Shown here piece by piece: positions 1-64,000 of a stretch of 64,000 nt of DNA. The DNA is from Loktanella sp. DSM 29012 (GTDB lineage Bacteria; Pseudomonadota; Alphaproteobacteria; Rhodobacterales; Rhodobacteraceae). Position 1 is the stretch's first letter. Each line of letters opens with the position of its first letter. Under the pieces are notes generated by a model. That model was not told where the DNA came from. It saw nothing but the letters and a program-made list of their open reading frames with translations, and searched no databases. The translations under genes and the position numbers were made by a program. The stretch spans positions 124,001 through 188,000 of the forward strand of contig NZ_FOEJ01000002.1 of NCBI RefSeq assembly GCF_900110705.1. The letters are read 5' to 3'.

Positions 1-57
1 CATGCAAAACGGCTTATGTCAGGGTTTGCCAAGATGTGAGACACACCCCGCCTGCGG

Positions 58-975
58 TCAGGCAACGGCGACCATATCGGCAGCAGAGACGCCATGACCC
101 GGCAGGCGTGCTGCAATCTGCGGTGTACAATCCACCCAGCGCCATGCGGCCGTGTTGTCGAACAAGGCACGCAACAGTGCATTGGTCAGGTTGTGACCTG
201 CCTTGTGTCCGGTGTAGCGCCCCAGGATGGGCGCACCCGCCGTGTAGAGATCACCCAGCGCATCCAGCATCTTGTGGCGCACGGCCTCGTCCGGATGACG
301 CAGTCCGCCCGGTGTCAGCACATCCGCGCCGTCGACGACAACTGCGTTTTCCAAAGTACCGCCCAGCGCGAGGCCACGCTTGCGCATGTCCTCGACATCC
401 GAATTGCGACAGAACGTGCGGCTGTCGCACAACGTATGGACAAAGCTGCCGTTCGCCATGTTCAGCGTCTTGGCCTGATGACCGATCGCCGCATCAGGGA
501 ACTCAATCTCGAAATCGATTTGCAGGCTGGTCGCAGGACGCAGGCTGGCCCAAGCATCACCTTGGCTCACGCGCACCTCGTCCAGCAGCTTGATCGCACG
601 CAGCGGATTACCCTGACGGGACACACCGACGCCAAGGATTCCGCGCACGAATTCGGCGGACGATCCGTCCATGATCGGCACTTCGGGGCCGTCGATTTCG
701 ATTAGCACGTTGTGCACGCCACAACCGGACAAGGCCGCCATCAGGTGTTCGATTGTCGAAACGATCGTATCACCCACACGCAAACGGGTATTCAACGGCG
801 AGATTTCGACGTGATTCCAGATTGCAGGCAGTTTGACGCCGGCCCCGGCCACGTCCACCCGCTGAAAGACGATACCGTGCCCAGCAGGCGCAGGACGCAG
901 ACGCAAACGAGCCGGACGACCGGTGTGGAGGCCCACACCGTCAAGGATCAGTTCGGATTTCAAAGTCGTCTGCAT
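58..975 (-). CDS. lpxC: UDP-3-O-acyl-N-acetylglucosamine deacetylase LpxC
   Basis: LpxC removes the N-acetyl group from UDP-3-O-acyl-GlcNAc, the committed step of lipid A synthesis, in the cytoplasm. The 305-aa length is normal for the family. The zinc site is visible: E76-H77 in EHLMAAL, H234 and D238 in HKMLDALGD, and the general acid/base H261 in GHKAGHN. The start follows an AGGTG-like ribosome site. It lies downstream of ftsZ at the end of the division cluster, as in many Proteobacteria, but the ftsZ terminator hairpin and 184 bases separate the two, so it probably has its own promoter. Bases 1-57 beyond its stop hold nothing I can identify. Confidence 0.97.
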   Translation of the reverse strand: MQTTLKSELILDGVGLHTGRPARLRLRPAPAGHGIVFQRVDVAGAGVKLPAIWNHVEISPLNTRLRVGDTIVSTIEHLMAALSGCGVHNVLIEIDGPEVPIMDGSSAEFVRGILGVGVSRQGNPLRAIKLLDEVRVSQGDAWASLRPATSLQIDFEIEFPDAAIGHQAKTLNMANGSFVHTLCDSRTFCRNSDVEDMRKRGLALGGTLENAVVVDGADVLTPGGLRHPDEAVRHKMLDALGDLYTAGAPILGRYTGHKAGHNLTNALLRALFDNTAAWRWVDCTPQIAARLPGHGVSAADMVAVA

Positions 976-1111
976 GTCTGCACCTAACGGTTACATCGCT
1001 GTTACGAAGTATTAACGCAGCAATAGTACCAATGGGTTCACAACGACAATTCACACATTGCAACAAGCTGAAACAATGTCAGTCCGGCAATGTAACCTGC
1101 TGTTTCAATTG

Positions 1112-1139
1112 AAAAAGCCGCCCTGTTTAGGGGCGGCTT
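1112..1139 (-). terminator. Rho-independent terminator after ftsZ
   Basis: Nine-base perfect stem AAGCCGCCC/GGGCGGCTT with a 7-base loop. On the minus strand it is followed by TTTTC. It lies 20 bases past the ftsZ stop and before lpxC, so it should end the ftsZ transcript. Confidence 0.8.
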
Positions 1140-1159
1140 CTTGATGCTGATGATCGTCT

Positions 1160-2788
1160 TTAGTTCGCTTGGCGCCGCAAGAATGCGGGAATCTCGATCC
1201 GCTCCTGGTCGGGATCAATGTCAGCCTCGGGGCGCTGATGCGTCATCGGCTGTTCGCGCTTGGCGCTGACTTGCGGCTGCTGGCGCGGTGCCGCGGGTGC
1301 GGCAGGCTTCTGGTCGCCCGTCATGCGATTGATCAGCGAATTGATCCCGAACCGCGGCTTCTCGGCTTCGGCTTCCTGAGGGGCGGCAGCACGCACCGGC
1401 GTTTCCTTGGGCTGACGCTGCACGGCGGCCTGCAGACGCGCAAGCGCCTCTGCCGACGGCTCACCCGGACGGGCGGCGCGCGGTGCAGTGAACTGCTCGG
1501 ATGCGTCGATTTCGGGTTCGACGCGCGGACGGTAGGCCGGCGGCGGCAGATCATCGTCAAGTTCGGCGGCCTGCGGTGCTGCGGGACGACGCGCCTCTGC
1601 GGCGTGGCGTTCCTCCATCTCGTCCAGCAGGCTACGCTCTGCGCGCTCTTCGCGGCGCGGTGCGTCGGCACGGGCTGCGGGCTGCTCATAGCGACGCGGC
1701 TCTTCGCGGACGGGGGCCGGTTCGGCACGGGCGGCTGGCTCTTCACGACGCTGCTCGCGGACTGGTTCACGCACCGGCTCGGACATGCTGCGGCGCGGCT
1801 GGGGCTCTGCACCCGACTTGACGGCCGCATCGATGCCTGTCGCGACCACAGAGACGCGCATCCGGCCTTCCATGCTGGTGTCGAGAGTGGAACCGACGAT
1901 GATGTTTGCCTCGGGGTCGACCTTTTCGCGGATCTCGTTCGCGGCCTCGTCCAGTTCGAACAGGGTCAGGTCATAGCCACCGGTGATGTTGATCAGCACA
2001 CCACGTGCGCCCTGAAGGCTGATTTCGTCCAGCAGCGGGTTGGCGATGGCCTTTTGCGCGGCCTGCTTGGCGCGATCCTCGCCCTCTGCCTCGCCGGTGC
2101 CCATCATCGCCTTGCCCATCTCGTCCATGACGGCGCGCACGTCGGCAAAGTCCAGGTTGATCAGGCCCGGGCGGACCATCAGGTCGGTCACGCCCTTGAC
2201 GCCCTGGTATAGCACGTCGTCGGCCAGCGCGAAGGCTTCGGTGAATGTCGTATTTTCTGTCGCCAGACGGAACAGGTTCTGGTTGGGGATGATGATCAGG
2301 GTATCGACGACCTTTTGCAGGGCCTCGACGCCTTCTTCGGCCTGACGCATGCGGCGTCCGCCTTCAAACTGGAACGGCTTGGTCACGACACCGACAGTCA
2401 GAACGCCCAATTCACGTGCGGCCTGCGCGATGATCGGGGCGGCACCCGTACCGGTCCCGCCGCCCATGCCGGCAGTGATGAAACACATGTGCGCACCGGC
2501 CAGCATATCAACGATCTGTTCGATGCTTTCTTCGGCGGCGGCAGCACCTACGGTGGCGCGCGCACCTGCACCCAGACCCTCGGTGACCTTGAGGCCCATC
2601 TGGATCTTGGCTTCGGACTTGGACTGTTGCAGCGCTTGCGCGTCAGTATTCGCGACAACGAACTCGACACCGTCGAGCTCTTTTTCGATCATGTTGTTGA
2701 CTGCATTGCCACCGGCCCCGCCGACACCGAAAACGGTGATGCGTGGTTTCAGGTCCTCGTGGCCCGGAAGGGAAAGATTCAATGTCAT
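1160..2788 (-). CDS. ftsZ: cell division GTPase FtsZ
   Basis: FtsZ is the tubulin-like GTPase that forms the Z ring. The tubulin signature [10 protein letters not shown] is at about residues 109-118, the N-terminal nucleotide loop GVGGAGGNA at 21-29, and a T7-loop NLDFADVR follows. After the GTPase core (about 1-330) comes a long Arg/Glu/Pro/Ala-rich disordered linker. The protein ends in the conserved tail [10 protein letters not shown], the binding peptide for FtsA and other partners. At 542 aa it is longer than E. coli FtsZ (383), typical of Alphaproteobacteria. I chose the ATG at 2788 (MTLNLSL) over an upstream in-frame start at 2839, because family members begin shortly before the core. 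177 bases separate it from ftsA, leaving room for a promoter. Confidence 0.97.
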
Positions 2789-2965
2789 GCTCGGTCCGCC
2801 TGTTTTTATGTTGCACCCGTCCCACCGGGCAGAAATCACCTAATTCCTTTTATAGTAGCGGCTCTGCGCGCATACGTCACCCGAAAACCACACTGGGACC
2901 ACAAAATGTGGCACGAATCCGCACAATTTTTTCACGATATGGCGAGTCGCGCCAAATCTTGATTC

Positions 2966-4300
2966 TCACCAATTGTCGCGGAACCATTTCACGGCCCGTT
3001 TCAGCGACCGTGCGGGATAGGTTTCCGCCGGCACGTCGAAATCCCACCATTCGTCCTGCGGGTTGGCCGCAAACAGCGCAAGGCCGACCGAGGACGAGAA
3101 CGCAGGCCCTGTCGCCGCCTGCGGCAATCCCTGGACGCGCAACGGACGACCCAGGCGCACCTGCTGCCCCAGGATTTTCGCCGCAAGTCCGTCCAGCCCC
3201 GGAATCTGGCTGCCACCGCCGGTCAGGACGATCTGCTGGCTGGGCAGATATTCGAACCCAGCCGCGTCCAGACGGGCGCGCACCTCTTCGAGGATTTCCT
3301 CGATCCGCGGCCGCATGATGCCGATCAGCTCGGCCCGGCTCACGGTGCGCCTGTCACGCTCCCAGTCGCCGGTATCGCCGCCGATCTCAATCATCTCGCG
3401 GTCGTCCATGCCCGTGGCAACCACGCCGCCGTAGAATGTCTTGATCCGTTCGGCTGTCTGCATCGGCACCTGCAGACCCATCGAAATGTCCCCGGTGACG
3501 TGATCGCCACCCATGCGCACCGCATCGGAATAGATCATGTGTTTTTTCATGAAAACCGACAGGCTGGTGGACCCGCCGCCCATGTCGATGCAGGCGGCCC
3601 CCAGTTCCTGTTCGTCCTCGACCAGGCTGGACACACCGGACACATAGGCAGAGGACGCGATCCCGGCCAGTTCCAGATCACACCGCTTGATGCAGAAAAA
3701 CAGATTGCGGATCGCCGTGGCGTCCACCGTCAGCAGGTGCAGGTCGGTTGCAAGGGTCGATCCCATCTGTCCGCGCGGGTCGGCCAGACCACTGCGGTGA
3801 TCCAACGCGAAATTCACGGGCTGCGCGTGCAGCACGTCGCGGTCCTCGCCGAAATCTGGAACATCGCATGCGGCCAATACGCGGCCGATATCGCCTTCGG
3901 TCACAAAGTTGTCCGCGACATCGACGCTGCCATCCAGACCGTAGGACCGCGGTCGGGCACCGGCAAAGCATGCGATCACGTGATCGACGCGGACTTCAGC
4001 CATTTTCTGCGCAGCCTGCACGGCAGTGCGGATGGCGCGTTCGGTTTCTTGCATCGCGTCGATTTCGCCAAAACGGACACCGCGCGACCGCGTGGTGGCC
4101 GCCCCGATCACCCGGAAACGGGACTGACCCGCCAAGGAACCCACACCGTCATTGTCGCCCAGCCGGTCAGGACCGTCAAAACGCAGGACAAGACATGCGA
4201 TCTTGGACGTGCCGACGTCCAGAATGGCGATTACGCCCCTCTGCATCGCCGCCTTGCGCACATTCCGCATAGCCCGTTGCGTTTCGTATAAATCCCGCAT
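2966..4300 (-). CDS. ftsA: cell division protein FtsA
   Basis: FtsA is the actin-like ATPase that tethers FtsZ to the membrane and recruits later divisome proteins. The phosphate-1 motif region is ILDVGTSKIACLV near residue 27, and the phosphate-2/adenosine motifs ACIDMGGGSTSLSVF and VLTGGGSQIPG follow. The C-terminus ends in RSLKRAVKWFRDNW, a short amphipathic basic and aromatic helix typical of FtsA membrane anchors. The ATG at 4300 shares its A with the ftsQ stop (TGATG), which indicates coupled translation; a GTG one codon earlier is possible. 444 aa. Confidence 0.95.
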   Translation of the reverse strand: MRDLYETQRAMRNVRKAAMQRGVIAILDVGTSKIACLVLRFDGPDRLGDNDGVGSLAGQSRFRVIGAATTRSRGVRFGEIDAMQETERAIRTAVQAAQKMAEVRVDHVIACFAGARPRSYGLDGSVDVADNFVTEGDIGRVLAACDVPDFGEDRDVLHAQPVNFALDHRSGLADPRGQMGSTLATDLHLLTVDATAIRNLFFCIKRCDLELAGIASSAYVSGVSSLVEDEQELGAACIDMGGGSTSLSVFMKKHMIYSDAVRMGGDHVTGDISMGLQVPMQTAERIKTFYGGVVATGMDDREMIEIGGDTGDWERDRRTVSRAELIGIMRPRIEEILEEVRARLDAAGFEYLPSQQIVLTGGGSQIPGLDGLAAKILGQQVRLGRPLRVQGLPQAATGPAFSSSVGLALFAANPQDEWWDFDVPAETYPARSLKRAVKWFRDNW

Positions 4301-5181
4301 CACTGCCCCACCTGTTGAATTCTGCCTGTCGTCGCGGCGTTACGCGTTGCCGCGACCGCCTCTTGGTTCATCCGGACCGTCGGTCGCTGCGGCATGCGCA
4401 TGTCGACGATTGCCACATCGCGATCCAGAAGGTCCTGCGCCTCGTGCAGCGCGATGATCCGGTCCAGTGCCTCTACCGGTGCGTCAGCCGGCAACAACAA
4501 CTGCTGACCGTCCTCCAGCACCATGTTCCAGCGCCGACCGCTGACCCGCACCAACCCGCGCATGCGATCCGCGATGGGACCCGCACTACGGAACAAGGTC
4601 AGCGCCTCGTCGATATGGCCCTGCACACCTTCTCCGCCGATCAGCGGCAAATCCAGCCGGTCGACCCGCGCGGCCAGATCGCCTGCGAACACACCCTCCG
4701 CATCAATCATCCGCAGCCCATCGGGTGTGCGCCAGATCGCGACCGGCACACGCGGTGTCACATTGATTTCCAGCGCACCCGCGTCACCCACCCGCACGCG
4801 GGCCTCTGCCACCGCATCCAGAGCGACGACGTCGTCGCGCAGCTTATTCAGATCCAGGTCAAAGGATGACACCGGAAATTCGGTATCCATGAGGCTGGCA
4901 ACCGCGTCGGCCAGTTCCTCGTCGGCACCGCTGACCGCAAGGCCAGACACCATGAATTGCGGACGTTCCTGAAACGCCTGCTGTGCCGCGCTGATCCGCT
5001 CGGCCAGCAATGCCCGGTTGCTCGCGTTCATCGACCAGCCACCGGCGATGGCCGCGATGATCAAGGCCGGCACACCCAGCCGCAAACCGGTGCGCACACC
5101 AGGCGTCAGCATCCAGCGCTGCCAGCGATAACCCCATTTCGACGGGGCGGGATCGCGGATCGGTCGGGTTACCGGTCGCAT
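4300..5181 (-). CDS. ftsQ: cell division protein FtsQ
   Basis: FtsQ is a bitopic inner-membrane divisome protein that links early and late components through a periplasmic POTRA domain. A basic cytoplasmic N-terminus is followed by one hydrophobic segment (LRLGVPALIIAAIAGGW, about residues 33-49). The POTRA-like region (FMVSGLAVSGADEELADAV) and the FtsQ beta domain (DVVALDAVAEARVRV and onward) come next. I place the start at ATG 5181 (MRPVTRP), overlapping the end of ddl by about 13 bases; an in-frame ATG at 5208 would add nine residues. It sits in the canonical order ddl-ftsQ-ftsA. Confidence 0.92.
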   Translation of the reverse strand: MRPVTRPIRDPAPSKWGYRWQRWMLTPGVRTGLRLGVPALIIAAIAGGWSMNASNRALLAERISAAQQAFQERPQFMVSGLAVSGADEELADAVASLMDTEFPVSSFDLDLNKLRDDVVALDAVAEARVRVGDAGALEINVTPRVPVAIWRTPDGLRMIDAEGVFAGDLAARVDRLDLPLIGGEGVQGHIDEALTLFRSAGPIADRMRGLVRVSGRRWNMVLEDGQQLLLPADAPVEALDRIIALHEAQDLLDRDVAIVDMRMPQRPTVRMNQEAVAATRNAATTGRIQQVGQ

Positions 5182-6083
5182 GACGCATCCTCGACCAAGG
5201 TGCGACACAGGGTCGGGAAGTCGATCCCGACATGAGCCGCCTGTTCAGGGGCCAGCGATGTGGGGGTCATACCCGGCTGCGTGTTGGTTTCCAGCAGGAT
5301 CAAACCATCCAGACCGCGGGTTTCATCCCAGCGAAAATCGGTGCGGCTGATGCCGCGACAGCCCAGCACCAGATGCGCCTTCAGCGCGTAGTCCATGCAG
5401 GCATCGAAAATGTCCTGTGGCAGCTCGGCGGGGATTACATGGCGCGAACCACCGGCCTTGTATTTGGCGTCGTAGTCATACCAGCCGTCCGTCAGAATAT
5501 CGGTCACGGTCAGGGCGCGATTGCCCAGAACCGTAACGGTCAGCTCACGGCCCGGCGCATAAGCCTCGACCATCACGCGGTCAGGCATGTCATCCGACAG
5601 CGGCGGCGGTGCATTAGCCATGTCGTGCACCAGATAGATCCCGACGCTGGACCCTTCGTTGTTGGGTTTGACCACATAGGGCGGTGCCATGACGTGACCT
5701 GCGCGCACATCGGCAGAGGCCGCAAGCAGGCTGGGCACAACCGGTAGCCCCGCGTCCACATAGGCCGCCTTGGTCCGTTGCTTGTCCAGCGTCAGCGCCG
5801 AGGCCAGCACGCCGCTGTGGGTGTAGGGAATACGCATCCATTCCAGCAGACCCTGCACGCAGCCGTCCTCGCCCCAGCGACCATGCAGGGCGTTGAACAC
5901 CACATCAGGTGCGATGTCAGCCAGACGCGCGGCCAGATCGGGGCCCGCATCCAGTTCTGTTACGTCAAATCCTGCCTCGACCAGTGCCGCCCCACATTCG
6001 CGACCCGTTGACAGCGAGACCTCTCGCTCTGCCGATGGGCCGCCCATGAGGACAACAACTTTAGAGGGTGCCAATGCTGACAT
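5169..6083 (-). CDS. ddl: D-alanine--D-alanine ligase
   Basis: This ATP-grasp enzyme joins two D-alanines for the peptidoglycan pentapeptide. Recognisable motifs are the N-terminal GGPSAEREVSLSTG (about residues 14-27), the ATP-binding KPNNEGSSVGIYLV, RELTVTVLGNRALTV, and the metal-binding C-terminal stretch LLETNTQPGMTPTSL. 304 aa is the usual DdlB length. It sits between murB and ftsQ, its standard place in dcw clusters. A short palindrome lies in the 81-base gap upstream. Confidence 0.96.
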   Translation of the reverse strand: MSALAPSKVVVLMGGPSAEREVSLSTGRECGAALVEAGFDVTELDAGPDLAARLADIAPDVVFNALHGRWGEDGCVQGLLEWMRIPYTHSGVLASALTLDKQRTKAAYVDAGLPVVPSLLAASADVRAGHVMAPPYVVKPNNEGSSVGIYLVHDMANAPPPLSDDMPDRVMVEAYAPGRELTVTVLGNRALTVTDILTDGWYDYDAKYKAGGSRHVIPAELPQDIFDACMDYALKAHLVLGCRGISRTDFRWDETRGLDGLILLETNTQPGMTPTSLAPEQAAHVGIDFPTLCRTLVEDASCDR

Positions 6084-6102
6084 GCCCTTACCGCCTCGCT
6101 CG

Positions 6103-6120
6103 CGGGTCGTTTGCGACCCG
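6103..6120. repeat. hairpin in the murB-ddl gap
   Basis: CGGGTCG/CGACCCG, a 7-bp perfect stem with a TTTG loop, lies in the 81-base gap between murB and ddl. There is no run of T after it on the minus strand, so processing or attenuation is as likely as termination. This is one of the few non-overlapping junctions in this part of the operon. Confidence 0.45.
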
Positions 6121-6164
6121 TCATTATGAAATGGCCCTTGCCCGGGGCCGCCCCTTTTCGGGGT

Positions 6165-7103
6165 TTATGTGTTGGTGCCACGCGGGGCCCGTTCGCCGAC
6201 CCGCATGATTTCCCACTCTAGTGTGACGCCCGATTCGGCGTAAACCCTCTTTCTGACCTTTTCACCCAAATCTTCGAGGTCTGCGGCAGTGGCACCACCC
6301 GCATTGGTCAAAAAGTTGGCATGCATCAAGTTCATGACAGCACCGCCAAGGGTCGCGCCGCGCATGCCGGCGTCCTCGATCACCTTCCACGCCTTCAGCT
6401 CGTGGGTGTCGTCATCGCGTCCTGTGGACGAATGGCCCACCGGATTGCGAAACGTGCTGCCCGCCGTGCGGTCCCTGGTCGGTTGGGTCTGGTCCCGTTT
6501 GGCCAGCTGGTCCGCCATGCGCTGCGCCAGCTCTTGCGGATCACCCATCGGGCCGCACAGCGTCGCACCGACCAGCACGGCCCCATCGGCCAACGTGCTG
6601 GACCTGTATTGGAATTGCAGATCCTCGGCCCGCAGGGTGGCCCGCGTGCCATCGCGCAGCACGACATCCGCGCTGACAAAGACATCGGCCACATAGGACC
6701 CGTAGCAGCCCGCGTTCATGCGCACGGCCCCGCCGATACTGCCGGGGATCGTGCGCAGAAATGTCAAGTCAACGCCCGCCTCCGCCGCGCGGCGCGCCAC
6801 ATGGGCATCAAGGGCAGCAGCCCCAGCAGTCACCGTGTCGCCCTCCACTGTGGTCGCGTTGAACCCACGCCCAAGACGGATCACGACGCCGCGCACACCG
6901 CCGTCGCGTACGATCAGGTTGGACCCCACGCCCATCGGGAATACCGGCACGGCAGAGTCGAGGGCTGCGAGAAAATCCGCCAGATCATCGGCATCGGCAG
7001 GCTGGAACAGCACATCCGCCGGGCCACCGACGCGCAACCACGTCAGACCGTCCAGCGGGCGCTCGGGTGTCAGCGTGCCGCGCACGGGTGGAAGGTCGAT
7101 CAT
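6165..7103 (-). CDS. murB: UDP-N-acetylenolpyruvoylglucosamine reductase MurB
   Basis: MurB is the FAD-dependent enzyme that reduces UDP-GlcNAc-enolpyruvate to UDP-MurNAc. The FAD-binding region is at [14 protein letters not shown] (about residues 22-35) and [23 protein letters not shown] and the catalytic-serine segment GSTFRNP follow, then [11 protein letters not shown]. The ATG at 7103 (MIDLPPVRG) overlaps the preceding DUF2484 stop as ATGA. The longer open frame upstream is unlikely to be translated, because it would cover that whole gene. 312 aa. Confidence 0.95.
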
Positions 7104-7360
7104 TCGGCAGGCTCCTGCGGACGGCGGGCGCGCAGCCAGCGGCCCAGATAGATGATGGGCCAGCGCAGGACAGAGCAGCCAGCCGCCATGAATACCAGCC
7201 CGATCAGCGGACCATTCGCCCAGGTCACCCACCCAAGCAGCGGGATACCAAGGGCGATCATCACATAGGCAAAGCGCCAGTGATTGTCACGCGACGGAAA
7301 CATCGCGACCACATTGGCGGCAATCAGCCACAGCAGGCCCAGGATGATGGGCAGGCTCAT
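7100..7360 (-). CDS. DUF2484 family small membrane protein (copy 2)
   Basis: 86-aa protein with hydrophobic segments at about residues 3-18 ([19 protein letters not shown]), 28-45 ([19 protein letters not shown]) and 47-62. The tail is basic (RWLRARRPQ). From memory it resembles DUF2484, a small membrane protein family of unknown function found in rhodobacterial dcw clusters between murC and murB. ATGA overlaps exist at both ends, with the upstream paralogue and with murB, so all three are translated together. The tight coupling suggests an envelope role but no function is known. Confidence 0.72.
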
Positions 7361-7611
7361 TTCGGCACCTCCGGGCGCTGGCCCCGCAGCCGCGCGATCA
7401 GGTAACGCAGCGGATTGCGAAACATCGAGACAAAGGCCAGCGTCGCCACCAGCCCCACGATCCACCCCAGATCAACGGCCAGCCAGACGATCAGCACGGG
7501 TGCCACCAGCAACAACGCCAGCCCCGGCACGTATTGATGCCGCATCGGCAGCAAGGCAGTGACGGTCGCAGCAATCACCCAAAGGGCAGAGAGGATGAGG
7601 GAGGGGGTCAT
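7357..7611 (-). CDS. DUF2484 family small membrane protein (copy 1)
   Basis: 84-aa protein laid out like its neighbour: a hydrophobic N-terminus (LILSALWVIAATVTALLPM), two more hydrophobic segments and a basic tail (RYLIARLRGQRP). The two share the pattern LW(L/V)IAA at the N-terminus and R-rich ends, so they look like an old tandem duplication. Its ATG at 7611 overlaps the stop of the 536-aa orphan gene as ATGA. Function unknown. Confidence 0.7.
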   Translation of the reverse strand: MTPSLILSALWVIAATVTALLPMRHQYVPGLALLLVAPVLIVWLAVDLGWIVGLVATLAFVSMFRNPLRYLIARLRGQRPEVPK

Positions 7612-9218
7612 GAAAGCATCCCCGGAAATCCATTTTCTCCAAGATACTTAAAGTATCCTTCGACCCAAGGCGCGCTTTCTGCGACCGCCTCCTGAAGAAC
7701 ATCGACGAACTTATCACCCGCCACTGCCATATCAGACACGTCCTTAAGACGCTTTCCAAGATTCGTCTTTTCCGCCCCGACCTCTTCCTCGTAATTCTTG
7801 ATCGTCGTCGCGGCGTTGGCACCCATGCGATAGGCGAACTGCCAAGCCATTTGCTTCTCTGTTACCGTTGCATCAGGATCGACCAGCGCCTTGACCGCCA
7901 AACCGGCAAACAGTTCCATCTCGCTCGTGCCGTCGGTCATCATGCCGAGGCAATTGCGGATCGCTTGCAGTTTCTGTGCTTCAGTCGCCTTTTCGACTGC
8001 AATCGCGGTGCGCAGTTTTTCCTTTGCGCGCACCTCTTCCGACATCAGGCAAATTTCGGACTGTGCGGCACGCATGTCGTCAATCAGGCTGGCAACCTCG
8101 GCCGCTGGCGGCAAATCCTGATCCTGCAAAACACGCATGACGTGTTTTTCATATCTTATGATTTCATCGTGCAGCGCCTGTGGGTTTTCCTTGTACTTGC
8201 TTATGACCTTTCGAAAATCAGCCAATTCAGGTTCCAGCGCATCATAACACATCGCGTTGAGCTGGTTGTGAGAGGTGCCGCGATTACTGCGCCGCTTATA
8301 ATCGCTCAGCGCACTGCGCAATTTTTTCACAATCTCAGACAGATCGACGGTTTTGACCGCTATCAGATCAAGCCGATCCTTTTTGCGATTAACCTGCGCC
8401 CGGAAACCGTAAGCATGGCCCGCCTCAAAATCCTCGGCGCGATAGCGCCCCAGCACACCGTCAAACATCGGATTGACGTGGGCGGGGCCTTTTTTCCAGT
8501 CGTCCCTGCCCAGCGTGTTCAGCACTTCGGCCATCTCTGCCGCAAGAAAATCACGACCTGCCAATAAGCGCTCGTACCAGGCAATCCAGAATGACCAGTC
8601 GGCGGATGGATCATTTTCTAACTGTGTCTTGATTTGCTGCCACGTAGCAAGGAGCCCTCCCAAAACGCTATTTGGCCACAAGACTAGGTCTATTGTTTCA
8701 GCTAAGTCTTCCCTAACAGTGGACCAAAAAGCTGCTTTGGACGCATTGGCGATCTCGTTCAGACCTACCTGAGTTTCATCCTCCAACGTCGCCTTAACAA
8801 CGACTGCCAAGATTGCCTCGCGAATGGACTCTGCTGCATGTGTCGCAGAAGTAGTAATAGTGTAAGAGGCCGCCGCCGCCCGAATGGCAGCTACAACGGC
8901 CGCATAAGCAGCTGCGTTCGCTTCACCGGTGTTTTCAATCGCAATCGAACCAACATCGTTGACCGAATGCGGATTTATCTGGGCATCTAAATTCACCATT
9001 TTTGTAGCTGATATGGCCACAGTACCAAAAGTAGAGACGAGAGAGAGAGCTCTCTCCGGGATTACCAACGAATCTAAGCGAAAGCCGACCGCAATCGGCA
9101 ACACCCTCGCGGCAGCTCGCGATGCAATGCGCACTGCAACCTGCCGCCGCTCCTCCTCCGGCAGCGCGTTCAGATACCGCTCTAGGCTCTCCTCATCCTG
9201 AACCTCTGCAATCTCCAC
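7608..9218 (-). CDS. 536-aa orphan protein inserted in the dcw cluster
   Basis: I do not recognise this protein. It is soluble-looking: no signal peptide and no clear membrane segment, mostly predicted helix, with Ala-rich stretches at about residues 94-125. A Trp-rich region DWSFWIAWYERLLAGR (about 213-228) and WKKGPAHVNPMF (about 247-258) stand out. A charged helical middle and a C-terminus ending YFKYLGENGFPGMLS follow. Its GTG start is 4 bases after the murC stop and its stop overlaps the next ATG (ATGA), so it is wired into the operon. Base composition is visibly poorer in GC than murC and murB (some 60-base blocks are near 48 percent GC), which suggests later acquisition. A later start codon is possible. 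Confidence 0.7.
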   Translation of the reverse strand: MEIAEVQDEESLERYLNALPEEERRQVAVRIASRAAARVLPIAVGFRLDSLVIPERALSLVSTFGTVAISATKMVNLDAQINPHSVNDVGSIAIENTGEANAAAYAAVVAAIRAAAASYTITTSATHAAESIREAILAVVVKATLEDETQVGLNEIANASKAAFWSTVREDLAETIDLVLWPNSVLGGLLATWQQIKTQLENDPSADWSFWIAWYERLLAGRDFLAAEMAEVLNTLGRDDWKKGPAHVNPMFDGVLGRYRAEDFEAGHAYGFRAQVNRKKDRLDLIAVKTVDLSEIVKKLRSALSDYKRRSNRGTSHNQLNAMCYDALEPELADFRKVISKYKENPQALHDEIIRYEKHVMRVLQDQDLPPAAEVASLIDDMRAAQSEICLMSEEVRAKEKLRTAIAVEKATEAQKLQAIRNCLGMMTDGTSEMELFAGLAVKALVDPDATVTEKQMAWQFAYRMGANAATTIKNYEEEVGAEKTNLGKRLKDVSDMAVAGDKFVDVLQEAVAESAPWVEGYFKYLGENGFPGMLS

Positions 9219-9222
9219 CGCC

Positions 9223-10617
9223 CTAGCCTGCCAGCCGGTCTTTCAGGGCGTAGGCCCAGGCGGAAATCGTGCCGGCACCCAGGCAGACGACCATGTCGCC
9301 CGGCACGGCCTGTTCGCGCACCAGGCGTTCGAGGTCTTCCTCTGACGACACCGCCCGCGCGTGGCGGTGGCCGTGGCGGATCAGGCCTGCGACCAGATCG
9401 TCGCGGGATGCGCCGGGGATGGGGTCCTCTCCGGCGGCGTAGACATCCGAGATTCCCACAACATCGGCGTCGTTGAAACAGGCGCAGAATTCCTCGAAAT
9501 GATGCGACAGGCGCGAATAGCGGTGTGGCTGGTGGACAGCGATCACGCGGCCCTTGGTCGCCTGACGCGCGGCCTTGAGCACGGCCGTGATCTCGACCGG
9601 GTGGTGGCCGTAGTCGTCGATGATCGTGATGCCGCCGACCTCGCCTACAAGGGTGAACCGGCGGTTTACGCCGCCAAAACCTGCCAGTGCCGCGCGGATC
9701 TGCGCCTTGGTCATGCCAAGGTGCCGCGCTACGGCGACGGCGGACAGCGCGTTGGACACGTTGTGATCGCCGGGCATGGGCAGCACGCAGCCCTTGATCA
9801 CGTCGTCCTCGGATTGCAGGGCGATGTCGAAATGCGCCTTGCCCCCCTCATAGGTCAGGTTGATCGCGCGCACGTCGGCCTGCGCGTTGAACCCGAATGT
9901 CACGACGCGGCGGTCGGTGATCTTGCCCACCAGCGCCTGCACCTCGGGGTTGTCGGTGCAGCAGACGGCGAGGCCATAGAACGGAATGTTGGACACGAAA
10001 TCCAGAAAACCCTGGCGCAGGTTTTCGATCGTGCCCCAGTGATCCATGTGTTCGGGATCGATGTTGGTGACGATGGCGATGGTGGCGGGCAGACGGTTGA
10101 ATGTGCCGTCGCTCTCGTCCGCCTCGACGACCATCCATTCGCCCTGCCCCATGCGCGCGTTGGACCCGTAGGCGTGGATGATGCCGCCGTTGACGACCGT
10201 GGGGTCAATGCCGCCCTCGTCTAGCAGCGCCGCGACCATTGTGGTGGTCGTCGTCTTACCATGCGTGCCCGCGACGGCGACGTTGGATTTCAGGCGCATC
10301 AATTCGGCCAGCATTTCGGCCCGGCGCACCACCGGCAGGCCGCGCGCGCGCGCCGCGTCCAGTTCGGCGTTGCCCGGCTTGATCGCCGAGGAAATCACCA
10401 CGACCTGCGCATCGGCAAGGTTTTCAGCCACCTGACCGATGAACACCTGCGCACCCATGTCCGACAGGCGTTTGGTGATTGGCGTGGCCTTCAGGTCGGA
10501 CCCCTGCACGGTGTAGCCATGTTTCATCAGCACCTCTGCGATGCCGGACATGCCGATCCCGCCGATGCCCACAAAATGAATGGGACCTACGTCCAGTGGC
10601 AATTTCGTCGGTGCCAT
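9223..10617 (-). CDS. murC: UDP-N-acetylmuramate--L-alanine ligase MurC
   Basis: MurC adds L-Ala to UDP-MurNAc in the cytoplasm. The N-terminal Rossmann motif is [15 protein letters not shown], the Mur-ligase P-loop is [11 protein letters not shown] (near residue 112), and the ATP/metal segments [10 protein letters not shown] and [10 protein letters not shown] follow. I placed the start at ATG 10617 (MAPTKLPLD), which has GGGAG ten bases upstream and matches where family members begin. An in-frame ATG at 10641 overlaps the murG stop as ATGA and would add eight residues. 464 aa, a normal length. Confidence 0.95.
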
Positions 10618-10637
10618 ATGCTGCAAACTCCCGTCCA

Positions 10638-11729
10638 TCATCTGTGTTCACCCGCAAGGTCCAAGACCAGCGCAGAAAGACGCTCCGTAGCGTCCGGTAT
10701 CCCGCAGGACAAGGCCGCCTGCGCCATTTGTCCGGCCCCCGTCGGGTGCAGCAGGACGGTTTCCATGTGCTCGGCCAGCGCCTCGGGCGTGAACTTGCTC
10801 TCTGGCATCAGGATTGCGGCCCCGGCATCGACCATCTGACGGGCGTTGGCCGATTGTTCATCCCGTATCGCACTGGCCAACGGGACGAACACGGCAGGCC
10901 GCCCGATCACGCTGATATCTGCCACCGTGCTGGCACCGGACCGCGCGATGACCAGTTGCGCCTCGGCCATCAGTGTCGGGATGTCGTAAAAGAACGTCTG
11001 CACATCAGCCGCGATCCCGGCCTCGGCATAGAACGCGTCGACGCGGGCGACGTCCTCTGCGCGGGCCTGCTGGTGGACGCGTATGTTGCGCCTCACCTCT
11101 GTCGGCAGGGCCGCGATCGCCGCAGGCACGACGTCTGACAGAATGCGCGCGCCCTGCGATCCGCCGATCACCAGCACCGACATCGGATAATCACCGGGCG
11201 GGATATAGCCCGCCCCGGCACGATCAAGGATCGCCTGGCGCACGGGATTGCCCGTGTGGATACCCGCGATCCCATCGGGCAATTCTGTGGGCCAGGTGCC
11301 GCAGGCAATGGCGTCGACACGTTTGGCGAACATCTGGTTCACACGTCCCAACACGCCGTTTTGTTCATGGATCATGCGCGGTATGCCCAGCACTGTCGCG
11401 GCCGTCATCGCGGGAATCGCGGGATACCCGCCGAATCCCACGACCACATCCGGCCGGTCACGCCGCATGCCCATGATCGCCTGCAAAGCCCCGCCCGCGA
11501 TACGCAGCGGCACACCCAGCTTGGCCATCACACCGCCACGCGCGAACGTGGCGCTGGCAACCGTCGTCACCTCAACCGCATCCGGAAAGCCGCCGGCATA
11601 GCGCGCACCGCGCTCGTCGGTGGACAGTTTGACCCGCCAGCCGCGCGCCAGCATCGCCTCGGCCAGGGCCTGTGCGGGGAACATGTGCCCGCCGGTGCCA
11701 CCGGCCGCGATCATCAACAGGTTGCTCAT
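10638..11729 (-). CDS. murG: lipid II synthase MurG
   Basis: MurG is the GT-B glycosyltransferase that transfers GlcNAc from UDP-GlcNAc to lipid I on the inner face of the membrane. The N-terminal glycine loop [15 protein letters not shown] (residues 10-24) and the donor-site segments [15 protein letters not shown] and [23 protein letters not shown] are clear. 363 aa. It overlaps ftsW (ATGA) upstream and the possible early murC start downstream, the standard order ftsW-murG-murC. Confidence 0.97.
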
Positions 11730-12895
11730 CGTGTGGCCCGCCGCATCAGGATGTCACCGATTTCGCCCTGCGGACGACTACGGGTGAATGCCAGCAACAT
11801 GCCCACGGCGATCCCGGTCGCGATCAACGACGACCCGCCGTAGCTCACGAACGGCAGGGTCATGCCCTTGGCCGGCAACAGCCGCACCGCGACGCCCATG
11901 TTGATCATGGCCTGCACGCCGAATGCGCAGGCAAGCCCGGTCCCGGCAAGCCGGATGAACGGATCGCGTTCCCGCATCAGGCGCGACAGGCTGCGCACGA
12001 CGATCACGGCATAAAGCGCGATGATCACAACCACGCAGATCAGGCCATATTCCTCGGCGGCAACAGCGATGATGAAATCCGTATGCGCATCCGGCAGTGA
12101 CCACTTGACCTGCCCCTCGCCCACGCCGACACCGAAAAACCCACCCTCGCGGATGGCGTTGGTCGCATAACCCAGCTGGGTCGTGGGGTCGACGTCGGGT
12201 GACAGGAAACCATTGATACGGCGGGCAAAGTGTTCCGAACTGTTGTAGGCCATGAAACCGACACCGACCACGCAAGCCGCGAGGCCCAACAGCAGGACCA
12301 TCGGTGCGCCCGCCACGAAATACATGACACCCCAGGCGAACAGCACCAGGCATGCCTGTCCGAAATCAGGCTGAAGCGCCAGAAAGGTCACGATGATCAG
12401 CGTCAGCGCAAAACTGTACAGCCGGCCCGGCGGGCCGCCCACGCTCATGGCGGCCGCCATCATCCAGGCGGACATGATCACGAATCCGGGCTTGAGAAAC
12501 TCTGACGGCTGGACCGAGGCAAACCCGAGTGAATACCAGCGCGTGGCGCCCTTGCCGAAATCGGTGCCAAGGATCGGCAGCAAGGCCAGCGCGACAAAAG
12601 CCGCGAGGAAACCCAGAACGCCCAAACGGCGCACCATGACCGGCGACATCAACGAAAATCCGAACATCGCGGCAATCGCCATCCCGCCAAAGAAGGCCTG
12701 ACGCGTGACATAATAGAACGGCGGCAGGCCGTTTTTCGCGGCCAGCGGCGGTGACGCAGCCAGACCCAGCAACATGCCGATGCCGAACAGCACCAGGATG
12801 CAGCACATCGTCCATTTGTCGATCGTGCGCCACCAGCGCGGCAAGACAGGATCACCTGTCACCACGCGTGGCGCGCCATACACCATCTCGGTCAT
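11726..12895 (-). CDS. ftsW: septal peptidoglycan polymerase FtsW
   Basis: SEDS-family polytopic membrane glycosyltransferase that polymerises lipid II at the septum with FtsI. 389 aa with about ten hydrophobic segments. Family marks include the late [21 protein letters not shown] segment and the [20 protein letters not shown] region around residue 120. Upstream is a 155-base divergent gap shared with the flavoprotein gene. Because that gene and a repeat stand between murD and ftsW, ftsW probably begins a second dcw transcription unit with its own promoter in the gap. Confidence 0.96.
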
Positions 12896-12924
12896 GCAAA
12901 TTCCGCCCGAATTGCCTCGTTTCG

Positions 12925-12939
12925 CCCGGTTTCTCCGGG
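12925..12939. repeat. short hairpin in the ftsW leader
   Basis: CCCGG/CCGGG stem with a 5-base loop, 30 bases upstream of the ftsW ATG in the 155-base divergent gap (12896-13050). I see no convincing -35/-10 pair in that gap. Confidence 0.3.
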
Positions 12940-13050
12940 TCTGAGAGCGACGTTAACGCGATTGTGGCGCTGATTCTACTTCTAATTGACGCAGGCCCCC
13001 GTGCAGGCGGGCTCTTGCAACCGGCGCCATTTCGGGCGAACCCCGCCGGC

Positions 13051-14235
13051 ATGCAGGTGAATACGCTGATATTGGGGGCCGGTGCGGCCGGAATGATGGC
13101 CGCGGCCCATGCCGGACCGTCGACGCTGGTGGTCGATCACGCACGCGCACCGGGCGAAAAAATTCGGATCTCGGGTGGCGGACGCTGCAATTTTACCAAT
13201 CTTTACGCGGAACCCGCCAATTTCATCTGTGCCAATCCGCATTTCATGAAATCGGCGCTGTCGCGCTATACCCAGTGGGATTTCATCGATCTGGTCAACG
13301 CCCACGGCATCGCATGGCACGAAAAAACGCTGGGTCAGCTGTTTTGCGACGACACCGCAAAACAGATCATCACAATGCTGCGCGCCGAAATGGAACGCGC
13401 CGGCGCACAGCTGTGGTTGCAGACCACCGTGGGCGAGATCACCCATGACGGCGCATTCCGGGTCAGCCTGATGCGCGAGGGGCGCGAAACACGGATCTCC
13501 GCGCGCAACCTAGTTCTGGCCACGGGCGGTAAATCCATCCCCAAGATGGGGGCCACGGGACTGGCCTATCAGATTGCCGCACAATTCGGGCTGCCACTGG
13601 TCACGCCCCGTCCGGGCCTCGTGCCGCTGACCTTTGGCGAGACCTTCAAACCGCTCGCCGGTGTCGCGCTGCACAGCCGGGCGCAAGGACAAGGGCCCGC
13701 CTTTGAAGAGGCCACCTTGTTCACCCATCGCGGCCTGTCCGGACCCGCGATCTTGCAAGCGTCCAGCTATTGGCAAGAGGGCGAGAGCATCACGCTGGAC
13801 CTGTCGCCGCAAACATCGCTGTTCGATCTGCTGAAATCCGCGCGTCAGACCGCCGGTCGCCGTGCCCTGACCACTGTCCTTTCGCAACATTTACCTGCAC
13901 GAGTCGTGGCATATCTGGGCGAAGACTTGCCAAAAACGAACCTCGCCGATCTGTCTGATGCCAGACTCGCCGACATCGCACAGCGCCTGCACCACTGGCA
14001 GCTGACCCCCACCGGATCAGAAGGCTACCGCACCGCCGAGGTCACCCTGGGGGGCATCGACACCGATGCGCTGAACTCTGCCACGATGGAGGCCAAGGCC
14101 CTACCGGGGCTTTACGCCATAGGCGAGGCCGTGGATGTCACGGGTTGGCTGGGCGGTTACAATTTCCAGTGGGCCTGGTCGTCGGGCTGGGCGGCTGGGA
14201 CCGCAATCGCCAAGGCCGCGCATCATCTTGCCTGA
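13051..14235 (+). CDS. HI0933/BaiN-type NAD(P)/FAD-dependent oxidoreductase
   Basis: Flavoprotein of the HI0933/YhiN/BaiN family. A dinucleotide-binding motif LILGAGAAGMMAAAHAG lies at residues 5-21. The family GEKIRISGGGRCNFTN segment is at about residues 34-49, NLVLATGGKSIPKMGATG in the middle, and the C-terminal GEAVDVTGWLGGYNFQWAWSSG closes the FAD site. 394 aa is typical. The true start is ATG 13051 (MQVNTLI); the open frame upstream is not coding. It is the only gene on the plus strand inside the dcw cluster, divergent from ftsW and convergent with murD. Its substrate is unknown; it has no evident link to cell-wall synthesis. Confidence 0.92.
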   Translation: MQVNTLILGAGAAGMMAAAHAGPSTLVVDHARAPGEKIRISGGGRCNFTNLYAEPANFICANPHFMKSALSRYTQWDFIDLVNAHGIAWHEKTLGQLFCDDTAKQIITMLRAEMERAGAQLWLQTTVGEITHDGAFRVSLMREGRETRISARNLVLATGGKSIPKMGATGLAYQIAAQFGLPLVTPRPGLVPLTFGETFKPLAGVALHSRAQGQGPAFEEATLFTHRGLSGPAILQASSYWQEGESITLDLSPQTSLFDLLKSARQTAGRRALTTVLSQHLPARVVAYLGEDLPKTNLADLSDARLADIAQRLHHWQLTPTGSEGYRTAEVTLGGIDTDALNSATMEAKALPGLYAIGEAVDVTGWLGGYNFQWAWSSGWAAGTAIAKAAHHLA

Positions 14236-14283
14236 AATACTCCGGGGGAGGCGCAAAGCGCCGGGGGCAGCGCCCCTGCTACG
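14229..14283 (-). repeat. palindromic intergenic repeat, copy A (after murD)
   Basis: On the minus strand this reads GGGGCGCTGCCCCC, a small variable hairpin, then CCCCCGGAGTATTT and GGCAAGATG. The same layout occurs after pyc (copy B) and, less completely, after the lytic transglycosylase (copy C). In all three the element follows a gene in sense orientation within about 100 bases of its stop. The long GC stem could end murD transcription. It also overlaps the last codons of the convergent flavoprotein gene. Confidence 0.7.
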
Positions 14284-14320
14284 CCCGGTCGCAGCTATCA
14301 ACGGCACAGGTTTGCAGCCG

Positions 14321-15718
14321 CTAGCGCAATGCGTCCGTGACCAGTTCCGCGAAATGATCGCCACGCGCGGCAAAGCTGTCGTATTGATCGAAGGACGCGC
14401 AGGCAGGTGCCAACAGGACCACATCACCGGGTTCGGCCTCGGCCATGGCCTCGGCCACCGCGTGATCCATCGTCGTGCAGATTGACGCCGTGACACCCGA
14501 CAACTGGCGGGCGAAATCCTCTGCCTCGCGGCCGATGACATAGGCCTTGGCCACGGAACCCAGATGCGGCAAAAGCCCGGCCAGACCGCCTTCCTTTTGC
14601 AATCCACCGCAGATCCACCGGATTCGGCCAAAGGCCTGAAGCGCCTTTGCCGCGGCATCCACGTTGGTGGCCTTGCTGTCGTTTACATAGGTCACACCAT
14701 CCCGTTCCGCCACGACCTGCGACCGGTGCGGCAGACCGGGATAGCTGCGCATCGCAGCCTCGATCCCACGCGGCCCCAGGCCTAGCGTTCTGGCCGCAGC
14801 ATAGGCGCAGCAGGCGTTCTGGTGGTTATGCGCCCCCGGCAATCCGGCGATCGCACGCAGGTCGATGGACGCCACCTGACGACCACGCCTGTTTTCGGTC
14901 AGGAACCCTTTTTTCGCGCAGACCGTCCAGCCATCCGCCAACTTGCGGGTGACAGACACGCGGATCAGCCGGTCGTCACTGACGTCGGCAACCAGTTGGT
15001 TGGCCAGATAGCGTCCCTCATCTTCGTCCACGCCGATCACCGCGCGGTCCGGGCCACCTTCGGAAAACAGCCGCCGCTTGGCCGCGAAATAGCCGCCCAG
15101 ACCTGCATGGCGGTCCAGATGATCCGGCGAGATATTGGTCAGCACAGCCACGTCCGGGGTCAGATGCCGCGCAAGTTCGGTCTGGTAGGATGACAGTTCC
15201 AGCACGACCACCTCACCGTCGTGGGCGGGTTCGATATCCAGCACGCCACGCCCGATATTGCCCGCCAGCTGCGTCGGCCTGCCGTTTTCTGCCAGAATAT
15301 GATGCAACAGGGCCGAGGTGGTGGATTTGCCGTTGCTGCCGGTGATGGTAATCACTCGTGGCTGCGTGTCGAATCCGTCCCAATCGTCAGTGGCAAAGGA
15401 CCGGAAAAACAGGCCGATGTCATTGTCGACCGGCACGCCCGCATCCCATGCGGCCGCGATGACGGGGTTGGGGGCCGGATATAGATGCGCGATGCCGGGG
15501 CTGACGATCAGCGCCGCAATTCCGTCGAATGCGCCGGGCCGCGTCAGGTCGCGGACCTCGAAACCCTCAAGCTCTGCCGCCTCGCGCCCACGCGGGCTGT
15601 CGTCCCAGACGATGGCCCGCGCCCCGCCCGCACGCAGCGCCTGCGCTGCCGCAAGGCCGGATCGCCCCAGGCCTAGAACCGCGACAGATTGGTCCGGAAA
15701 ACCCTGAACGGGGATCAT
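14321..15718 (-). CDS. murD: UDP-N-acetylmuramoylalanine--D-glutamate ligase MurD
   Basis: MurD adds D-Glu to UDP-MurNAc-L-Ala. The N-terminal [17 protein letters not shown], the P-loop [17 protein letters not shown] (near residue 130), and the late Mur-ligase segment [17 protein letters not shown] are present. 465 aa. I chose ATG 15718 (MIPVQGF), which has AAAGG about eight bases upstream. A GTG at 15748 overlapping the mraY stop is also possible. It is the last gene of the upstream half of the dcw cluster. Confidence 0.95.
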
Positions 15719-15744
15719 GACAGTGCCTTTCGCTGGGGCAGATT

Positions 15745-16827
15745 TCACCGCACCTTGAGTGTCGCAAGACCGATCATCGCGAGGATCAGGGCGATGATCC
15801 AGAAGCGGATCACGATCTGCGGCTCGGCCCAGCCCTTTTTCTCGTAGTGGTGGTGGATCGGGGCCATCAGGAACACACGTTTGCCTGTCCGCTTGAAATA
15901 GAGCACCTGGATGATCACTGACAGCGCCTCGACCACGAACAGACCGCCGACGATGGCCAGCACGATCTCGTGCTTTGTGGCCACGGCGATTGCACCCAGC
16001 GCACCGCCCAGGGCCAGCGACCCGGTATCCCCCATGAACACGGCGGCCGGTGGCGCGTTATACCACAAGAACCCCAGCCCCCCGCCGATCAGGCCCGCAC
16101 AGAAAATCAGAATCTCGCCGGAGTCCGCAACATAATGCAGGCCAAGCGAGTCTGCGAAATCCACACGTCCGACGAAATAAGCAATGATGCCAAAGGTGCC
16201 CGCCGCAATCATCGCAGGCATGATGGCCAGGCCGTCCAGACCGTCCGTCAGGTTCACCGCGTTGGCGGCTCCCACGATCACGATCATCGCAAAAGGCACG
16301 AAAAAGAAACTGAGGTTGATCAGCACGTCCTTGAAAACCGGCACAGCCAGCTGGAATTGCAGGGTCTCGGGATGAAAATACGATGCCCAGAGGGCCGCGA
16401 TCGCCGCGATGGCAAATCCCAGGCCCAGACGCACCTTGCCGGGGACGCCATCGGTTTTCTGCTTGCTGACCTTGGCGTAATCATCGGCAAAGCCGATCGC
16501 AGCAAAGCCCAGCGTCACGAACAGCACCATCCAGATATAGGGATTGTCCCAGCGCGCCCACAAAAGTGTCGAGGTCGTCAGCGCCCCCACGATCAGCAGC
16601 CCCCCCATGGTCGGGGTGCCCGCCTTGACGAAATGCCCTTCGGGTCCGTCACTGCGGATCGGCTGGCCCTTGCCCTGCGTGCGGCGCAGGACATTGATCA
16701 AGGGCAGGCCAAAGATGAACCCGAACACCAGCGCCGTCATGAACGCACCACCCGCGCGGAAGGTGATATAGCGGAAAAGATTGAAAAAATCGCCGCCGTC
16801 TGACAGGGCTGTGAGCCAGTAAAGCAT
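15745..16827 (-). CDS. mraY: phospho-N-acetylmuramoyl-pentapeptide transferase MraY
   Basis: Integral membrane enzyme that moves phospho-MurNAc-pentapeptide to undecaprenyl phosphate, forming lipid I. 360 aa with about ten hydrophobic segments. Catalytic landmarks are [13 protein letters not shown] (Asp-Asp pair), [13 protein letters not shown], and the late [16 protein letters not shown] 27-base gap separates it from murF. It is the normal neighbour of murF and murD. Confidence 0.97.
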
Positions 16828-16854
16828 AATGTGGTTCCCTTGCTGGACCGCGCG

Positions 16855-18270
16855 TCAGCGATGCCCGAGTTTTCGGATGGCGTCAACGACGCGAGAGACC
16901 TGCGATCCCTTGGACCCCTTGACCAGCACAACATCGCCTGCGTCGATCAGGCCCATGACGGCGTCGGCCATGTCATCGGCCTGCGGTGTCCATTGGCCGC
17001 GCAGGTCGGCCGGCAGGGCGTCGAACAACGCGCGCATGCGCGGCCCGGCACAATGGACAGTGGTCAGCGCCGCCAGATGCGGGCAGTCCGCGAGGTCCGC
17101 GTGCATCTGTATCTCGTCCGGTCCCAGTTCGAGCATGTCCCCAAGGATCGCGATACGGCGGCCGGTCTGGATCAGACCGACGCCATCACGCGGCGTGCTG
17201 GCGGCAAGAACCTCCAGCGCTGCCGTCATCGATGTGGGATTGGCGTTAAAGGCATCGTCGATCAGGTCAATCGTGCCACCATCTTGGCCCTCGTCGACGA
17301 TCACCTGTTCGCGCGTGCCGCGGCCCTGCGGCGGCAGCCATTGCCCCAGGTTCATGGCCGACTGCGCGGGGTCCGCCCCCAGTGCATCGGACACGGCCAG
17401 AACCGCGACGGCGTTCATGGCGAAATGGCGGCCGGGCACGGACAGTTTGCACAGATATGCTGTTTCGGCATGCCGCGCCTCGATGATCGTGGCCGCATCC
17501 GTGATGCGCACATCACCAACCCGCCAATCGCCCGAGGTTCCAAATGTGACAATTTCAGCCCCGGATTGCGCGGCAACATCGCGCAAGATGTCGGATGTGT
17601 CCAAATCCGCATTCAGGACCGCGGTGCCACCCGCGGTCAGACCCGCGACGATGGACGCCTTTTCATGGGCAATGCCCGCCAGATTTTCGAACGCCTCGAG
17701 GTGGGCCGCCGCAACGGTAGTGACCAGGGACACATGCGGACGTGTCAGTTGCGACAGCGGTGCGATTTCGCCGGGATTGCTCATGCCGATCTCGATCACC
17801 GCATAGGTGCAATCGGCAGGCATGCGGGCCAGCGTCAGCGGCACCCCCCAGTGGTTGTTGTAGGACGCCTCTGCGGCGTGGGTCGCCCCCTGCGGAGCAA
17901 GTGCGGCGCGCAGCATTTCCTTGGTCGATGTCTTGCCCACCGATCCGGTGACGGCAACGATCCGTGCAGCCGTGCGGGCGCGCGCAAACCGCGCAAGATC
18001 AACCAGTCCGCCCAGAACATCATCCACGATCAACAAGGGCGCATCATCGGCAACCCCGGCGGGCCGATGGGTGACGAGGGCCGCAGCGGCCCCTTTTTCA
18101 AGTGCCTGTGCCACGAAATCATGACCGTCACGGGCCGCAGTCAGCGCCACAAACAGATCGCCCGGCTGAATCGTGCGGGTATCGATGGACACCCCCTGCG
18201 CCTGCCAGTCTGCGGTCGTCGTGCCGCCGGTGGCCGCCACCGCGTCGGCACTGGTCCACAGCACGGTCAT
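16855..18270 (-). CDS. murF: UDP-MurNAc-tripeptide--D-Ala-D-Ala ligase MurF
   Basis: MurF completes the UDP-MurNAc-pentapeptide by adding D-Ala-D-Ala made by Ddl. The P-loop AVTGSVGKTSTKEML (about residues 110-124), the SYNNHWGVPLTLARM segment and DDAFNANPTSMTAAL are typical of MurF. 471 aa. Its ATG overlaps the murE stop (ATGA). Confidence 0.96.
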   Translation of the reverse strand: MTVLWTSADAVAATGGTTTADWQAQGVSIDTRTIQPGDLFVALTAARDGHDFVAQALEKGAAAALVTHRPAGVADDAPLLIVDDVLGGLVDLARFARARTAARIVAVTGSVGKTSTKEMLRAALAPQGATHAAEASYNNHWGVPLTLARMPADCTYAVIEIGMSNPGEIAPLSQLTRPHVSLVTTVAAAHLEAFENLAGIAHEKASIVAGLTAGGTAVLNADLDTSDILRDVAAQSGAEIVTFGTSGDWRVGDVRITDAATIIEARHAETAYLCKLSVPGRHFAMNAVAVLAVSDALGADPAQSAMNLGQWLPPQGRGTREQVIVDEGQDGGTIDLIDDAFNANPTSMTAALEVLAASTPRDGVGLIQTGRRIAILGDMLELGPDEIQMHADLADCPHLAALTTVHCAGPRMRALFDALPADLRGQWTPQADDMADAVMGLIDAGDVVLVKGSKGSQVSRVVDAIRKLGHR

Positions 18271-19760
18271 ATCCGCCCCTCCAGTGCGGCGACGGCGACA
18301 CTGGCCTGTTCGGCATCGTCGAATGGCAGCACCGTGTCGCCCACGACCTGACCTGTCTCATGTCCCTTGCCGGCGATCAGCAGCGCATCGCCGGGACCAA
18401 GCGCGTCGATCCCGCGCAGGATCGCCTCGGCCCGGTCGCCCACCTCGATCACCTCGGCGCTGTCTTGTGCGGTCGCCCCCGACAGGACCGCAGCCCGGAT
18501 GTCGGCAGGCCGTTCGGACCGGGGGTTGTCGTCGGTTACCACCACCAGATCGGCATTGGCGGCCGCTGCCTGACCCATCAGGGGGCGTTTACCCTTGTCG
18601 CGGTCACCACCAGCACCCACCACCACGACGATACGACCCATCACATGCGGCCGCATCGCGCGCAGGGCCGTCTGGATCGCATCTGGGGTATGCGCATAGT
18701 CGACAAAGACCGGCGCGCCGTTTTCACGGGTTGCCACCAGCTGCATCCTGCCCCGCACGGTCGTCAGCCTGTCCAGGGTCGCAAACACGTCCCCGGCGAT
18801 GGCACCCGCCGCAATCGCCAGACCACAGGCCACGACGACATTGTCGGCCTGAAATCCGCCGATCAGGTTCAGACGCGCGCGGAACGGACGATCCTGCCAC
18901 ATCAGCTGCAGATCCTGACCGGTATCGTCAAAACGCTGGCCCACGATCCGCAACCGCGCATCAGGACTGCGGCCCGTGCTGATCACCTCGATCCCGCGGG
19001 CGGTGCACAGGCTGGCAACCTCTTGGCCGCGTGGATCATCAAGGTTGATGACCGCCACGCCGTCCTGCGTCAGCACCCTGGTGAACAGGCCCATCTTGGC
19101 CTCGAAATAGGCGTCGAATGTTTCGTGATAATCCAGATGATCCTGGGTAAAGTTCGTAAATCCGGCGGCCGCCAGCACGACGCCGTCCAGACGCCGCTGA
19201 TCCAGACCATGCGATGATGCCTCCATCGCGGCATGGGTCACGCCGTCCTCTTCGGCTTCGGCCAGCACGCGGTGCAGCGTCACCGGATCGGGCGTGGTGT
19301 GATGCAGGGGCGCGGTCCAGGCGCCCTCGACCCCCGTCGTGCCAAGGTTGATCCCCGCATAGCCCAGCAATTCCCAGATCTGCCGGGTAAAGGTCGAGAC
19401 AGAGGTTTTCCCGTTCGTGCCGGTGACGGCGACCATGACCTCGGGGTGGGCCCCGAACCACAGCGACGCGGTCTGCGCCAGCGCCTGACGTGGGTCCTGT
19501 GCGACGATCAGCGCCGCATCGCTGGTGGCCAGCGCATCGGCGGCAAGTGCCGCACCTGCGGCATCCGTCAGGATGGCAGCAGCGCCCTGCGACAACGCCT
19601 TTTCGACATAGGCCGCACCGTGGACCGTCGTACCCGGCAGGGCCGCGAACAGGTAACCGCGCCTGACCGCGCGGCTGTCGGTTTCGACACCCAGAATGCG
19701 GGGGTTCCGACCGCCACGCGCGTGCAGCCCGAGGTCCAGCAGGGTCTTGATCTCGGACAT
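18267..19760 (-). CDS. murE: UDP-MurNAc-L-Ala-D-Glu--2,6-diaminopimelate ligase MurE
   Basis: MurE adds the third stem-peptide residue. The P-loop is VAVTGTNGKTSVSTF. The substrate-selecting motif VTDDNPRSERP has the DNPR form found in meso-diaminopimelate-adding enzymes, so the wall is predicted to be meso-DAP type, as expected for a Gram-negative organism. 497 aa. It starts 19 bases after the ftsI stop and overlaps murF. Confidence 0.96.
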   Translation of the reverse strand: MSEIKTLLDLGLHARGGRNPRILGVETDSRAVRRGYLFAALPGTTVHGAAYVEKALSQGAAAILTDAAGAALAADALATSDAALIVAQDPRQALAQTASLWFGAHPEVMVAVTGTNGKTSVSTFTRQIWELLGYAGINLGTTGVEGAWTAPLHHTTPDPVTLHRVLAEAEEDGVTHAAMEASSHGLDQRRLDGVVLAAAGFTNFTQDHLDYHETFDAYFEAKMGLFTRVLTQDGVAVINLDDPRGQEVASLCTARGIEVISTGRSPDARLRIVGQRFDDTGQDLQLMWQDRPFRARLNLIGGFQADNVVVACGLAIAAGAIAGDVFATLDRLTTVRGRMQLVATRENGAPVFVDYAHTPDAIQTALRAMRPHVMGRIVVVVGAGGDRDKGKRPLMGQAAAANADLVVVTDDNPRSERPADIRAAVLSGATAQDSAEVIEVGDRAEAILRGIDALGPGDALLIAGKGHETGQVVGDTVLPFDDAEQASVAVAALEGRI

Positions 19761-19779
19761 TGTCGTTCTCCGGCGGGCG

Positions 19780-21564
19780 TCAGTTCGAGGAGAGTGTTAC
19801 ACTAGCCTGCACGGTGGGTTCAATCTGTGGTCTGATCCCCATCAGCGGTGCGACGCGCCGTATCATTTCCGCCGCGACCGGCACCGCGGTCCAACCAGCC
19901 GTGCGCCGCGGATCGTCGCCCGAACTTTCGACAGGTTCGTCCAACGTCACGACCACCACATACTGCGGATCGGATGCAGGAAAGAGCGATGCAAAGGTTG
20001 TGATGGTCTTGTCGTCGTAGTAGCCGCCGCCGTTTGCCTTTGGTTTGTCGGCCGTGCCGGTCTTGCCCGCGACCTGATAGCCCGCGACCTCGCCCATCGA
20101 GGCGGTGCCGCGTGTCACCACCTGTCGCAGCATGTCGACGGATCGCAACGCAACCTCTGATCGCATGACACGCGGACCGACCTGCGCCGCATCACGCCGC
20201 AACAGGGTCGGCGTCACCCGCGTGCCACCGTTGGCGATGATCGCATAGGCCTGTGCCAGATGCAGCGGCGAGGTCGAGAGGCCATGGCCAAATGAAATCG
20301 TGGCCGTGTTGACCTCGCCCCAGCGCGGCGGCAGCAGGGGACGCCCTGACGGTGCCTCTGACAATTCGATCAGCGTGGGTTCGGTCAGGCCCAGGTCCGC
20401 AAGGAATTCCTTTTGCCGCTGGCCGCCGATTTGCAGGGCGATGCGGGCCGTACCGGTGTTGGACGATTCCACGATCACATCGGTCGCGGTCATGGCGGGG
20501 TCCATGCGATGAAAATCGCGGATCCGCTGGCGACCAAAGGTCAGCGGTCCCGTGGTGTCGATCATCGTCGCAGGATTGATCAGCCCCAGTTCCATCGCCT
20601 GTGCCACGGCAAAAATCTTGAAGGTCGAACCAAGTTCATAGACCCCCTGCACCGCACGATTGAACAGCGGACTGTCGGACTGGTCGCCCGTGGTCAGCAC
20701 GGGCGGGCGATTGTTGGGATCGAAATCCGGCAAAGAGGCCAGCGAAATGATCTCTCCGGAATGGATATCCATGATGATGGATGCCGCACCCTTGGCATTC
20801 AGCAGGGCCATACCCCCTGCCAGCACCTCTTCGGCAGCGGCCTGCACGGTCAGATCCAGCGACAATTCCAATGGTGCGCCTTCGTTGGCGGGATCACGCA
20901 GCAGGTCGTCGAACCGGCGTTCGATCCCGGCAACACCGATGACCTCGGCGCTGGACACGCCTTCGCGCCCGTACGACGCGCCGCCCAGTACATGCGCCGC
21001 AATCGGCCCGTTGGGATACAGTCGCATTTCGCGCGGTCCGAACAACAGACCCGGCGACCCGATATCGTGCACCTGCTGCAATTGTTCGGGCGAAATCTGG
21101 CGGCGGACCCAAACGAATTTGCGCGAACCGGTAAAGTCCTTGAGCAGCCGTTCTTCGTTCAGATCGGGGAAAATTTCGGCCAGTTCGCGTGCCGCCCGTT
21201 CGGGTTCGATCATCTGGTGCGGCTGCGCATACAATGCGTGCGTCGCGAGATTTGTCGCCAGAATACGCCCGTTGCGGTCCACGATGTCGGCTCTCTGGCC
21301 GATAATGGGATTGCCGCTGTCCACGACGCGTGGTTCCTCGGGCATCGAGCCGGCCAGCGTGGACATCCGCACCCCGATGGTTCCAAACGCCAAGGCAAAG
21401 GCAGCGCCCAGGATCAGCAAACGCGATTCCGCCCGGGCGCGGCTGCGATCGGCCATCGCCTCGTGCCGCAGTCGCAGGTTTTCCTTTTCGATGGCGGACG
21501 GGTCCTCACCCGTCTCGCGGGCCTTGAGGACGCGGGCAAGCGGGCGCAGCGGCGTGCGGATCAC
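19780..21564 (-). CDS. ftsI: septal peptidoglycan transpeptidase FtsI (PBP3)
   Basis: Class B penicillin-binding protein that cross-links septal peptidoglycan. It has a cytoplasmic basic N-terminus with a predicted helical segment, one membrane helix at about residues 47-65 (LLILGAAFALAFGTIGV), then the dimerisation domain and the transpeptidase domain. The active-site triad is visible as STFK (GSTFKIFA), SSN (VESSNTGTA) and KTG (VAGKTGTAD). 594 aa. The start is GTG, overlapping the ftsL stop as GTGA. Confidence 0.96.
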   Translation of the reverse strand: MIRTPLRPLARVLKARETGEDPSAIEKENLRLRHEAMADRSRARAESRLLILGAAFALAFGTIGVRMSTLAGSMPEEPRVVDSGNPIIGQRADIVDRNGRILATNLATHALYAQPHQMIEPERAARELAEIFPDLNEERLLKDFTGSRKFVWVRRQISPEQLQQVHDIGSPGLLFGPREMRLYPNGPIAAHVLGGASYGREGVSSAEVIGVAGIERRFDDLLRDPANEGAPLELSLDLTVQAAAEEVLAGGMALLNAKGAASIIMDIHSGEIISLASLPDFDPNNRPPVLTTGDQSDSPLFNRAVQGVYELGSTFKIFAVAQAMELGLINPATMIDTTGPLTFGRQRIRDFHRMDPAMTATDVIVESSNTGTARIALQIGGQRQKEFLADLGLTEPTLIELSEAPSGRPLLPPRWGEVNTATISFGHGLSTSPLHLAQAYAIIANGGTRVTPTLLRRDAAQVGPRVMRSEVALRSVDMLRQVVTRGTASMGEVAGYQVAGKTGTADKPKANGGGYYDDKTITTFASLFPASDPQYVVVVTLDEPVESSGDDPRRTAGWTAVPVAAEMIRRVAPLMGIRPQIEPTVQASVTLSSN

Positions 21565-21923
21565 AACGGGTCCTCCTCGGTGGATGGACCGATCGAGGTC
21601 ACATCGATGGGGTTAGTGATCGGCAGGATATCAGGGATCGGGTAGACGATATAGCGCGCGTCACCAAAGCTGTCGGGCGACAACGGCAGCAGACCCAGCC
21701 GGTCAAAGTTCAGCTCTGCCAGATCGGTCAGTCGGTCCGGGCGGTTCAGATAAGCCCATTCCGCACGCAGCATGCCCAGACGTTCATGCGCATCGCCGAT
21801 CTGCGCCTGAAGACGGCGGACATCCTTGATCGCCGTCTGCGTGCGATAGTTTTCCTGATAGGCCCAGAACCCAAGCCCCATCACGGCCAGGGCAGCGGCG
21901 ATATACATCACGAAACGCATCAT
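21561..21923 (-). CDS. ftsL: cell division protein FtsL
   Basis: Small bitopic divisome protein that with FtsB and FtsQ activates FtsWI. 120 aa: a membrane helix at residues 5-22 ([18 protein letters not shown]), then a coiled-coil region ([26 protein letters not shown]) and a conserved [12 protein letters not shown] segment. ATGA overlap with rsmH. The assignment rests on size, topology and position between rsmH and ftsI. Confidence 0.9.
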
Positions 21924-22891
21924 CGTTCTGATTTCCTCAGTGGCATGCCCAGGTCGGCGCGGGCGATGGATTCGGCCGGGGCGTCGGTGCGGGTGGCGAC
22001 CCGCAGTTTGGCCGAACGTGCACGGGGGTTGGCCGCGACCTCTGCGGCATCTGCCGCGATCGCCTTGCGGGTTTTCTGGGTAAAGGCGGGTGTGACCTCT
22101 TCCAGTGCGGGGGCATAGCGGTTGGCATTTGCCGTCGTGCCGCTGCGCGCCTGGATGAACCGTTTGGCCATGCGGTCCTCGACCGAATGAAATGTCACGA
22201 CGGCCAGCTGACCGCCGGGGCGCAATGCGCGTTCAGCCGCCATCAGGCCTTCGGCCAATTCACCGTATTCGTCATTCACCGCGATGCGCAGCGCCTGGAA
22301 TGTCCGCGTCGCAGGATGCGACTGGTTCGGTTTCGCGCGCGGCAGACAGGATTCGACAATTTTCGCCAGTTGCAGCGTGGTCGTGATGGGCCGGGCCGCA
22401 ACAATTGACCGCGCGATCCGGCGGCTCATCCGTTCCTCACCGTAAAGATAGATAATGTCTGCCAGTTCCGATTCCTCGGCCCCGTTCACCAGATCAGCCG
22501 CCGAAGGTCCCGATTGCGACATGCGCATGTCCAGCGGGCCGTCACGCATGAACGAAAACCCGCGCTCTGCCAGATCCAGCTGCATCGACGACACGCCCAG
22601 ATCCAGCACCACCCCGTCGAGGTCCTGCGCATAGGTGTCCAGTTTGGAAAATTCGCCAGCAACACAGGTGATGCGGTCGCCGTAGCCTGCAATCCAGTCC
22701 TGTGCCATTTCGAATGCCAGCGGATCGCGATCCACCGCAATGACCCGGTCGGCGCCTGCATCCAGCAGGCGGCGGGTGTAACCACCTGCCCCGAATGTCC
22801 CGTCCAGCCAAGTGCCGGCTATCGGCGCACAGGCGTCGATGATCGCGTTGATCAGAACCGGAATGTGGGGGGCGTCGCTGGCAGATGACAT
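21920..22891 (-). CDS. rsmH: 16S rRNA (cytosine-1402-N4)-methyltransferase RsmH
   Basis: RsmH (MraW) methylates N4 of C1402 in the ribosomal P site. The SAM-binding motif is [17 protein letters not shown] (about residues 27-43), followed by [40 protein letters not shown] and the C-terminal [10 protein letters not shown] are family marks. The start is ATG 22891; a TTG one codon earlier is less likely. 323 aa. It follows mraZ by 10 bases. Confidence 0.96.
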
Positions 22892-22901
22892 CAATCAGAC
22901 C

Positions 22902-23393
22902 CTAATCGACCAGGCTCATCGGGTCGAAATCGGCACCCTGCTCTTCAATCCAGTCATCCAGCGGGGCGTCAACCTCACCTTCGAAGTTCTCGAGCTTCCA
23001 GATCTGGAATGAATCGCCCTGCCCCATGAATTTCAGCTCGCCCTCGACGATGCCCAACTTCTTGCGAAACGCCAGTGGCATCACGACGCGCCCGTCCTTG
23101 TCGACGGTCAATTCGTCCGAATATCCCATGAACAGGCGGCGCAGCTTGGATTTGTTGGGGTTGCTATCGGGCATGTCCAGAATCCGCCGCATCTTGGCGT
23201 TGAATTCGGTCATGGTCATGATCTGCAGGCTTTCGCCCAGGTGATTGCCGAACAGGATCTTGGCCTGCATGGGTTTGTCGGGGGACCATTCGGGGTCGCC
23301 GGCCTCGATCACGCGTCGAAATTTGGCCGGGATGGACATGCGCCCCTTCCCATCCACTTTCGACTGAAACTGGCCTGTAAAACCCAGGTCCAC
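22902..23393 (-). CDS. mraZ: transcriptional regulator MraZ
   Basis: MraZ is an AbrB-fold DNA-binding protein that opens the dcw cluster and in E. coli represses it. Two SpoVT/AbrB half-repeats are seen: GKGRMSIPAKFRR (about residues 15-27) and KDGRVVMPLAFRKK (about 98-111). I placed the start at GTG 23393 (VDLGFTGQ), which has a strong AGGAAGGA ribosome site 6 bases upstream. The open frame continues upstream with no family resemblance. 163 aa. I did not find the tandem TGGGN repeats known as MraZ boxes in E. coli. Confidence 0.92.
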   Translation of the reverse strand: MDLGFTGQFQSKVDGKGRMSIPAKFRRVIEAGDPEWSPDKPMQAKILFGNHLGESLQIMTMTEFNAKMRRILDMPDSNPNKSKLRRLFMGYSDELTVDKDGRVVMPLAFRKKLGIVEGELKFMGQGDSFQIWKLENFEGEVDAPLDDWIEEQGADFDPMSLVD

Positions 23394-23439
23394 CGTGATC
23401 CTTCCTGCCCGCCCCAAATGCGTCCTTGAATGTGGAAAC

Positions 23440-23474
23440 GGCGGATTGAGATAGCTGCCACTACTCAACCCGCC
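23440..23474 (-). repeat. imperfect inverted repeat in the mraZ leader
   Basis: GGCG...TTGAG.TAG pairs with CTA.CTCAA..CGCC around a short loop. It lies about 45 bases upstream of the mraZ start, after the probable promoter, so it may form in the leader RNA. There is no clear T-run after it. Confidence 0.5.
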
Positions 23475-23481
23475 GTCTCGT

Positions 23482-23499
23482 GCCCTTTGGAGTAAGGGC
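23482..23499. repeat. second leader hairpin
   Basis: GCCCTT/AAGGGC perfect 6-bp stem with a 6-base loop, immediately upstream of the previous inverted repeat on the minus strand. Confidence 0.4.
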
Positions 23500-23699
23500 G
23501 GGACCAGCTGCGCGCGCCATCTGGGGGGATGTCTGCTCGCTCGCGCGCCGGATCGCTTTTTCAGTAAAAACGAGGCCTGTATGAAACCTGACTTTTTGCC
23601 GGTGGGGTCTTTGGCGCCCCTTGTTTGTCTGCCCGTCGTTACCGTGAGCCAGTTGTGCCATGTCACCTATCATCCGGCAACGCCTAAAATGGGAATTCT

Positions 23700-23730
23700 G
23701 TGAATCACGCTGAACATCACACCGATTCAC
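23700..23730. repeat. GTGAATC/GATTCAC dyad
   Basis: Perfect 7-base inverted repeat (23700-23706 and 23724-23730) with a 17-base spacer, 19 bases from the first DnaA box. It could be a protein-binding site; no regulator is suggested by sequence alone. Confidence 0.4.
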
Positions 23731-23748
23731 GCGGCCGTGATCCGTAGG

Positions 23749-23791
23749 TTATCCACAGATAGAAAAATACATCTACCGCCCCTGTGGATAA
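23749..23791. promoter_or_regulatory. inverted pair of perfect DnaA boxes
   Basis: TTATCCACA at 23749-23757 and its exact reverse complement TGTGGATAA at 23783-23791. They are separated by 25 bases and flanked by A-rich sequence. Both match the strongest E. coli DnaA box. The octamer TACATCTA occurs between the boxes and again just after the second. DnaA binding here, upstream of mraZ, would tie division-gene expression to replication initiation. Confidence 0.65.
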
Positions 23792-24035
23792 AAAACACTA
23801 CATCTAGTTAAAATTTGATCGGTTCCAGAAAGTTCACAATGGCCAAAAAAAGTTTTCATTGTCGCTGCGAGTCGGAGGGTCGTCGTGTCGATCACGCATC
23901 AGTCAAGACCCTATGGCGTACAGAATCGCAGATTTTTTCCGGCGTAAAGCTGAGAATCGGAAACGCCCCGGACGATGTCCGAGGCGATTCACAGAGATTC
24001 AGAATCTATCGGCGAATCCGGGTCGCGGTATCCCG

Positions 24036-25124
24036 TCAGGCCATGCCGCCGTCGATGAACCGCCGAGCCAGCGCGGCATAGGCGTCGGCAACAGGACCCT
24101 CGCCAGCCGCAACAGGCACGCCTGCATCACCTGACACACGGGTTTGCAGATCAATGGGCAAAGCACCCAGGAACGGCAGACCCAGCGCCTCGGCCTCGTG
24201 GGCAACACCGCCGTGACCGAATATCTGGGTTTCCTCACCACAATGCGGGCAATGAAAGGTGCTCATGTTTTCCACCAGACCCAAGATCGGCGTCTTGAGC
24301 GTGCGGAACATGTCCATGGCCTTGCGGGCGTCCAGCAGCGCCACGTCCTGCGGTGTGCTGACGATCACGGCACCGGTCAGTTCGGTTTTCTGCGCCAGCG
24401 TCAGTTGCACGTCGCCGGTTCCGGGTGGCAGGTCGATGATCAGAACATCCAGCTCGCCCCATTCCACCTGCCCCAGCATCTGTTGCAATGCCCCCATCAG
24501 CATTGGCCCACGCCAGACCACTGCCTTGGCCGGGTCGACCATCAGACCAATCGACATCATGGTGACACCGTGCGCCTGCAACGGAATGATCCGTTTGCCG
24601 TCGGGACTGCCGGGGCGTTTGTTCACCCCCATCATGCGCGGCTGGCTGGGGCCATATATATCGGCATCCAGCAGACCGACCCGCCGCCCCTGCCGGGCGA
24701 GCGCGACAGCGAGGTTGGATGACACGGTCGATTTGCCCACACCGCCCTTGCCGGACCCGATCGCCAGGATGCGATCGACCCCGGCCACACGCACGGGACC
24801 GGCCTGCGGCGTCGGATGACGCCCCACCTTGAGACTGGGAGGCGCATCGCCTGCCCCTGCTGGCGCGGACTTGGGCGCACTGTGCGCGGTCAGAACGGCA
24901 GAAACATCCGTCACACCGTCAATCGCCCGGACGATGTCCACCGCCGCCGCGCGGATCGGTTCCATGCGCGCGGCCGTTGCAGCGTCCGGTGCCTCGATCA
25001 CGAAACGGACCGTTCCCCCATCGATCGTCAGCGCACGGATCATGTCGCGCGATACCAGATCACCGCCGTCCGGTAGACCGACGCGCCCCAGTTCCGATGT
25101 GATTGTCTGTTTATCCAGCGCCAT
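24036..25124 (-). CDS. apbC: Mrp/ApbC family iron-sulfur cluster carrier ATPase
   Basis: P-loop NTPase of the Mrp/NBP35/ApbC family that carries or transfers Fe-S clusters. An N-terminal MIP18/DUF59-like domain (about residues 1-90) is followed by the deviant Walker [18 protein letters not shown], then [16 protein letters not shown] and [16 protein letters not shown]. The bridging-cluster CxxC is in FHCPHCGEE. 362 aa, normal for the family. It is transcribed alone, away from the DUF1127 gene. Confidence 0.95.
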
Positions 25125-25278
25125 GCGGTGCCCCCTTCGATGCGGTCATGCGATACCGCGCGCACACTGGTCCCGGCGTGCCCAAGGTGCAAGTGCCCCG
25201 AAAACCCAAGCGTAAAGGATTTGTAACAGACCTAGAGTAACTTGCGCCTGCTGCATAGCAGCATTGACGAGACAGCTA

Positions 25279-25306
25279 TTGTGCAGGTGCAGCATAATCC
25301 TAGATA
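25279..25306 (+). promoter_or_regulatory. possible promoter of the DUF1127/hairpin RNA unit
   Basis: TTGTGC and TAGATA 16 bases apart, ending 50 bases before the DUF1127 ATG. In Rhodobacter sphaeroides the equivalent unit is driven by heat-shock sigma factors RpoHI/RpoHII; I cannot confirm a match to those consensus sequences here. A perfect GCTGC-ATA-GCAGC palindrome sits upstream at 25250-25262. Confidence 0.25.
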
Positions 25307-25356
25307 TTGGTCACAAGCAGCAAACAACGCTGAACACAACAAAGACGAGAAACAAC

Positions 25357-25566
25357 ATGGCTTACACAAACACGAACGTCGCGCCGTCCCTGACCCAGCG
25401 TTTCGCTGGTTTGCGCAAGCAGATCGCCGACGCCGCTGCAAAGCGCCGCGTCTATCGCAACACGGTAAACGAACTGTCCGCGCTGACCAACCGCGAACTG
25501 GCCGATCTGGGCATTTCCCGCTCGATGATCCGCAGCATCGCAACCGAAGCAGCCTACGGCAACTGA
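25357..25566 (+). CDS. ccaF1: DUF1127 small protein, CcaF1-like
   Basis: 69-aa basic protein. The DUF1127 core, rich in Arg and ending in the LSALTNRELADLGISRSMI pattern, covers residues 38-58. The start ATG 25357 gives the family length; the open frame extends upstream without support. In R. sphaeroides the equivalent gene sits directly before the CcsR small RNAs, is co-transcribed with them, and its product CcaF1 binds RNA and affects sRNA maturation. Here the first CCTCCTCCC hairpin begins 16 bases after the stop codon, so the same arrangement holds. The ortholog name is inferred from synteny and domain. Confidence 0.85.
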   Translation: MAYTNTNVAPSLTQRFAGLRKQIADAAAKRRVYRNTVNELSALTNRELADLGISRSMIRSIATEAAYGN

Positions 25567-25581
25567 ATTCCAATCGGGAAA

Positions 25582-25603
25582 GAACCAACCTCCTCCCTGG
25601 TTC
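25582..25603 (+). ncRNA. array hairpin 1
   Basis: GAACCA/TGGTTC, 6-bp perfect stem; loop A+CCTCCTCCC. Confidence 0.8.
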
Positions 25604-25613
25604 CGACCTGACA

Positions 25614-25650
25614 GCGCCGCCCGCCACCTCCTCCCTTAAGGTGGGCGCGC
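25614..25650 (+). ncRNA. array hairpin 2
   Basis: About 11 bp of GC-rich stem with one bulged C; loop A+CCTCCTCCC+TTAA. Confidence 0.8.
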
Positions 25651-25660
25651 ATAACACAAA

Positions 25661-25706
25661 GCGGCGGCCCTGACCGACCTCCTCCCCGTGTTGGGGTCGC
25701 CGTTTT
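25661..25706 (+). ncRNA. array hairpin 3, terminator-like
   Basis: GCGGCGGCCC pairs with GGGTCGCCG, followed by TTTT. The motif is in a large 22-base loop. The T-run makes it a possible internal terminator that would separate hairpins 1-3 from 4-11. Confidence 0.7.
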
Positions 25707-25720
25707 GAACAACAGAATAC

Positions 25721-25749
25721 GGGCGCTGCACCTCCTCCCGCGGTGGCCC
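25721..25749 (+). ncRNA. array hairpin 4
   Basis: GGGCGCTGC pairs with GCGGTGGCCC with one bulge; loop A+CCTCCTCCC. Its left arm is nearly the same as that of hairpin 8. Confidence 0.8.
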
Positions 25750-25754
25750 GGATG

Positions 25755-25796
25755 ACCCGGATAGATGGCTACCTCCTCCCAGCCGGATATTTGGGT
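25755..25796 (+). ncRNA. array hairpin 5
   Basis: Inner stem GGCT/AGCC and outer stem ACCC/GGGT with an internal loop; loop A+CCTCCTCCC. Confidence 0.7.
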
Positions 25797-25804
25797 AAAG
25801 ACCT

Positions 25805-25840
25805 GGGTCCGCCGCTCTCCTCCTCCCTGCGGTCGGACCC
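25805..25840 (+). ncRNA. array hairpin 6
   Basis: GGGTCC/GGACCC outer stem and CCGC/GCGG inner stem. The loop TCT+CCTCCTCCC... is the only one lacking the A before the motif. Confidence 0.8.
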
Positions 25841-25849
25841 ATGCAGACA

Positions 25850-25883
25850 GCGGTGGTGGTCACCTCCTCCCGGCCATCACCGC
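25850..25883 (+). ncRNA. array hairpin 7
   Basis: Twelve-bp stem GCGGTGGTGGTC with GGCCATCACCGC (two G-U pairs); loop A+CCTCCTCCC. Confidence 0.85.
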
Positions 25884-25899
25884 ACCCTGAATTTGCATA

Positions 25900-25930
25900 C
25901 GGACGCTGCACCTCCTCCCGCGGCAGTCCG
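25900..25930 (+). ncRNA. array hairpin 8
   Basis: CGGACGCTGC pairs with GCGGCAGTCCG with one bulged A; loop A+CCTCCTCCC. The sequence around it repeats that of hairpin 4, pointing to duplication of a four-hairpin block (4-7 and 8-11). Confidence 0.85.
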
Positions 25931-25933
25931 CAT

Positions 25934-25970
25934 CGTCGGAACCCTCTACCTCCTCCCGGAGGGCCCGACG
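25934..25970 (+). ncRNA. array hairpin 9
   Basis: CGTCGG/CCGACG outer and CCCTC/GAGGG inner stems; the motif is in the loop. Confidence 0.85.
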
Positions 25971-25973
25971 CCG

Positions 25974-26006
25974 GCGCAAGCCCGACCTCCTCCCCGAGGT
26001 TTGCGC
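25974..26006 (+). ncRNA. array hairpin 10
   Basis: GCGCAAGCCCG pairs with CGAGGTTTGCGC with one bulge; loop A+CCTCCTCCC. Confidence 0.85.
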
Positions 26007-26009
26007 TCA

Positions 26010-26060
26010 CAAATGGAAAGGCGATGCGCACCTCCTCCCGCGCGTCGCCTTTTTCATTTG
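26010..26060 (+). terminator. array hairpin 11, terminal terminator with CCTCCTCCC loop
   Basis: Thirteen-bp stem AAAGGCGATGCGC/GCGCGTCGCCTTT with the motif in its loop, followed by TT, and an outer CAAATG/CATTTG pair. It ends the array 15 bases before the convergent lrp-like gene and may serve both strands. Confidence 0.85.
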
Positions 26061-26075
26061 TGGTCAGAATTTAAA

Positions 26076-26528
26076 TCAGGCGCGCAGGTCCTTCGGGCTT
26101 CCCATCACCATATAGCTTGTGATCGACCGCACATGCGGCACGGTGCCCAGGGTATCGGAATGAAACGCCTTGTAGGCGGGCAGATCCGCCACCTCGACCC
26201 GCAGCATGTATTCAAATGCGCCTGCCACATTGTGACATTCCACCACGTCCGGCGCGATCGACATTGCGCGCTCGAACGCCTGCTGCGCAGCCTTGGTGTG
26301 TTCTGACAGCCCCACGGCCACATAGACCACAAAGGCGCGTCCAGTCTGCACAGGGTCCAATCGCGCACGATAGCCGCGGATCACGCCGCGGCGTTCCAGA
26401 TCCTGAACCCGCCGCAGACAGGCAGACGGTGACAGGCCGACGCGGTCTGCCAGCTCCAGATTGCTGATGCGTCCATCCGCGGCCACCGCACGCAATATTT
26501 CAGCGTTTATTCTGTCAATTTCGTTCAT
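26076..26528 (-). CDS. Lrp/AsnC family transcriptional regulator
   Basis: 150-aa amino-acid-responsive regulator. An N-terminal helix-turn-helix (ILRAVAADGRISNLELADRVGLSPSACLRRV, about residues 11-41) is followed by the RAM ligand-binding domain (residues 65-145, ending HVRSITSYMVMG). It is divergent from the LysE-type exporter with a 71-base gap, a common pairing in which the regulator controls export of the amino acid it senses. It faces the RNA array tail to tail. Confidence 0.93.
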   Translation of the reverse strand: MNEIDRINAEILRAVAADGRISNLELADRVGLSPSACLRRVQDLERRGVIRGYRARLDPVQTGRAFVVYVAVGLSEHTKAAQQAFERAMSIAPDVVECHNVAGAFEYMLRVEVADLPAYKAFHSDTLGTVPHVRSITSYMVMGSPKDLRA

Positions 26529-26532
26529 AAAT

Positions 26533-26577
26533 GCAAATTTAGCAATTTAGGCACCATCTTTGCAATCCAGTGCAATC
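26533..26577. promoter_or_regulatory. phased GCAA repeats in the lrp-lysE gap
   Basis: GCAA occurs at 26534, 26543, 26563 and 26573, i.e. about one or two helical turns apart, in an AT-rich gap. That phasing suits an Lrp-type octamer that wraps DNA, so this is a candidate operator for the divergent pair. Confidence 0.4.
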
Positions 26578-26599
26578 TGATACGCGGTATGATTGTGAG

Positions 26600-27199
26600 A
26601 TGGAAAATGTCACGCTCTACCTGCTCTTTCAGTTTGCCTTTGTCAGTTCGGTCACACCGGGGCCGAACAACTTGATGCTGATGGCGTCCGGCGCGAACTA
26701 CGGGTTTCGCCGGACGATCCCGCATATGTTCGGCATCAGTCTGGGCCATTCCTTTATGGTGGCGATGATCGGCTTGATCTTGTTGCGGGTGTTCACGGCC
26801 TATCCCGTGCTGAACACGATCCTGACCGTGCTTGCGGTGCTGTATATGTCGTGGCTGTCATGGAAAATCGCGACAGCGGTCCCGCCAGAGGCCTCGCAGG
26901 TCAAGGGCAAGCCGTTCACGTTTCTCCAGGCCGCCGCGTTTCAATGGGTCAACCCAAAGGCATGGGTCATGGGGATCACTGCGATTACCGCATTTGCCCC
27001 GCAGGACCGCCCCGTCTGGGTGGGCTCATTGATCGTGGCTGGCGTGTTCCTGCTGTCCAATCTGCCCGCGATCACCATATGGGCGGCCCTGGGCGTCCAG
27101 GTCCGCAGGTTTCTGGGCACCGCGCGCAGGCTACGCGCGTTCAACGTGACAATGGCCGCACTGCTGATGGCATCGCTGATCCCAATGATCTGGCACTAA
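26600..27199 (+). CDS. LysE/RhtB family amino-acid exporter
   Basis: 199-aa inner-membrane exporter. The N-terminal family motif TPGPNNLMLMASGANYG (about residues 19-35) and AFQWVNPKAWVMG in the middle are typical of LysE/RhtB proteins, with about six hydrophobic segments. ATG 26600 is chosen because the family begins directly at the first membrane segment. The substrate cannot be told; the divergent Lrp protein is the likely regulator. Confidence 0.93.
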   Translation: MENVTLYLLFQFAFVSSVTPGPNNLMLMASGANYGFRRTIPHMFGISLGHSFMVAMIGLILLRVFTAYPVLNTILTVLAVLYMSWLSWKIATAVPPEASQVKGKPFTFLQAAAFQWVNPKAWVMGITAITAFAPQDRPVWVGSLIVAGVFLLSNLPAITIWAALGVQVRRFLGTARRLRAFNVTMAALLMASLIPMIWH

Positions 27200-27234
27200 A
27201 GCCCCTCCACCCAAGGTTTCCAAGTTCACCAATC

Positions 27235-27786
27235 TTACTTTGTCCAAAACTCTGAACGCTGGATGGCAGCTCGATCTAAAAGAATTTCCAAGCCATTCAC
27301 TGCCTCCAATAAAATGCGATCCAGACTGCAAAACCTGAATAGTAGTCCATAATCAGCGAACCAGTTTTCTCCGACGGGTTGATTGCTTTCGAAGAAAATT
27401 TGTTGACCACGACGAGGTGTCTGTGTGTGGTAAGCGCCGATCCCACACCCATCATTGATCACAAACTCACCGCTATGGTTGGCGAGACCAGGGTCTTTGG
27501 CAGATTTACCATGCCTGAATTTTTCTGAAAGCGCGCTTGCAAGCCTTAGAAATTTGACTGGGTAATCGTCACCCTGCAGAAGTTTTTTTCTGAATGCTGC
27601 TTCAGGACGTGGACCCAATTTTGCCGCAGGATCATCCGCAAGCATTTTCTCAATGACAATGTGATTTAGGCAAGCTTGGACGGCTGAAAGCGCAGCGAAA
27701 CCTCGCGCAAGACTATCGGGTTCACTCCGAAAATCACTAAGCAGTGGCAGGACAATTTCATCAAAGAAGACGTCGGGGGCCTGCAT
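27235..27786 (-). CDS. hypothetical protein downstream of uvrD
   Basis: 183-aa soluble protein I do not recognise, starting at ATG 27786 (MQAPDVFFDEIV), 8 bases after the uvrD stop. It has a helical pattern with RGFAALSAVQACLNHIVIEKML near residues 30-51. A central segment SGEFVINDGCGIGAYHTQTP and ENWFADYGLLFRF follow. Its base composition (some blocks near 43 percent GC) is far below its neighbours, a sign of recent arrival. It might be co-transcribed with uvrD. Confidence 0.6.
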   Translation of the reverse strand: MQAPDVFFDEIVLPLLSDFRSEPDSLARGFAALSAVQACLNHIVIEKMLADDPAAKLGPRPEAAFRKKLLQGDDYPVKFLRLASALSEKFRHGKSAKDPGLANHSGEFVINDGCGIGAYHTQTPRRGQQIFFESNQPVGENWFADYGLLFRFCSLDRILLEAVNGLEILLDRAAIQRSEFWTK

Positions 27787-27793
27787 CCGGATC

Positions 27794-30205
27794 TCAGAAC
27801 GGCACATCCGACGCGGCATCTGCGGCCACAACGAATTTCGCGACCACATGTTTGTCACCCGCCTTGTCAAAGGTGATAGACAGCTTGTCGCCCTCGATCC
27901 CCTTGATTTCGCCGTAACCGAACTTGGTATGAAACACCCTGTCGCCGGTTGTGAATGCGCTGACGGCCGTCATGTCGATCGTCATGTTGCGCGCCTCGGC
28001 CGGTTGCGACACGCCACGGGTCTGGCCCCGCGCCTGCAAACGTCGCCACCCCGGAGAATTGTAGACATTCGCGTCATGCGCCTTTTGGTGCAGGTCCGAC
28101 ATGGATTCTTCGCGCAGTTTGGGCGACGCGTTGGTGGACATGCCCGCCGCGCCATAGCCGCCACCGTACAGCCCCGGCGGCGTCAGCACCTCGACGTGAT
28201 CCTCGGGCAACTCGTCAATGAACCGCGACGGCAGCGCCGATTGCCATTGCCCGTAAACCCGGCGGTTGGCCGCAAAGGAAATCGTGCAAATTTCTTCGGC
28301 CCGCGTGATCCCGACGTAGGCAAGGCGGCGTTCCTCTTCGAGGCCTTTCAACCCGCTTTCATCCATCGACCGTTGTGAGGGGAACAATCCGTCCTCCCAT
28401 CCCGGCAGGAACACGGCGGGAAATTCCAGACCCTTGGCGGCGTGCAGGGTCATGATACTGACTTTTTCGCCCTCCTGTTCGGTCTCGTTGTCCATGATCA
28501 GCGCGACATGTTCGAGGAAACCTTGCAGGTTCTCAAAGTTATCCAGCGCCTTGACCAGTTCCTTGAGGTTTTCCAGACGACCCGGTGCCTCTGGCGTCTT
28601 GTCGTTTTGCCACATGCCAGTGTAGCCGGATTCGTCCAGGATCATTTCGGCTAGTTCCTGATGGGTGTCCGATTCCTGTCTGACCTGCGCGTGCCAGCGG
28701 TCCAACCCGTCGACCAACACGCCCAGCTCGCGCAGACCCTTGCCGCCCAAGAGCTTGCCCTGCACCACGATGCGGGCACCTTCGACAAGACTCACGCCAT
28801 TGGTGCGTGCGGCACGCTGGATCGTCTGCACGGCCTTGTCGCCCAAGCCCCTTTTGGGGGTATTCACGATCCGCTCGAACGCCAGATCATCCTCTTGGGA
28901 CACGGCAAGGCGGAAATAGGCCATCGCGTCGCGGATTTCCAAACGTTCATAGAATCGCGGACCGCCGATAACGCGGTAGGGCAGACCGATGGTCAGAAAC
29001 CGGTCCTCGAACGCGCGCATCTGGTGGCTGGCACGCACGAGGATCGCCTGGTTGTCCAGACCGACCGGGTCCTGCCCGCGTGTGCCGCGCTGCAAGGCCT
29101 CGATTTCCTCGCCGATCCAGCGGGCCTCTTCCTCTCCGTCCCAATGGCCGATCAGGCGGACCTTTTCACCGTCTTCGGCGTCGGTGAACAACGTTTTGCC
29201 CAGACGCCCCTTGTTGGACGAGATCACACCCGATGCCGCGGCCAGGATATGCGGCGTGGAGCGGTAATTCTGTTCCAGCTTGACGACCGTGGCACCCGGA
29301 AAATCAGTCTCGAACCGCAGGATGTTGCCAACCTCTGCTCCGCGCCAGCCATAGATCGACTGATCGTCGTCGCCCACGCAGCAAATGTTTTTATACGCCG
29401 AGGCTAAGAGGCGCAGCCACAGGTACTGGGCCACGTTCGTGTCCTGATATTCGTCCACCAGGATGTAGCGGAACCAGCGCTGATACTGGCGCAGGATATC
29501 CTCGTGCGTCTGAAAGATCGTGACCATATGCAGCAACAGGTCACCGAAATCGCAGGCGTTCAGGTCCTTGAGCCGGGCTTGATAGGCCGCGTAGAGTTCG
29601 ACCCCCTTGTGATCGAATGCGGCGGCCTCGGCCAATGGCACCTTGTCCGGGCCATAGGCCTTGTTTTTCCAGCCGTCGATGATCCCGGCCAACATGCGCG
29701 GCGGCCAGCGCTTTTCGTCGATGCCGCCTGCCACGATCAACTGTTTCAACAACCGCAACTGGTCGTCGGTGTCCAGAATCGTGAAATTTGACTTCAGCCC
29801 GACAAGTTCGGCATGACGACGCAACTGCTTCACACAGATCGCGTGAAATGTGCCCAGCCACGGCATGCCTTCGACCGTTTCGCCCATCAGGCGGCCGACG
29901 CGGTTTTTCATCTCGCGTGCGGCCTTGTTGGTGAACGTCACCGCCAAAATCTCATTCGGGCGGGCGGTTCCCGTATGCAACAAATGCGCGATCCGCGCGG
30001 TCAGCGCGCGGGTCTTGCCGGTGCCGGCACCCGCCAGCATCAGGACAGGACCGTCCAGCGCTTCGACCGCAGCGCGCTGCGCGGGGTTCAGCCCGTCCAG
30101 ATAGGCAGCATTCCCGCCAAAGCGTGCAGCCACACCCCCTGCCCGCGCCCGTTGCGACAGCGGCACGGCGGCCTCGAATGCGTCATCTTCTGAAAAATCA
30201 TTCAT
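27794..30205 (-). CDS. uvrD: UvrD/PcrA-type ATP-dependent DNA helicase
   Basis: Superfamily 1A 3'-5' helicase for nucleotide-excision and mismatch repair. 803 aa. Motif I GAGTGKT is at residues 59-65, Walker B is ILVDEYQDTN, motif III DDDQSIYGWRGAE, motif IV LEQNYRST, motif V IMTLHAAKGLEF, and motif VI RRLAYVGITRA. The C-terminal region has the Tudor-like segment GDRVFHTKFGYGEIKGIEGDKLSI that binds RNA polymerase in UvrD/PcrA. Confidence 0.96.
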   Translation of the reverse strand: MNDFSEDDAFEAAVPLSQRARAGGVAARFGGNAAYLDGLNPAQRAAVEALDGPVLMLAGAGTGKTRALTARIAHLLHTGTARPNEILAVTFTNKAAREMKNRVGRLMGETVEGMPWLGTFHAICVKQLRRHAELVGLKSNFTILDTDDQLRLLKQLIVAGGIDEKRWPPRMLAGIIDGWKNKAYGPDKVPLAEAAAFDHKGVELYAAYQARLKDLNACDFGDLLLHMVTIFQTHEDILRQYQRWFRYILVDEYQDTNVAQYLWLRLLASAYKNICCVGDDDQSIYGWRGAEVGNILRFETDFPGATVVKLEQNYRSTPHILAAASGVISSNKGRLGKTLFTDAEDGEKVRLIGHWDGEEEARWIGEEIEALQRGTRGQDPVGLDNQAILVRASHQMRAFEDRFLTIGLPYRVIGGPRFYERLEIRDAMAYFRLAVSQEDDLAFERIVNTPKRGLGDKAVQTIQRAARTNGVSLVEGARIVVQGKLLGGKGLRELGVLVDGLDRWHAQVRQESDTHQELAEMILDESGYTGMWQNDKTPEAPGRLENLKELVKALDNFENLQGFLEHVALIMDNETEQEGEKVSIMTLHAAKGLEFPAVFLPGWEDGLFPSQRSMDESGLKGLEEERRLAYVGITRAEEICTISFAANRRVYGQWQSALPSRFIDELPEDHVEVLTPPGLYGGGYGAAGMSTNASPKLREESMSDLHQKAHDANVYNSPGWRRLQARGQTRGVSQPAEARNMTIDMTAVSAFTTGDRVFHTKFGYGEIKGIEGDKLSITFDKAGDKHVVAKFVVAADAASDVPF

Positions 30206-30357
30206 CCCTCTTTCTTAAAGCTTCGCGTAAAACAAAGAAACCCCTCGTTCACGGTTCGTTCACGCAACACGGCGTCCCTTTTGCAAAAGTCTTGCCGCAG
30301 CGATATCCGTATTGTCACGACTTCCATCCTCTGATGCAAAGCCCTAGCGTGGCTCGC

Positions 30358-31491
30358 ATGAACCTGCACAGCCGCTATCCCGCCATCGCCGATCTGCGCG
30401 CCCGCGCGCGCCGCCGGATTCCGCATTTTGTCTGGGAATATCTGGACTCGGCAACCGGTGATGAATCCGCGCTGGCTCGCAACCGCGCGGCACTGGACGC
30501 CGTGCTGTTGCAGCCCTCGATCCTGCACGGTGAATTCACCCCGGACCTGAGCGTCAGCATGATGGGGGCCACCTATCCGCTGCCATTCGGCATCGCCCCG
30601 GTCGGCATGTCCGGGCTGGTCTGGCCAGGCGCGGAACGTCTGCTGGCACGCACGGCCGCCACGGCAGGCATCCCTTACGGCATGTCCACTGTCGCGACCC
30701 AGACCCCAGAGGACGTCGCCCCCCATCTGGGCGAACATGCCTGGTTCCAGATCTATCCGCCCCGCGATCCGCAGATCCGCGCCGACATGTTGCGCCGCGC
30801 CCGCGATGCCGGTTTCGGCACGTTGGTTCTGACAGTCGATGTGCCCGTCGCATCGCGCCGGGAACGGCAGACACGCGGCGGCCTGACGAACCCACCGCGC
30901 CTGACGCCCCGGCTGGCGGTGCAGGCGGCGATGTGTCCGGCCTGGCTGAACGGCATCCGCCAGACGGGCATGCCGCGCATGCGACTGATCGACAGCTACA
31001 GCGATACCACCGCCGCCCTGCCGTCCACGGCACACGCAGGCTATCTTTTGCGCACCTCGCCCGACTGGGATTATCTGCATGCGCTGCGGGCAGCCTGGGA
31101 TGGGCCACTGGTGGTCAAGGGCGTGCTGGATGCTGGCGACGTCCCCCGTTTGGGCGAGGCCGGAGTCGATGCGATCTGGGTCAGTAATCATGCAGGGCGG
31201 CAGTTCGCCGCCGCCCCTGCAACAGCGGACGTGCTGCCCGCTATCCGTGCGGCCACCGACCTGCCGATCATATGCGATTCCGGGATCGAGGGCGGTCTGG
31301 ATATTCTGCGCATGATCGCGCTGGGGGCCGATTTCGTGATGCTGGGCCGCGCGTTCCACTATGGTCTTGGCGCGATCGGGGACGCGGGGGCCGCGCATGT
31401 CATCGACATACTCAAACAGGACATCATCGCCAATATGGGGCAACTGGGGACGCGAAAACTGTCCGAGCTTCCATCGCGGCGGGTCCGTTAA
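30358..31491 (+). CDS. lldD: FMN-dependent alpha-hydroxy-acid (L-lactate) dehydrogenase
   Basis: 377-aa TIM-barrel flavoenzyme that oxidises L-lactate or a similar 2-hydroxy acid to the keto acid, passing electrons to the quinone pool. FMN-site segments are PFGIAPVGMSGLVWPGAE, and VDVPVASRRERQTRGGL. The catalytic His-Arg pair is in WVSNHAGRQ, where most family members have NHGGRQ. DSGIEGGLDILRMIALGADFVMLGR binds the FMN phosphate. The start is ATG 30358. Pyruvate carboxylase begins 69 bases downstream, so lactate-derived pyruvate could feed directly into oxaloacetate. Substrate could also be glycolate or mandelate. Confidence 0.85.
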   Translation: MNLHSRYPAIADLRARARRRIPHFVWEYLDSATGDESALARNRAALDAVLLQPSILHGEFTPDLSVSMMGATYPLPFGIAPVGMSGLVWPGAERLLARTAATAGIPYGMSTVATQTPEDVAPHLGEHAWFQIYPPRDPQIRADMLRRARDAGFGTLVLTVDVPVASRRERQTRGGLTNPPRLTPRLAVQAAMCPAWLNGIRQTGMPRMRLIDSYSDTTAALPSTAHAGYLLRTSPDWDYLHALRAAWDGPLVVKGVLDAGDVPRLGEAGVDAIWVSNHAGRQFAAAPATADVLPAIRAATDLPIICDSGIEGGLDILRMIALGADFVMLGRAFHYGLGAIGDAGAAHVIDILKQDIIANMGQLGTRKLSELPSRRVR

Positions 31492-31560
31492 CGCTAACAC
31501 CAACACTGGACATCCCCGTTGCACCGCTTAACAATGCTGCAACTGCGAAAGGATCACATC

Positions 31561-34500
31561 ATGGCCGACTTCAAGAAAATACTGATTGCAAACCGAGGCG
31601 AAATCGCGATCCGGGTCATGCGGGCGGCCAATGAGATGGGCAAAAAGACGGTCGCCGTCTTTGCCGAAGAGGACAAGCTGTCGCTGCACCGGTTCAAGGC
31701 CGACGAGGCCTACCGCATCGGCGAGGGTCTGGGCCCGGTTGCCGCCTACCTGTCGATTGAAGAGATCATTCGCGTGGCCAAGATGGCCGGCGCCGATGCT
31801 ATTCACCCGGGCTATGGCCTGCTGTCTGAAAACCCGGATTTCGTGGACGCCTGCACGGCGGCGGGCATCACGTTCATCGGCCCCAAGGCAAAGACGATGC
31901 GCGAATTGGGCGACAAGGCCAGTGCCCGCCGCGTCGCCATCGAGGCCGGCGTACCGGTCATCCCCGCCACCGAAGTGCTGGGCGAGGACATGGCCCTGAT
32001 CAAGAAGCAGGCAGCCGAGGTCGGCTATCCCCTGATGCTCAAGGCCAGCTGGGGTGGCGGCGGTCGCGGTATGCGCCCGATCATGACCGAATCCGAGCTG
32101 GAGGAAAAAGTCCGCGAGGGCCGCCGCGAGGCCGAGGCCGCATTCGGCAACGGCGAGGGTTATCTGGAAAAGATGATCATGAAGGCACGCCACGTCGAGG
32201 TGCAGATCCTGGGCGACAGCCACGGCGAAATCTATCACCTGTGGGAACGCGATTGTTCCGTCCAGCGCCGCAACCAAAAGGTCGTGGAACGCGCCCCAGC
32301 CCCCTACCTGTCCGAAACGCAGCGCGAACGCATCTGCAACCTGGGCAAGAAGCTGTGCGCCCATGTGAACTATGAATGCGCAGGCACGGTCGAATTCCTG
32401 ATGGATATGGACTCGGGTGAATTCTATTTCATCGAGGTGAACCCCCGCGTGCAGGTCGAACACACGGTCACCGAAGAGGTGACAGGCATCGACATCGTGC
32501 GCGCCCAGATCCTGATCGCCGAAGGCAAGAGCATCGTCGAGGCGACCGGTTGTGCGTCGCAATATGATGTCCAGCTGGACGGCCACGCCCTGCAATGCCG
32601 TGTCACGACCGAGGACCCGCAGAACAATTTCATCCCCGATTACGGCCGTATCCAGATGTATCGCTCAGCCACCGGCCCCGGCATCCGCCTGGACGGCGGC
32701 ACCGCCTATTCCGGTGCGGTCATCACGCGCTACTATGACAGCCTGCTGACCAAGGTGACGGCCCGTGCGCCGACGCCCGAAATGGCCATCGCCCGCATGG
32801 ACCGCGCACTGCGCGAATTCCGTATCCGCGGCGTCAGCACCAACATCGCATTCGTCGAAAACCTGCTGAAACACCCGACGTTCCTGAACAACGAATACCA
32901 CACCAAATTCATCGACGAGACGCCGGAACTGTTCGATTTCAAGGCGCGCCGCGACCGCGCCACGAAGATCCTGACCTATATCGCCGACATCACCGTGAAC
33001 GGGCATCCCGAAACGGCCAACCGTCCCCGGCCAGCGGCAGACGTGAAAATGCCGAAAGCCCCGGTCAAGACAGCCTCCGATGTGCCCGACGGCACGCGCC
33101 AGATCCTTGATCGTGACGGTGCTGCCGCGGTCGCCCAATGGATGAAGGACCAGCCCCAGCTGCTGATCACCGATACCACCATGCGCGACGGTCACCAGTC
33201 GCTGCTGGCAACCCGGATGCGGTCCATCGACATGGTCACCATCGCCCCGACCTATGCCACCAAGATGGCCGGTCTGTTCAGTGTGGAATGCTGGGGGGGT
33301 GCGACGTTCGATGTGGCCTACCGGTTCCTGCAGGAATGCCCGTGGCAGCGTCTGCGTGATATCCGCGCAAAAATGCCCAACGTCATGACGCAGATGCTGC
33401 TGCGCGCCTCGAACGGTGTTGGCTATACCAACTACCCCGACAACGTGGTCCAAAGCTTTGTCGCGCAGGCCGCCACATCAGGCGTCGACGTGTTCCGCGT
33501 GTTCGACAGCCTGAACTGGGTCGAAAACATGCGCGTCGCGATGGATGCGGTGATCGACAGCGGCAAGGTCTGCGAAGGCACGATCTGCTACACCGGCGAC
33601 ATGCTGGATCCCGACCGGGCGAAATACGATCTGAAATACTACGTCGGCATGGCCAAGGAGATGGAAAAGGCCGGCGCACACGTCCTTGGCCTCAAGGACA
33701 TGGCGGGCCTGCTCAAGGCACCGGCGGCGGCGCAGTTGTTCAAGGCGTTGAAGGAAGAGGTCGGCCTGCCGATCCATTTCCACACGCACGACACCTCAGG
33801 GGCCGCCATTTCGACCGTCCTGGCAGCAGCCGCCGCTGGCGTGGACTGCGTCGATGCCGCCATGGATGCATTGTCCGGCAATACCAGCCAGCCGACCCTG
33901 GGATCCATCGTCGAGGCGCTGCGCGGCAGCGACCGCGATACCGGCCTCGACATTGCAGCGATCCGCGAAATCTCGAACTACTGGGAACAGGTCCGCGCGC
34001 ATTACCTTGCCTTTGAATCCGGGCTTCAGGCCCCCGCGTCAGAGGTCTATCTGCACGAAATGCCCGGTGGGCAGTTCACCAACCTCAAGGCACAGGCGCG
34101 CAGCCTCGGCATCGAGGATCGCTGGCACGAGGTCGCCCAGACCTATGCGGATGTGAACCGGATGTTCGGCGATATCGTCAAGGTCACGCCGTCATCCAAG
34201 GTGGTGGGCGACATGGCCCTGATGATGGTCAGCCAGAATCTTACTCGCGCACAGGTCGAAGACCCATCGGTCGATGTGTCATTCCCCGACTCGGTGATCG
34301 ACATGATGCGCGGCAGCCTGGGCCAGCCGCCGGGCGGATGGCCCGACGCGATCCAGAAAAAGATCCTCAAGGGCGAAAAACCCAGCACCGACCGGCCCGG
34401 CAAACATCTGCCGCCCGTCGATCTGGAGGCCGCGCGCAGCGAGCTGGCCGACAAGCTGGGCACCGCGATCGACGACGAGGATCTGAACGGCTACCTGATG

Positions 34501-35004
34501 TATCCCAAGGTCTTTACAGATTATGCGGCACGTCACGATCTGTATGGTCCGGTGCGCACGCTGCCGACCAAGACGTTCTTTTACGGGATGGAACCCGGCG
34601 AAGAAATCAGCGCCGAAATCGACCCGGGCAAGACGCTGGAAGTGCGTATGCAGGCCGTGTCGGAGATGAGCGAGGACGGCGAGGTCAAGGTGTTCTTTGA
34701 ACTCAACGGTCAGCCGCGCACGATCCGCGTTCTGAACCGTCTGGCTGCCGCCGACCGCGTCAGCAACCCCAAGGCCGAACTGGGCAACTCCAACCACATC
34801 GGCGCGCCGATGCCGGGTGTGGTGGCCTCTGTCGCCGCACAGGTTGGCGCAAAGGTCAAACAGGGCGACCTGTTGCTGACCATCGAGGCAATGAAGATGG
34901 AAACCGGCATCCACGCCGACCGCGACGCAGTGGTCAAGGCAGTGCATGTCACAGCCGGTGCCCAGATCGATGCCAAGGATCTGCTGATCGAATTCGAAGA
35001 CTAA
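31561..35004 (+). CDS. pyc: pyruvate carboxylase
   Basis: 1147-aa biotin enzyme making oxaloacetate from pyruvate (anaplerosis). Domains in order: biotin carboxylase (about 1-460; ILIANRGEIAIRVMRAA, ATP-grasp ASWGGGGRGMRP, EVNPRVQVEHTVTEE), carboxyltransferase (about 535-830; DTTMRDGHQSLLATRMRS, metal site HFHTHDTSGA), the PYC/OADA tetramerisation region, and a C-terminal biotinyl domain with EAMKME, biotin on Lys 1112. The whole enzyme is one chain, as in other alphaproteobacteria. ATG 31561 is chosen at the family start. Confidence 0.97.
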   Translation: MADFKKILIANRGEIAIRVMRAANEMGKKTVAVFAEEDKLSLHRFKADEAYRIGEGLGPVAAYLSIEEIIRVAKMAGADAIHPGYGLLSENPDFVDACTAAGITFIGPKAKTMRELGDKASARRVAIEAGVPVIPATEVLGEDMALIKKQAAEVGYPLMLKASWGGGGRGMRPIMTESELEEKVREGRREAEAAFGNGEGYLEKMIMKARHVEVQILGDSHGEIYHLWERDCSVQRRNQKVVERAPAPYLSETQRERICNLGKKLCAHVNYECAGTVEFLMDMDSGEFYFIEVNPRVQVEHTVTEEVTGIDIVRAQILIAEGKSIVEATGCASQYDVQLDGHALQCRVTTEDPQNNFIPDYGRIQMYRSATGPGIRLDGGTAYSGAVITRYYDSLLTKVTARAPTPEMAIARMDRALREFRIRGVSTNIAFVENLLKHPTFLNNEYHTKFIDETPELFDFKARRDRATKILTYIADITVNGHPETANRPRPAADVKMPKAPVKTASDVPDGTRQILDRDGAAAVAQWMKDQPQLLITDTTMRDGHQSLLATRMRSIDMVTIAPTYATKMAGLFSVECWGGATFDVAYRFLQECPWQRLRDIRAKMPNVMTQMLLRASNGVGYTNYPDNVVQSFVAQAATSGVDVFRVFDSLNWVENMRVAMDAVIDSGKVCEGTICYTGDMLDPDRAKYDLKYYVGMAKEMEKAGAHVLGLKDMAGLLKAPAAAQLFKALKEEVGLPIHFHTHDTSGAAISTVLAAAAAGVDCVDAAMDALSGNTSQPTLGSIVEALRGSDRDTGLDIAAIREISNYWEQVRAHYLAFESGLQAPASEVYLHEMPGGQFTNLKAQARSLGIEDRWHEVAQTYADVNRMFGDIVKVTPSSKVVGDMALMMVSQNLTRAQVEDPSVDVSFPDSVIDMMRGSLGQPPGGWPDAIQKKILKGEKPSTDRPGKHLPPVDLEAARSELADKLGTAIDDEDLNGYLMYPKVFTDYAARHDLYGPVRTLPTKTFFYGMEPGEEISAEIDPGKTLEVRMQAVSEMSEDGEVKVFFELNGQPRTIRVLNRLAAADRVSNPKAELGNSNHIGAPMPGVVASVAAQVGAKVKQGDLLLTIEAMKMETGIHADRDAVVKAVHVTAGAQIDAKDLLIEFED

Positions 35005-35011
35005 CAGACAA

Positions 35012-35076
35012 AGGGTGCCGGGGGCGCTGCCCCCGCGCCTTGCGGCGCTCCCCCGGAGTATTTCGGGCAAGATGAT
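35012..35076 (+). repeat. palindromic intergenic repeat, copy B (after pyc)
   Basis: GGGGGCGCTGCCCCC, then a short GCGCCTTGCGGCGC hairpin, then CCCCCGGAGTATTTC and GGGCAAGATGAT. It matches copy A (14229-14283, opposite strand) across the fixed blocks. It lies just after the pyc stop, so it probably ends or stabilises that mRNA. Confidence 0.75.
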
Positions 35077-35186
35077 GCATCTGCGGGACGGCGGGTGGGG
35101 CGTCTTTGCGGCGTGCCGCAAACAGCGACATCCGGCGTCATGGGGGACTTTCGAAAACTTAAGTCGCCTTTGTGCAAAAAATCCAC

Positions 35187-35215
35187 TTGCAGCCAAAAAG
35201 CCGGGACGGTAAAGC
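35187..35215 (+). promoter_or_regulatory. candidate promoter of the tRNA-Gly pair
   Basis: TTGCAG and TAAAGC separated by exactly 17 bases, 18 bases before the first tRNA. Position and spacing fit a housekeeping promoter; the -10 is a weak match. Confidence 0.4.
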
Positions 35216-35232
35216 CTGCCTCACTTGATGAT

Positions 35233-35307
35233 GCGGGCGTAGCTCAGGGGTAGAGCATAACCTTGCCAAGGTTAGGGTCGGGCGTTCGAATCGCCTCGCC
35301 CGCTCCA
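35233..35307 (+). tRNA. tRNA-Gly (GCC), copy 1
   Basis: 75 bases with an encoded CCA end. Acceptor stem GCGGGCG/CGCCCGC, anticodon loop TTGCCAA (anticodon GCC), TTCGAAT T-loop. Confidence 0.97.
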
Positions 35308-35326
35308 TCAAGAACCGAACTGGTGC

Positions 35327-35401
35327 GCGGGCGTAGCTCAGGGGTAGAGCATAACCTTGCCAAGGTTAGGGTCGGGCGTTCGAATCGCCTCGCCCGCTCC
35401 A
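35327..35401 (+). tRNA. tRNA-Gly (GCC), copy 2
   Basis: Identical in sequence to the first copy, 19 bases after it, with an encoded CCA end. The two are likely one transcript. Confidence 0.97.
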
Positions 35402-35409
35402 GTCGGACC

Positions 35410-35439
35410 AAAAAAGCCGCCCTTTTGGGGCGGCTTTTT
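35410..35439. terminator. bidirectional terminator after tRNA-Gly
   Basis: AAAAAGCCGCCC, short loop, GGGCGGCTTTTT. T-runs exist on both strands, so it can end both the tRNA transcript (plus) and the converging AsnC-type gene (minus). Confidence 0.85.
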
Positions 35440-35451
35440 GTTGTGCGGCGA

Positions 35452-35691
35452 TCAGAATGCCTTGAATGTCAGGGTCGTCATCGTGCGTTCGATCCCCTCG
35501 ATGCCGGCCACGCTTTCATTGACGAAATGACCCACATCGGATGTGGCGGGCACATAGGCCTTCATCAGCAGGTCGTATTCGCCGCTGGTGGAATAAAGTT
35601 CGGAATGGATTTCGCGCAGCGCGATCTGTTCGGCGACCGCATAGGTCGTACCGGGCTTGCAGCGGATCTGGACAAAGACGCAGGTGGTCAT
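35452..35691 (-). CDS. stand-alone Lrp/AsnC ligand-binding (RAM) domain protein
   Basis: 79-aa protein equal to the RAM domain of Lrp/AsnC regulators ([20 protein letters not shown] at the start, [10 protein letters not shown] in the middle) without the helix-turn-helix. Such stand-alone proteins are thought to bind amino acids or to modulate full-length Lrp proteins. It is transcribed toward the tRNA terminator and is divergent from hisB. Confidence 0.88.
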
Positions 35692-35809
35692 CGGGTTTCC
35701 TCATGTGGTGCGGGGCAAACCTGCACCACGCGGCGCGCCCGCGCAATCCGTCCCCTTGGCACTCACCCCCTGCCCCGCCTATACGGTGTGCAAACGACAG
35801 GAGGCCGCA

Positions 35810-36397
35810 ATGCGCAGCGCCACGATCACACGCAAGACCAACGAAACCGACATCACGGTGATGATCGAACTTGACGGGACGGGCACCTATGACAACCGCA
35901 CCGGCGTCGGTTTCTTTGACCACATGCTGGACCAGCTGGCGCGGCATGCGCTGATCGATCTGCACGTCAAGGCGACGGGCGATCTGCACATCGACGATCA
36001 CCACACGGTCGAGGACGTCGGCATCGCCATCGGCCAGGCCCTGACGCAAGCCATGGGCGACAAGAAAGGGATCCGCCGCTATGGCGACTGCCATCTGGCG
36101 ATGGATGACGCGCAGGTGCGCTGTGCGCTGGATCTGTCCGGGCGCCCCTATCTGATCTGCAACCTCGATCTGCCCTTTGGCAAGATCGGGACATTCGACA
36201 CCGAACTGGTGCGCGAATTCTTTCAGGCGCTATCGACGCATGGCGGTATCACGCTGCACATCGACCGCCTGCACGGGTTCAACGCCCACCACATCGTCGA
36301 GGCCGCGTTCAAATCGGTCGCCCGCGCCTTGCGCGACGCGCTGGATACCGACCCGCGCAAGGCTGATGCCATTCCGTCGACCAAGGGTAGCCTGTGA
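35810..36397 (+). CDS. hisB: imidazoleglycerol-phosphate dehydratase
   Basis: HisB removes water from imidazole glycerol phosphate in histidine synthesis. 195 aa, the monofunctional form without the phosphatase. The manganese-binding motifs are [32 protein letters not shown] and, late, [16 protein letters not shown] perfect AGGAGG ribosome site fixes ATG 35810. It overlaps hisH (GTGA). Confidence 0.97.
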
Positions 36398-37032
36398 CCA
36401 CCGTTCTCATCGACTACGACAGCGGCAATCTGCATTCCGCGCAAAAGGCGTTCGAGCGCATGGCCCGCGAGACGGGTGCAGGTGACGTAATCGTCAGCGG
36501 CGACGCAGAGGTCGTGGCCCGCGCAGACCGGATCGTGCTGCCCGGCGACGGTGCATTCCCGCATTGCCGTGACCAGTTGTTCAGCCGGACCGCCCTTGCC
36601 GAGGCGATCGTCGATGCAGTGGAAAACCGCGCCGTGCCATTTCTGGGTATCTGCGTGGGGATGCAGCTGCTGGCGACGACGGGGCACGAATACGAGGCAA
36701 CGCCGGGTTTTGGATGGATTGCGGGCGATGTGACACGTATCCGCCCCGCCGATCCTGCGCTGAAGATCCCGCATATGGGCTGGAACGATCTGGTCATGGA
36801 CAGCGCGCATCCGGTGCTTGACGGGCTCGCCACGGGCGAACACGCCTATTTCGTGCATTCCTATGCCATGAGCGTGCATGACCCCGCGCATCTGCTCGCG
36901 CATGTTGACTATGGCGGTGACGTGACGGCCGTTGTCGGACGAGACAACATCATCGGGGCCCAATTCCACCCCGAAAAAAGCCAGGCCGCCGGTTTGCGGA
37001 TGATCGCGAATTTCCTGCGCTGGATGCCATGA
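36394..37032 (+). CDS. hisH: imidazole glycerol phosphate synthase, glutaminase subunit HisH
   Basis: Class I glutamine amidotransferase that supplies ammonia to HisF. 212 aa. The nucleophile Cys is in [11 protein letters not shown], and the His-Glu pair is near the end in [13 protein letters not shown]. The start is GTG, overlapping hisB; its stop overlaps glsA (ATGA). Its partner HisF is encoded 2 kb away on the other strand. Confidence 0.96.
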
Positions 37033-37943
37033 CGGACGTGCAATCGATCCTCGACCGGATCGGTGAGGCGATGCAGGCGACCAAGGATCGCGGCACGGTT
37101 GCCCAGTACATTCCGCCGCTGGCCCGAGTCGATCCCGCGCAATTCGGGATGGCCGTGGCATTTTCCGACGGGCGTCTGTTCAGCACTGGCGACGCAGAGA
37201 CACGATTTTCGATCCAGAGCATCTCCAAGGTGTTCACCCTGTCGCTGGCGCTGGGGCGCCTGGGAGATGCGTTCTGGTCCAAAGTCGGACGCGAACCCTC
37301 CGGTCAGGCGTTCAACTCGATCCTGCAACTGGAACACGAGGCAGGCCGCCCGCGCAATCCGTTCATCAACGCAGGGGCCATCGCCACCACCGATGCCGCG
37401 ATGGCGCATCATGCGCCACGTGATTTCCTGGCCGAACTGGTGCAATTCGTGCGCGCGGCGGCGGGTGATGAGGATATCCACATCGATGCCGCGGTGGCGC
37501 AATCCGAACAGGCGACAGGCGATCTGAACCGATCGCTGGCCTATTTCATGGCCTCGCATCAGCGGTTGCAGAACCCGGTCGAGCAGGTTCTGGGCGCCTA
37601 TTTCCACCAATGCGCCCTGTCGATGACATGCGTGCAACTGGCCCGCGCGGGCCTGATGCTGACGGGCGCGCCCGGTGCGCCACGCCTGATGTCGCCCGCA
37701 CGTCGAACACGGATCAACGCACTGATGATGTTGTGCGGACACTACGATGCATCGGGCGATTTCGCATTCCGTGTCGGATTGCCCGGCAAGTCTGGCGTGG
37801 GGGGCGGTATTCTGATCGTGGCCCCCGGCAAGGCCAGCATTGCGGTCTGGTCACCGGGACTGAACGCGCAAGGCAATTCCAAACTGGGCACCGAAGCCGC
37901 CGAGATGTTCGCACAGGCAACAGGCTGGTCGGTCTTTTCCTGA
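37029..37943 (+). CDS. glsA: glutaminase A
   Basis: Serine-dependent glutaminase of the beta-lactamase-like fold; hydrolyses glutamine to glutamate and ammonia. 304 aa. The S-x-x-K catalytic pair is S64-K67 in [22 protein letters not shown], the [10 protein letters not shown] start region and the final [25 protein letters not shown] are family segments. Translationally coupled to hisH (ATGA), an unusual place for a glutaminase; in many relatives a short hypothetical gene lies between hisH and hisA. Confidence 0.95.
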
Positions 37944-38078
37944 CGGGCAGACGGCGGTGGGCGAGGTGTCCCGCCGTACTGCCCGGTTGCGCCGCTTTTT
38001 GCCGACGCTGATCGACACGCTTGCCTGCGCAGGGTCCGGGCGGCTAACTGCCGGCAGGTCACATGGAAAACACACCGC

Positions 38079-38576
38079 ATGCAGATGACAAGAACCGCCT
38101 TGATGGCAATCGCTTTGGGCTTGGTAAGCGCCTGCGCAGGTCAAACTGACAGATCTCAAGAGACGCTGAGTTTTGCCACGACAGAGGTTGCTGACGCTTT
38201 GCCGCTGCATCCGAATGAGACGCCGGAACTGCGCGCGCTGATCAACACCTACGCCGATGCCTATGACATTCCGCCGACATTGCTGCACCGCGTCATCCTG
38301 CGCGAAAGCACACATCGCCCCGGCGCGCGCAACGGCCCTTACTACGGCCTCATGCAAATCCTGCCTCAAACCGCCGGCACTATGGGGTTCACAGGTCAAC
38401 CGAGTGATCTGCTGGATGCGGAAACCAACCTGAAATACGCGGGTAAATATCTGCGCGGGGCGTGGCTGCTATCGAACGGGTCCGAGGCAGAGGCCGTCAA
38501 ATGGTATTCCCGCGGCTATTACTACGAGGCCAAACGCCAGGGCATGCTGGTCGAAACAGGGTTGCGCAAGGGTTGA
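38079..38576 (+). CDS. lipoprotein lytic transglycosylase (SLT domain)
   Basis: 165-aa predicted outer-membrane lipoprotein that cleaves peptidoglycan glycan strands. Signal peptide with lipobox LVSAC, lipidated Cys 19. The SLT domain covers about residues 50-160, with the catalytic Glu 76 in RESTHRP and the family PYYGLMQILPQTA. KYAGKYLRGAW follows. Shorter than most soluble transglycosylases. It ends with repeat copy C. Confidence 0.9.
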   Translation: MQMTRTALMAIALGLVSACAGQTDRSQETLSFATTEVADALPLHPNETPELRALINTYADAYDIPPTLLHRVILRESTHRPGARNGPYYGLMQILPQTAGTMGFTGQPSDLLDAETNLKYAGKYLRGAWLLSNGSEAEAVKWYSRGYYYEAKRQGMLVETGLRKG

Positions 38577-38579
38577 TGC

Positions 38580-38630
38580 CGCGCGGGGGCGCTGCCCCCC
38601 GGCTACGCCGTCCCCCGGGATATTTGGAAA
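38580..38630 (+). repeat. palindromic intergenic repeat, copy C (after the transglycosylase)
   Basis: GGGGGCGCTGCCCCCC, a small CGGCTACGCCG hairpin, then CCCCCGGGATATTT. Same order of blocks as copies A and B, but the tail GGCAAGATG is lost. It lies between convergent genes. Confidence 0.65.
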
Positions 38631-38640
38631 ACAGCGATGG

Positions 38641-38949
38641 CTATTGCCGGGCTGCCTTTTCAGCGAGCCCGGATGTGCCCTGCCGGTTGCCCAGTTCCGT
38701 CAGAACCTCGTCAAGTGTAACATCGCTGGCAGCAAGCATGACCAACAGATGATACAGGACATCGGCGGCCTCTGACGTGAGGGCCTGCTTGTCACCGCGC
38801 GCGGCCTCGATGATTGCCTCGATCGCTTCTTCGCCAAATTTCTCGGCGCATTTGGCAGGTCCCTTGGCCAGCAGTTTTGCAGTCCAACTGGTGTCGGGAT
38901 CGGCACCCTTGCGGGATTGGATCGTGGCAAACAGATCGTTCAGGGTCAT
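38641..38949 (-). CDS. hisE: phosphoribosyl-ATP pyrophosphatase
   Basis: HisE hydrolyses phosphoribosyl-ATP to phosphoribosyl-AMP, step two of histidine synthesis. 102 aa, MazG-like all-helical fold: [21 protein letters not shown] followed by [14 protein letters not shown] holds the metal-binding Glu and Asp residues. Its ATG overlaps the hisF stop. Confidence 0.95.
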
Positions 38950-39707
38950 TGCAGCCTCATGGGGATACCGGCGGCAGCCATGTGATCCTTGGCCTGCTGG
39001 ATCGTATAGGTGCCAAAGTGAAAGATCGACGCGGCCAGCACCGCGCTGGCACCACCTTCGGTCACACCTTCGACCAGATGATCCAATGTGCCTGCCCCGC
39101 CGCTGGCAATCACGGGGATATCGACGGCATCTGACACGGCCCGCGTCAGGGGCAGATTGTAGCCCGTCTGCACACCGTCATTGTCCATCGCGGTCAACAG
39201 GATTTCACCGGCACCCTTTTCCGCGACGGTACGGGCAAATTCCACGGCATCGATGCCGGTCGCCCGACGTCCGCCATGGGTAAAGATTTCCCAACGTCCC
39301 GGTGCCACGGTCTTTGCATCTATGGCAACCACGATGCACTGGCTGCCGAACCGCAATGCGGCCTCAGTCACCACGTCGGGATTGGCTACGGCGGCAGAGT
39401 TGAAACTGACCTTGTCCGCACCCGCCAACAATAGGTTGCGCACGTCGTGGTGTGTCCGCACGCCGCCACCGATCGTCAGCGGCATGAAACAGGCCTCGGC
39501 CGTGCGGGTCGCGAGATCAAACATGGTGCCGCGATTTTCCTCGGTCGCCATGATGTCGAGGAAACACAACTCGTCAGCACCCGCGGCGTTATAGGCAATC
39601 GCCGCATCAACGGGATCGCCTGCATCGCGCAGACCGACGAAATTCACGCCTTTGACGACACGGCCCTTGGCGACATCCAGACAGGGTATGATACGAGTTT
39701 TCAGCAT
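38946..39707 (-). CDS. hisF: imidazole glycerol phosphate synthase, cyclase subunit HisF
   Basis: HisF is the TIM-barrel cyclase that works with HisH. 253 aa. Catalytic Asp 11 lies in [30 protein letters not shown] and the phosphate-binding loops are clear. I chose ATG 39707 (MLKTRII), the family start; the upstream open frame is antisense to the DUF302 gene. Confidence 0.96.
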
Positions 39708-39801
39708 GGTTTCGCTGATACCGCGCGGCAAGACCGCTGGAAAGGGGAACATTGCCCCCAAATCCGTGGTTGGGCCGCGAACATCAATGATGGAGACACC
39801 C

Positions 39802-40233
39802 ATGATCCGCGCAACATTGCTTTCCCTGACCCTGGCCACCCCTGCGCTGGCCGATACGATCACCCGCGATACGGACCGCACTGTCGCTGACGCCATGAAC
39901 GCGCTGGAGGCCGCCGTGACAGATGCGGGGGCGACGATCTTCGCCCGCATTGATCACGCAGCCGGTGCCGCATCCGTCGATATGGAATTGCCGCCCATGG
40001 AATTGCTGATCTTTGGCAACCCGCAGCTAGGCACGCAGGCCATGATGGACGACCCGGAGGCAGGCTTGGCGCTGCCCCTCAAGGTGCTTGTCTATGAGCA
40101 AGATGGCCAGACGCGCATTGCCTATCAGGAGGTCGAAGAGATGTTCGACGATTCGGAAATCGACGAAAATGCCGAATATCTGACCCAGATCGCAGCGGCA
40201 CTCGACACGCTGACCCGCAAGGCCGCCGAATAG
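39802..40233 (+). CDS. exported DUF302 domain protein
   Basis: 143 aa with a short signal peptide ([17 protein letters not shown], cleaved about residue 17). A DUF302-type domain follows: [11 protein letters not shown] and [19 protein letters not shown] match the family pattern, whose function is unknown. GGAG six bases before ATG 39802 supports the start. It stands alone on plus between hisF and hisA, which are both on minus. Confidence 0.85.
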
Positions 40234-40421
40234 GTGTGTCAGTCACCACGCTGTGCCCATCACAGGGACTGCGGAGGATGCGCCCAAAACCGGCCATCAG
40301 CACCGCAAGACCAGGCCGAACTGTCCGCCTGTTCGGCTGGGAACGTGACACCGCGCAACGCAACGGCAGATCGAACCACTGTGATCTGGTCTGCCGTGGT
40401 CGCAGGCACATCGCTGCTGGA

Positions 40422-41147
40422 TTACCGACCGGCCCCCAGCGCGGCCAATGCGGCACCCAGATCGATCGCTCCGTCATATAGCGCACGGCCCGAAATCGCG
40501 CCCGAAATCACACCGGTGTCGCGCAGGGCCGTCAGGTCCGCCAGCGAGGACACGCCGCCAGAGGCAATGACCGGGATCGACACGGCACGCGCCAGATCGG
40601 CGGTGGCGTCGATATTCGGACCTTTCATCGCGCCGTCACGCAGAATGTCGGTGTAGATGATCGCGGCGATCCCCGCATCCTCGAATGATTTCGCCAAATC
40701 CGTGACCATGACATCGGTTTCCTCGGCCCAGCCACGGGTTGCCACGCGGCCGTTGCGCGCGTCCAGTCCCACGGCGACCTGCCCGGGAAAGGCACGGGCC
40801 GCCTCGCGCACAAGATCGGGGTTTTCAACCGCGACCGTGCCCAGAATCACACGGGTCAGCCCACGGTCCAGCCAACGTTCGATCGTGGCCATGTCCCGGA
40901 TACCGCCACCCAGCTGGGTCGGTACCTTGCAGGCCTTGAGGATCGCCTCGACCGGGGCGGCGTTCACCGGTTCCCCCGCAAAGGCGCCGTTCAGATCGAC
41001 CAGATGCAGCCATGCGCAGCCGGCATCGACAAAGCTGCGCGCTTGCGCTGCTGGATCGTCGTTGAACACGGTCGCCTGATCCATTTCGCCGTGAACGAGG
41101 CGCACGGCATTGCCGTCCTTGAGATCGATGGCAGGGTACAGGATCAT
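40422..41147 (-). CDS. hisA: phosphoribosylformimino-5-aminoimidazole carboxamide ribotide isomerase
   Basis: HisA catalyses the Amadori rearrangement before the HisHF step. 241 aa TIM barrel: [17 protein letters not shown] holds the catalytic Asp, and the second half has [16 protein letters not shown] and [13 protein letters not shown]. The 188 bases between its stop and the DUF302 gene (40234-40421) hold nothing I recognise. Confidence 0.96.
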
Positions 41148-41278
41148 GGCAAGTCTCCGGCTGGTTTGGCGCGGTTCTGGCGCGGGCGGCAGGAAATTGC
41201 AACCGACCCAACGTCAGACTTGATTGCGGGGGCCGCCCGACCACAGAGTTCGCAATGACTTGAGGGGAGGAGACCCAA

Positions 41279-41677
41279 ATGAAACGCATTCTGACAGCGA
41301 TTGCAGCTGGCCTGATCGCAACGGCCGCAACGGCCGCAACGGCACAAGACGCCGCCGTGGGCGTCTGGCAAACCGAAGTGGACGATGGGGCCTTCGCCCA
41401 TATCCAGATGGAACCCTGCGGCGCGGCCGTCTGCGGCACAATCGTGCGGACCTATCAGGCCGACGGCACCCCGTTCCAATCCGAAAACATTGGTCGCCAG
41501 ATCGTCATCGGCATGGCCCCGAACGGTGACGGCACCTACAACGGTCAGGTTTATCGCCCATCCAACGGCAAGACCTATGTTGGCAAGATGCAGGTCAACG
41601 GCAATGCGTTGCGGCTTCAGGGATGTGTGGCAGGTGGTCTGATCTGCGCCAGCCAGAACTGGGTCCGCGCGCAGTAA
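41279..41677 (+). CDS. exported DUF2147 family protein
   Basis: 132-aa secreted protein. A signal peptide of about 22 residues ends in an Ala-Thr repeat (TAATAATAQ), encoded by three exact 9-base repeats. The mature part has the DUF2147 pattern: GVWQTEVDDGAFAHIQMEPCGAAVCGTIV and a Tyr/Gly-rich beta region, ending CASQNWVRAQ. Two Cys pairs may form disulfides. Periplasmic; function unknown. Confidence 0.85.
   Translation: MKRILTAIAAGLIATAATAATAQDAAVGVWQTEVDDGAFAHIQMEPCGAAVCGTIVRTYQADGTPFQSENIGRQIVIGMAPNGDGTYNGQVYRPSNGKTYVGKMQVNGNALRLQGCVAGGLICASQNWVRAQ
41317..41343 (+). repeat. three tandem 9-base repeats in the DUF2147 signal peptide
   Basis: CGCAACGGC three times in a row, encoding the repeated Ala-Thr-Ala of the signal sequence. 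The repeat is in frame, so copy-number change would only alter signal-peptide length. Confidence 0.8.
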
Positions 41678-41698
41678 CAACGCCTGATCGCATCGTAC

Positions 41699-41730
41699 GG
41701 GGCGTGGCCGCAGGGCCGCGCCCCATTTTT
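41699..41730 (+). terminator. Rho-independent terminator after the DUF2147 gene
   Basis: Eleven-bp stem (GGGGCGTGGCC with GGCCGCGCCCC) followed by ATTTTT, 21 bases after the stop codon. It abuts the stop of the converging CoA-binding gene. Confidence 0.88.
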
Positions 41731-42224
41731 CATGTCAGCCGTGACGAGATACGGCCCGTGTTGAAACCGCCCATGCGCAGCTCGCCATAGAGGCGCTGGT
41801 ATTCGATCTTGGGGCAGCGATTCTGCACGACAATGACGCCGCGCGCACGCGCAACAGCCGCTGCCGCGTCATGCTGGACGCCCAGCTGCAACCAGATCAC
41901 GGACAGCGCGGGCCAGCGGGCCAATGCGTCGTCAACAAGGGCGGGCACGGCATCCGACCGGCGAAAGACATCGACCATGTCCACGTCATCCGGGATATCC
42001 GCAAGGCTGGCATGGACAGTTTCACCAAATACCTTCTGCCCCGCCAGACCGGGATTGACCGGAATGATCCGGTAGCCGCGCAGCTGCAGATAGCGGGCCA
42101 CAAAATAACTGGGCCGGACCGGGTTGGCCGATAGCCCGACAATCGCAATTGTCTTCACCCGGTCAAAGATGGCGCGGATCTCGATGTCGGACGGATTATC
42201 CAAGGATCTGCGGCCAGTTTGCAT
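41730..42224 (-). CDS. CoA-binding domain protein (YccU type)
   Basis: 164-aa Rossmann-fold protein: TIAIVGLSANPVRPSYFVARYL near residues 24-45, GYRIIPVNPGLAGQKVFGE, and the late VVQNRCPKIEYQRLYGEL. Matches the small stand-alone CoA-binding family, whose role is unclear. ATG 42224 chosen; an in-frame ATG at 42236 is possible. It overlaps the 3' end of the YHS gene by 29 bases. Confidence 0.88.
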   Translation of the reverse strand: MQTGRRSLDNPSDIEIRAIFDRVKTIAIVGLSANPVRPSYFVARYLQLRGYRIIPVNPGLAGQKVFGETVHASLADIPDDVDMVDVFRRSDAVPALVDDALARWPALSVIWLQLGVQHDAAAAVARARGVIVVQNRCPKIEYQRLYGELRMGGFNTGRISSRLT

Positions 42225-42642
42225 CAGCGGCCACAATCTCGGCAGCGCGATTTTCGTCCCAGCGGCTGCGCACGCGCAGGGATGCGTTCAGATACAGACG
42301 ACCGTCAACAATCGAAAACGCCCCGGGCACCGTGTCGGCCAGATAGCCGCGTGCCAAGGCATAGGCGCAATAGCCACCATAGGCCGGAGCATGTGCCTTG
42401 GGGTTGCGTTCAAAGGCATCGCGGTTTTCGGCATTCACGAAATGCCACGTCGCACCCATCCACATCAGCGCGTAATCGGCACTGCCGGCGACAGGCGCGT
42501 TCTGACGGTGGTATTCCAGCGGATCGATCCCGTTGATCGCGATGCCGCCGGTGGCAAATGTCGGGGCCGACTGCGCCAGCGCAGGGCGGGACATCAACGG
42601 CAGGACCGCGCAAGACAACAGGAAATGACGACGATCAATCAT
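42196..42642 (-). CDS. exported YHS domain protein
   Basis: 148 aa. The N-terminus MIDRRHFLLSCAVLPLMSRPALA has an RR pair and hydrophobic core, a Tat-like signal. The body has a YHS-type core: GGIAINGIDPLEYH, MWMGATWHFVNAENRDAFERNPKAHAPAYGGYCAYALARG. Such domains may bind metal through Cys and His residues. Co-directional and overlapping with the CoA-binding gene. Confidence 0.85.
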   Translation of the reverse strand: MIDRRHFLLSCAVLPLMSRPALAQSAPTFATGGIAINGIDPLEYHRQNAPVAGSADYALMWMGATWHFVNAENRDAFERNPKAHAPAYGGYCAYALARGYLADTVPGAFSIVDGRLYLNASLRVRSRWDENRAAEIVAADANWPQILG

Positions 42643-42725
42643 GGTGGCTCCTCTCAGGGGTCACCTGAATGTGCCGCAGGTCGGTCCACATCGCCAGCCC
42701 CCTCGCACAGAGGTGACGCATTGTT

Positions 42726-43034
42726 TCAGTCGAATATATCTTCGACCACGTCCCACAATTCGGACACCAGCTTGGACGTCAGGCTCTTGCGGCGCTTGGG
42801 CCGTTTGGTTGTCTTGGTCGGTTTGCTCAGGTGCTCGACGCGCAGTGTCCGGGCCGGATGCGCCGGGGCAGCTCTGCGCCGTGACACACCCCCGGCGTTG
42901 GCCGGCATCATTTTCAGATCATGCAGCGGTGCGCCACATTGCGCACAGGCCAGTTCGTGACGGTCGTTCCCACGCAGCACCAAGGCGGCACGCGTGCCAC
43001 AATAGCAGCAGGTCGCGACCTTCATTCCCGTCAT
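42726..43034 (-). CDS. small zinc-ribbon-like protein
   Basis: 102 aa. CCYCGTRA and CAQCGAPL at the N-terminus give two CxxC pairs spaced for one zinc. A Lys/Arg-rich stretch (KPTKTTKRPKRRKS) follows, and an acidic and aromatic tail (ELWDVVEDIFD). It overlaps rlmB (ATGA), so it is made with that rRNA methylase; nucleic-acid binding is possible but unproven. Confidence 0.75.
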   Translation of the reverse strand: MTGMKVATCCYCGTRAALVLRGNDRHELACAQCGAPLHDLKMMPANAGGVSRRRAAPAHPARTLRVEHLSKPTKTTKRPKRRKSLTSKLVSELWDVVEDIFD

Positions 43035-43807
43035 CCGCGCACCGCGTAGAGTGCCACAGCCGCCGCATTGGATACGTTCAGCGATCCGAAATCACCAGCT
43101 GCGTCCAGTTTCACGAGACGGTTGCAGGTTTCGCGGCTTTTTTCGCGCAGGCCGGGACCCTCGGCCCCCATGACCAATGCGATGGGACGATCACGCAGAC
43201 CCTCGACCGCGTCCTCGATCCCCGTCTCGGCTTCGCCGTCGAGACCCAGCACGAGATAACCCATGTCCTGCAGCTGCGTCATGGCATCCGCCAGATTACG
43301 CACCCGCACATAGGGCTGACGTTCCAGCGCACCGGACGCTGTTTTCGCCAAGGCACCGGTTTCAGGGGCGGAATGACGCTGCACGGCAACCACGGCGCGC
43401 GCGCCGAACACCTCGGCCGACCGCAAGATCGCGCCGACGTTATGCGGGTCCGTCACACGGTCCAGCAACACGATTCGCGCAGGCTCCGGTCCCGCGCCCA
43501 GCGCGATATCCTGAAGCGATCCCCAATCCAGAGGTTTCACTTCCAGTGCGGCCCCCTGGTGCACAGAACCCGCATCGATCGGAGCTGCAAATTTGCGCGG
43601 ATCACAGATTTCGGGCTCGATCCCGGCAATCGTCACGGCGTCCTGCAATTTCGCCAGTGCATTTTGCGTCACCACCAGCCGCAGCCGTTCGCGGCGCGGG
43701 TTCAGCAGGGCATCGCGCACCGCGTGCAAACCGAACAGCCACACGGTTTCCGCAGCCGCCGCGCGTTTGCCCTGTTCCTTTGCAATGACCCACTTGGGTT
43801 TTTTCAT
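43031..43807 (-). CDS. rlmB: 23S rRNA (guanosine-2251-2'-O)-methyltransferase RlmB
   Basis: SPOUT-family methylase for the peptidyl-transferase loop of 23S rRNA. 258 aa. N-terminal substrate-binding domain (WLFGLHAVRDALLNP, residues 23-37), then the knot domain with LLDRVTDPHNVGAILRSAEVFG, LVMGAEGPGLRE and the final KLDAAGDFGSLNVSNAAAVALYA. All three TrmH/SpoU motifs are present. Confidence 0.95.
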   Translation of the reverse strand: MKKPKWVIAKEQGKRAAAAETVWLFGLHAVRDALLNPRRERLRLVVTQNALAKLQDAVTIAGIEPEICDPRKFAAPIDAGSVHQGAALEVKPLDWGSLQDIALGAGPEPARIVLLDRVTDPHNVGAILRSAEVFGARAVVAVQRHSAPETGALAKTASGALERQPYVRVRNLADAMTQLQDMGYLVLGLDGEAETGIEDAVEGLRDRPIALVMGAEGPGLREKSRETCNRLVKLDAAGDFGSLNVSNAAAVALYAVRG

Positions 43808-43891
43808 GGCCGATGCCCCCGATTTTCCATCTCACCTACTTGGCTGTTAACACCGCGCGGAACAAGCCCACCTGCCGCGCCGTTTTTCGTG

Positions 43892-43920
43892 TTGACGCCC
43901 CAAATGACTGCGGCTATTCC
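43892..43920 (+). promoter_or_regulatory. candidate promoter of tRNA-Tyr
   Basis: TTGACG and TATTCC with a 17-base spacer, ending 10 bases before the tRNA. A good match in sequence and position for a housekeeping promoter. Confidence 0.55.
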
Positions 43921-43930
43921 CGCCGCCAGT

Positions 43931-44014
43931 GGGCGACAGGCCGCAAGGTGTGGCAGGGGACTGTAACTCCCTCGCGGAGACGCACGCCTGGTTCGATTCC
44001 AGGGTCGCCCACCA
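43931..44014 (+). tRNA. tRNA-Tyr (GTA)
   Basis: 84 bases with encoded CCA. Acceptor GGGCGAC/GTCGCCC, anticodon loop CTGTAAC (GTA), long class II variable arm with GCG-GAGA-CGC, T-loop TTCGATT. Confidence 0.93.
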
Positions 44015-44362
44015 CTCAACCCACTATATTTTTTCGTGATTGCGCGGAAATTTTGGTCCGCTTGCGGTCCAACTAAGGTTGGGTCACATGCATCGCGTCA
44101 TGCCACGCTGGCCATGCGGTTCCCGTGTTCGGCTTTACAGCCCCGGACACAGATCACGAACGTGTCGGAGACAGCATGCCGCGATCCTGCCATTACTCAC
44201 CGCGAATTCAGGAAACAATCCGGTAAATTGTAGTCGTCCGTTTCGCGCCCGGAAACAGCCGAACAAAATTGCTTTGATATGGGGCCAGTTCTGCCCCTTT
44301 TTCATGCGACCTCTCAAGCAGTCCGGCCCCCCGGGAAAACCGCAACTGCGTCAGAGAGTGCC
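44015..44362. other. 348-base non-coding stretch after tRNA-Tyr
   Basis: No credible ORF. A T-run follows the tRNA at once (44029-44034). A terminator-like hairpin sits near the far end. A small transcript between them is possible, but I see no clear promoter. Confidence 0.4.
44281..44302 (+). terminator. terminator-like hairpin with no gene upstream
   Basis: GGGGC/GCCCC with a 7-base loop followed by TTTTT, 60 bases before the next gene and 270 bases after tRNA-Tyr. It could end the tRNA transcript or an unknown small RNA. Confidence 0.5.
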
Positions 44363-45292
44363 ATGATCAGACTAGCCAATCATCCTGATTACCGGATCAC
44401 CTATCATCCCGCCCCGGCACCGACCGAAAAGCTGATGATCACCTTTGGTGGGCAGCCATCTGACATTTCAGACACCGGTTTCGGGAGCGATTTCGCCATG
44501 AAACACGGTTGGGATCACGTGTTCGTCGCACAGCGCAGACACAGCCAGTTTCAGGGGCTTCATGCGGCGGTGTTCAAGGCGGCCGTGGCACCGCTGTGCA
44601 CCGCCGGACGCGATGTCATCTGCTACGGGGCCAGTCTGGGTGGCTATGCGGCGTTGTACTATGGCGGGCAGATCGACGCGCGGATCATCGCCGCCGCACC
44701 GATGTTGCCCGCATGGAAGGGTCTGGGTCTGCCCGCCTACGCGGATGTGCCGGTCCACCACAAACACCTCAAGCACAGCAGACGATCAAAGCACGCCCCC
44801 GTCGTGATCTATGATCCCGTGCAAAGACGGGATGTTCAGTTTCTGAACCAGACCGTGCGCCCAACCTACCGCGACATCCGCGAAGTCGCCCTGCCATTCA
44901 CGGGCCACACGGTGCTGGTCGCACTGTCGAACATGCGACTTTTGAAAAAACTGATCACCAGCCTCGTCGTCGATAACAAGATCCCGCAGTTGGAATTAAA
45001 ACGCAGTGGTGATCCATCGTTCCATCGCGAACGGGCCAAGGCGTTGTCATTTACGCATCCCGATTTTGCACGTCAGGAATACGAACGCGCCCTTGCCGCG
45101 CGGCCAGCAAAATCAACGATTAACAATCTGTTCAGCCTTTTGGTCCGGATGGGTGACAAGGCAGCGCTGCAGGAAATTCTCGACAGCTGCGCAAATGACC
45201 CGAACCCGCAGATGACGATCCTGCCCCAGATGTTGGTCCGCGCCGAGAAACTGGGACTGCAGGTCGATCACGACCTGGCGCTGGCCAGTTGA
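44363..45292 (+). CDS. alpha/beta-hydrolase-fold protein
   Basis: 309 aa. The nucleophile elbow GASLGGYAALYYGG (about residues 89-102) and an N-terminal KLMITFGGQPSD strand suggest an alpha/beta hydrolase. The last third (YERALAARPAKSTINNLFSLLVRMGDKAALQEIL) looks like a TPR-type helical repeat. Similar proteins occur in surface polysaccharide loci of roseobacters, but there are no such genes here. Its 3' end overlaps the sensor kinase gene on the other strand by 25 bases. Substrate unknown. Confidence 0.72.
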   Translation: MIRLANHPDYRITYHPAPAPTEKLMITFGGQPSDISDTGFGSDFAMKHGWDHVFVAQRRHSQFQGLHAAVFKAAVAPLCTAGRDVICYGASLGGYAALYYGGQIDARIIAAAPMLPAWKGLGLPAYADVPVHHKHLKHSRRSKHAPVVIYDPVQRRDVQFLNQTVRPTYRDIREVALPFTGHTVLVALSNMRLLKKLITSLVVDNKIPQLELKRSGDPSFHRERAKALSFTHPDFARQEYERALAARPAKSTINNLFSLLVRMGDKAALQEILDSCANDPNPQMTILPQMLVRAEKLGLQVDHDLALAS

Positions 45293-46626
45293 AACGCCAC
45301 TGACACCCGCAGGCCCGGCGCGTTGTCGTCCAGCGTGAGGGGCGCATCGTGCAGCTCTGCGATCACGGAAACGAGGCTGAGACCCAGACCGCTGCCCGGT
45401 GTCGTGCGGCTGCGGTCCAGGCGATACAATCTGCGCAACACCTTGTCCCGTTCCGTTGCGGGAATACCCGGCCCATTGTCGCTGACCTCCAGCATGACGC
45501 GTCCACCCTCAACACGCAGGCCGAGCGTTATCTGACTGAAGCGCGGCGTATGGCGCAGCGCGTTTTCAATCAGATTGGCCAAAATCTGACCGATCAGATC
45601 ACGGTCCCCCACGACTGGCGCCGCATCACAGGCCACCTGCGTATTCAGACTGCGGTCCGTCTGCTGCGCCGCAGGTTCGTAGAGTTCGGCAAATGTCTCG
45701 ACCAACGGGACCAGATCCAGCGTGACGAAACGCGCCTCGGGGCTGCCCCCCTCGATCTGCGCAATCTGTAGAAGTGCCTGAAAAACCGAAACCACACTGG
45801 CGACATCCGCCTGCGCCTGATCCACGAGGGTCTGTGCCTCCGGATTGAGGTCCGTACGGCCCAGCTCGTCCAGCCGCACCGATATCCGCTGGATCGGCGT
45901 CTTAAGGTCGTGCGCCACGTCAGAAGACACCTGGCGCAATGCCTCGCGTGCGGTTTCCTGCGCTGCGGCCATGCGGTCGATACCATCGCCGATCCGCCGC
46001 AGGTCATCGGACCACCGTTCCGTCGGGCGCACCCGCGCGGACAGATCGCCCGATGTCAGTGCACCCAGCGTGCGCCGCACGGCCGACACCTGGCTGGCGG
46101 ACCGACGCGCCATGACCAGCCCTGCCCCCAGCGCGATCACCAGCGTCGGCAACAAGGACAGCAGTCCGATGGTCCGGTAAATCGACCAAAGCTGGTCGAT
46201 TTCAGCGCGACTGCGCGCAACCGTCAGCAGACCGCGATATTCGCGGGTGGTCAGCGCCAGATATTCGCCCTGAATCGGGGTTTCCGGATTTTCGAGCGTG
46301 GTCAGGACATAGCCTTCTTCGTCGCGGGCCAGACGTCCATTGCCGTAGTGACGCCCGTCGGCGGTCACATAGGACAGCACGACACGGTTCGGGTCGGTGG
46401 CGCGCGCCTCGGCCGCGACAAGTGCCGCCAGCGCCGTAGAGGATGGTGCCGCACGAAACCCGGCCAGATCCTGCCGCAACTGCTGACGCATCTGCATGTC
46501 CAGCGCCCGGCTAGTTGCCGTATAGCTGGCGGCCAGCGACACGACGCTGACCACCGCAAACAGCGCGACAAGCCCGAGGGCAAGCCGTACCGGGCTTGCG
46601 TTAATCAGACGCGGGCGTCTGGTCAT
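45268..46626 (-). CDS. sensor histidine kinase
   Basis: 452-aa membrane kinase. TM1 is at about residues 14-34, a periplasmic sensor region at 35-150, TM2 at about 152-174, HAMP at 175-227, and the H-box VAHDLKTPIQRI with His 239. The N, G1 and G2 boxes are LANLIENALRHTP, VSDNGPGIPA and GSGLGLSLV. The GxG and PIQ forms are typical of envelope or metal sensors (EnvZ/CusS-like), but the signal is unknown. It overlaps its response regulator by ATGA. Confidence 0.93.
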   Translation of the reverse strand: MTRRPRLINASPVRLALGLVALFAVVSVVSLAASYTATSRALDMQMRQQLRQDLAGFRAAPSSTALAALVAAEARATDPNRVVLSYVTADGRHYGNGRLARDEEGYVLTTLENPETPIQGEYLALTTREYRGLLTVARSRAEIDQLWSIYRTIGLLSLLPTLVIALGAGLVMARRSASQVSAVRRTLGALTSGDLSARVRPTERWSDDLRRIGDGIDRMAAAQETAREALRQVSSDVAHDLKTPIQRISVRLDELGRTDLNPEAQTLVDQAQADVASVVSVFQALLQIAQIEGGSPEARFVTLDLVPLVETFAELYEPAAQQTDRSLNTQVACDAAPVVGDRDLIGQILANLIENALRHTPRFSQITLGLRVEGGRVMLEVSDNGPGIPATERDKVLRRLYRLDRSRTTPGSGLGLSLVSVIAELHDAPLTLDDNAPGLRVSVAFQLASARS

Positions 46627-47294
46627 GCCTCGATCCGGTAGCCCGAGCCGCGCACCGTCTTGATCAGTTCCGTGTCAAAGGGTTTGTCCACCTTGGCCCG
46701 CAGGCGGCTGATATGGGTTTCGACCACGTTGGTCTGCGGATCGAAACTGATCCCCCAGACGGATTCCAGCAGCATGGTGCGGGTCTGGACCCGCCCCTTG
46801 CGCCGCAGCAGATGTTCTAGAATGGCGAACTCGCGCGGCAACAATTCGATTTTCTGACCTGCCCGCCTGACCTCGCGCGAGACCAGGTCCATCGTCAGAT
46901 CACCCGCCGTCAGCACCGTCTCTTGTGCCAGCGTGCGCGGCCTGCGGGCCAGCGCGTTGATGCGCGCTGACAATTCGCCAAAGGCAAAGGGTTTGACCAG
47001 ATAATCGTCCGCGCCGGCATTCAGGCCCGCGATACGGTCATCGACACTGCCCATCGCGGTCAGAAACAGAACCGGCGTGCGATTGCCTGCGCCGCGCAGG
47101 GTTTGCACCAGCGTCAGCCCGTCGATTTCGGGCAGCATCCAGTCCACGATCAACACGTCATGATCGGCACCCGTGGCCTGCACCAGCCCGGCCCGCCCAT
47201 CGGCCACATGGTCCACGGTGTGGCCCTCTTCACGCAAACCGCGCGCGATATATTGACCCGTGGTCGGGTCGTCCTCGACGACCAGGATTTTCAT
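46623..47294 (-). CDS. OmpR/PhoB-type response regulator
   Basis: 223 aa from ATG 47294 (MKILVVEDD). Receiver domain with phospho-acceptor Asp 51 (LIVDWMLPEIDG) and KPFAFGELSAR. A winged-helix DNA-binding domain follows, ending with RTMLLESVWGISFDPQTNVVETHISRLRAKVD and IKTVRGSGYRIEA. A GAGGTG ribosome site fits the in-frame ATG at 47312 better, which would add MQTGSA. The pair follows an HtrA-like protease gene on the same strand. Confidence 0.94.
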   Translation of the reverse strand: MKILVVEDDPTTGQYIARGLREEGHTVDHVADGRAGLVQATGADHDVLIVDWMLPEIDGLTLVQTLRGAGNRTPVLFLTAMGSVDDRIAGLNAGADDYLVKPFAFGELSARINALARRPRTLAQETVLTAGDLTMDLVSREVRRAGQKIELLPREFAILEHLLRRKGRVQTRTMLLESVWGISFDPQTNVVETHISRLRAKVDKPFDTELIKTVRGSGYRIEA

Positions 47295-47355
47295 GGCGGA
47301 CCCTGTCTGCATGCATTCACCTCGCAACATGGGTATCCTGACACGAATTCCAAGC

Positions 47356-47403
47356 AAAAGGGCCCCGGTCATGCCACCAAGGGCGCGATACCGGGACCCT
47401 TTT
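47356..47403. terminator. hairpin terminator between the HtrA-like gene and the two-component pair
   Basis: AAAAGGGcCCCGGT pairs with ACCGGGaCCCTTTT (one mismatch) around a 20-base loop. The A and T ends make it usable on both strands. It separates the protease gene from the regulator gene. Confidence 0.6.
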
Positions 47404-47477
47404 CACCCCCGCACACAGTGCATCCGGCCGGGGGTCCGAGGCGCGACCTGGGGCAGCAGGCCGCGCCATGGCTGCAA

Positions 47478-48566
47478 TCAGATGTTCCGGTCGGCCAGAT
47501 TGCCGACGGTCACATCGATCGTCTGTTCGCTGCCGCGCCGCAACACGACGGCCTGCACCTGCGTGTCAGGTGCGATATCCGCCACCGCGCGGGTCAGATC
47601 ACCGACGTCGCCAATTTCGCTGTCGGCAAACCGGATGATGATGTCGCCTTCCAGCAGGCCAGCCGATGCGGCGGGGCTGTCCTCAGAGACGACCTCGACC
47701 ACTGCGCCGATCGGGTCATCGTAGCCCAGCACATTGGCGATCTCATCGCTCATCGGGCTGATCTGCACCCCCAGCCAGCCGCGTGCGATGGTGCCGTCAT
47801 CGGCCAGATCGGCCACGACACGCTGTGCCAGATCGGACGGCACCGCAAAGCCGATCCCGACGCTGCCACCACCGGGGCTGAAGATCATCGTGTTGACGCC
47901 GATCACCTCGCCGTCTGCATTGAACAATGGTCCGCCAGAATTGCCACGGTTGATCGCCGCATCGGTCTGGATGAAATCATCGTAGGGGCCAGACCGGATG
48001 TCGCGCGACACAGCCGACACGATACCCGATGTGACGGTGCCACCCAGACCAAAGGGGTTGCCGATGGCCAGCGCCTCGTCGCCGGGGCGCACCTCGGCAC
48101 TGACGCCCCATGAAACGGTCGTCAGATCTTCTGCCTCGATATCCAGCACGGCGAGGTCGGTCAGCGGGTCGGTGCCCAGCACCGTCGCCTCGTATTCCGT
48201 CCCATCGGCCAGTTTCACCGTCACGGTGTCGGCATCTTCGACGACGTGATTGTTGGTCACGATCATCCCGTCCTCGGACAGGATGAACCCGGACCCCAGC
48301 CCCTGAACGGGACGTCCCTGATCCGGGAACATGGGTCCGAAACGGCGTTCCAGTTCCTCGCGCGGGAAACCGGGTGGCAGGCTGTCTTCGATCGATGGGC
48401 CACGGGCACTGCCCGACACCTCGATAAAGACGACGGCGGGGTTCAGACGTTCGACCAGATCGCCATAACCGCCGGGGGGCACGGCAAAGGCGGCAGCCGG
48501 CATCAGGGCAAGAGCCGTCGTTCCGGCCAGCGTTGCGGCGACTGTGCGTGTCATCAGGGTTTTCAT
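47478..48566 (-). CDS. periplasmic HtrA/DegP-like serine protease
   Basis: 362 aa: a signal peptide (cleaved near AAAFA, residue 28), a trypsin-like domain with the full triad H107 (TNNHVV), D137 (DPLTDLAVL) and S210 (GNSGGPLF), then one PDZ domain (about 262-345: GWLGVQISPMSD, VSEDSPAASAGLLEGDIIIRF). DegP has two PDZ domains, so this is closer to DegS/HhoB in layout, but it is soluble. It probably degrades misfolded envelope proteins. The two-component genes downstream may respond to the same stress, which is inference. Confidence 0.93.
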   Translation of the reverse strand: MKTLMTRTVAATLAGTTALALMPAAAFAVPPGGYGDLVERLNPAVVFIEVSGSARGPSIEDSLPPGFPREELERRFGPMFPDQGRPVQGLGSGFILSEDGMIVTNNHVVEDADTVTVKLADGTEYEATVLGTDPLTDLAVLDIEAEDLTTVSWGVSAEVRPGDEALAIGNPFGLGGTVTSGIVSAVSRDIRSGPYDDFIQTDAAINRGNSGGPLFNADGEVIGVNTMIFSPGGGSVGIGFAVPSDLAQRVVADLADDGTIARGWLGVQISPMSDEIANVLGYDDPIGAVVEVVSEDSPAASAGLLEGDIIIRFADSEIGDVGDLTRAVADIAPDTQVQAVVLRRGSEQTIDVTVGNLADRNI

Positions 48567-48648
48567 GGTGATCCATCCTCAGTTGGTTGCTGAGAATGGA
48601 GATGCCACCGCAGGGTGTCAGGCGCCTGTCGCCATCTATACAAATTTG

Positions 48649-49689
48649 TCAGGTTTGCGGGGTGCCGATCCTGTCGATCATCGACACAAGCTCTTGTGCC
48701 GCCGTCAACGCCCGGCCCGTGGCCTGTGCCATCTGCGGCAACACCATCCATTCCAGCGCCCAGGCTGCCCCGGACCGTTCCTGTTCATGCACCATGGCCT
48801 GTTGCATCAGCCCGGCCTGGCCCGCGTTGAACCGCGCAAGTGTCACCAAAAGCTCGGCCAGCACGGGGTTCTGCTTGTGCGGCATCGCGGATGATGCACC
48901 GCCACTGCGCAGCGCCAGTTCATCCAGCCCCTGCTGGGCCATCAGTGCTGCATCCTGCCCCAGCTTGCCCAATGTGCCTGACATCAGCGCCAGCGTGGCC
49001 GCGTAGCTGACGATGCCGCTGCGGTCACTGTGGATCGTCTGCTGCGCCGTCAAACCCAATGCCTGTGCCATTGCGGCAGCGACACCGTTGAAATCCGTCA
49101 CCCCGACCGGTCCCGCCAACGACAGCAACTCGGTCTGCGCCCGTGCAAGGTCCAGTCGCGCACGATGGTCAATCAGCGGCATCCGCCAGCTCCGGATCCG
49201 GTCAGCGACCGTGATCGGCAAGGCAGCCTGCATCCGTGTCCGCCCCAACAGGGCCGTCTGGCCCTGCGTGTCCGACAACTGCGCCAGCGCGTCGATCAGC
49301 TGTGCCAGCCGTCCGTCCAGCACATGCGTGGTGGCCTGCAATGTCAGCGCAAGGGCCGTATCCATCACGTCCTGCGATGTTGCGCCCGCGTGTATCGCGG
49401 GTGCGGCATCCCCTGCCCCGGATTTGAGCAGGCGCACCAGCGCTGGCACCGGCACACCGTCGCTGGCCATACCGTCACGCAACTGGGACGGCTCAATGCG
49501 AACGCCTGCGATATGGGCCGCCGCGGCCTTTGCCATGGCAGGATCGAACCGACCGGCGGCCCCCATCGCACGGGTGAACGCCCCCTCGAAGGTCAGCATA
49601 TGCGCAAGCTGCGCATCAGCGCCCCACAGGGCCGTAATTTCTATGTCGCCAAACAAGCCCGACAGAAAACCGTGATCGAAAGCGTCCAT
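48649..49689 (-). CDS. pcaB: 3-carboxy-cis,cis-muconate cycloisomerase-like lyase (PcaB)
   Basis: 346-aa member of the fumarase/aspartase superfamily. The signature GGASSAMPHKQNPVLAELL is at about residues 260-278; AGATSQDVMDTALAL and LLGRTRMQAALPITVADRI match PcaB. PcaB cyclises beta-carboxymuconate in protocatechuate breakdown. No other pca gene is near; it starts 10 bases after the C45 gene. It may be a protocatechuate gene left alone or a lyase recruited to this locus. Confidence 0.8.
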   Translation of the reverse strand: MDAFDHGFLSGLFGDIEITALWGADAQLAHMLTFEGAFTRAMGAAGRFDPAMAKAAAAHIAGVRIEPSQLRDGMASDGVPVPALVRLLKSGAGDAAPAIHAGATSQDVMDTALALTLQATTHVLDGRLAQLIDALAQLSDTQGQTALLGRTRMQAALPITVADRIRSWRMPLIDHRARLDLARAQTELLSLAGPVGVTDFNGVAAAMAQALGLTAQQTIHSDRSGIVSYAATLALMSGTLGKLGQDAALMAQQGLDELALRSGGASSAMPHKQNPVLAELLVTLARFNAGQAGLMQQAMVHEQERSGAAWALEWMVLPQMAQATGRALTAAQELVSMIDRIGTPQT

Positions 49690-49699
49690 CTCTCGCCCC

Positions 49700-50671
49700 T
49701 CAGGCAGCGCCGGGGATCGCCACGCGGCGGCCGCCCTCGACAAAATCATGCATCGACATCGGCCAGACCGTACCGGGCCAGCGGACTTCCATCTGGCGCA
49801 ACCGGGGGCGATAGACGGCTGTATAAAGCGTGCCGAACCCTTTGGAAAAGGCGGTCGAGTACAGCGGTGGTTTCAGAAAGGCGTCGATGAACGTTTCCTC
49901 CGGTTCGCGGTGCAGGGTCAGGCGTTGCAGCAGGAACCTCTCGCGTTCGACCGTCGCCGTGAAACGCGCGTGGCTGACCCATTCCACGCTTTCCTGATGG
50001 TTGGTCGCAACGGCATTATGCGTGATCAGCGTCTTGCGGCCCGGCCCCATCATCGCGGTCAGGAACTGACGGTTTTCGTCCAGCACGGTGACGTTATAGC
50101 TCATGTGCGTGGGGATACGCGCCAGCACCGCACCGGCCTGCTCAGTCGTCGTGCAGGTTTGCAGGACATAACGCAGGATCAGCGGCACGCCGAACCCCTT
50201 GCCCACCACGTTGCGCCCGCCAAAGGTCAATGAGATCGCAAGGCCAGCGTCATTCACGCCGTCCACCAACCCCCACAACCCGTCAGACACACCCATGACG
50301 GTACGCCCGCCCCAGTTGGTGCGCAGGATCAGGCTGTCAAACGACCGGCTGTCATAGTCATAGTTACGCACCATGACGGGTTCCGGTCCCTGCCAGATCG
50401 CCTGACTGCATCCCGACAGATAGGCAGGCGGGTTCCAGAACGACAAAAACCGCGCCGGTTTGTCACCGCCGCCCGCCAGTTCGCACAGTTGATCATACAG
50501 GTCGACCAGTTCGGGCATGTGTTTGACCAATGCCCTGCGGCATTCGGCATAGGTGGCACGCGCATGTTCACCCTCGCGCATCCACCATTCGCGATAGGCT
50601 GGCCAGTATTCGGCGAACAGCCCGGCCCATTTGGGACCGGGCTGTTCCTCTGACAAAGCACGCCACAGCAT
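49700..50671 (-). CDS. C45 family Ntn-hydrolase / acyltransferase-like protein
   Basis: 323 aa, similar to acyl-CoA:isopenicillin-N acyltransferase (peptidase C45). The likely autoprocessing site and nucleophile is Cys 88 in LSGCSQAIW; MVRNYDYDSRSFDSL and GVNDAGLAISLTFGG follow, the typical Ntn core. Family members cleave or form amide bonds on small peptides or acyl amines. Its start is 2 bases after the ATP-grasp stop, so the two are surely one transcript. Cytoplasmic: no signal peptide. Confidence 0.85.
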   Translation of the reverse strand: MLWRALSEEQPGPKWAGLFAEYWPAYREWWMREGEHARATYAECRRALVKHMPELVDLYDQLCELAGGGDKPARFLSFWNPPAYLSGCSQAIWQGPEPVMVRNYDYDSRSFDSLILRTNWGGRTVMGVSDGLWGLVDGVNDAGLAISLTFGGRNVVGKGFGVPLILRYVLQTCTTTEQAGAVLARIPTHMSYNVTVLDENRQFLTAMMGPGRKTLITHNAVATNHQESVEWVSHARFTATVERERFLLQRLTLHREPEETFIDAFLKPPLYSTAFSKGFGTLYTAVYRPRLRQMEVRWPGTVWPMSMHDFVEGGRRVAIPGAA

Positions 50672-50673
50672 GA

Positions 50674-52134
50674 TTACATGATCTTGAAGACAGGATCAGC
50701 CAACGCAGGACCGGCGGCTGCGACAGGCAATGGCTTGCCAGTCACCTCTTTCTTGATGCCGTGAATCCATTTTTTCGCGCGTTCGTTCAGCATGAAGTTT
50801 TTCGTCATCGACCGGCCGCGCGTCACCAGAATGCCAATATCGGCCCCCTCGTAGCGATAGTCGCCCGGCTGCAGGATGCGCAAAAAGAAACATTCGTTTT
50901 CGGATTCAACCGCGCGACGGTGATAGTCGAAACGGTCAAAGATCACGCGCCCGTCCTCGGTCATCCGGTAGATTCCGGTTTCCGGCACGGTTTCGCAGAT
51001 ATCGACACTGTCCTCGGTGTGCTTGATGACCATCTGGCTCCAGCCGTCGATCATGTCCGGGTCGGACCAGCGCGCATTCAATTCATCCACGTCCAGATTG
51101 AATTTCTTGCGGCTGAATTCCAGCAGGTGGAACAGGAACAGCGGTGCATCGGCATGGGCGAATGCCGCATGATTGGTCATCGACGACGCACCCGTGATAC
51201 GCGGGTTCAGCTCGCCCAACCACAGATCGCCGGTTTTCTTGTCGATCAGGAAATCCAGCTCGAAATAACCGCGATAGCCTTCCTTGCGGAGCTGCTCACC
51301 GAATTTGAACGTCAGATCCCGCGCCTTGGCACGAACCTTGGGCGGGAACGCCGTGGCCAGGATTTCATTGCCGCACCATCCGCCGCGATAGGGGGTCAGA
51401 TCCTTGAAACCCACCAATTCGGTCATCAAGGGACCGACGATCGTTCCCTGCGACGTCGCACAGGCCTCGATCGCGGAGCCCCGGCAGTCGATCCGTTTCA
51501 TGATCTTGATTTCGCCCTCGCCCACGATCTCATGCTCGTGGCGGCGGAAATCCTCTTCCGTCTTGATGAAAAACGTCGTGTGCCCACTGTCGCCAAAGGC
51601 AGATTGCAGCACCAGATCATGGCCCAGCCCCGCCTTTTCGCATGTCGCGCGCAGGTCCTCGTAGGATTTGACCTCGGCCAGCGTGTTCGGCACCGACGGA
51701 ACACCCGCCTTGTTGCCGATGCGGACGGTTTCGATCTTGTTGTCCATCGACTGACGCAGCTTGGCCTTGGGGAACCAGACCTCTCCGCCCAGTTCCTTGA
51801 CCAGACGTTCGGTTTCGGCGTCGAACATCAGGAACACGAACTTGGGTTTGCCCCCGCGCCGTTTGACGAAATCAATGACTTCCTTGTGTTGCAGCAGGTA
51901 GTTGTTGATGTCCTCGATGGACTGGAATTCGGCGTGCGGCTGCTCGGATGGGCAGAACACGTTCGGATGCTTGCCCTCGTAGCAGTCGATGTAGGTGATA
52001 TATTTGAAATTCTTGACCCATTCGTCCAGGCCCAACAAATTGAAGTTGGTCGCCGAGACAAAGTAGACAGGTTCTTCGTTCCGGTGAAAGAACCGCCGGA
52101 TATCCGAGATATTCTGAAGTACGGCTTTGGGCAT
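50674..52134 (-). CDS. ATP-grasp enzyme (biotin carboxylase-like)
   Basis: 486 aa. The ATP-grasp fold is seen in LRQSMDNKIETVRIGNKAGVP (about residues 125-145), DLVLQSAFGDSGHTTFFI, and the metal-binding GDLWLGELNPRITGASSMTNHAAF. Such stand-alone enzymes usually make an amide or peptide bond by way of an acyl phosphate rather than carboxylate biotin; no biotin carrier is nearby. It lies 15 bases after the decarboxylase and 2 before the C45 gene. Confidence 0.85.
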   Translation of the reverse strand: MPKAVLQNISDIRRFFHRNEEPVYFVSATNFNLLGLDEWVKNFKYITYIDCYEGKHPNVFCPSEQPHAEFQSIEDINNYLLQHKEVIDFVKRRGGKPKFVFLMFDAETERLVKELGGEVWFPKAKLRQSMDNKIETVRIGNKAGVPSVPNTLAEVKSYEDLRATCEKAGLGHDLVLQSAFGDSGHTTFFIKTEEDFRRHEHEIVGEGEIKIMKRIDCRGSAIEACATSQGTIVGPLMTELVGFKDLTPYRGGWCGNEILATAFPPKVRAKARDLTFKFGEQLRKEGYRGYFELDFLIDKKTGDLWLGELNPRITGASSMTNHAAFAHADAPLFLFHLLEFSRKKFNLDVDELNARWSDPDMIDGWSQMVIKHTEDSVDICETVPETGIYRMTEDGRVIFDRFDYHRRAVESENECFFLRILQPGDYRYEGADIGILVTRGRSMTKNFMLNERAKKWIHGIKKEVTGKPLPVAAAGPALADPVFKIM

Positions 52135-52149
52135 CTAGTCTTCCTTTGT

Positions 52150-54945
52150 TTATTCGGCAGCGGTTTTCGTGTCGGATTTCGGCTTGGTTTTCGGCTTGGC
52201 CACGGCTTTGCGCAGGGGACGGTTACGTTTGCCTGCAACCTCGGCCAGCGCCTCGGGGGTGAAAACCCGTAGTCCCAGATCAGCGCGGTAGCCATGAATT
52301 TCGTTCACATCCAGCGCCCGCATGAACGCCAGAATTTCGCGGCTGATCACCTGCCCGGGCACCAGGATCGGAAAGCCGGGCGGATATGGAATGATGAAAC
52401 TGGCGGATACGACCTCTTGGCCGTCCTCCAGCGCGTTATACAGCGTGCCGTCGAGGTCCATGTAATCACAGGACTGTTCATCATAGGCCAGATAATAGGC
52501 CGAACGAATGTCACCTTCGGGTGATTCCAGATCATCCCGAAATGCATCGTGGAAACGGCTGAAATCAGGCAACGGCGGATAGTTCAGCGTCAGATTGGCT
52601 ACACGGCGTTCAAAGCCCAGTTTTTCCATCTTGGATGCATCGTCCAGCAGATCGTCCAGTGATTTGGCGATCTCGACCAGCACCTCGATCAGATAAGCGA
52701 CCGAGCTGCGCGTCGTGCCGATGTTCGTCATGAACAACACAGAATTGCGCGAGGTCTTGTTGATTTGAATGCCGTATTTATCCATCAGGATCTTGGTCTT
52801 GAAAGTGTCCCCGTCCCAGCCGGTGCCGCCGACGGCCAGCGTCACGCGGGTGGCGTCCAGCACGAATTCATCGTTCTGCCAGGCATCCAGGATATCGACC
52901 CAACCGCGATCGGGGTCGTAATACATCTCTGTTCCGCTTTCACGGTAATCCTCGGGGATCATGTCCGCGACGGTCAGCACCTTGAAGTATTTCATCAACA
53001 GCGGATGCGTGGAAATCGCGCGGCGCATCGCCATCGCGGCCTCCAGCTGGCGCTGCACGAATTCGAAACCCTCCAGTTCGACCTGACGCCGGCCCACGTC
53101 CAGCGACGCGATGATCTGATAGTTGGGCGAGGTCGAGGTATGGGTCATGTAGGCCTCGTGAAAGGCCTGCTCGACTTCGCCTTTGAAATCACTGTCATTG
53201 ACATGGATCATCGACCCCTGCCGCAGGGATGTCAGCGTCTTGTGCGTCGATTGCGTCGTATAGACCCGCACGCGAGCCTGCGGTGACGCGACCAGCCGCG
53301 TGTTCAGCAGATCGTCGTCCGTGGCATCGGCCAGCAGTTCCTGCTGTGCTGCATAGGCCTGTGCGTGGGCGTCGGTCTTGAACCTTGCGCGCATCTTGTT
53401 TGCGGCACGCATGCCCGTCCGCTTGCGGTAAGTCGGATTGAACCGGGCAAAGGCGAACCACGCCTCGTCCCACAGGAAAATCAGGTCCGGCTTGATCGCC
53501 AGACATTCTTCCATCACGCGTTCCACGTTGTAGACAATTCCGTCGAACGTGCAGTTGGTCAGCAGCAGCATCCGCACGCGGTCCAGCTTGCCCGCGGCCT
53601 TGAGTTCCAGCAGCTGTTTCTTGATCTCGCGCAGCGGCACGGCACCGTACATCGAATATTCGTTCAGCGGATAGCTATCGAGATAGCAGACCTGCGCCCC
53701 CGCCAGCACCAGACCGTAGTGGTGCGATTTGTGGCAATCGCGGTCCACCAGCACGATATCGTCGGGCTTGATCAGCGCCTGAACGACGATCTTGTTGCAG
53801 GTCGAGGTGCCGTTGGTGGCAAAAAACGTCTGCTTCGATCCAAAGGCACGCGCGGCCAGTTCCTGTGCCTCCTTGATCGTGCCGTTCGGTTCCAGCAGGC
53901 TATCCAGCCCGCCCGACGTGGCAGAGGTTTCGGCCAGAAAGATGTTCGGTCCGTAAAACGCACCCATGTCCTGAATCCAGTGCGACCGGGTGATGGATTT
54001 GCCCCGGCTGATCGGCATGGCATGAAACACGCCCGTCGGCTGTTTGGAATATTCGGTCAGCGCCGTGAAAAAGGGCGTCCGATACCGTGCCTGAACACCA
54101 CGCAGAATGTTCAGGTGCAGTTCGACAAAATCCTCTTGGTTATAGAAAACCCGGCGGCAGTTACCCAGATCGGTGCCTGCGACGGCCTCGACCGACCGTT
54201 CGGTGACCAGATAGGCGTCCAGTTCCGGGCGGATATCGTCCAGCAGACGGCAGAGCGCTGGACCGAAATCCTCTGGTTCCAGATCGTCCAGATGGTCGAT
54301 ATTGGCGATCCCCTGAAGGAACCGGCCAAGGATCGGATGATCCTGACGCGACCGCAGCGTAACGCCGGGGCGCACGACCACGGCCTGGATGTTGTGATTG
54401 AACAGCGCGGCGATCAGCGCGTCCTCGACCGAAGGGACGACCACGGCCTCGTAGATGAACGAATCCTCATGGCGGCGCATCGAATGGACATTCGATTTCA
54501 GCCAGCGCTCCTGCTGATCATTGACCTCGTCAACGATCAGCACCTCGAAATAAGGCTTGGTCATCGCGCGCATCTCGGGGCTCAGCAGCGCTTCGTCGTC
54601 GTGTTCCTCGCGGTCGTCCGCCTCAGCCTGATCGAGCGGAATGTGACGGCGACGATAGGCACCGGTGGTCAGCGCGCGCGCCACCCGGTGCACCGCGAAT
54701 GCCAGTTCGGCAAAGCTGTTGTGACTGAACTGGCGGCGCATGTAATCGAAATCCTGCATGCCAGGAAAGGCCCAGTAGGCCTCGATCTCGGCCAGTTGTT
54801 CGAACAATTCGTCAGCGCGACTTCGCAGTGTCGGGGAAATCTTGGCCGGTGCCTCGCGGGCCAGTTGGGCTGTGACATCCCGTAGCGCACTCCAGCGGTC
54901 TGACCGCAGCTGAGTGGCGGAATAATACTCTGTCACAGAATTCAT
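52150..54945 (-). CDS. PLP-dependent Orn/Lys/Arg decarboxylase, long form
   Basis: 931-aa fold-type I decarboxylase of the biodegradative Orn/Lys/Arg family. PLP-binding Lys 569 is in TQSTHKTLTSLRQGS, with Asp 493 in LWDEAWFAF and ATNGTSTCNKI earlier; an N-terminal receiver-like wing covers about 130-260. E. coli members have about 710-760 residues; this one has an extended N-terminus and a Lys/Pro/Thr-rich basic tail (about 905-931). The substrate cannot be told from sequence: Arg, Lys and Orn are all possible. It is followed by the ATP-grasp and C45 genes and preceded by a nitrilase. Confidence 0.9.
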   Translation of the reverse strand: MNSVTEYYSATQLRSDRWSALRDVTAQLAREAPAKISPTLRSRADELFEQLAEIEAYWAFPGMQDFDYMRRQFSHNSFAELAFAVHRVARALTTGAYRRRHIPLDQAEADDREEHDDEALLSPEMRAMTKPYFEVLIVDEVNDQQERWLKSNVHSMRRHEDSFIYEAVVVPSVEDALIAALFNHNIQAVVVRPGVTLRSRQDHPILGRFLQGIANIDHLDDLEPEDFGPALCRLLDDIRPELDAYLVTERSVEAVAGTDLGNCRRVFYNQEDFVELHLNILRGVQARYRTPFFTALTEYSKQPTGVFHAMPISRGKSITRSHWIQDMGAFYGPNIFLAETSATSGGLDSLLEPNGTIKEAQELAARAFGSKQTFFATNGTSTCNKIVVQALIKPDDIVLVDRDCHKSHHYGLVLAGAQVCYLDSYPLNEYSMYGAVPLREIKKQLLELKAAGKLDRVRMLLLTNCTFDGIVYNVERVMEECLAIKPDLIFLWDEAWFAFARFNPTYRKRTGMRAANKMRARFKTDAHAQAYAAQQELLADATDDDLLNTRLVASPQARVRVYTTQSTHKTLTSLRQGSMIHVNDSDFKGEVEQAFHEAYMTHTSTSPNYQIIASLDVGRRQVELEGFEFVQRQLEAAMAMRRAISTHPLLMKYFKVLTVADMIPEDYRESGTEMYYDPDRGWVDILDAWQNDEFVLDATRVTLAVGGTGWDGDTFKTKILMDKYGIQINKTSRNSVLFMTNIGTTRSSVAYLIEVLVEIAKSLDDLLDDASKMEKLGFERRVANLTLNYPPLPDFSRFHDAFRDDLESPEGDIRSAYYLAYDEQSCDYMDLDGTLYNALEDGQEVVSASFIIPYPPGFPILVPGQVISREILAFMRALDVNEIHGYRADLGLRVFTPEALAEVAGKRNRPLRKAVAKPKTKPKSDTKTAAE

Positions 54946-54985
54946 CGGTCTGTCCTCGTCTCTTTGTGGCGGGACGCCGGAAATG

Positions 54986-55009
54986 GCGCTGCCGGCGCAC
55001 CGGCAGCGC
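54986..55009. repeat. perfect hairpin between the nitrilase and decarboxylase genes
   Basis: GCGCTGCCGG/CCGGCAGCGC, a 10-bp perfect stem with a 4-base loop and no T-run. It starts 9 bases past the nitrilase stop and lies 41 bases before the decarboxylase ATG on the minus strand. It may lower read-through or stabilise the nitrilase mRNA. Confidence 0.55.
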
Positions 55010-55017
55010 AGAAGGCG

Positions 55018-55992
55018 CTACTGGCCCTTTACACCATGGTGCAGCAACGGCCCGCCTGCAACACCTAGCGCCGGCCCATCAAGTTCAAGGGGCACATCCG
55101 CCTCGCTGACCGGATCGACGTGCAGACCCGCACGTGTACCCTGATGCGGAATTTCCAGCGGTCCCAACGTCTTGAGGAACTCGTCCCGACCCGATGCGCG
55201 GTCATAGACGTCAAAATCCACGTCCCGATCCCGGAAGGATTTGAGAACCTGACCAAGACCCTTCATCCCGGTTTCGCGCTGGCGCCGTACCATGTCGAAA
55301 TCGACCTCGATCGGGAACATGTCTTCTTGGCCACCCGACTGGTGCAGGACCATCGACGTCGGATCGACAAAACAGGATTTGCCGATTCCGCCAGACCCCA
55401 GGCCGTTCACGTCGACGACGTAGCACTGGAACTGCGCCGCCGTGGCGCGCGCGATGGCCAGCTCGGCGTCGCGGTCGGTTGTGCCGGTCAGCACAGGGTG
55501 CAACAGCACCTCGACGCCTTGGGACGTCAGCTGGCGCGTGGTCTCCGGGAACCACATGTCATAGCAGATCGACAGGCCGAAACGGCCCACTTCTGGTACG
55601 TCGAAAACGCAGAATTCCGTGCCCGCGGAAATGCCCGCCTCGTAGGGGCGGAATGGAAACATCTTGGCGTATTGGCGGATCACATTGCCATCGGGGTCGA
55701 TGACGAATGACGTGTTCAGGATACGGCCATCCTCGTGTCGGATGAACATCGAACCGGGGATCAGCCAGACCCGATGCTTGCGCGCGGCCTCGCAGAACCG
55801 CTTGATCGTGTCATTTTCCAGCGGCTGGGCGAATTTGTCCAACGGGCCAAAAGGCGAGAGTTCGGAAAACAGGACCATCTGGGTCCAGGGAAAGCGCGCC
55901 ATCAGCACATCGAGGCGCTGAATCATGCCTTCTACGTTCGGTTGCAGGGCTTGGACGTACATTTGCACGCCCGCGATTGCGAAAGGTGTCAT
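55018..55992 (-). CDS. carbon-nitrogen hydrolase (nitrilase superfamily)
   Basis: 324 aa. The catalytic triad is complete: E44 (LFSELSPFG), K110 (QYAKMFPFRP) and C143 (LSICYDMWFPE). The family hydrolyses amides or nitriles; N-carbamoylputrescine amidase, agmatine-derived or omega-amidase activities are all conceivable next to an amino-acid decarboxylase. It has a C-terminal extension of about 50 residues (GRDEFLKTLGPLEIPHQGTR and on) beyond the core. First gene of the locus on the minus strand. Confidence 0.9.
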   Translation of the reverse strand: MTPFAIAGVQMYVQALQPNVEGMIQRLDVLMARFPWTQMVLFSELSPFGPLDKFAQPLENDTIKRFCEAARKHRVWLIPGSMFIRHEDGRILNTSFVIDPDGNVIRQYAKMFPFRPYEAGISAGTEFCVFDVPEVGRFGLSICYDMWFPETTRQLTSQGVEVLLHPVLTGTTDRDAELAIARATAAQFQCYVVDVNGLGSGGIGKSCFVDPTSMVLHQSGGQEDMFPIEVDFDMVRRQRETGMKGLGQVLKSFRDRDVDFDVYDRASGRDEFLKTLGPLEIPHQGTRAGLHVDPVSEADVPLELDGPALGVAGGPLLHHGVKGQ

Positions 55993-56070
55993 GTCTATTC
56001 TCTTTGGAGACGCGGAATGCGTTCAGCCCTGTCCATACAGGGGCAACGCGGAAACTTAAACCGGATAGCC

Positions 56071-56103
56071 AAAAACAAGGGGCGGATCACGCCGATCCGC
56101 CCC
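56071..56103 (-). terminator. Rho-independent terminator after the aminotransferase gene
   Basis: GGGGCGGATC/GATCCGCCCC perfect 10-bp stem with a 5-base loop, followed on the minus strand by TTGTTTTT, 29 bases after the stop. It separates the aminotransferase from the nitrilase. Confidence 0.9.
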
Positions 56104-56131
56104 TGTCCGTCCTGTCAAATGGCGTTTTTGG

Positions 56132-57532
56132 TCAGGCCTGCTGTTCGGCCACAGCCGCCTGAAGCGCCTCTTCAAAGATCGCCAGACCCTCTTCGATGAT
56201 CGCATCGGATGCCGTCAGCGGGGTCATGATGCGCAAGGCGTTGCCGTGCAGACCGCAGGACAGCAGCACCAGACCGCGTTTCAGCGCATGGGCGACGACG
56301 CGTTTCGTCAGGTCCGCATCTGGGGTTGCCGTGGCAAAATCAGTGACGAATTCAACGGCGACCATCCCGCCCAGACCACGGATGTCCCACATCCGGTAGG
56401 GGGCAGAGCGTGCGCCGATTTCGGCGAAACGGGTTTTGAAATGTTCGCCCATCACGGTCGAACGATCCAGCAAGCCTTCTTCTTCGATCACGTCGATGGC
56501 GGCCAGCGCCGCCGCACATGCAACCGGGTTGCCGCCATAGGTGCCCCCCAGACCGCCGGGGATCATCGCATCCATCACCTCGGCCCGGCCGATGACGCCT
56601 GCGATCGGATAGCCACCGGCCAGCGATTTCGCCACGGTGATCAGATCCGGCACAACACCGGAATGCTCGATCGCGAACCATTTGCCGGTACGGCCAAAGC
56701 CGGCCTGGATTTCATCCGCAATCAGCATGATGCCGTGCTGGTCGCACAAGGCGCGCAGCGCCTGCATCATGTCGGACGGGACCGGCACGTAACCACCCTC
56801 GCCCAGCACGGGTTCGATGATGATACAGGCGATCCGTTCCGGCTGCGCATCGGTCAGCATCAGGTTGCGCAGGCCGGTCAGCGCGTCCTGCACCGTGATC
56901 CCGTCACGTGCGCTGGGGAACGGCGCGCGGTAGATATCGGACGGGAACGGGCCCACGTCCTTTTTGTAGGGGCTGATCTTGCCGGTCATGCCCAGCGTCA
57001 GCAGCGTGCGTCCGTGATAGCCACCGGTGAATGCGATGACGCCCGGGCGCCCTGTGGCGGCACGCGCGATTTTCACCGCGTTCTCGACAGCCTCGGCACC
57101 CGTGGTGACCAACAGCGTCTTTTTTGCGTGATCGCCGGGGGCCAGCGCGTTCAGGCGTTCGGCCAGTTCCACATAGGGCGCATAGGGCATCACCTGGAAC
57201 GACGTGTGGGTGTACAGATCCTCTTGGGCCTTGGCGGCTGCAACCACGCGGGGGTGGCGGTGGCCGGTGTTCAGAACAGCGATCCCACCGACGAAATCGA
57301 TATAACGGTTGCCCTCGACGTCCCAAACCTCGGCGTTTTCGGCGTAGCTGGCAAAGACAGGTGCAGCAGATGCGACACCGCGCGGCACGGCCGCCTCGCG
57401 CCGTTTCAGCAGCTCTGCGTTGGAATGCGCCTCGAACGGCATATCACGCACGACCTTCAGATCGGTGCGGGGTTCCGTCTGTTTCACGGCGGACTTCTTG
57501 GGTGCTTTCGTCATCGTCTTTTTCTGTGCCAT
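56132..57532 (-). CDS. 4-aminobutyrate aminotransferase-like class III aminotransferase
   Basis: 466-aa class III PLP aminotransferase. GAEAVENAVKIARAATGR, ADEIQAGFGRTGKWFA and the PLP Lys segment LITVAKSLAGGYPIAGV match GabT/PuuE. It deaminates GABA or a similar omega-amine. An extra N-terminal stretch of about 25 residues, rich in Lys, Thr and Ala (MAQKKTMTKAPKKSAVKQ), is absent from typical 425-residue GabT. AAAGGACC precedes the ATG. It is divergent from a PuuR-like regulator across a 157-base gap with nested dyads. Confidence 0.9.
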   Translation of the reverse strand: MAQKKTMTKAPKKSAVKQTEPRTDLKVVRDMPFEAHSNAELLKRREAAVPRGVASAAPVFASYAENAEVWDVEGNRYIDFVGGIAVLNTGHRHPRVVAAAKAQEDLYTHTSFQVMPYAPYVELAERLNALAPGDHAKKTLLVTTGAEAVENAVKIARAATGRPGVIAFTGGYHGRTLLTLGMTGKISPYKKDVGPFPSDIYRAPFPSARDGITVQDALTGLRNLMLTDAQPERIACIIIEPVLGEGGYVPVPSDMMQALRALCDQHGIMLIADEIQAGFGRTGKWFAIEHSGVVPDLITVAKSLAGGYPIAGVIGRAEVMDAMIPGGLGGTYGGNPVACAAALAAIDVIEEEGLLDRSTVMGEHFKTRFAEIGARSAPYRMWDIRGLGGMVAVEFVTDFATATPDADLTKRVVAHALKRGLVLLSCGLHGNALRIMTPLTASDAIIEEGLAIFEEALQAAVAEQQA

Positions 57533-57570
57533 GCGACGGTCCTTTCGCGGGCTGGAGGGGGGCTGCGTTG

Positions 57571-57614
57571 AATATCAGTGACACCCGTTTAATATACTTG
57601 TCAACGGATATTCC
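57571..57614. promoter_or_regulatory. nested dyads between aminotransferase and HTH-cupin genes
   Basis: GAATATC (57571-57577) is matched by GATATTC (57608-57614), and CCGTT (57586-57590) by AACGG (57604-57608). The region includes TTGACA on the minus strand, a good -35 for the aminotransferase gene. Its symmetry and place make it a candidate operator of the divergent PuuR-like regulator. Confidence 0.55.
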
Positions 57615-57689
57615 CGGCGCACGAACACCCTTGTTTTCAGGGGTCGTTTGCAGGCATTGAGATGTCGGAAACAGAAGGATTTCGCATCA

Positions 57690-58250
57690 ATGGACATCGG
57701 TGAGAGGCTGCGCCAGTTGCGCGAGAAACACGGCCTGTCGCAACGCGAACTGGCCGCACGGGCCGGACTGACGAACGGAACCATTTCACTGATCGAAAAG
57801 AATCGTACCTCACCGTCGGTGGCATCTCTGAAATCCCTTCTGGATGCATTTCCGGTGTCGATGGGCGACTTTTTCGCACCGCTCGAAGACGGCAGCCCGC
57901 CGCGTCATTTCTATACCGCTGACCAGTTTACCGAAATCGCGCCGCAGGACGACACCCCCGGCCCGCATGTGTCACTGCGCCAGTTGGGTCGGGCCGCGGA
58001 ACATGCCCTGCAAATCCTGCACGAAACCTATCCCCCCGGTGCCGATACCGGACCCGAGGCCCTGCAGCACACCGGAGAAGAGGCAGGGATCGTCGTGCGC
58101 GGCGAAATCGAGGTGACGGTCGACGGCGAGACGCAAATCCTGCGCACAGGCGACGGCTATCTGTTCGACAGCCGCCTGCCCCACCGGTTTCGCAACCTGT
58201 CTGACGCGGATTGCGTCGTGATCAGCGCCTGCACACCACCGACGTTCTAG
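57690..58250 (+). CDS. HTH-cupin transcriptional regulator (PuuR-like)
   Basis: 186 aa. An XRE helix-turn-helix at residues 3-57 (LRQLREKHGLSQRELAARAGLTNGTISLIEKN) is followed by a cupin domain at about 105-180 (HTGEEAGIVVRGEIEVTVDGE, GDGYLFDSRLPHRFRN). E. coli PuuR, the putrescine-catabolism repressor, has 185 residues and the same layout. Divergent from the GABA-type aminotransferase, which supports a polyamine or omega-amine signal. ATG 57690 chosen at the HTH. Its TAG stop is shared with the converging gene through a CTAG palindrome. Confidence 0.93.
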   Translation: MDIGERLRQLREKHGLSQRELAARAGLTNGTISLIEKNRTSPSVASLKSLLDAFPVSMGDFFAPLEDGSPPRHFYTADQFTEIAPQDDTPGPHVSLRQLGRAAEHALQILHETYPPGADTGPEALQHTGEEAGIVVRGEIEVTVDGETQILRTGDGYLFDSRLPHRFRNLSDADCVVISACTPPTF

Positions 58251-58858
58251 TCGCAGATGCGCACCTGCGGATCCAGCCGGGCATAGTCCCGCGCCCGGAT
58301 CGTATACAGATCGTCGTTGGGCACATATTGCCATTCGCGCAGGAAACGTTCCTTGATCCCGCCGCGCAGATATTTGGCGATCTGTTCGTTGCCGACGAAA
58401 CCACGGTTCACATCGGCACTGTGAAACCCGATTTTCAGATGCGGTCCCAGGCAGGCATTGGGCAGCGTGGTAAAGATCACGCAAGACGAATTGCAATACC
58501 AACGGATTTCGACGGGGCCGCCCCATTGGCGCAGCATCTCGCGGTCAGCCTCGGCGCTGATGATCTGCCCGCCGCCGTCGCCTTCGATCACATAGGTGCG
58601 GTTGCCCTGCGGTTTCGGTCTGCGATCGGTACACAACCCTGCCCCGCACAGCAGCGATGTCAGGCCGCCGGATGACTGCGCCTGACGGGTGCCACCCGTG
58701 CGCGGCGTGGGGGCGGCCTCTGGGGTGGTGGCGACCTGCGCGTTCAGCGCGGCCACATCCTCGGGGCTACAGGCCGCAAAGGCCAGACCGGCAACGGCAA
58801 TGCCAGCGCCCAACAGCGCGCGACGAAAATGCTTGGTGATGGAACGAGAACGGGACAT
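58247..58858 (-). CDS. lipoprotein with a COG3904-like periplasmic domain
   Basis: 203 aa. Signal peptide with lipobox LAFAAC (Cys 30), then a Thr/Pro/Ala-rich linker (about 40-65). The domain after residue 85 has WYCNSSCVIFTTLPNACLGPHLKIGFHSA. The Cys-x-x-x-Cys followed by IGFH recalls the predicted periplasmic ClpP-like family COG3904; the match is weak and from memory. Cys pairs could form disulfides. Confidence 0.65.
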   Translation of the reverse strand: MSRSRSITKHFRRALLGAGIAVAGLAFAACSPEDVAALNAQVATTPEAAPTPRTGGTRQAQSSGGLTSLLCGAGLCTDRRPKPQGNRTYVIEGDGGGQIISAEADREMLRQWGGPVEIRWYCNSSCVIFTTLPNACLGPHLKIGFHSADVNRGFVGNEQIAKYLRGGIKERFLREWQYVPNDDLYTIRARDYARLDPQVRICD

Positions 58859-58882
58859 GGGCGTGACCTGCGGTTGGGAATC

Positions 58883-58903
58883 GGGGCGGCGGCACGCCGC
58901 CCC
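58883..58903. repeat. perfect hairpin after the acyl-CoA synthetase gene
   Basis: GGGGCGGCG-GCA-CGCCGCCCC, a 9-bp perfect stem with a 3-base loop, 7 bases past the acyl-CoA synthetase stop and 25 before the lipoprotein ATG. No T-run follows, so it may be a weak terminator or a 3'-end stabiliser. Confidence 0.55.
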
Positions 58904-58909
58904 CTGACA

Positions 58910-60799
58910 TTACTCTGCCATATCCCAAGCGACCGTGTATTCCGATAGCACCGCTGCGATATCGTCTTTGGACGCGGATTTCGTCGCGATATGCGCGACC
59001 AGACCCAGCTTTTTGTCCTCGGTCACCGATTCCACATGCGCGGCGACGCCCTTGTCAGACAGGGCTGCGTCGAACACACGGGTGATCGCCCGCTTGCGCA
59101 GGTCCGGCTTGAAGATCTTGCCGACCGCCGTCTTGGGCAGTTCATCCAGGATCTCGAGGTGCTTGGGATAGGCCGCACGTTCGTGGATCTTCGATTTGGC
59201 ATAGTCCAGCAATTCGGCCTCGGTGACCGATGCGCCCGCGACCAGTTCGACGTAGGCGCAAGGAATTTCGCCCGCGTGGCTGTCAGGCTGGCCGATGGCC
59301 CCGCAGAATGCCACGGCGTCGTGCCCGGCAAGCGCCTCTTCGATTTCGGCCGGATCGATGTTGTGGCCACCACGGATGATCAGGTCCTTGGCCCGGCCCG
59401 TGATCCAGACATAGCCATCGGAATCGACACGGCCCAGATCGCCCGTCCGCAGGTATTCGTTCTGATCGGTCTCACCGGCGTAGAACAGGTTCTTGTTCTT
59501 GTCCGCCTCGGTGTAGGTATGACCGCTAAACACGCCTGGGTTGGACACGCAGATTTCGCCGATCTCGTCGATGGCGCATTCCTCGTGGGTCTCGACGGAC
59601 ATGATCTTGATTTTGGTATGCGGAAAGGGAATCCCGATGGACCCGACCTTTTTCTCGCCGGCAGGCGGGTTGATCGACACAAGGCAAGTGGCCTCTGTCA
59701 GGCCGTAGCCCTCGCAGATGGTGATGCCCGCGGCCTCTTCAAAGCGGCGATACAGTTCCAGTGGCAGTGGTGCCGACCCGCAGAATGCCAGTTTCAGGCT
59801 GGAAATATCGGCGTCCACCTTGCGCTGCATCAGCGCCGACATCGCAGTGGGCACGGTGATCATGAACGTCACCTTGTACCGTTCGACCAGCTTCCAGAAG
59901 TTGTCGAATACGCCGTCACCCCGGTAGCCCTGCGGCGTCGGGAACACGACATGCGCGCCGGACCCCAGTGATGCGCCCAGTGACACGATGGCCGCAAAGA
60001 CGTGGAACATCGGCAAAGGACAAATCTGCACGTCCTTTTCCGTGAACAACAGGCGCGCACCCAACCAAGCATTGTAGATGATGCCGGAATAGCGGTGCTG
60101 CGCGACTTTGGGCATGCCGGTCGTGCCACCGGTGTGGAAATAGGCCGCTACACGGTCCGTAGGGCTGTCCATGAACTGCAATTCGGTCGACTGCTGCGAC
60201 ACCGATTTGTCGAACGGGATCACCTTGGCCTTGTGTTCCACCGGGTTTTTGGGACGGATCAGCGGCACGATCAGTTTCTTTGCACCGGTCAGATACCTGT
60301 GCAGATCGACCTCGACCACGTGCTTGACGTTGGGGGCCAGTGCGACGGCGGCCGCCGCCTTTTGGGCGACGTCGGTTTTGGGGAAACTCCGCAGCGTCAC
60401 CAGCACCTTTGCGTTCGTCTCGCGCAGGATCGCCGCAATCTGTTCGGCCTCCAGCAGCGGGTTCAGCGGGTTGACGATGCCTGCAACCTGACCGCCCAGA
60501 TAGGTCAGCACAGCCTCAGAACAGTTGGGCAGCATATAGGCGACCACGTCGCCTTCCTTGATGCCAAGGCTGCGGAACAGATTCGCAGTCTGTGTCGTGC
60601 GATTCTTGAGCTGCGACCAGGTAAAGGTCTCTGCCGGATCCTTGGGGCCTGAAAACAGCTGGAACGTGACCGCCGGACGGTCCGGAAATTTTGCCGCCGT
60701 GGCAGATAGCTGCGCATAGGTGGTGACCGGCATGTCCCGATCAGCCCAAGCGGATTCCTGTTCAATCGCATTGCGGTCGGCGAAGCCGGCGTATCCCAT
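58910..60799 (-). CDS. acyl-CoA synthetase (AMP-binding)
   Basis: 629-aa ANL-superfamily ligase. The P-loop-like motif is YFHTGGTTGMPKVAQH, A5 is GYGLTEATC, A7/A8 is YLRTGDLGRVDSDGYVWITGRAKDLIIRGGHNI, and the catalytic Lys is in PKTAVGKIFKPDLR. It activates a carboxylic acid, probably a fatty acid, to its CoA thioester. GGGAGGG precedes ATG 60799. It lies apart from other fatty-acid genes; the C45 locus is only about 8 kb away but on a different unit. Confidence 0.93.
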   Translation of the reverse strand: MGYAGFADRNAIEQESAWADRDMPVTTYAQLSATAAKFPDRPAVTFQLFSGPKDPAETFTWSQLKNRTTQTANLFRSLGIKEGDVVAYMLPNCSEAVLTYLGGQVAGIVNPLNPLLEAEQIAAILRETNAKVLVTLRSFPKTDVAQKAAAAVALAPNVKHVVEVDLHRYLTGAKKLIVPLIRPKNPVEHKAKVIPFDKSVSQQSTELQFMDSPTDRVAAYFHTGGTTGMPKVAQHRYSGIIYNAWLGARLLFTEKDVQICPLPMFHVFAAIVSLGASLGSGAHVVFPTPQGYRGDGVFDNFWKLVERYKVTFMITVPTAMSALMQRKVDADISSLKLAFCGSAPLPLELYRRFEEAAGITICEGYGLTEATCLVSINPPAGEKKVGSIGIPFPHTKIKIMSVETHEECAIDEIGEICVSNPGVFSGHTYTEADKNKNLFYAGETDQNEYLRTGDLGRVDSDGYVWITGRAKDLIIRGGHNIDPAEIEEALAGHDAVAFCGAIGQPDSHAGEIPCAYVELVAGASVTEAELLDYAKSKIHERAAYPKHLEILDELPKTAVGKIFKPDLRKRAITRVFDAALSDKGVAAHVESVTEDKKLGLVAHIATKSASKDDIAAVLSEYTVAWDMAE

Positions 60800-60907
60800 G
60801 ATGTCCCTCCCAAGACGTGTGCGACCCTTAGGTGGATCGTCATTTGGCTGGTCAGGACGATGGACGCGATTGGGGGGGCAACGCAAGACTGACGCAGCGC
60901 AATTTCG

Positions 60908-62701
60908 CTATTCCGCAGCCAAACCTTCGGTGAATTGCAGCCGCGCAAGTCGCGCATAAAGCCCGTTTTCAGCCACAAGACTATCATGGGTGCCCGTGGC
61001 CACGATTCGTCCGCCGTCAAACACCACGATGCGGTCCGCCTTTTTCACGGTCGCCAGGCGATGCGCGACGATCAGCGTGGTACGACTGCGGGCCAGATCA
61101 TCAACGGCCTGTTGCACCAGACGCTCGCTTTGTGCGTCCAGCGCGCTGGTTGCTTCGTCCAGCAGCAGGATCGGCGCGTCGCGCAGGATCGCGCGGGCGA
61201 TTGCGATGCGTTGCTTCTGGCCGCCCGACAGCATGACGCCGCGTTCCCCGACATATGAATCGTAGCCCTCTGGCAAGGCCGTCAGGAAATCATGCGCCGC
61301 CGCGGCACGCGCGGCCTCTTCGACCTCGGCGTCGGTCGCACCGGGTCTGCCAAACCGAATGTTCTCACGCGCCGTATCGGCAAAGATCACAGGGTCCTGC
61401 GGCACCAGCGCCACCTGTGCCCGAAAATCGGCCCGGTCCATGTCGCGCAGATCGACACCGTCCAGCGTGATGCGGCCTGTGCTGGGGTCATAGAACCGCT
61501 GGATCAGCTGAATGATCGTCGTCTTGCCCGCACCTGAGGGGCCGACCAGAGCAACAGTTTCGCCCGGTGCCACGTCCAGCGACACCCCGTCCAGCGCGGC
61601 CACGCTAGGCCTGCCCGGATAGCGGAACGTGACATTGTCAAAAACAATATGCCCGGTGCGCAGGTTGCCCACGGGATTGGGATCGACCGGGTCCTGCACC
61701 GCGTCGCGCGATTCCAGCAGCTCGACCAGCCGTTCCGTAGCCCCCGCCGCGCGTTGCAATTCGCCCCAGATTTCCGTCAGTGCGCCTACGGCACCAGCCA
61801 CCATGACCGAATAGATCACGAACTGGACCAGTTCGCCCACGGTCATCACCTCGGTGCGCACATCGCGCGCGCCCATCCACAACACGCCCACGATCCCGGC
61901 AAAGATCAGGAAAATCACGATGGCTGTCATCCAGGCCCGCACACCGATGCGGCGGCGCGCGGCGACGAATGATTTTTCCGTCACATCCCAGAACGCCTGA
62001 CGGCTGCGTTTCTCGTGGGTGAACGCCTGCACGGTCTGCACGGACAACAACGCCTCGGACGCGGACCCAGAGCTTTGGGCGATCCAGTCCTGGTTTTCAC
62101 GGCTGAGCGCGCGCAAACGCCGGCCCAGCAGAACGATGGGCACGATGACGGCCGGCACCAGCAGCAGGACCATGCCCGTCAGCTTGGCCGAGGTGAACAT
62201 CATCAGGATCAGACCGCCAAAGAAGATCAACACGTTGCGCAAGGCGACAGAGACGGATGACCCGATGACCGACAGGATCAGAGTGGTATCTGTCGTGATC
62301 CGGCTCAGGACCTCGCCGGTCATGATTTTCTCGAAAAACGCGGGCGACATGCCGATCATGCGGTCGAACACGGCAACACGGATATCGGCCACGACCCGTT
62401 CACCCAGACGCGTCACCAGATAATAGCGCAGCGCGGTTCCCACAGCGAGCAACAGCGCGATGCCCAGCGCCGCCGCAAAATATCCATCCAGCAGAACGGC
62501 AGACGACACGTCGAAATTGTCGACAACGCGGCGCACGGCCAACGGCAGGATCAGTGACACGATGGCGGTCAGCACCAATGCCGCACCCGCCAGTCCCATC
62601 ATCAAACGGTAGGGCCACAGAAACGGCAACAACTGCCACAGCGCGCCCATGTTCTTGGACTTTTCGCGCTCGGTGTCGCTGGATTTGGGGTGGTCGGCCA
62701 T
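60908..62701 (-). CDS. ABC transporter, fused permease and ATPase (MsbA-like exporter)
   Basis: 597-aa half-transporter from ATG 62701 (MADHPKSSD). Six predicted membrane helices lie within residues 25-330, then the nucleotide-binding domain has Walker A VGPSGAGKTTI, the signature LSGGQKQRIAIARAI and Walker B ILLLDEATSALD. It should act as a homodimer exporting lipid, drug or peptide. The longer open frame upstream is not supported. Confidence 0.93.
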   Translation of the reverse strand: MADHPKSSDTEREKSKNMGALWQLLPFLWPYRLMMGLAGAALVLTAIVSLILPLAVRRVVDNFDVSSAVLLDGYFAAALGIALLLAVGTALRYYLVTRLGERVVADIRVAVFDRMIGMSPAFFEKIMTGEVLSRITTDTTLILSVIGSSVSVALRNVLIFFGGLILMMFTSAKLTGMVLLLVPAVIVPIVLLGRRLRALSRENQDWIAQSSGSASEALLSVQTVQAFTHEKRSRQAFWDVTEKSFVAARRRIGVRAWMTAIVIFLIFAGIVGVLWMGARDVRTEVMTVGELVQFVIYSVMVAGAVGALTEIWGELQRAAGATERLVELLESRDAVQDPVDPNPVGNLRTGHIVFDNVTFRYPGRPSVAALDGVSLDVAPGETVALVGPSGAGKTTIIQLIQRFYDPSTGRITLDGVDLRDMDRADFRAQVALVPQDPVIFADTARENIRFGRPGATDAEVEEAARAAAAHDFLTALPEGYDSYVGERGVMLSGGQKQRIAIARAILRDAPILLLDEATSALDAQSERLVQQAVDDLARSRTTLIVAHRLATVKKADRIVVFDGGRIVATGTHDSLVAENGLYARLARLQFTEGLAAE

Positions 62702-62800
62702 GATGTTCGTCCTTTTGTCCGTGTGGACATAAAAGGCGGGACCGCCGGACACAAGCGCGCGAGGCCGCGACCTAAGGTGCATTTCCCTGAAGCAAAGGAG

Positions 62801-62874
62801 TGGAGCGGGCGACGGGAATCGAACCCGTGTCATCAGCTTGGAAGGCTGAGGTCTTACCATTACACAACGCCCGC
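62801..62874 (-). tRNA. tRNA-Gly (TCC)
   Basis: 74 bases with encoded CCA, minus strand. Acceptor GCGGGCG/CGCCCGC (same as the GCC tRNA), anticodon loop CTTCCAA (TCC), T-loop TTCGATT. Confidence 0.97.
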
Positions 62875-63012
62875 GCTGTGTCCTTGCCGTCTCTATATCG
62901 CGCGATTTCGGGTCAGTGCAAGCCCGACAGACGCCTTAAAATCGCCCGATTGGCCCGATAGCGGAACACCAACGCCCGGACCTCGACCGGAACAAAGCGA
63001 AGTAGGAATAAA

Positions 63013-63537
63013 ATGCGGCAGGCTTTTCTCTTGATGATCTGTGTTCTGGGTTTCGGCCCTGGCATGGCGCAGGCGCAGGCGGCCAATCAGGCCTGCGATA
63101 TCAATGACGAGGTGTTCCGAATCGAACCTGACGGGATTTTCCCGCCTGAAATCTATTTCGAGGAACTGACAACGGCGTGGGATTCGACCCAGGTCGATAT
63201 CTGTTTTTTCAATCATTCCGAACAGAACCTGCGTCTGCGCTATCAAAACGATGCCGGCGAAAAGGTTTATACCCCGCTCATCAACCAAGGCGCTCAATCG
63301 CCGATCCTGCTGGACAAGGGACCGTCTGAAATTCGTGCGGTCAATCTGATCACCCGGACCTATACCGACCGCTATGCCTGCGGGACGCAGCGGGTCAGAT
63401 ATTGCGTTCTCTTCTATTGCTGGTACGAAACCCGTACCGTCTATTGCGAAGAGCAACGGACGGAGATCGAAGAACAGATCGTCACAGAGATCGATCCCGG
63501 AACGCTGATCGAAGGGCTCCCCACCCTGACCTATTGA
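63013..63537 (+). CDS. exported cysteine- and tyrosine-rich hypothetical protein
   Basis: 174 aa. Signal peptide about residues 1-22 (FLLMICVLGFGPGMAQAQA). The mature protein has FEELTTAWDSTQVDICFFNH and a striking YACGTQRVRYCVLFYCWYETRTVYCEE stretch (about residues 120-146) with four Cys and six aromatic residues. It ends in a Glu-rich tail. I do not recognise a family; periplasmic or surface-exposed, probably with disulfides. Confidence 0.7.
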   Translation: MRQAFLLMICVLGFGPGMAQAQAANQACDINDEVFRIEPDGIFPPEIYFEELTTAWDSTQVDICFFNHSEQNLRLRYQNDAGEKVYTPLINQGAQSPILLDKGPSEIRAVNLITRTYTDRYACGTQRVRYCVLFYCWYETRTVYCEEQRTEIEEQIVTEIDPGTLIEGLPTLTY

Positions 63538-64000
63538 TCGACCGGCAGCATGAGGTCCGGGCCAGTGGCCCGGTTGCTGTTGACCGCCATCCCCACCCGC
63601 GTGAACCGCAGCGCATCGTCAGCGAAGGGTTTCATCAGCGTGGCCGCACCGTGGCCGGCCTCACCCAGCCAAAGCGGCCAATCCGCAGGTGACAGGATCA
63701 CCGGCAGCCGGTGATGGATCGGGGCCATTGCATCATTTGCCGCGCAGGTCACAACGGCACAGGTGGTCAGTTGCGTATCACCCCGGTCCCAGTCCTGCCA
63801 AACGCCTGCAAAAACCATCGGCCCGCCGTCACTGCGCGTAATGTACCAAGGTCGCGGTTTTGCCCCATCCTCGCGCTGCCATTCGTAAAAACCCGACGCC
63901 ACGATCAGACAACGACGGACCCGCGCGGCCTGACGAAAGGCGGGTTTGTCAGCGATGGTTTCGGACCGCGCGTAGATCAGCAATGGGCCGCCGCCGGGTT
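63531..64000 (-). CDS. SRAP/YedK-type abasic-site protein, 5' part cut by the window
   Basis: The C-terminal 155 or so residues of an SRAP domain protein (HMCES/YedK), which links covalently to abasic sites in single-stranded DNA through its Cys 2. Visible: PLLIYARSETI, CLIVASGFYEWQ with the catalytic Glu, and the active-site His in APIHHRLPVIL. The N-terminus (MCGRF) lies beyond base 64000. Its stop overlaps the previous gene by 7 bases. Confidence 0.92.
   Translation of the reverse strand, partial: PGGGPLLIYARSETIADKPAFRQAARVRRCLIVASGFYEWQREDGAKPRPWYITRSDGGPMVFAGVWQDWDRGDTQLTTCAVVTCAANDAMAPIHHRLPVILSPADWPLWLGEAGHGAATLMKPFADDALRFTRVGMAVNSNRATGPDLMLPVDQ

Follow-up and report, generated by a model that had tools for sequence, protein, structure and literature searches.

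What is a chain of eleven RNA hairpins, each presenting the same anti-Shine–Dalgarno (aSD) motif, doing directly behind a DUF1127 gene? Our answer, read from sequence, is that the 64,000-nt stretch of DNA analysed here (the window), from a marine bacterium, most likely makes a chain of hairpins able to mask the sites at which ribosomes start on nutrient-uptake genes. The window holds 11 exact copies of CCTCCTCCC, all on the + strand and spanning 25589–26039 (starts at 25589, 25627, 25678, 25731, 25772, 25819, 25863, 25911, 25949, 25986, and 26031), against a mean of 0.51 and a maximum of 3 in 100 dinucleotide shuffles of the window. Spacing from motif to motif is 37–53 nt, and all 10 motif pairs of the whole genome that lie 25–50 nt apart fall inside the array. 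Directly 5′ of it is an open reading frame (25357–25566, + strand) for a small protein of 69 aa in the position of ccaF1, which matched PF06568 (DUF1127) with an E value of 1.8e-14; 22 nt separate its stop from the first motif. The eleven identical motifs, their spacing, and the DUF1127 linkage, all put forward in an earlier note on this DNA, were thus borne out.

For structural characterization, each motif was folded locally and without constraint in a 47-nt segment. In 11 of 11 cases the flanking arms paired with each other and left the motif in the loop, extending to every hairpin what the earlier note had claimed for nearly all of them. The 494-nt region as a whole folded with z = −10.0, and none of 100 shuffles folded equally well; the eleven-hairpin picture nevertheless rests on the local folding, because alternative pairings replace hairpin 1 and the greater part of hairpin 9 in the global fold. 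Own arms paired with a mean of −20.1 kcal/mol and 13.2 enclosing pairs, as against −8.8 kcal/mol and 8.2 pairs when arms were swapped between hairpins (110 combinations), and own arms likewise beat swapped arms in 58 of 64 arrays (514 hairpins). Hairpin 11, together with the T-run at 26050–26054 (TTTTT), probably serves as an intrinsic terminator as well. Among arrays of at least three hairpins, 60 of 69 have a T-run behind their final hairpin, compared with 15 of 418 internal hairpins; hairpin 11 was absent from a simple terminator scan, whose loop limit was 3–8 nt.

The stems were then compared with those of close relatives, using ungapped pairwise comparisons in which pairs scored as broken include shifts. 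Against genome G005, 60 of 131 stem pairs were unchanged, 21 kept pairing despite changes on both sides, 22 kept pairing despite a change on one side, and 28 were broken; the corresponding counts against G006 were 101, 9, 16, and 19 of 145. In the near-identical G004, 143 stem pairs were unchanged and 2 had one-sided changes. Formal covariation counts cover hairpins 1 and 5, the alignment of hairpin 3 being gapped in stem and loop, and the shuffles behind them are inflated by the relatedness of the sequences. For hairpin 1, the inner five pairs across nine genomes have 97.7% of their cells paired, and the covariation score of 0.711 was reached by 0 of 500 shuffles; four of the five pairs had changes on both sides (equalled by 26 of 500), and the number of pair types was not above the shuffles (222 of 500). 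Hairpin 5 was 84.4% paired (2 of 500) with a score of 0.589 (0 of 500), and neither its double-changed pairs nor its pair types exceeded the shuffles (467 and 481 of 500). The earlier note had allowed that alignments of close relatives might show arms that do not covary. They do covary, and the better pairing of own than of swapped arms, together with the compensatory changes among relatives, supports the selection on loop presentation that it had suggested. A constant loop on freely evolving paired arms fits a presented seed.

Family membership was examined with Rfam. RF02344 (ar14) matched 25931–26055 (+ strand), covering hairpins 9–11, with 67.6 bits against a gathering threshold of 58.8. 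Sub-threshold matches at 25570–25705, 25714–25845, and 25799–25935 together cover hairpins 1–8, and all 4 ar14 matches of the whole genome at E ≤ 1 lie inside the array. Unpaired CCUCCUCCC in the hairpin loops (11 of 11 by local folding), variable paired stems, and the gathering-level Rfam score are features of the α-r14/cuckoo RNAs; the short DUF1127 gene directly 5′ and the intrinsic terminator at the end are those of CIN1/CcsR loci. The two-hairpin RNA unit of the latter was not found, the genus unit being four hairpins after three leaders. The array is a member of the known α-r14/cuckoo/CcsR kind with a lineage-specific four-hairpin unit, and the kinship to CcsR and cuckoo RNAs proposed earlier is supported.

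That unit became visible by comparison across the genus, not from the window alone. An array is present in all nine genus genomes (G000–G008, G000 being the window's own), with 11, 23, 14, 15, 11, 10, 11, 19, and 14 exact motifs, respectively, and hairpin totals of 11, 23, 15, 15, 11, 11, 11, 19, and 15, where the totals for G002, G005, and G008 each count one degenerate or truncated loop and the end hairpin of G002 was read by eye. All nine totals equal 3 + 4k, which, because genomes of one genus are not independent, is to be read as a consistent rule and not as nine separate trials. Arm self-similarity was best at lag 4 in 9 of 9 genomes. The permutations doing as well, of 1000, numbered 0 in G001, 3 in G002, 1 in G003, 29 in G005, 0 in G007, and 6 in G008; the signal was not significant in the window's own array (422), G004 (267), or G006 (183). 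The array of G004 matches the window's hairpin for hairpin, and the DUF1127 protein of Loktanella sp. 3ANDIMAR09 is identical to the window's.

Under this rule the odd count of eleven follows from three leaders plus two four-hairpin units (tetrads), all on the + strand. The leaders are hairpin 1 (25574–25611, loop motif 25589–25597), hairpin 2 (25614–25650, loop motif 25627–25635), and hairpin 3 (25659–25705, loop motif 25678–25686). Tetrad 1 comprises hairpins 4 (25720–25750, loop motif 25731–25739), 5 (25755–25796, loop motif 25772–25780), 6 (25804–25841, loop motif 25819–25827), and 7 (25850–25883, loop motif 25863–25871). Tetrad 2 comprises hairpins 8 (25900–25930, loop motif 25911–25919), 9 (25934–25970, loop motif 25949–25957), 10 (25973–26007, loop motif 25986–25994), and 11 (26012–26058, loop motif 26031–26039). 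Every hairpin was drawn from its local fold, hairpins 1 and 5 also from the covariation counts, and hairpins 4, 7, and 8 also from the genus comparison. Linkers preceding tetrads exceed those of the other three phases in length and A/U content (A/U 0.60 versus 0.36–0.52, spacing 47.9 versus 40.0–43.7); from the genus comparison and these statistics, the two in the window, at 25706–25719 and 25884–25899 (+ strand), are candidate processing sites.

Units of other sizes occur elsewhere in the family, with lag 2 in L056 and G373 and lag 3 in G172, G365, G279, and G057, and many family arrays had no significant period by lag permutation. In G365 (L136), the three-hairpin unit has an arm identity of 0.88 at lag 3, and each unit includes a single short spacing of 32 nt. 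The array of G172, another family member, reaches 26 hairpins. Among 80 named loci chosen by likeness of their DUF1127 protein, 75 have at least two hairpins behind the gene, with a median of 6 and a maximum of 16 by the hairpin detector; 8-mer counts run up to 27 and count some loops twice. A strict three-motif pattern was present in 117 of 394 family genomes and, among 385 genomes of the class (380 from other families), in the window's own genome only. We make no claim that the arrays are confined to this family, since the strictness of the pattern means that absence elsewhere is not established. That eleven is exceptional was rejected: the nine genus genomes have 11–23 hairpins and G172 has 26. 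The earlier note had taken copy number as a peculiarity, which did not hold; the number is indeed odd, as it said, and loses its strangeness under 3 + 4k. As to its suggestion that copy number and layout might be undescribed, the 3 + 4k rule is a new detail; constant CCUCCUCCC loops on variable stems had been described in 2011 (PMC3927594), and RSs0680a carries the aSD motif in each of its two stem-loops (PMC3927594). The RNA type itself is known, and what is new is growth by whole units, a likely switch, and likely targets.

The switch is suggested by the upstream region, which is conserved across the genus. The DUF1127 gene and the eleven aSD hairpins share one conserved candidate promoter, with a −35 element TTGTGC at 25279–25284 and, after a 16-nt spacer, a −10 element TAGATA at 25301–25306 (both + strand, the latter from the genus alignment); a simple σ70 scan suggests a different pair at 25269–25298. 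Ahead of these lies a candidate LysR-type operator, TGCATAGCAGCATTG, at 25252–25266 (+ strand). It shares 13 of 15 bases, in reverse orientation, with the published motif of the LysR-type regulator VtlR of Brucella, CAATGCAGCCATGCA (PMC12595884), leaving 2 mismatches to its reverse complement, and TTGTGCA begins 27 nt past its start. A VtlR-like box with at most 3 mismatches was found within 250 nt upstream in 72 of the 80 named loci, where 1.15 were expected from two-base block shuffles, and in the same orientation in 71 of the 72. Of 71 loci examined, 63 place TTGTGCA 27 or 28 nt from the start of the box, and 27 have TANNN[TA] at the −10 offset. A search of 864 kb of the window's genome, the window among it, turned up one further site with 2 mismatches or fewer to the VtlR motif.

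Reported regulons give this box a context. Targets activated by VtlR include AbcR2 and three DUF1127 genes in Brucella (PMC12595884) and abcR1 and a small protein in Agrobacterium (PMC7486931), and LsrB activates the α-r14 RNA NfeR1 in Sinorhizobium meliloti (PMC10746234). No literature tying a VtlR-like box to CcsR or cuckoo arrays was found among titles, opening parts of abstracts, and term counts; PMC12501420 names CcaF1 11 times and LsrB once, with no tie between them in the portion of that paper available.

A PhaR operator was also considered, as the box overlaps a palindrome at 25249–25263, CTGCATAGCAG, that also fits the PhaR site of Rhodobacter sphaeroides, CTGCNNNGCAG (PMC12542648). 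Of 80 loci, 54 have CTGCN2-4GCAG in the 330 nt upstream, where 1.35 would be expected. PhaR was ranked behind VtlR on three grounds: the VtlR-like box is longer and occurs in more loci (72 of 80); CTGCN3GCAG is common in the window's genome (164 sites against 87 for the reversed pattern); and a PhaR protein motif did not turn up in the part of the genome scanned for it (1.27 Mb, overlaps included). The resemblance of the promoter palindromes at 25249–25295 to the PhaR operator is recorded as a possible link to polyhydroxybutyrate metabolism.

Four further DUF1127 genes were found in the window's genome (L171–L174, on contigs 7, 9, 20, and 15 of G000). L171 and L172 have no good VtlR-like box (6 and 4 mismatches, respectively) and no CCTCCTCC within 900 nt downstream. 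Contig 13 of G003 holds an apparently orphan aSD locus (L118, about 1083–1186) of three hairpins, two of them with exact motifs and one with a shortened loop. Some 60 nt ahead of the first loop, at 1007–1021, inspection by eye found TGCATTGCTGCAATG, which differs from the box by 2 mismatches; a motif scan of 2.2 kb found no DUF1127 ORF. Elsewhere in the window, two adjacent tRNA genes (35233–35304 and 35327–35398) have equal Rfam scores and are perhaps a tandem duplicate.

Candidate targets were sought through complementarity to the loop, in which TCCTCCC pairs with GGGAGGA over 7 bp. The pattern GGGAGGA-N3-10-ATG has 49 sites in the genome versus 3 for the reversed pattern, and 46 were kept after three ORFs under 100 aa were dropped. 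Seventeen of the 46 encode periplasmic solute-binding proteins (ABC, TRAP, or TTT) and at least four encode membrane transport proteins (BPD_transp_1, DctQ, BCCT, and BenE), as judged from Pfam scans of 30 ORFs singly and of all 46 as an alignment, among the best 25 of 57 families. Two other seven-base Shine–Dalgarno sequences, which presumably fit the 16S tail at least as well as GGGAGGA does, were used as controls. AAAGGAG had 65 sites (reversed, 8), of which 60 entered, four copies of a repeated element and one further site being left out, and 40 were kept; AAGGAGG had 40 (reversed, 4), of which 38 were read and 24 kept. Four of the latter duplicate the first set, giving 60 control ORFs in total. 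No solute-binding protein was found among them (Fisher p 9e-8), as seen in the best 25 of 100 Pfam families, BLAST against the 17 solute-binding proteins, and 10 single scans, mostly of signal-like ORFs; membrane transport proteins were present (two BPD_transp_1, one SDF, CbiM, and a cation-efflux protein). Short ORFs removed 20 of 60 and 14 of 38 control sites versus 3 of 49 GGGAGGA sites, which means that false starts are commoner among the control patterns. In the 864 kb, 3 of 744 ORFs were solute-binding-like, meaning similar to the same 17 proteins, and all three have GGGAGG upstream; two are already in the GGGAGGA set, so only one is independent. Their longest 16S-tail match, 5.0 against 4.5 for other genes (p 0.13), is not clearly better.

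Taken together, the locus probably yields a LysR-controlled precursor of α-r14/CcsR-type small RNAs that block ribosome-binding sites and damp nutrient uptake, with the dose set by unit number. A LysR-type regulator would switch the DUF1127-hairpin operon. RNase E, acting with the DUF1127 protein as it reportedly does in R. sphaeroides (PMC10253847, PMC7866481, PMC8625941), would cut the transcript between units. The TCCTCCC loops would then pair with GGGAGGA Shine–Dalgarno sequences, many of which precede genes for periplasmic solute-binding proteins, and would, by analogy with NfeR1, block translation by occupying the ribosome-binding site. Unit number may set the dose; the control of dosage by copy number raised in the earlier note is plausible, and repeated units would fit such an effect. 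In R. sphaeroides, flhR, C1 metabolism, and pyruvate dehydrogenase have been reported as CcsR targets (PMC8307010, PMC8625941), none of them solute-binding, which speaks against the target class.

How far do other readings account for the same observations? The earlier note had proposed a sponge or ribosome mimic. In that reading an intact long RNA would sequester mRNAs that carry GGAGG, or a factor, and what counts would be the number of sites held together on a single molecule, not separate small RNAs. Such an RNA might look like this region, with its eleven identical sites, or like the array of a relative with up to 26 hairpins; the longer, A/U-richer linkers between units and the reported release of CcsR1–4 from their co-transcript by RNase E (PMC7866481, PMC8625941) argue against an intact molecule. 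NfeR1 lowers translation through three redundant aSD loops that act on the translation initiation region (PMC10746234), and we found no specific support for the sponge or mimic, which we regard as quite improbable. Slightly easier to entertain, and still improbable, are mostly passive tandem repeats whose copy number drifts by unequal crossing-over, leaving the extra hairpins redundant. Near-identical units in G001, G172, and G373 and the degenerate or truncated loops of G002, G005, and G008 have that character, against which stand the compensatory arm changes, the loops held constant across diverged hairpins, and the hairpins kept in 75 of 80 named loci.

The hairpins might instead serve the DUF1127 protein or its mRNA, as a 3′-UTR that binds, titrating the protein or stabilizing the message. 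CcaF1 is an RNA-binding protein with an effect on CcsR maturation (PMC10253847), and the hairpins accompany the gene in those 75 of 80 loci, a set chosen by DUF1127 likeness. Service to the DUF1127 gene is nonetheless very unlikely in view of the apparently orphan three-hairpin locus of G003, of a constant part that is the loop, an anti-Shine–Dalgarno, and not the stem, and of a gene class marked by Shine–Dalgarno sequences complementary to that loop. The target signature itself could have another origin, GGGAGGA being kept for another aSD small RNA, of the AbcR type, or reflecting general translation features. Against this, neither control sequence, each presumably at least as good a fit to the 16S tail, shows such an enrichment. 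In its favour, transporter mRNAs are targeted by AbcR small RNAs as well, by way of CU-rich aSD motifs (PMC7143759); we consider this origin of the signature somewhat unlikely.

Beyond the window, the ribosome-site-blocking array may belong to a tunable throttle on uptake across Rhodobacteraceae, a generalization we offer tentatively and would not yet rely on. A VtlR/LsrB-type regulator would drive DUF1127-hairpin operons, strength would evolve by whole small RNA units of 2, 3, or 4 hairpins depending on lineage, and solute-binding genes would keep a GGGAGGA Shine–Dalgarno sequence fitted to the small RNA loops rather than to the ribosome. If true, a cell could lower a large share of its nutrient scavenging in a single step; aSD small RNAs, DUF1127 proteins, and VtlR/LsrB-type regulators, usually studied apart, would be joined in one conserved switch; and small RNA dose would evolve by unit copy number in a widespread bacterial family. 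GGGAGGA would then give a testable target rule. Follow-up would best concentrate on the unit rule, the VtlR-like box, and the GGGAGGA target class.

Among known systems, ccaF1-CcsR1–4 of R. sphaeroides has the same order of DUF1127 gene, aSD hairpin RNAs, and Rho-independent terminator (PMC10253847). It has four two-hairpin RNAs, whereas the array here has three leader hairpins and four-hairpin units, and its promoter is reported to be RpoHI/RpoHII-dependent (PMC10253847); the candidate promoter here reads TTGTGC-N16-TAGATA. The VtlR/LsrB regulons of Brucella, Agrobacterium, and Sinorhizobium resemble the locus in the 15-bp box and in having aSD small RNAs and DUF1127 or other small proteins as reported direct targets. 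A VtlR-type box does appear in the candidate promoter here and differs from the Brucella motif at 2 of 15 bases. Two details count against assigning it simply to VtlR. The Agrobacterium consensus, GCAT-N3-TG-N3-T (PMC7486931), has a fixed T where the window's box has A, and the TGCA/GCAT half-sites of the window lie five nt apart versus six for the half-sites of the LsrB site at NfeR1 (PMC10746234). The cuckoo family, as described in work citing Reinkensmeier and Giegerich (2015), shares the CCUCCUCCC hairpins and, at the CIN1 locus, the association with a short DUF1127 gene. The α-r14 RNAs (NfeR1, RF02344) carry CCUCCUCCC in every loop on variable stems, as here; the rhizobial members have three hairpins per RNA and their own σ70 promoter, in contrast to a long array behind a DUF1127 gene. 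NfeR1 is activated by the LysR-type LsrB, and its predicted targets are mostly ABC transport mRNAs (PMC10746234), the two properties that are also proposed for the array described here.
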